A stretch of 9,040 nucleotides of DNA from Candidatus Latescibacterota bacterium (GTDB lineage: Bacteria > JAAXHH01 > JABIQT01): positions 1 to 9,040 of the forward strand of contig JABIQT010000989.1 of NCBI GenBank assembly GCA_018667995.1. Direction: 5' to 3'. Shown here piece after piece: positions 1 to 9,040 of this stretch. Each line of letters begins with the position of its first letter. Positions within the stretch are counted from its first letter, which is position 1. A program made the translations under genes and the position numbers. The notes under the pieces were generated by a model. It saw nothing but the letters and a program-made list of their open reading frames with translations. It searched no databases and had not been told where the DNA came from.

Positions 1-80
1 AATGTGGGGATGAGGATGCGCAAGTGGGTTGATCTGGGACTCCCTGGTTCAGACGCTGCGGAGATATGAATAGTGGGTGC

Positions 81-1616
81 TCATGCCCCGGCGATACGCG
101 GCATGCGGGTGGATTCACGCTGGATTTCAGCTTGGAGAAAACGGTGCATCATACCGGCTTTGATCTGGGCGAAGGAAGGATCATTCCATCGGTTGTTTAC
201 CTCGCCCGGGTCCTCGCTAAGATCGAAGAGCTCACCGTATTCCTCATTGCGATAAACGGTCATTTTGTAGCGGTCTTCTACCAACGTCCGCAGATGCACT
301 GTAGTGGGATTGTGGCGATTCTCTACGAGGACATGTTCACGCGCCGATGCTTTCTGCCCACGCCATACATCGAGCTGGTTTACGCCCTGCATCAGGCCTG
401 GAGGTGTTATGCCCGCCGCCGTGAGAAATGTAGAGGGATAGTCAATCAGTGCTTGCAGGGCATCGGATGTGGTCCCGGCTGGTATCTGACCGGGGTAACG
501 CGCAATCATGGGCAGTCGGAGGAGATCTTCGTAGTGAAAGGCACCCTTGGCAATCAGTCCGTGTTGTCCGATGAAATGCCCATGATCAGTGGTGAAGACC
601 ACCAGCGTATTGTCCGCGATTCCCAGACTGTCCAGACGGTCAAGGATGCGTCCGATGGCTTTGTCCATCAGACTGATCATGCCGTAGTAACAGGCTATGG
701 AGTTCCGCAGTTCGACATCGGAATGCAGATGGGAATTAAAGCCGTGAAGCCCCTTGCCGCCCTCCTCGTCGTACATGGAGAAATCAGGGTGCGCTTCTCT
801 GGTCTTAGCAAATTGCGGAGGCATCTGATCAAATTCACCTTCCGTAAAGACCCCGGGAACCATCTCATCCGAATCGTACATGTGTGCCCAGGGATCCGGA
901 ACTACATACGGAGGATGCGGATCGAAGAAACTCGCCCAGGTGAAGAATGGTTTATCATTCTGTACCGACTTCTCGATATTAGCTACTGTGCGATCGGCAA
1001 TCCAATGCGAATGATGAAGGTGCTCGGGCAGATCCCATGTCATCATCCCCCTCTCGTACTCGGGCCCGTTGTATTTGTCGTCCTTCGAGGGGGGATATTG
1101 CTGAAAGTAGTCTTTCCAGTCCGACAGGCCGTGCTCTTCGAGCCAGATAGCGTAGTGTTGGCCGGCATGGGATTCGTGCGCATGCATTCGGGCTGTTTCT
1201 ACATGATTGAATCCGTACCAGGGCCCGTGGAATGACCGCCAGAAATCCAGGTCCCTTAGAATCGGCTGGCATTCGATAGACTCGCTACCTGGCTGCGAGG
1301 CCAAGGGCTGAAAGTGTGCCTTGCCGATTAGAGTGGTGTCATAGCCATGGTCCTGGAAAGTATCACCCACCGTCGGTACGTCCTCAGGGAGTTTGCATCC
1401 GATAGTCCAACAGTGGTGTGAGGACGGGTAGAGGCCTGTAATCAGTGTGGAGCGCGAGGGCGAACAGACTGGATTGTTACAATAGGCACGATCGAATCGC
1501 ATACCTTCGCCAGCAAGTCTGTCCAATGACGGTGTGCTGATTCGCGGATTGGTGACGCCCAGTGTGTTATAGTGTTGTTGATCGCTGGTTATGAGCAGAA
1601 TGTTGGGTTGGGACAC
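81..1616 (-). CDS. Type I (formylglycine) sulfatase
   Basis: Hydrolyses a sulfate ester, or possibly a sulfamate; the substrate cannot be read from the sequence. Numbering from the GTG start gives 511 residues, a normal length for the S1 sulfatase family. The N-terminus SQPNILLITSDQQ carries the metal-binding Asp12. CSPSR (51-55) is the formylglycine signature, so Cys51 would need maturation by a sulfatase-modifying enzyme. GKAHF (99-103) gives Lys99 and His101, DPHPPY (232-237) gives His234, and TTDHG (342-346) gives the metal ligands Asp344 and His345. ELFDLSEDPGEVNN (462-475) is the usual C-terminal sulfatase element. There is no signal peptide, so the protein is probably cytoplasmic and acts on an imported small substrate. 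The start is chosen because AGGAG sits 6 nt before GTG at 1616. An ATG at 1622 directly abuts AGGAG, and a TTG at 1658 has no ribosome binding site. It lies last in the minus-strand cluster, after a 534-nt gap. The family is certain; the substrate is unknown. Confidence 0.95.
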   Translation of the reverse strand: MSQPNILLITSDQQHYNTLGVTNPRISTPSLDRLAGEGMRFDRAYCNNPVCSPSRSTLITGLYPSSHHCWTIGCKLPEDVPTVGDTFQDHGYDTTLIGKAHFQPLASQPGSESIECQPILRDLDFWRSFHGPWYGFNHVETARMHAHESHAGQHYAIWLEEHGLSDWKDYFQQYPPSKDDKYNGPEYERGMMTWDLPEHLHHSHWIADRTVANIEKSVQNDKPFFTWASFFDPHPPYVVPDPWAHMYDSDEMVPGVFTEGEFDQMPPQFAKTREAHPDFSMYDEEGGKGLHGFNSHLHSDVELRNSIACYYGMISLMDKAIGRILDRLDSLGIADNTLVVFTTDHGHFIGQHGLIAKGAFHYEDLLRLPMIARYPGQIPAGTTSDALQALIDYPSTFLTAAGITPPGLMQGVNQLDVWRGQKASAREHVLVENRHNPTTVHLRTLVEDRYKMTVYRNEEYGELFDLSEDPGEVNNRWNDPSFAQIKAGMMHRFLQAEIQRESTRMPRIAGA

Positions 1617-1622
1617 ACCCAT

Positions 1623-1627
1623 CTCCT
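1623..1627 (-). promoter_or_regulatory. Ribosome binding site deciding the sulfatase start
   Basis: On the minus strand AGGAG lies immediately next to an in-frame ATG (1620-1622) and 6 nt before an in-frame GTG (1614-1616). The first spacing is too short for normal initiation and the second is ideal, so GTG is the favoured start and gives the typical sulfatase N-terminus MSQPNILL. The two choices differ by two residues. Confidence 0.6.
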
Positions 1628-2067
1628 TCCGGATGACGTCTGTTTGTTTCAGCTGCAAAGGCGAGACAATAGGGGCGTAAAGTGAAGGGATGAGTGGTAG
1701 AACGCAAGGATTTCATGCCGAGCGAGATAGAGCATCTGCTGGTAGCCAAAGGGTAAAACGGATTGGACAGGAGCCGCACATGGCCACCGGGAGATGATTC
1801 TGATATGCCGGAATCCAGTTGCTCAATAGAATGGTTGGCTCCGCCGGTTCATTATCCTGAATCTGGAGCGGCAGGGGGAGACCGCTGCATACTCATCTCA
1901 GAATGTGTGCGCAATGGTCACATCTTGCGAGACCAAACTACGATATGTGCCTTCCTGAACGTACTAATTCGTTTATGAATGCACACGATCATCCGGTCGA
2001 GTGGTTGCGGTAGAGCTGCAGGGTGGCGGTGTCTTCGTGCCTAAGGGTAGAGGAGGCATGGATTCTC

Positions 2068-2133
2068 TCTCGGCGCGCCCTGGTTATGTACACAAGCAAC
2101 AAGGGGAGATAGTAGGTACAAATCGCGCCGAGA
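2068..2133. repeat. Perfect 10-bp inverted repeat downstream of the lyase gene
   Basis: TCTCGGCGCG (2068-2077) is the exact reverse complement of CGCGCCGAGA (2124-2133), with 46 nt between the arms. The left arm overlaps the 8-bp palindrome GGCGCGCC (2072-2079). It begins about 18 nt past the lyase stop codon on the minus strand. It could form a GC-rich stem in the lyase mRNA tail, but the loop is large and no T-run follows, so it is not a standard intrinsic terminator. It could instead be a protein-binding site or chance. Confidence 0.4.
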
Positions 2134-2150
2134 CTGGATCGGGGTTCCCG

Positions 2151-3050
2151 CTATGCAGTATACAGATCTGCTATGTCCGCGAGAATGGCGTCCAATTCCT
2201 CGTGATCAAACATATCGAGCGGCTTCGTATCGGAGACACGAACGTAGGCTGATCGGATGATACCCCGTCGCTTCAGCACCTCTTTATAGAGGTAGATATG
2301 ATGCAGGGACTCGAAATTGATGAGGGGCAAGAGTCGGTTGAAAATCTCCCGTGCTCTTTTCCGGTCTCCTGATTCATAGGCATCCCAGACGGCCACATGG
2401 ACATCGGTCACCTCGCAAGCCGGCATCGTACCTGAGGCACCGCGGTTGAGCTCATCGAGCATATGCTTCCCCGCCGCTCCTCCGAAAATGCCCTCGATAT
2501 CCTGTCCACAGGCCTCAATGTCTGCAGATACGGAATGCGTGAAGGGGGGAATCTCTTCCTTGATGTACAGGACATTTGGTATGTTGTTGGCCAGTTCCGC
2601 GAGCAGTGCCGGGGACATGGGTAAACCGATAGGATGATTCTGGATAAAGACCGGAAGATCAGTCGCTGCACAGAGGGATTCGTAGTAGTTCCGTACGCCG
2701 TCAAGATGTGCTTTCTTCACGTATGGAGGCATAGCGATAAGGGCGTCAGCCCCGTGATCGAGGGCGTGGCGCGCGAACAGAACCGCTACTTCCGCACTGA
2801 CGCCTGTGGCGCTCGCCACGTAAGGAAGTCTACCGTCCAGGGCACCGGAAATTGTTTCCACGACCTGCATCCGTTCCTGATCCGACAGGGCGCTGAACTC
2901 ACCGGCGTTTACCGGTCCGACGATACCGTGGGCGCCCGCCACAACACAGAATTCGACGACCTCCTTCAAACCTTCGAGATCAAGCGATCCATCGTCATTG
3001 AAAGGGGTGACTGGTATGGTGAAAACACCTCTGTAGGGCGGATCCGACAT
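2151..3050 (-). CDS. DHDPS/NAL-family class I lyase with altered active site
   Basis: A 299-residue TIM-barrel lyase/aldolase/hydratase of the dihydrodipicolinate synthase/N-acetylneuraminate lyase family. Members form a Schiff base between a lysine and pyruvate or a 2-keto acid. The start FTIPVTPFNDDGSLD (10-24) is the family signature, and IKEE (163-166) places the Schiff-base Lys164. Several DapA residues are missing. The GTTGE loop reads PVNAGE (46-51), so the Thr-Thr pair is absent. The tyrosine of the YNVPGRT motif is replaced by Gln137 in IQNHPIG (136-142), and the following arginine is also gone. It is therefore unlikely to make dihydrodipicolinate; a sugar-acid or hydroxy-keto-acid lyase or dehydratase is more likely. 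The ATG at 3050 has AAGGA upstream; an in-frame TTG at 3068 has no such site. The stop falls at 2151. A 211-nt gap separates it from the hydrolase gene upstream, so it may have its own promoter. Confidence 0.9.
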   Translation of the reverse strand: MSDPPYRGVFTIPVTPFNDDGSLDLEGLKEVVEFCVVAGAHGIVGPVNAGEFSALSDQERMQVVETISGALDGRLPYVASATGVSAEVAVLFARHALDHGADALIAMPPYVKKAHLDGVRNYYESLCAATDLPVFIQNHPIGLPMSPALLAELANNIPNVLYIKEEIPPFTHSVSADIEACGQDIEGIFGGAAGKHMLDELNRGASGTMPACEVTDVHVAVWDAYESGDRKRAREIFNRLLPLINFESLHHIYLYKEVLKRRGIIRSAYVRVSDTKPLDMFDHEELDAILADIADLYTA

Positions 3051-3235
3051 GGTCTTTCCTTTTCTCAACTCTCAATGCTGGATGCATGGGCATGTACTGT
3101 AGAGGCGTAGCAGAACGTAGCACTATGCCCCTCTTAAGGTCTGATTTACGGGGTGCTCGATTCATAGATCGCGCCGCAATTGTACTGTTATAGGTGGCCC
3201 AGCCCTGTTCGGTTTACTTACGGAGATAGGGGCCT

Positions 3236-3247
3236 AGCTTCGAAGCT
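3236..3247. repeat. 12-bp perfect palindrome after the hydrolase gene
   Basis: AGCTTCGAAGCT reads identically on both strands. It lies 14 nt past the hydrolase stop codon on the minus strand, within the 211-nt gap before the lyase gene. As RNA it could form a very tight hairpin; as DNA it could be a small dimeric-protein site. No T-run follows in the transcription direction, so it is not a clear terminator. Confidence 0.35.
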
Positions 3248-3261
3248 CGTCGTTCGTATGA

Positions 3262-3933
3262 TCAAGTTGCGATGCTTTTGGTCCACGAGGCGGTTTTCAA
3301 CGCCAGGTCGACCAGCACCTCTTCGCGTGTCTTTCCGGACCGTTTGAGAACCTTGAATCCGTGATCGGCGGTGTCCACAACGAAGAGATCCGCCTGGTCA
3401 CCCAGGTCATTGCAAACGAGCTCAATGTTGCCTATGTCCGCCAACTTGTCTTTGGTGCCCTGCAGGAATAGCATCGGAACGGTGACGTCGGAAAAATGCT
3501 CGGCACGTTCTGCCGGTCCCTTGCCACCACTCAACGGAAATGCTGCGAATACGATGCCTTGAATAGGCAGAGGTGCTTCGGCGAAGGCCAGCGAGGTCAT
3601 ACGGCCGCTCATGGAGTGCCCACCAGCAAAAAGAGGCAGGTCCGGCTGTTCGCTCGCCGCCGTTTCGATGGCGCGACGGACAGTCGCCAGCAACACTTTG
3701 CGTCCATCGAGGCCACCTCCCCCCTTATCAGAATAGGGATACTGATAGCGGAAAGTGGCTACACCCACATCGACGAGTGCATTGCTCAGTCCCGTTACGA
3801 GGGCGTGGCGCATGTTGCTGCCGGAACCGTGGCCTAAGACAAGTAGGGAGTGAGCGTCATCCGGAATGTCCATAATCGCGGATACGTCGCCTTTTTCATC
3901 TGTGGCAAGGAACTTCAACTCTCGTGTAGACAT
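3262..3933 (-). CDS. Small alpha/beta hydrolase (Tex30/KANL3-like)
   Basis: A 223-residue alpha/beta-fold hydrolase with no signal peptide or extra domain, so a compact cytoplasmic enzyme. LGHGSGSNM (33-41) is the oxyanion-hole loop typical of the Tex30/KANL3-like and dienelactone-hydrolase-like group. GHSMSG (105-110) is the nucleophile elbow with Ser107. FLQGTKD (156-162) carries the probable acid Asp162, and TADHGF (188-193) carries the catalytic His191. All three triad members are present, so it should be active, probably on an ester or thioester; the substrate is unknown. The ATG at 3933 is preceded by GAGGA with a spacing of about 7 nt. It follows the exported-protein gene after 64 nt with no clear terminator between, so it may share that transcript. 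The fold and triad are secure; the subfamily name is an informed guess. Confidence 0.9.
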   Translation of the reverse strand: MSTRELKFLATDEKGDVSAIMDIPDDAHSLLVLGHGSGSNMRHALVTGLSNALVDVGVATFRYQYPYSDKGGGGLDGRKVLLATVRRAIETAASEQPDLPLFAGGHSMSGRMTSLAFAEAPLPIQGIVFAAFPLSGGKGPAERAEHFSDVTVPMLFLQGTKDKLADIGNIELVCNDLGDQADLFVVDTADHGFKVLKRSGKTREEVLVDLALKTASWTKSIAT

Positions 3934-3997
3934 GCAGGATCCTCAGGAACTTCAAATATGTATGTGTGCTGCTCACCGCTGGTGCTGTCTGTGTTTC

Positions 3998-4864
3998 CTA
4001 TTGGCTCTCGCCGGAGAGTGCCGCGCTACCGCTTATGGGGAATATGGCGTCGAAATCCACTTGTATCTCGACTTGTTCGTTGTCGCTATTCCAGTAACGA
4101 ATACTCTCGTCCACGCCTTTGACAAAACCATTAAAATCTGCTGGAGCATCCACGCGCCAGATGGTTTTGTCCAGCATTCCAAATCGGTCCATACCGCGTA
4201 TACGGTAAATATCCATGGTTTCGCCGGTCAGTGCGACAAAGAACTTGTGCTGTGAGAGTCCGATCCGGCCGGAAATAATGGCCGCGGTATTCGAGAACTG
4301 AAAGGTGCTGCAACTGCCCAAAGATTCATCCAGGTATTCGGCTTGGTGCTTCATGTCAATGTATCCGCCCTTGTCACCAGCTGATGCTGTATGGTAAAAC
4401 TTGGGATACTCTACGACCTGCATGCCGAATCGAATGAAGCTTCGGACCACGGCTTTTTTGTCACCTCGGGAGGCCGTGTCAAATCGAGTGTCTGCGGCGT
4501 GTCCCGTCTTGTGGGAATCGCCCTGCTTTCCAGAAGCTGCCACCAAAGGTCCCGGGGCCAGCGCCTCCTTAATCCGGATCACAGAATCCCGGGCTACAAC
4601 CTGATAGATCAGGACCGGTGCCGTCTGATGAAAATGAGGGGCTGACCAGAAAAAGACCTCATTGGTTCCGTCCTGGTCTATGTCCACGACCTCATATCCC
4701 CTGGGACGGAGCTTCATTCTGAAGTCACCGTACTGTTCGGGGGTGTCCTTCATAATAATATATCTCATGACCGCCTGCACATCGGGCGGGAAGTCTCCGA
4801 GAAGCTGGGCCTGAACAGGGGATATCAGGGCGCAAAGTATGCATGTCAGCACCAGGTTTTTCAT
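3998..4864 (-). CDS. Exported protein of unknown function
   Basis: I do not recognise this 288-residue protein. The N-terminus MKNLVLTCILCALISPVQA has one lysine, a hydrophobic core and a probable signal peptidase I site after Ala19 (VQA-Q), so it should reach the periplasm or outside. No lipobox is evident, and there is no later membrane segment. DIDQDGTNE (61-69) resembles the Asp-rich calcium loop of FG-GAP/VCBS-type repeats and is followed by beta-rich sequence (EVFFW, PVLIYQVV). Residues 105-135 are polar and rich in Gly, Ser, Lys and Asp, probably a flexible linker. Only one such Asp loop is visible, so a full propeller is unlikely. Its ATG overlaps the stop of the PhyH gene as ATGA (4861-4864), which implies translational coupling. 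GGTGGA in the end of that gene could serve as its ribosome binding site. The role is unknown; it may sense, bind or process the pathway's substrate outside the cytoplasm. Confidence 0.85.
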   Translation of the reverse strand: MKNLVLTCILCALISPVQAQLLGDFPPDVQAVMRYIIMKDTPEQYGDFRMKLRPRGYEVVDIDQDGTNEVFFWSAPHFHQTAPVLIYQVVARDSVIRIKEALAPGPLVAASGKQGDSHKTGHAADTRFDTASRGDKKAVVRSFIRFGMQVVEYPKFYHTASAGDKGGYIDMKHQAEYLDESLGSCSTFQFSNTAAIISGRIGLSQHKFFVALTGETMDIYRIRGMDRFGMLDKTIWRVDAPADFNGFVKGVDESIRYWNSDNEQVEIQVDFDAIFPISGSAALSGESQ

Positions 4865-5715
4865 ACGTTATCCACCAATGGACGGGGGTTATTAGCCCAA
4901 TGGCCGGTGGGGTCGGATCCAGCCACCCAAACACCCTCTGCATTCCATCCCAGTTGTGCTCGAACCGATGATGCACAATATCGTAGGGTGAGACCGCATC
5001 GACGCCGGGCTGAAGAATTTGCCTCTGACCCGTGCAACAAGAGGTCGCTGTGCAATGAGATCTGTCCTGCCTCCAATTCTATGTCCACCGGATCGCCGTA
5101 TCCCGTCACATCGTCGACCGTCTGATTCAGCACATTTTGTTCTGCATCGTCACTAGCCCGATACCCAATGTGGCCCTGGGTGTGTGAGCCCGAGATAAAC
5201 CGCATACAGGCATTCTCAGTATCGGTATCGTCGATGGCAAGCCAAGCTGTCACCGTTTTCGACGGTGACAGAGGCCAATAGCTGGCGTCCTGATGCCAGG
5301 CAACCGTTTTGGTATCATGTGGCAGCTTGCAGAAAAAGTGAGATCCCCAGCCGACAACGTCTTCTCCGATGATGTCGTTTATATATGCGACAATTCTCCG
5401 GTCATTCATGATGTCATGGACCAGACCCGATTTCAGATGGGCAGATATGACGGAGTAGCTACTTTGACCCTTCGCCAGGGCTGCCGCGATCAGAGTGTCC
5501 ACGCCCTTTCGAATCTCGGAGCTTTCTGCATCAGAGAAAATACTGATCCCTTTGACATAGCCGCGGAGGTTATACTGCTCCGCCTGCTCGGGAGTTAGTG
5601 CCGCTGGCCCCAGGGCATCAGCGGGATGAAACTGAAGATCCCGCTCCATGGCCCGAAGTTCTTCCGGCGTCGGCATTCGCTTATATCGGCTGTCTTCTAT
5701 GGAAGTTTGACTCAT
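4861..5715 (-). CDS. Phytanoyl-CoA dioxygenase (PhyH) family oxygenase
   Basis: A 284-residue Fe(II)/2-oxoglutarate-dependent oxygenase of the PhyH family, which hydroxylates a substrate while converting 2-oxoglutarate and O2 to succinate and CO2. WHQDASYW (140-147) supplies the iron ligands His141 and Asp143. LHSDLLLHGSEANSS (221-235) supplies the distal iron ligand His228, and Arg239, eleven residues later, is placed to bind 2-oxoglutarate as in human PhyH. GSH (176-178) within FISGSHTQGH matches a common family element. The iron and co-substrate residues are intact, so it should be active. The substrate is not predictable: family members act on acyl-CoAs, ectoine, phosphonates, halogenated compounds and natural products. 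No signal peptide is present, so it is cytoplasmic. The ATG at 5715 has GAGGA 5 nt upstream. It begins 17 nt after the propeller gene and overlaps the exported-protein gene by 4 nt, so the three are almost certainly cotranscribed. Confidence 0.93.
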   Translation of the reverse strand: MSQTSIEDSRYKRMPTPEELRAMERDLQFHPADALGPAALTPEQAEQYNLRGYVKGISIFSDAESSEIRKGVDTLIAAALAKGQSSYSVISAHLKSGLVHDIMNDRRIVAYINDIIGEDVVGWGSHFFCKLPHDTKTVAWHQDASYWPLSPSKTVTAWLAIDDTDTENACMRFISGSHTQGHIGYRASDDAEQNVLNQTVDDVTGYGDPVDIELEAGQISLHSDLLLHGSEANSSARRRCGLTLRYCASSVRAQLGWNAEGVWVAGSDPTGHWANNPRPLVDNV

Positions 5716-5732
5716 TATCGTCCTCGTTGCGC

Positions 5733-7445
5733 CTATCGAAAATGTGGCGTGTCCTTCAAGTGATATTCGAGTAAATGTCCCCTCGCCCCTAGGTAAAATA
5801 CACCCGGTTCGCCCTCTACGATCTGGTATAAATCGGGGATAGGTGGTTGATCCAGGTAGTGAATACGGTCTGTTGATACGTCCAGTTTGAACACATCAGT
5901 GCGGGTACATCCGTAGATGTCACCGTCGCTCCCCGGGGTAAGATGTATAATACCATAGGTTTCCGGAACACCCATCAGTGGAGATCCGTTGGAACGCAGC
6001 GACCAGGTTTGAACAACCTGTCGCTGTTCCTGATCGAATGCGAATAGATGACTGTTTGAGGTCGTGCCATAAACGAAGCCGCTCTTGCCGCTGACCGCCA
6101 GTGAGGTCACGGCTACGGCCTCACCATCAGGGACACATTCGAAGATGCGTTGCTGGCGGGCCGGATCGAAAATGAAAAGCAGCCCCTGCTCCGTAGTCTC
6201 CACACAGCCTCGCCCTCCTGAAATGCTGGTACCGCCGTACACGAACTGTTCGTCAGCCGCCACGCATTGGACGCTCTGCTCGTAATCTCTGTGCACGGAG
6301 AGAGACTCGGTCGCGGTATCGAAGACGGCTAGGCCGCCTCCGGGCATTCCGTAATTTGCACGACAGGCAATGTAGATAGAGTCGTCTGGCCCAACCGCGT
6401 ACTCGAATGGCCGGTTCATATCGTGGCCGATTACGCCGTAGGATCTCGGATTGGCATCCTCTGCTTCCCCGTCCACATCTCGTCGTGGATTCCATGTTTT
6501 TGATGGGTCAAACACACCCCAGTAGGCACCCGTGTAGCTGCCCATAAACAACTTGTCCCGGTGTGCGATCACATCGTAAACTTCTCCTCCGCCCCAACCT
6601 ACCCGCCCAAGATCGCGAAGGTCGCGCTCTGACGGATCGTAGGCGAAAATATGCATGGATATGATCGTAGCTCCATAGATCTTGCCGTCGGGGCCTTTGT
6701 TCAGACCACAGATGTCCGTGGCTACACTTGGCTGGTAGTCAAATGTGCATACTTCCCCGCCCACCGTGTAGGTACCACCGTATATGTCCGCGGAAATCTC
6801 ATGTTTGGCCTGACCGGTAGGAACGGGTGGATCAGGTGCTTTCTCGAGAAGGTGGGTCTTGCCGGATATGGGGTCGAAGGATACCGTTTGCCCGGGGCGT
6901 TCCCTACTTATGAGGCAGATTATTTCTCCTGATGTGGCCTGGAACTGGACGCTGCACCAGATCTGCTGTTTGGGCAGGATCGGATCAGGTGCCAGACACC
7001 CGTGATCATGCCAGGTCTCATCCTTAGGATCGAAGCTGACCAGATGCCCAAATGGGTGTGTGCCCAGGTATATGCGTCCTTCCCGGCCCCAAACTGCATT
7101 GACAAATCGAGTACCGCTGCTGGCGGGAAAGCCGTGATAGCGCAGGTCCCTGGTTTCCGGATTCCATGATTGCAGGATATTTCCTGGTTGATTGAGACCA
7201 TGGAAACTGTAAATCCAGATGACCCCAGAATCGGGTTGCACGAGGACGCTGAACTCCCGGGCGCCAATGACGTGCCGTTCGACTACTACACCCGAGGCCA
7301 CGTCAACTGCGAATAGTACGGATCCCTCTTGGCCAAATTCACCGCCCCAGATCAGGTCTGTATTTCGAACCGGATCGTGTGAGATCCATCCCCCACCCAT
7401 CCATCCACCGACAACCGGACGACCGAGGTCGTAATAGACCCCCAT
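5733..7445 (-). CDS. Cytoplasmic beta-propeller-like repeat protein
   Basis: From the ATG at 7445 this encodes 570 residues made of repeated blade-like units. Each unit has the form G-x-IY-G followed some 10 to 20 residues later by a hydrophobic-(F/Y)-D-P turn. Clear copies are RIYLGTHPFGHLVSFDP (124-140), KIYGATIISMHIFAYDP (255-271), LFMGSYTGAYWGVFDP (299-314), the units at 357-376 and 402-427, FVYGTTSNSHLFAFD (457-471), DIYGCTRTDVFKLD (509-522) and VFYLGARGHLLEYH (549-562). This argues for one large propeller or two smaller ones. There is no signal peptide, so it is probably cytoplasmic. No catalytic motif is recognisable; it may be a binding scaffold, an epimerase/lyase-like propeller or a regulator. 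The start is fixed by AGGAG 7 nt upstream. The reading frame stays open for 52 more codons but without an equally good site. It is the first gene of the minus-strand operon and is divergent from aceE. The repeat fold is likely; the function is unknown. Confidence 0.85.
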   Translation of the reverse strand: MGVYYDLGRPVVGGWMGGGWISHDPVRNTDLIWGGEFGQEGSVLFAVDVASGVVVERHVIGAREFSVLVQPDSGVIWIYSFHGLNQPGNILQSWNPETRDLRYHGFPASSGTRFVNAVWGREGRIYLGTHPFGHLVSFDPKDETWHDHGCLAPDPILPKQQIWCSVQFQATSGEIICLISRERPGQTVSFDPISGKTHLLEKAPDPPVPTGQAKHEISADIYGGTYTVGGEVCTFDYQPSVATDICGLNKGPDGKIYGATIISMHIFAYDPSERDLRDLGRVGWGGGEVYDVIAHRDKLFMGSYTGAYWGVFDPSKTWNPRRDVDGEAEDANPRSYGVIGHDMNRPFEYAVGPDDSIYIACRANYGMPGGGLAVFDTATESLSVHRDYEQSVQCVAADEQFVYGGTSISGGRGCVETTEQGLLFIFDPARQQRIFECVPDGEAVAVTSLAVSGKSGFVYGTTSNSHLFAFDQEQRQVVQTWSLRSNGSPLMGVPETYGIIHLTPGSDGDIYGCTRTDVFKLDVSTDRIHYLDQPPIPDLYQIVEGEPGVFYLGARGHLLEYHLKDTPHFR

Positions 7446-7452
7446 TTCAGAA

Positions 7453-7457
7453 CTCCT
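7453..7457 (-). promoter_or_regulatory. Ribosome binding site deciding the propeller start
   Basis: AGGAG on the minus strand lies 7 nt upstream of the ATG at 7443-7445. This picks the 570-residue form over a 622-residue reading starting at 7601, whose extra N-terminus would run through the likely promoter region and begins without repeat-like sequence. Confidence 0.75.
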
Positions 7458-7551
7458 GACGCGTTTTTCGGGGTAATTTTCAGTGTACTCATTACACAAT
7501 AAACCTACTGCAATCTGGGAGTGCCCGACCGCCATGTCAAGCAGGTTTTTA

Positions 7552-7580
7552 TTGCGATAAGGTATCCATTCAATTACATT
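7552..7580 (+). promoter_or_regulatory. Candidate sigma-70 promoter for aceE
   Basis: TTGCGA (7552-7557) and TACATT (7575-7580) are separated by exactly 17 bp; each matches four of six consensus positions. Transcription would start near 7587 and leave a leader of about 63 nt before the aceE ATG. The match is moderate and AT-rich sequence surrounds it. Confidence 0.35.
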
Positions 7581-7584
7581 GTAG

Positions 7585-7599
7585 GCCGTTAAACACGGC
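7585..7599 (+). repeat. Short inverted repeat at the predicted aceE transcription start
   Basis: GCCGT, TAAAC and ACGGC form a perfect 5-bp stem with a 5-nt loop. It sits over the predicted aceE transcription start, a usual place for a repressor operator or a 5'-end hairpin that stabilises mRNA. It does not resemble the PdhR operator. At this length chance is quite possible. Confidence 0.3.
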
Positions 7600-7649
7600 A
7601 CCCAAACACCAATGAATATACAGAGTTTCTACTTCCAAGAGGTCGCACT

Positions 7650-9040
7650 ATGAGTGAGCAACCTATCCAAGACGAATCCGGTTTTGATCCAGATGACATA
7701 GAGATCAAGGAGTGGCTCGAGTCGCTCGATTATGTGCTGGCCAATAACGGACCTGAACGCGTTCGTACCATAATCGACGAGCTTCAGCAACGGGCTCGGC
7801 GGAGTGGTGTCCGGCTTCCATTCGCTGCGAATACCCCCTATGTGAATACGATACTTCCCGAGCAGCAACCAGCCTATCCGGGTAGTCACGAGCTAGAGCA
7901 GCGTATCAGGAACATCCTTCGCTGGAATGCCATGGCCATGGTGGTCCGGGCAAACCAACGAGATAAAACCATAGGCGGCCATATTGCCACCTACGCTTCG
8001 GTAGCAAACCTCTATGAGGTAGCATTTAACCACTTTTTTCGGGGCAAAGGTGACGGGTATGACGGAGATCAAATTTACTTCCAGGCACATACCGCCCCGG
8101 GTGTTTATTCGCGTGCTTACCTGGAAGGACGCCTTTCGGAGAAACAGCTTGAGAATTTTCGCCACGAACTGGGCGAGGGAGGTGGCCTGTCATCCTATCC
8201 CCATCCGTGGCTGATGCCTGACTTCTGGGAGTTTCCCACGGCCTCCATGGGGTTGAGCGCAATCATGGCCATCTATCAGGCCAGGTTCAATCGGTATCTC
8301 GAAGACAGAGGACTGAAGTCTCACAACAATAGTCGGGTATGGGCCTATCTAGGTGATGGTGAGACGGATGAGCCGGAGGCACTCGGAGCAATCACCCTTG
8401 CTGCCAGAGAGAAACTCGACAATCTGACATTTGTCGTGAACTGCAATTTGCAGAGACTGGACGGCCCGGTACGCGGGAACGGCAAGATCATTCAGGAACT
8501 GGAAGCCGCATTCCAGGGAGCGGGCTGGAACGTCATCAAGGTGATCTGGGGAAGTGGGTGGGATCCATTGCTGGCCCGGGATGATGAGGGTCTGCTTACC
8601 CGCCGAATGGGCGAGATCGTGGACGGTCAATACCAGAAATACACGGTTTCTGATGGAAAATATCAGCGTGACCATTTCTTCGGTGTGCATCCCAAACTTG
8701 TGGAAATGTCCAAATTGCTGACCGACGAGAACGTGCGTACCATCAATCGGGGCGGTCACGATGTGGATAAGATCTATGCGGCCTACGCGTCTGCTGTTGA
8801 GCACCAGGGCGCTCCAACGGTAATCCTCGCTAAGACGATCAAAGGGTACGGAATGGGGGAGTGGGGCGAAGGCAGAAATACGGCCCATGGGCAGAAGTTG
8901 CTGGACCAGGAAGCACTGCAGCACATGCGTACCCGATTCGGCATACCTCTTACAGACGAAGCCCTTGTAGACGCGCCGTTCTACAGGCCTCCAGAGGATA
9001 GCCCTGAGATCCAATATATTAGAGATCGGCGTGCGGCCCT
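7650..9040 (+). CDS. aceE: Pyruvate dehydrogenase E1 component, homodimeric type (partial)
   Basis: Thiamine-diphosphate E1 subunit of the pyruvate dehydrogenase complex. It decarboxylates pyruvate and passes the acetyl group to the lipoyl E2 in the cytoplasm, feeding acetyl-CoA to the TCA cycle. The window holds the first 463 codons, roughly half of the about 887 residues of the E. coli enzyme; the frame is open to the right edge. Matches run from the start: EWLESLDYVL (21-30), RWNAMAMVVRAN (91-102), GGHIATYAS (109-117), and APGVYSRAYLEGRL (149-162). The thiamine-diphosphate motif begins at GDGETDEP (235-242) and ends at NCNLQRLDGP (264-273). KGYGMG (398-403) begins the mobile active-site loop, and His413 aligns with E. 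coli His407. All these residues are kept, so the enzyme should be functional. The start ATG has AAGAGG 7 nt upstream. It is divergent from the minus-strand cluster; aceF and lpd might be expected beyond the right edge. Confidence 0.97.
   Translation, partial: MSEQPIQDESGFDPDDIEIKEWLESLDYVLANNGPERVRTIIDELQQRARRSGVRLPFAANTPYVNTILPEQQPAYPGSHELEQRIRNILRWNAMAMVVRANQRDKTIGGHIATYASVANLYEVAFNHFFRGKGDGYDGDQIYFQAHTAPGVYSRAYLEGRLSEKQLENFRHELGEGGGLSSYPHPWLMPDFWEFPTASMGLSAIMAIYQARFNRYLEDRGLKSHNNSRVWAYLGDGETDEPEALGAITLAAREKLDNLTFVVNCNLQRLDGPVRGNGKIIQELEAAFQGAGWNVIKVIWGSGWDPLLARDDEGLLTRRMGEIVDGQYQKYTVSDGKYQRDHFFGVHPKLVEMSKLLTDENVRTINRGGHDVDKIYAAYASAVEHQGAPTVILAKTIKGYGMGEWGEGRNTAHGQKLLDQEALQHMRTRFGIPLTDEALVDAPFYRPPEDSPEIQYIRDRRAA

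Follow-up and report, generated by a model that had tools for sequence, protein, structure and literature searches.

Three neighbouring genes in a Candidatus Latescibacterota genome, for a propeller protein, a PhyH-family oxygenase and an exported protein, lie so close together that they raise the question of whether their products form one dedicated system. An earlier note on this DNA suggested that they could. The window analysed here is the whole stretch of 9,040 nucleotides (contig C674) from a genome, G000, of 6.06 Mb in 1165 contigs that is 85% complete. The comparison set comprised 288 genomes, and the phylum of the window is represented by 16 genomes, its own and 15 relatives. The features of the window are given in Table 1.

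Table 1. Genes and signals in the window, from its end inward
Feature	Position	Strand	Basis
aceE, homodimeric-type pyruvate dehydrogenase E1, truncated where the window ends	7650..9038	+	TIGR00759
Propeller gene, 570 aa	5733..7445	-	Uncharacterised family; ORF, homologue alignment, model, fold search
17-nt gap with Shine-Dalgarno-like GAGGA ahead of PhyH	5716..5732	-	
PhyH-family Fe(II)/2-oxoglutarate oxygenase, 284 aa	4861..5715	-	PF05721; HxD...H triad and Arg intact
Exported protein, apparent orphan, 288 aa	3998..4864	-	ORF; one D-x-D-x-D-G loop
Alpha/beta hydrolase	3262..3933	-	PF20408
DHDPS-family aldolase/dehydratase	2151..3053	-	PF00701
Sulfatase	81..1658	-	PF00884 and SGSH_C

The genes are read in the order propeller, PhyH, exported protein, alpha/beta hydrolase. 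The propeller stop is 17 nt from the PhyH ATG, the PhyH stop and the start of the exported gene overlap as ATGA, and 64 nt precede the hydrolase. A second Shine-Dalgarno-like stretch, GGTGGA, lies ahead of the exported gene, and the propeller start at 7445 is backed by the aligned N-terminus of its homologues, MG(V/I)(F/Y)(F/Y)DLGR. Thus, the open reading frames, the gap and the overlap of the three coupled genes are all as first described. Because of the gap and the overlap, co-transcription of these genes is likely, in agreement with the suggestion that their products are made together. In a scan for promoters and terminators, the sites were in no clear excess over shuffled sequences. The tight run contains four genes rather than three, as the alpha/beta hydrolase gene had been omitted; it is probably in the same transcription unit as the exported gene. 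Upstream of the propeller gene, aceE is divergent. The DHDPS-family gene, whose best NCBIfam match, below the cut-off, is 5-dehydro-4-deoxyglucarate dehydratase, and the sulfatase gene lie further downstream of the hydrolase. The sulfatase is intact and fits a polysaccharide-degrading lifestyle.

The middle gene had been described as an intact Fe(II)/2-oxoglutarate oxygenase, and this is borne out. Its product matches PF05721 (E 9e-27, 95.2 bits against a cut-off of 22), and the iron triad H141-x-D143 ... H228 and the distal arginine for 2-oxoglutarate (R237-239) are invariant across three orthologues. The chlorinating members of the family (TIGR01762: SyrB2, CytC3) are recognised by replacement of the triad carboxylate with Ala or Gly, together with a score over the NCBIfam cut-off. 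Asp143 is present in the window enzyme and the score is 71 bits against a cut-off of 226, and a halogenase was rejected. The match to human PHYHD1 (2opw) covers 59 residues (E 8e-8) and is weaker than that to 6zyk (E 1e-20).

The third gene of the run encodes a protein with an apparent Sec signal, MKNLVLTCILCALISPVQA, and the single Asp-rich loop noticed before, which we take to resemble the calcium loops of FG-GAP/VCBS proteins. The glycine of this loop is lost in the homologue from G013, one of the 15 relatives. No Pfam or NCBIfam family scores over its cut-off, and among the 288 genomes there are no relatives beyond G013 at a meaningful score. Its AlphaFold model is too poor to use (pLDDT 34). 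Judged by its sequence, the protein is an orphan, and the earlier statement that it has no recognisable function stands.

In the original reading, the propeller, PhyH and exported protein would act on one substrate in two compartments as a dedicated hydroxylation system. Besides the 17-nt gap and the ATGA overlap, this is supported by G013 (CAJXCW010000304, an uncultured-bacterium MAG), where a divergent aceE is followed by propeller, PhyH and exported genes with 67%, 64% and 31% identity to those of the window, and by G011 (VGJU01000027), where aceE is again divergent and propeller and PhyH are adjacent. However, G013 is the only one of the 15 relatives with the full order, and its exported gene (L023 331-1200) is interrupted by an in-frame TAA upstream of the conserved part. 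G011 has a methyltransferase gene after PhyH and the exported gene is absent. In G001 the propeller gene overlaps that of an HpcH/GarL-like aldolase and a close PhyH orthologue is absent. The genes downstream of PhyH differ from relative to relative, and about half of the close propeller homologues lack an adjacent PhyH.

The neighbours of PhyH are also exchanged on its other side. In four genomes of genus g3 (G002, G007, G010 and G012), a PhyH orthologue with 65-67% identity lies beside divergent aceE, and an unrelated gene of 285-303 aa is found between the two, in the place that the propeller gene takes in other genomes. The same gene adjoins PhyH in G006 and G015, as judged by match positions. 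The g3 genomes have no close propeller, just a paralogue with 30-35% identity elsewhere in the genome. The replacement protein has no Pfam match, yet each of the 16 genomes from the phylum contains relatives of it (loci include L069 8731-9588, L070 9485-10351 and L072 8235-9146). The aceE gene stays beside the PhyH locus in three genera besides that of the window, and the aceE-propeller-PhyH arrangement is present in G000, G013 and G011, which represent three genera of two families. Since the propeller occupies this site in some genomes and an unrelated gene does so in g3, it is aceE and PhyH that are conserved as a pair, and the propeller can be exchanged. PhyH is therefore the anchored member beside divergent aceE, and the genes on either side change. 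In Latescibacterota-like genomes (G059 onward), PhyH homologues with 57-61% identity lie on other contigs with no aceE or propeller nearby.

Because neighbours are swapped at the aceE-PhyH site, and because both the full set and the exported family (two of 288 genomes, G000 and G013) are rare, we reject the dedicated three-part system. It is already largely refuted by this rarity of co-occurrence, which the earlier note had named as an outcome that would speak against it, and we regard it as very improbable. The impression in the earlier note that no named system has this composition arises because the three genes are a local arrangement and not a system. We tentatively prefer to regard the three genes as a lineage-specific catabolic operon, though we would not yet call this probable.

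The propeller is a widespread protein. It shares 55-68% identity with 16 homologues (an alignment of 17 sequences) from several candidate phyla, namely Latescibacterota, 'Handelsmanbacteria', Gemmatimonadetes-labelled MAGs, two Caldilineales genomes and one Abditibacteriales genome. No Pfam or NCBIfam family scores over its cut-off, and neither the protein nor its profile found a meaningful sequence match in the PDB. The AlphaFold2 model built from the 17 sequences (pLDDT 88.1, pTM 0.87) agrees with the initial description of a repeat-propeller, and in our reading a single chain, predicted to be cytoplasmic, forms two seven-bladed propellers. In the structural comparison, virginiamycin B lyase came out first (Z 33.6; 283 residues aligned with an rmsd of 1.9 Å and 9% identity). 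YncE and WD40 propellers are nearly as close (Z about 31), and because this margin is small the fold names no function. Foldseek matches to tandem propellers of the SSU processome and axoneme were set aside as generic. Polar residues such as H130, H265, E288, D291, N344, R345, E348 and R362 are invariant over all lineages. So many invariant polar residues at this level of identity suggest a putative active or specific binding site, and would seem to exceed what a plain scaffold needs.

A second possibility is that the propeller and PhyH are a two-part pair in which the propeller is a scaffold or delivers substrate and recruits different PhyH subfamilies in each lineage. We scored 20 close propeller homologues for neighbouring PhyH genes. 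A same-strand PhyH is found within about 100 nt in six (the window, G011, G013, L041, L042 and L043), a convergent one at about 110 nt in two and one about 1 kb upstream in another, whereas 11 have no PhyH within 1.5 kb. Within 1.5 kb of the propeller there are 0.22 PhyH genes per kb, versus 0.02-0.08 further out. When each lineage is represented by a single locus, the figures are 0.15 versus 0.04-0.07, which leaves five genes against about two expected. Thus, PhyH is modestly enriched near propellers, about two to three times: the neighbour count places propellers beside PhyH above expectation in at least two lineages, but about half of the close homologues stand apart. In the propeller tree, the association in L041-L043 and the convergent one fall in separate well-supported clades, and the window group is unresolved. 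The PhyH genes of L041-L043 are 23-26% identical to that of the window and belong to different subfamilies. These three loci share a PhyH-propeller-PhyH core with gaps of 3-12 nt around the propeller. In L041 (2202-8467) the order is PhyH, amidohydrolase, xylose-isomerase-like barrel, PhyH, propeller, PhyH. Diverged paralogues were also seen: one in G001 (L028) is followed by PhyH; another, in the window's own genome (L026 1093-7653, contig C1118; 34% identity over the second half), has two PhyH genes 2.5-4 kb off and, directly downstream, a gene for a 779-aa protein that looks glycoside hydrolase-like by eye.

The tight core in L041-L043, the aceE-divergent pair in three genera, the paralogue followed by PhyH in G001 and the raised density all argue for a pair. 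However, PhyH genes are very numerous in these lineages, and because of this some adjacency to propellers is expected. There are at least 77 to more than 100 per genome in the phylum of the window (176 first-look candidates in G000), and at least 70 to more than 120 in each of the other Latescibacterota-like genomes. A study of Poribacteria (Kamke et al. 2014, PMC3909097) describes a hugely expanded, diverse PhyH set, mostly of unknown function, at more than 1.9% of genes; in genomes of this kind PhyH accounts for about 2% of genes or more. The genomes from Caldilineaceae and Abditibacteriales are PhyH-poor, with 17 PhyH genes, and no PhyH adjoins the propeller genes of Caldilineales and Abditibacteriales. 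With the excess at five against about two, we consider a functional pair possible but rather unlikely. A limited literature search found no paper on the pairing. The same abundance of PhyH, together with the swapped neighbours, the orphan third gene and the different downstream genes in each relative, would fit unrelated single-gene modules that share an operon by chance in a PhyH-rich genome. Against this, the aceE-propeller-PhyH order is kept across three genera of two families, PhyH is enriched near propellers, and sugar-acid genes recur beside them. We therefore find an absence of any functional link unlikely.

These recurrent neighbours point to a role for the propeller. The aldolase gene that overlaps it in G001 encodes a GarL-like 2-keto-3-deoxy-acid aldolase. 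A UxuA-like dehydratase lies beside the propeller in L034, with a similar gene in L037, and MR/MLE acid-sugar dehydratase-like enzymes and an SDR do so in L038 and L044. L041 combines an Amidohydro_2 protein and the xylose-isomerase-like barrel with its three PhyH genes. In Caldilineales G641, the genes near the propeller include those for AraD1/GguC and for L-threonate dehydrogenase, each of which scores above its NCBIfam cut-off, and, besides an SDR, those for a LacI regulator and an ABC sugar transporter. MR_MLE, UxuA, HpcH and LacI-type domains occur among 52 near genes and are absent from the families listed for 47 far genes, a rough comparison based on the first 25 families per scan and on genes hand-picked from open frames. 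Against the proposed role stand the many carbohydrate genes of these genomes, and no sugar-acid neighbour was recognised at L036, L039/L109 or L040.

Soluble propeller enzymes are familiar in sugar-acid pathways, where they include SMP-30/gluconolactonase and lactonases of the 6-phosphogluconolactonase type. From the neighbours and the fold we infer a lactonase- or lyase-like role for the propeller. We hypothesize that it acts as a soluble enzyme, passed from one cluster for sugar-acid catabolism to another, which would, by analogy with other cytoplasmic seven-bladed propeller enzymes, hydrolyse a sugar-acid lactone or eliminate from an acidic sugar at the predicted central pocket. PhyH may provide an oxidative side step that acts on this substrate or a related one, either hydroxylating it or O-demethylating a methylated sugar, and the exported protein is probably a dispensable accessory. 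A catabolic operon of this kind, with an anchored PhyH, a lactonase- or lyase-like propeller and an accessory exported protein, is our best explanation of the whole locus, and a tentative one. A bolder proposal is that the propeller founds a so far unrecognised enzyme family, made up of cytoplasmic double propellers that serve sugar-acid catabolism in a range of uncultured phyla, and that it works with PhyH oxygenases which remove O-methyl groups from sugars of algal or host origin; this is speculative and we hold it to be improbable.

The propeller merits follow-up, as a large and strongly conserved protein with no curated Pfam or NCBIfam family that spans several poorly cultivated phyla. Its neighbours supply a concrete and cheap panel of substrates. 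It also offers one handle on the role of the expanded PhyH sets in Poribacteria- and Latescibacterota-like genomes.

Of the characterised proteins compared, the closest in fold is virginiamycin B lyase (Vgb; PDB 2z2o, 2qc5), a seven-bladed propeller enzyme. Unlike Vgb, the window protein holds two propellers and is set in a catabolic rather than a resistance context, and the two share 9% identity. Aip1-type proteins (1nr0) also have two joined seven-bladed propellers, but 1nr0 is a eukaryotic actin-interacting WD40 protein. It aligns over 441 residues (Z 30.6, 12% identity) with an rmsd of 17 across both domains, and thus the domains of the two proteins are arranged differently. SMP-30 is a single six-bladed propeller, in contrast to the double seven-bladed window protein. 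SMP-30/gluconolactonase (PF08450) gives weak SGL matches in three of the 17 propeller homologues (best E 0.0015), and the window protein has no PF08450 match. On the oxygenase side, FJS and PHYHD1 belong, like the window enzyme, to the PhyH family; they are 2'-O-methylnucleoside demethylases that perform oxidative O-demethylation, and FJS-like sequences are reported from Candidatus Poribacteria (PMC12709175). The window PhyH aligns with PHYHD1 over about 60 residues only. The Poribacteria themselves provide a genomic parallel. Though the portion of that study used here (PMC3909097) describes no association with a propeller or aceE, the PhyH expansion that it reports is comparable to that in the phylum of the window and in Latescibacterota-like genomes.
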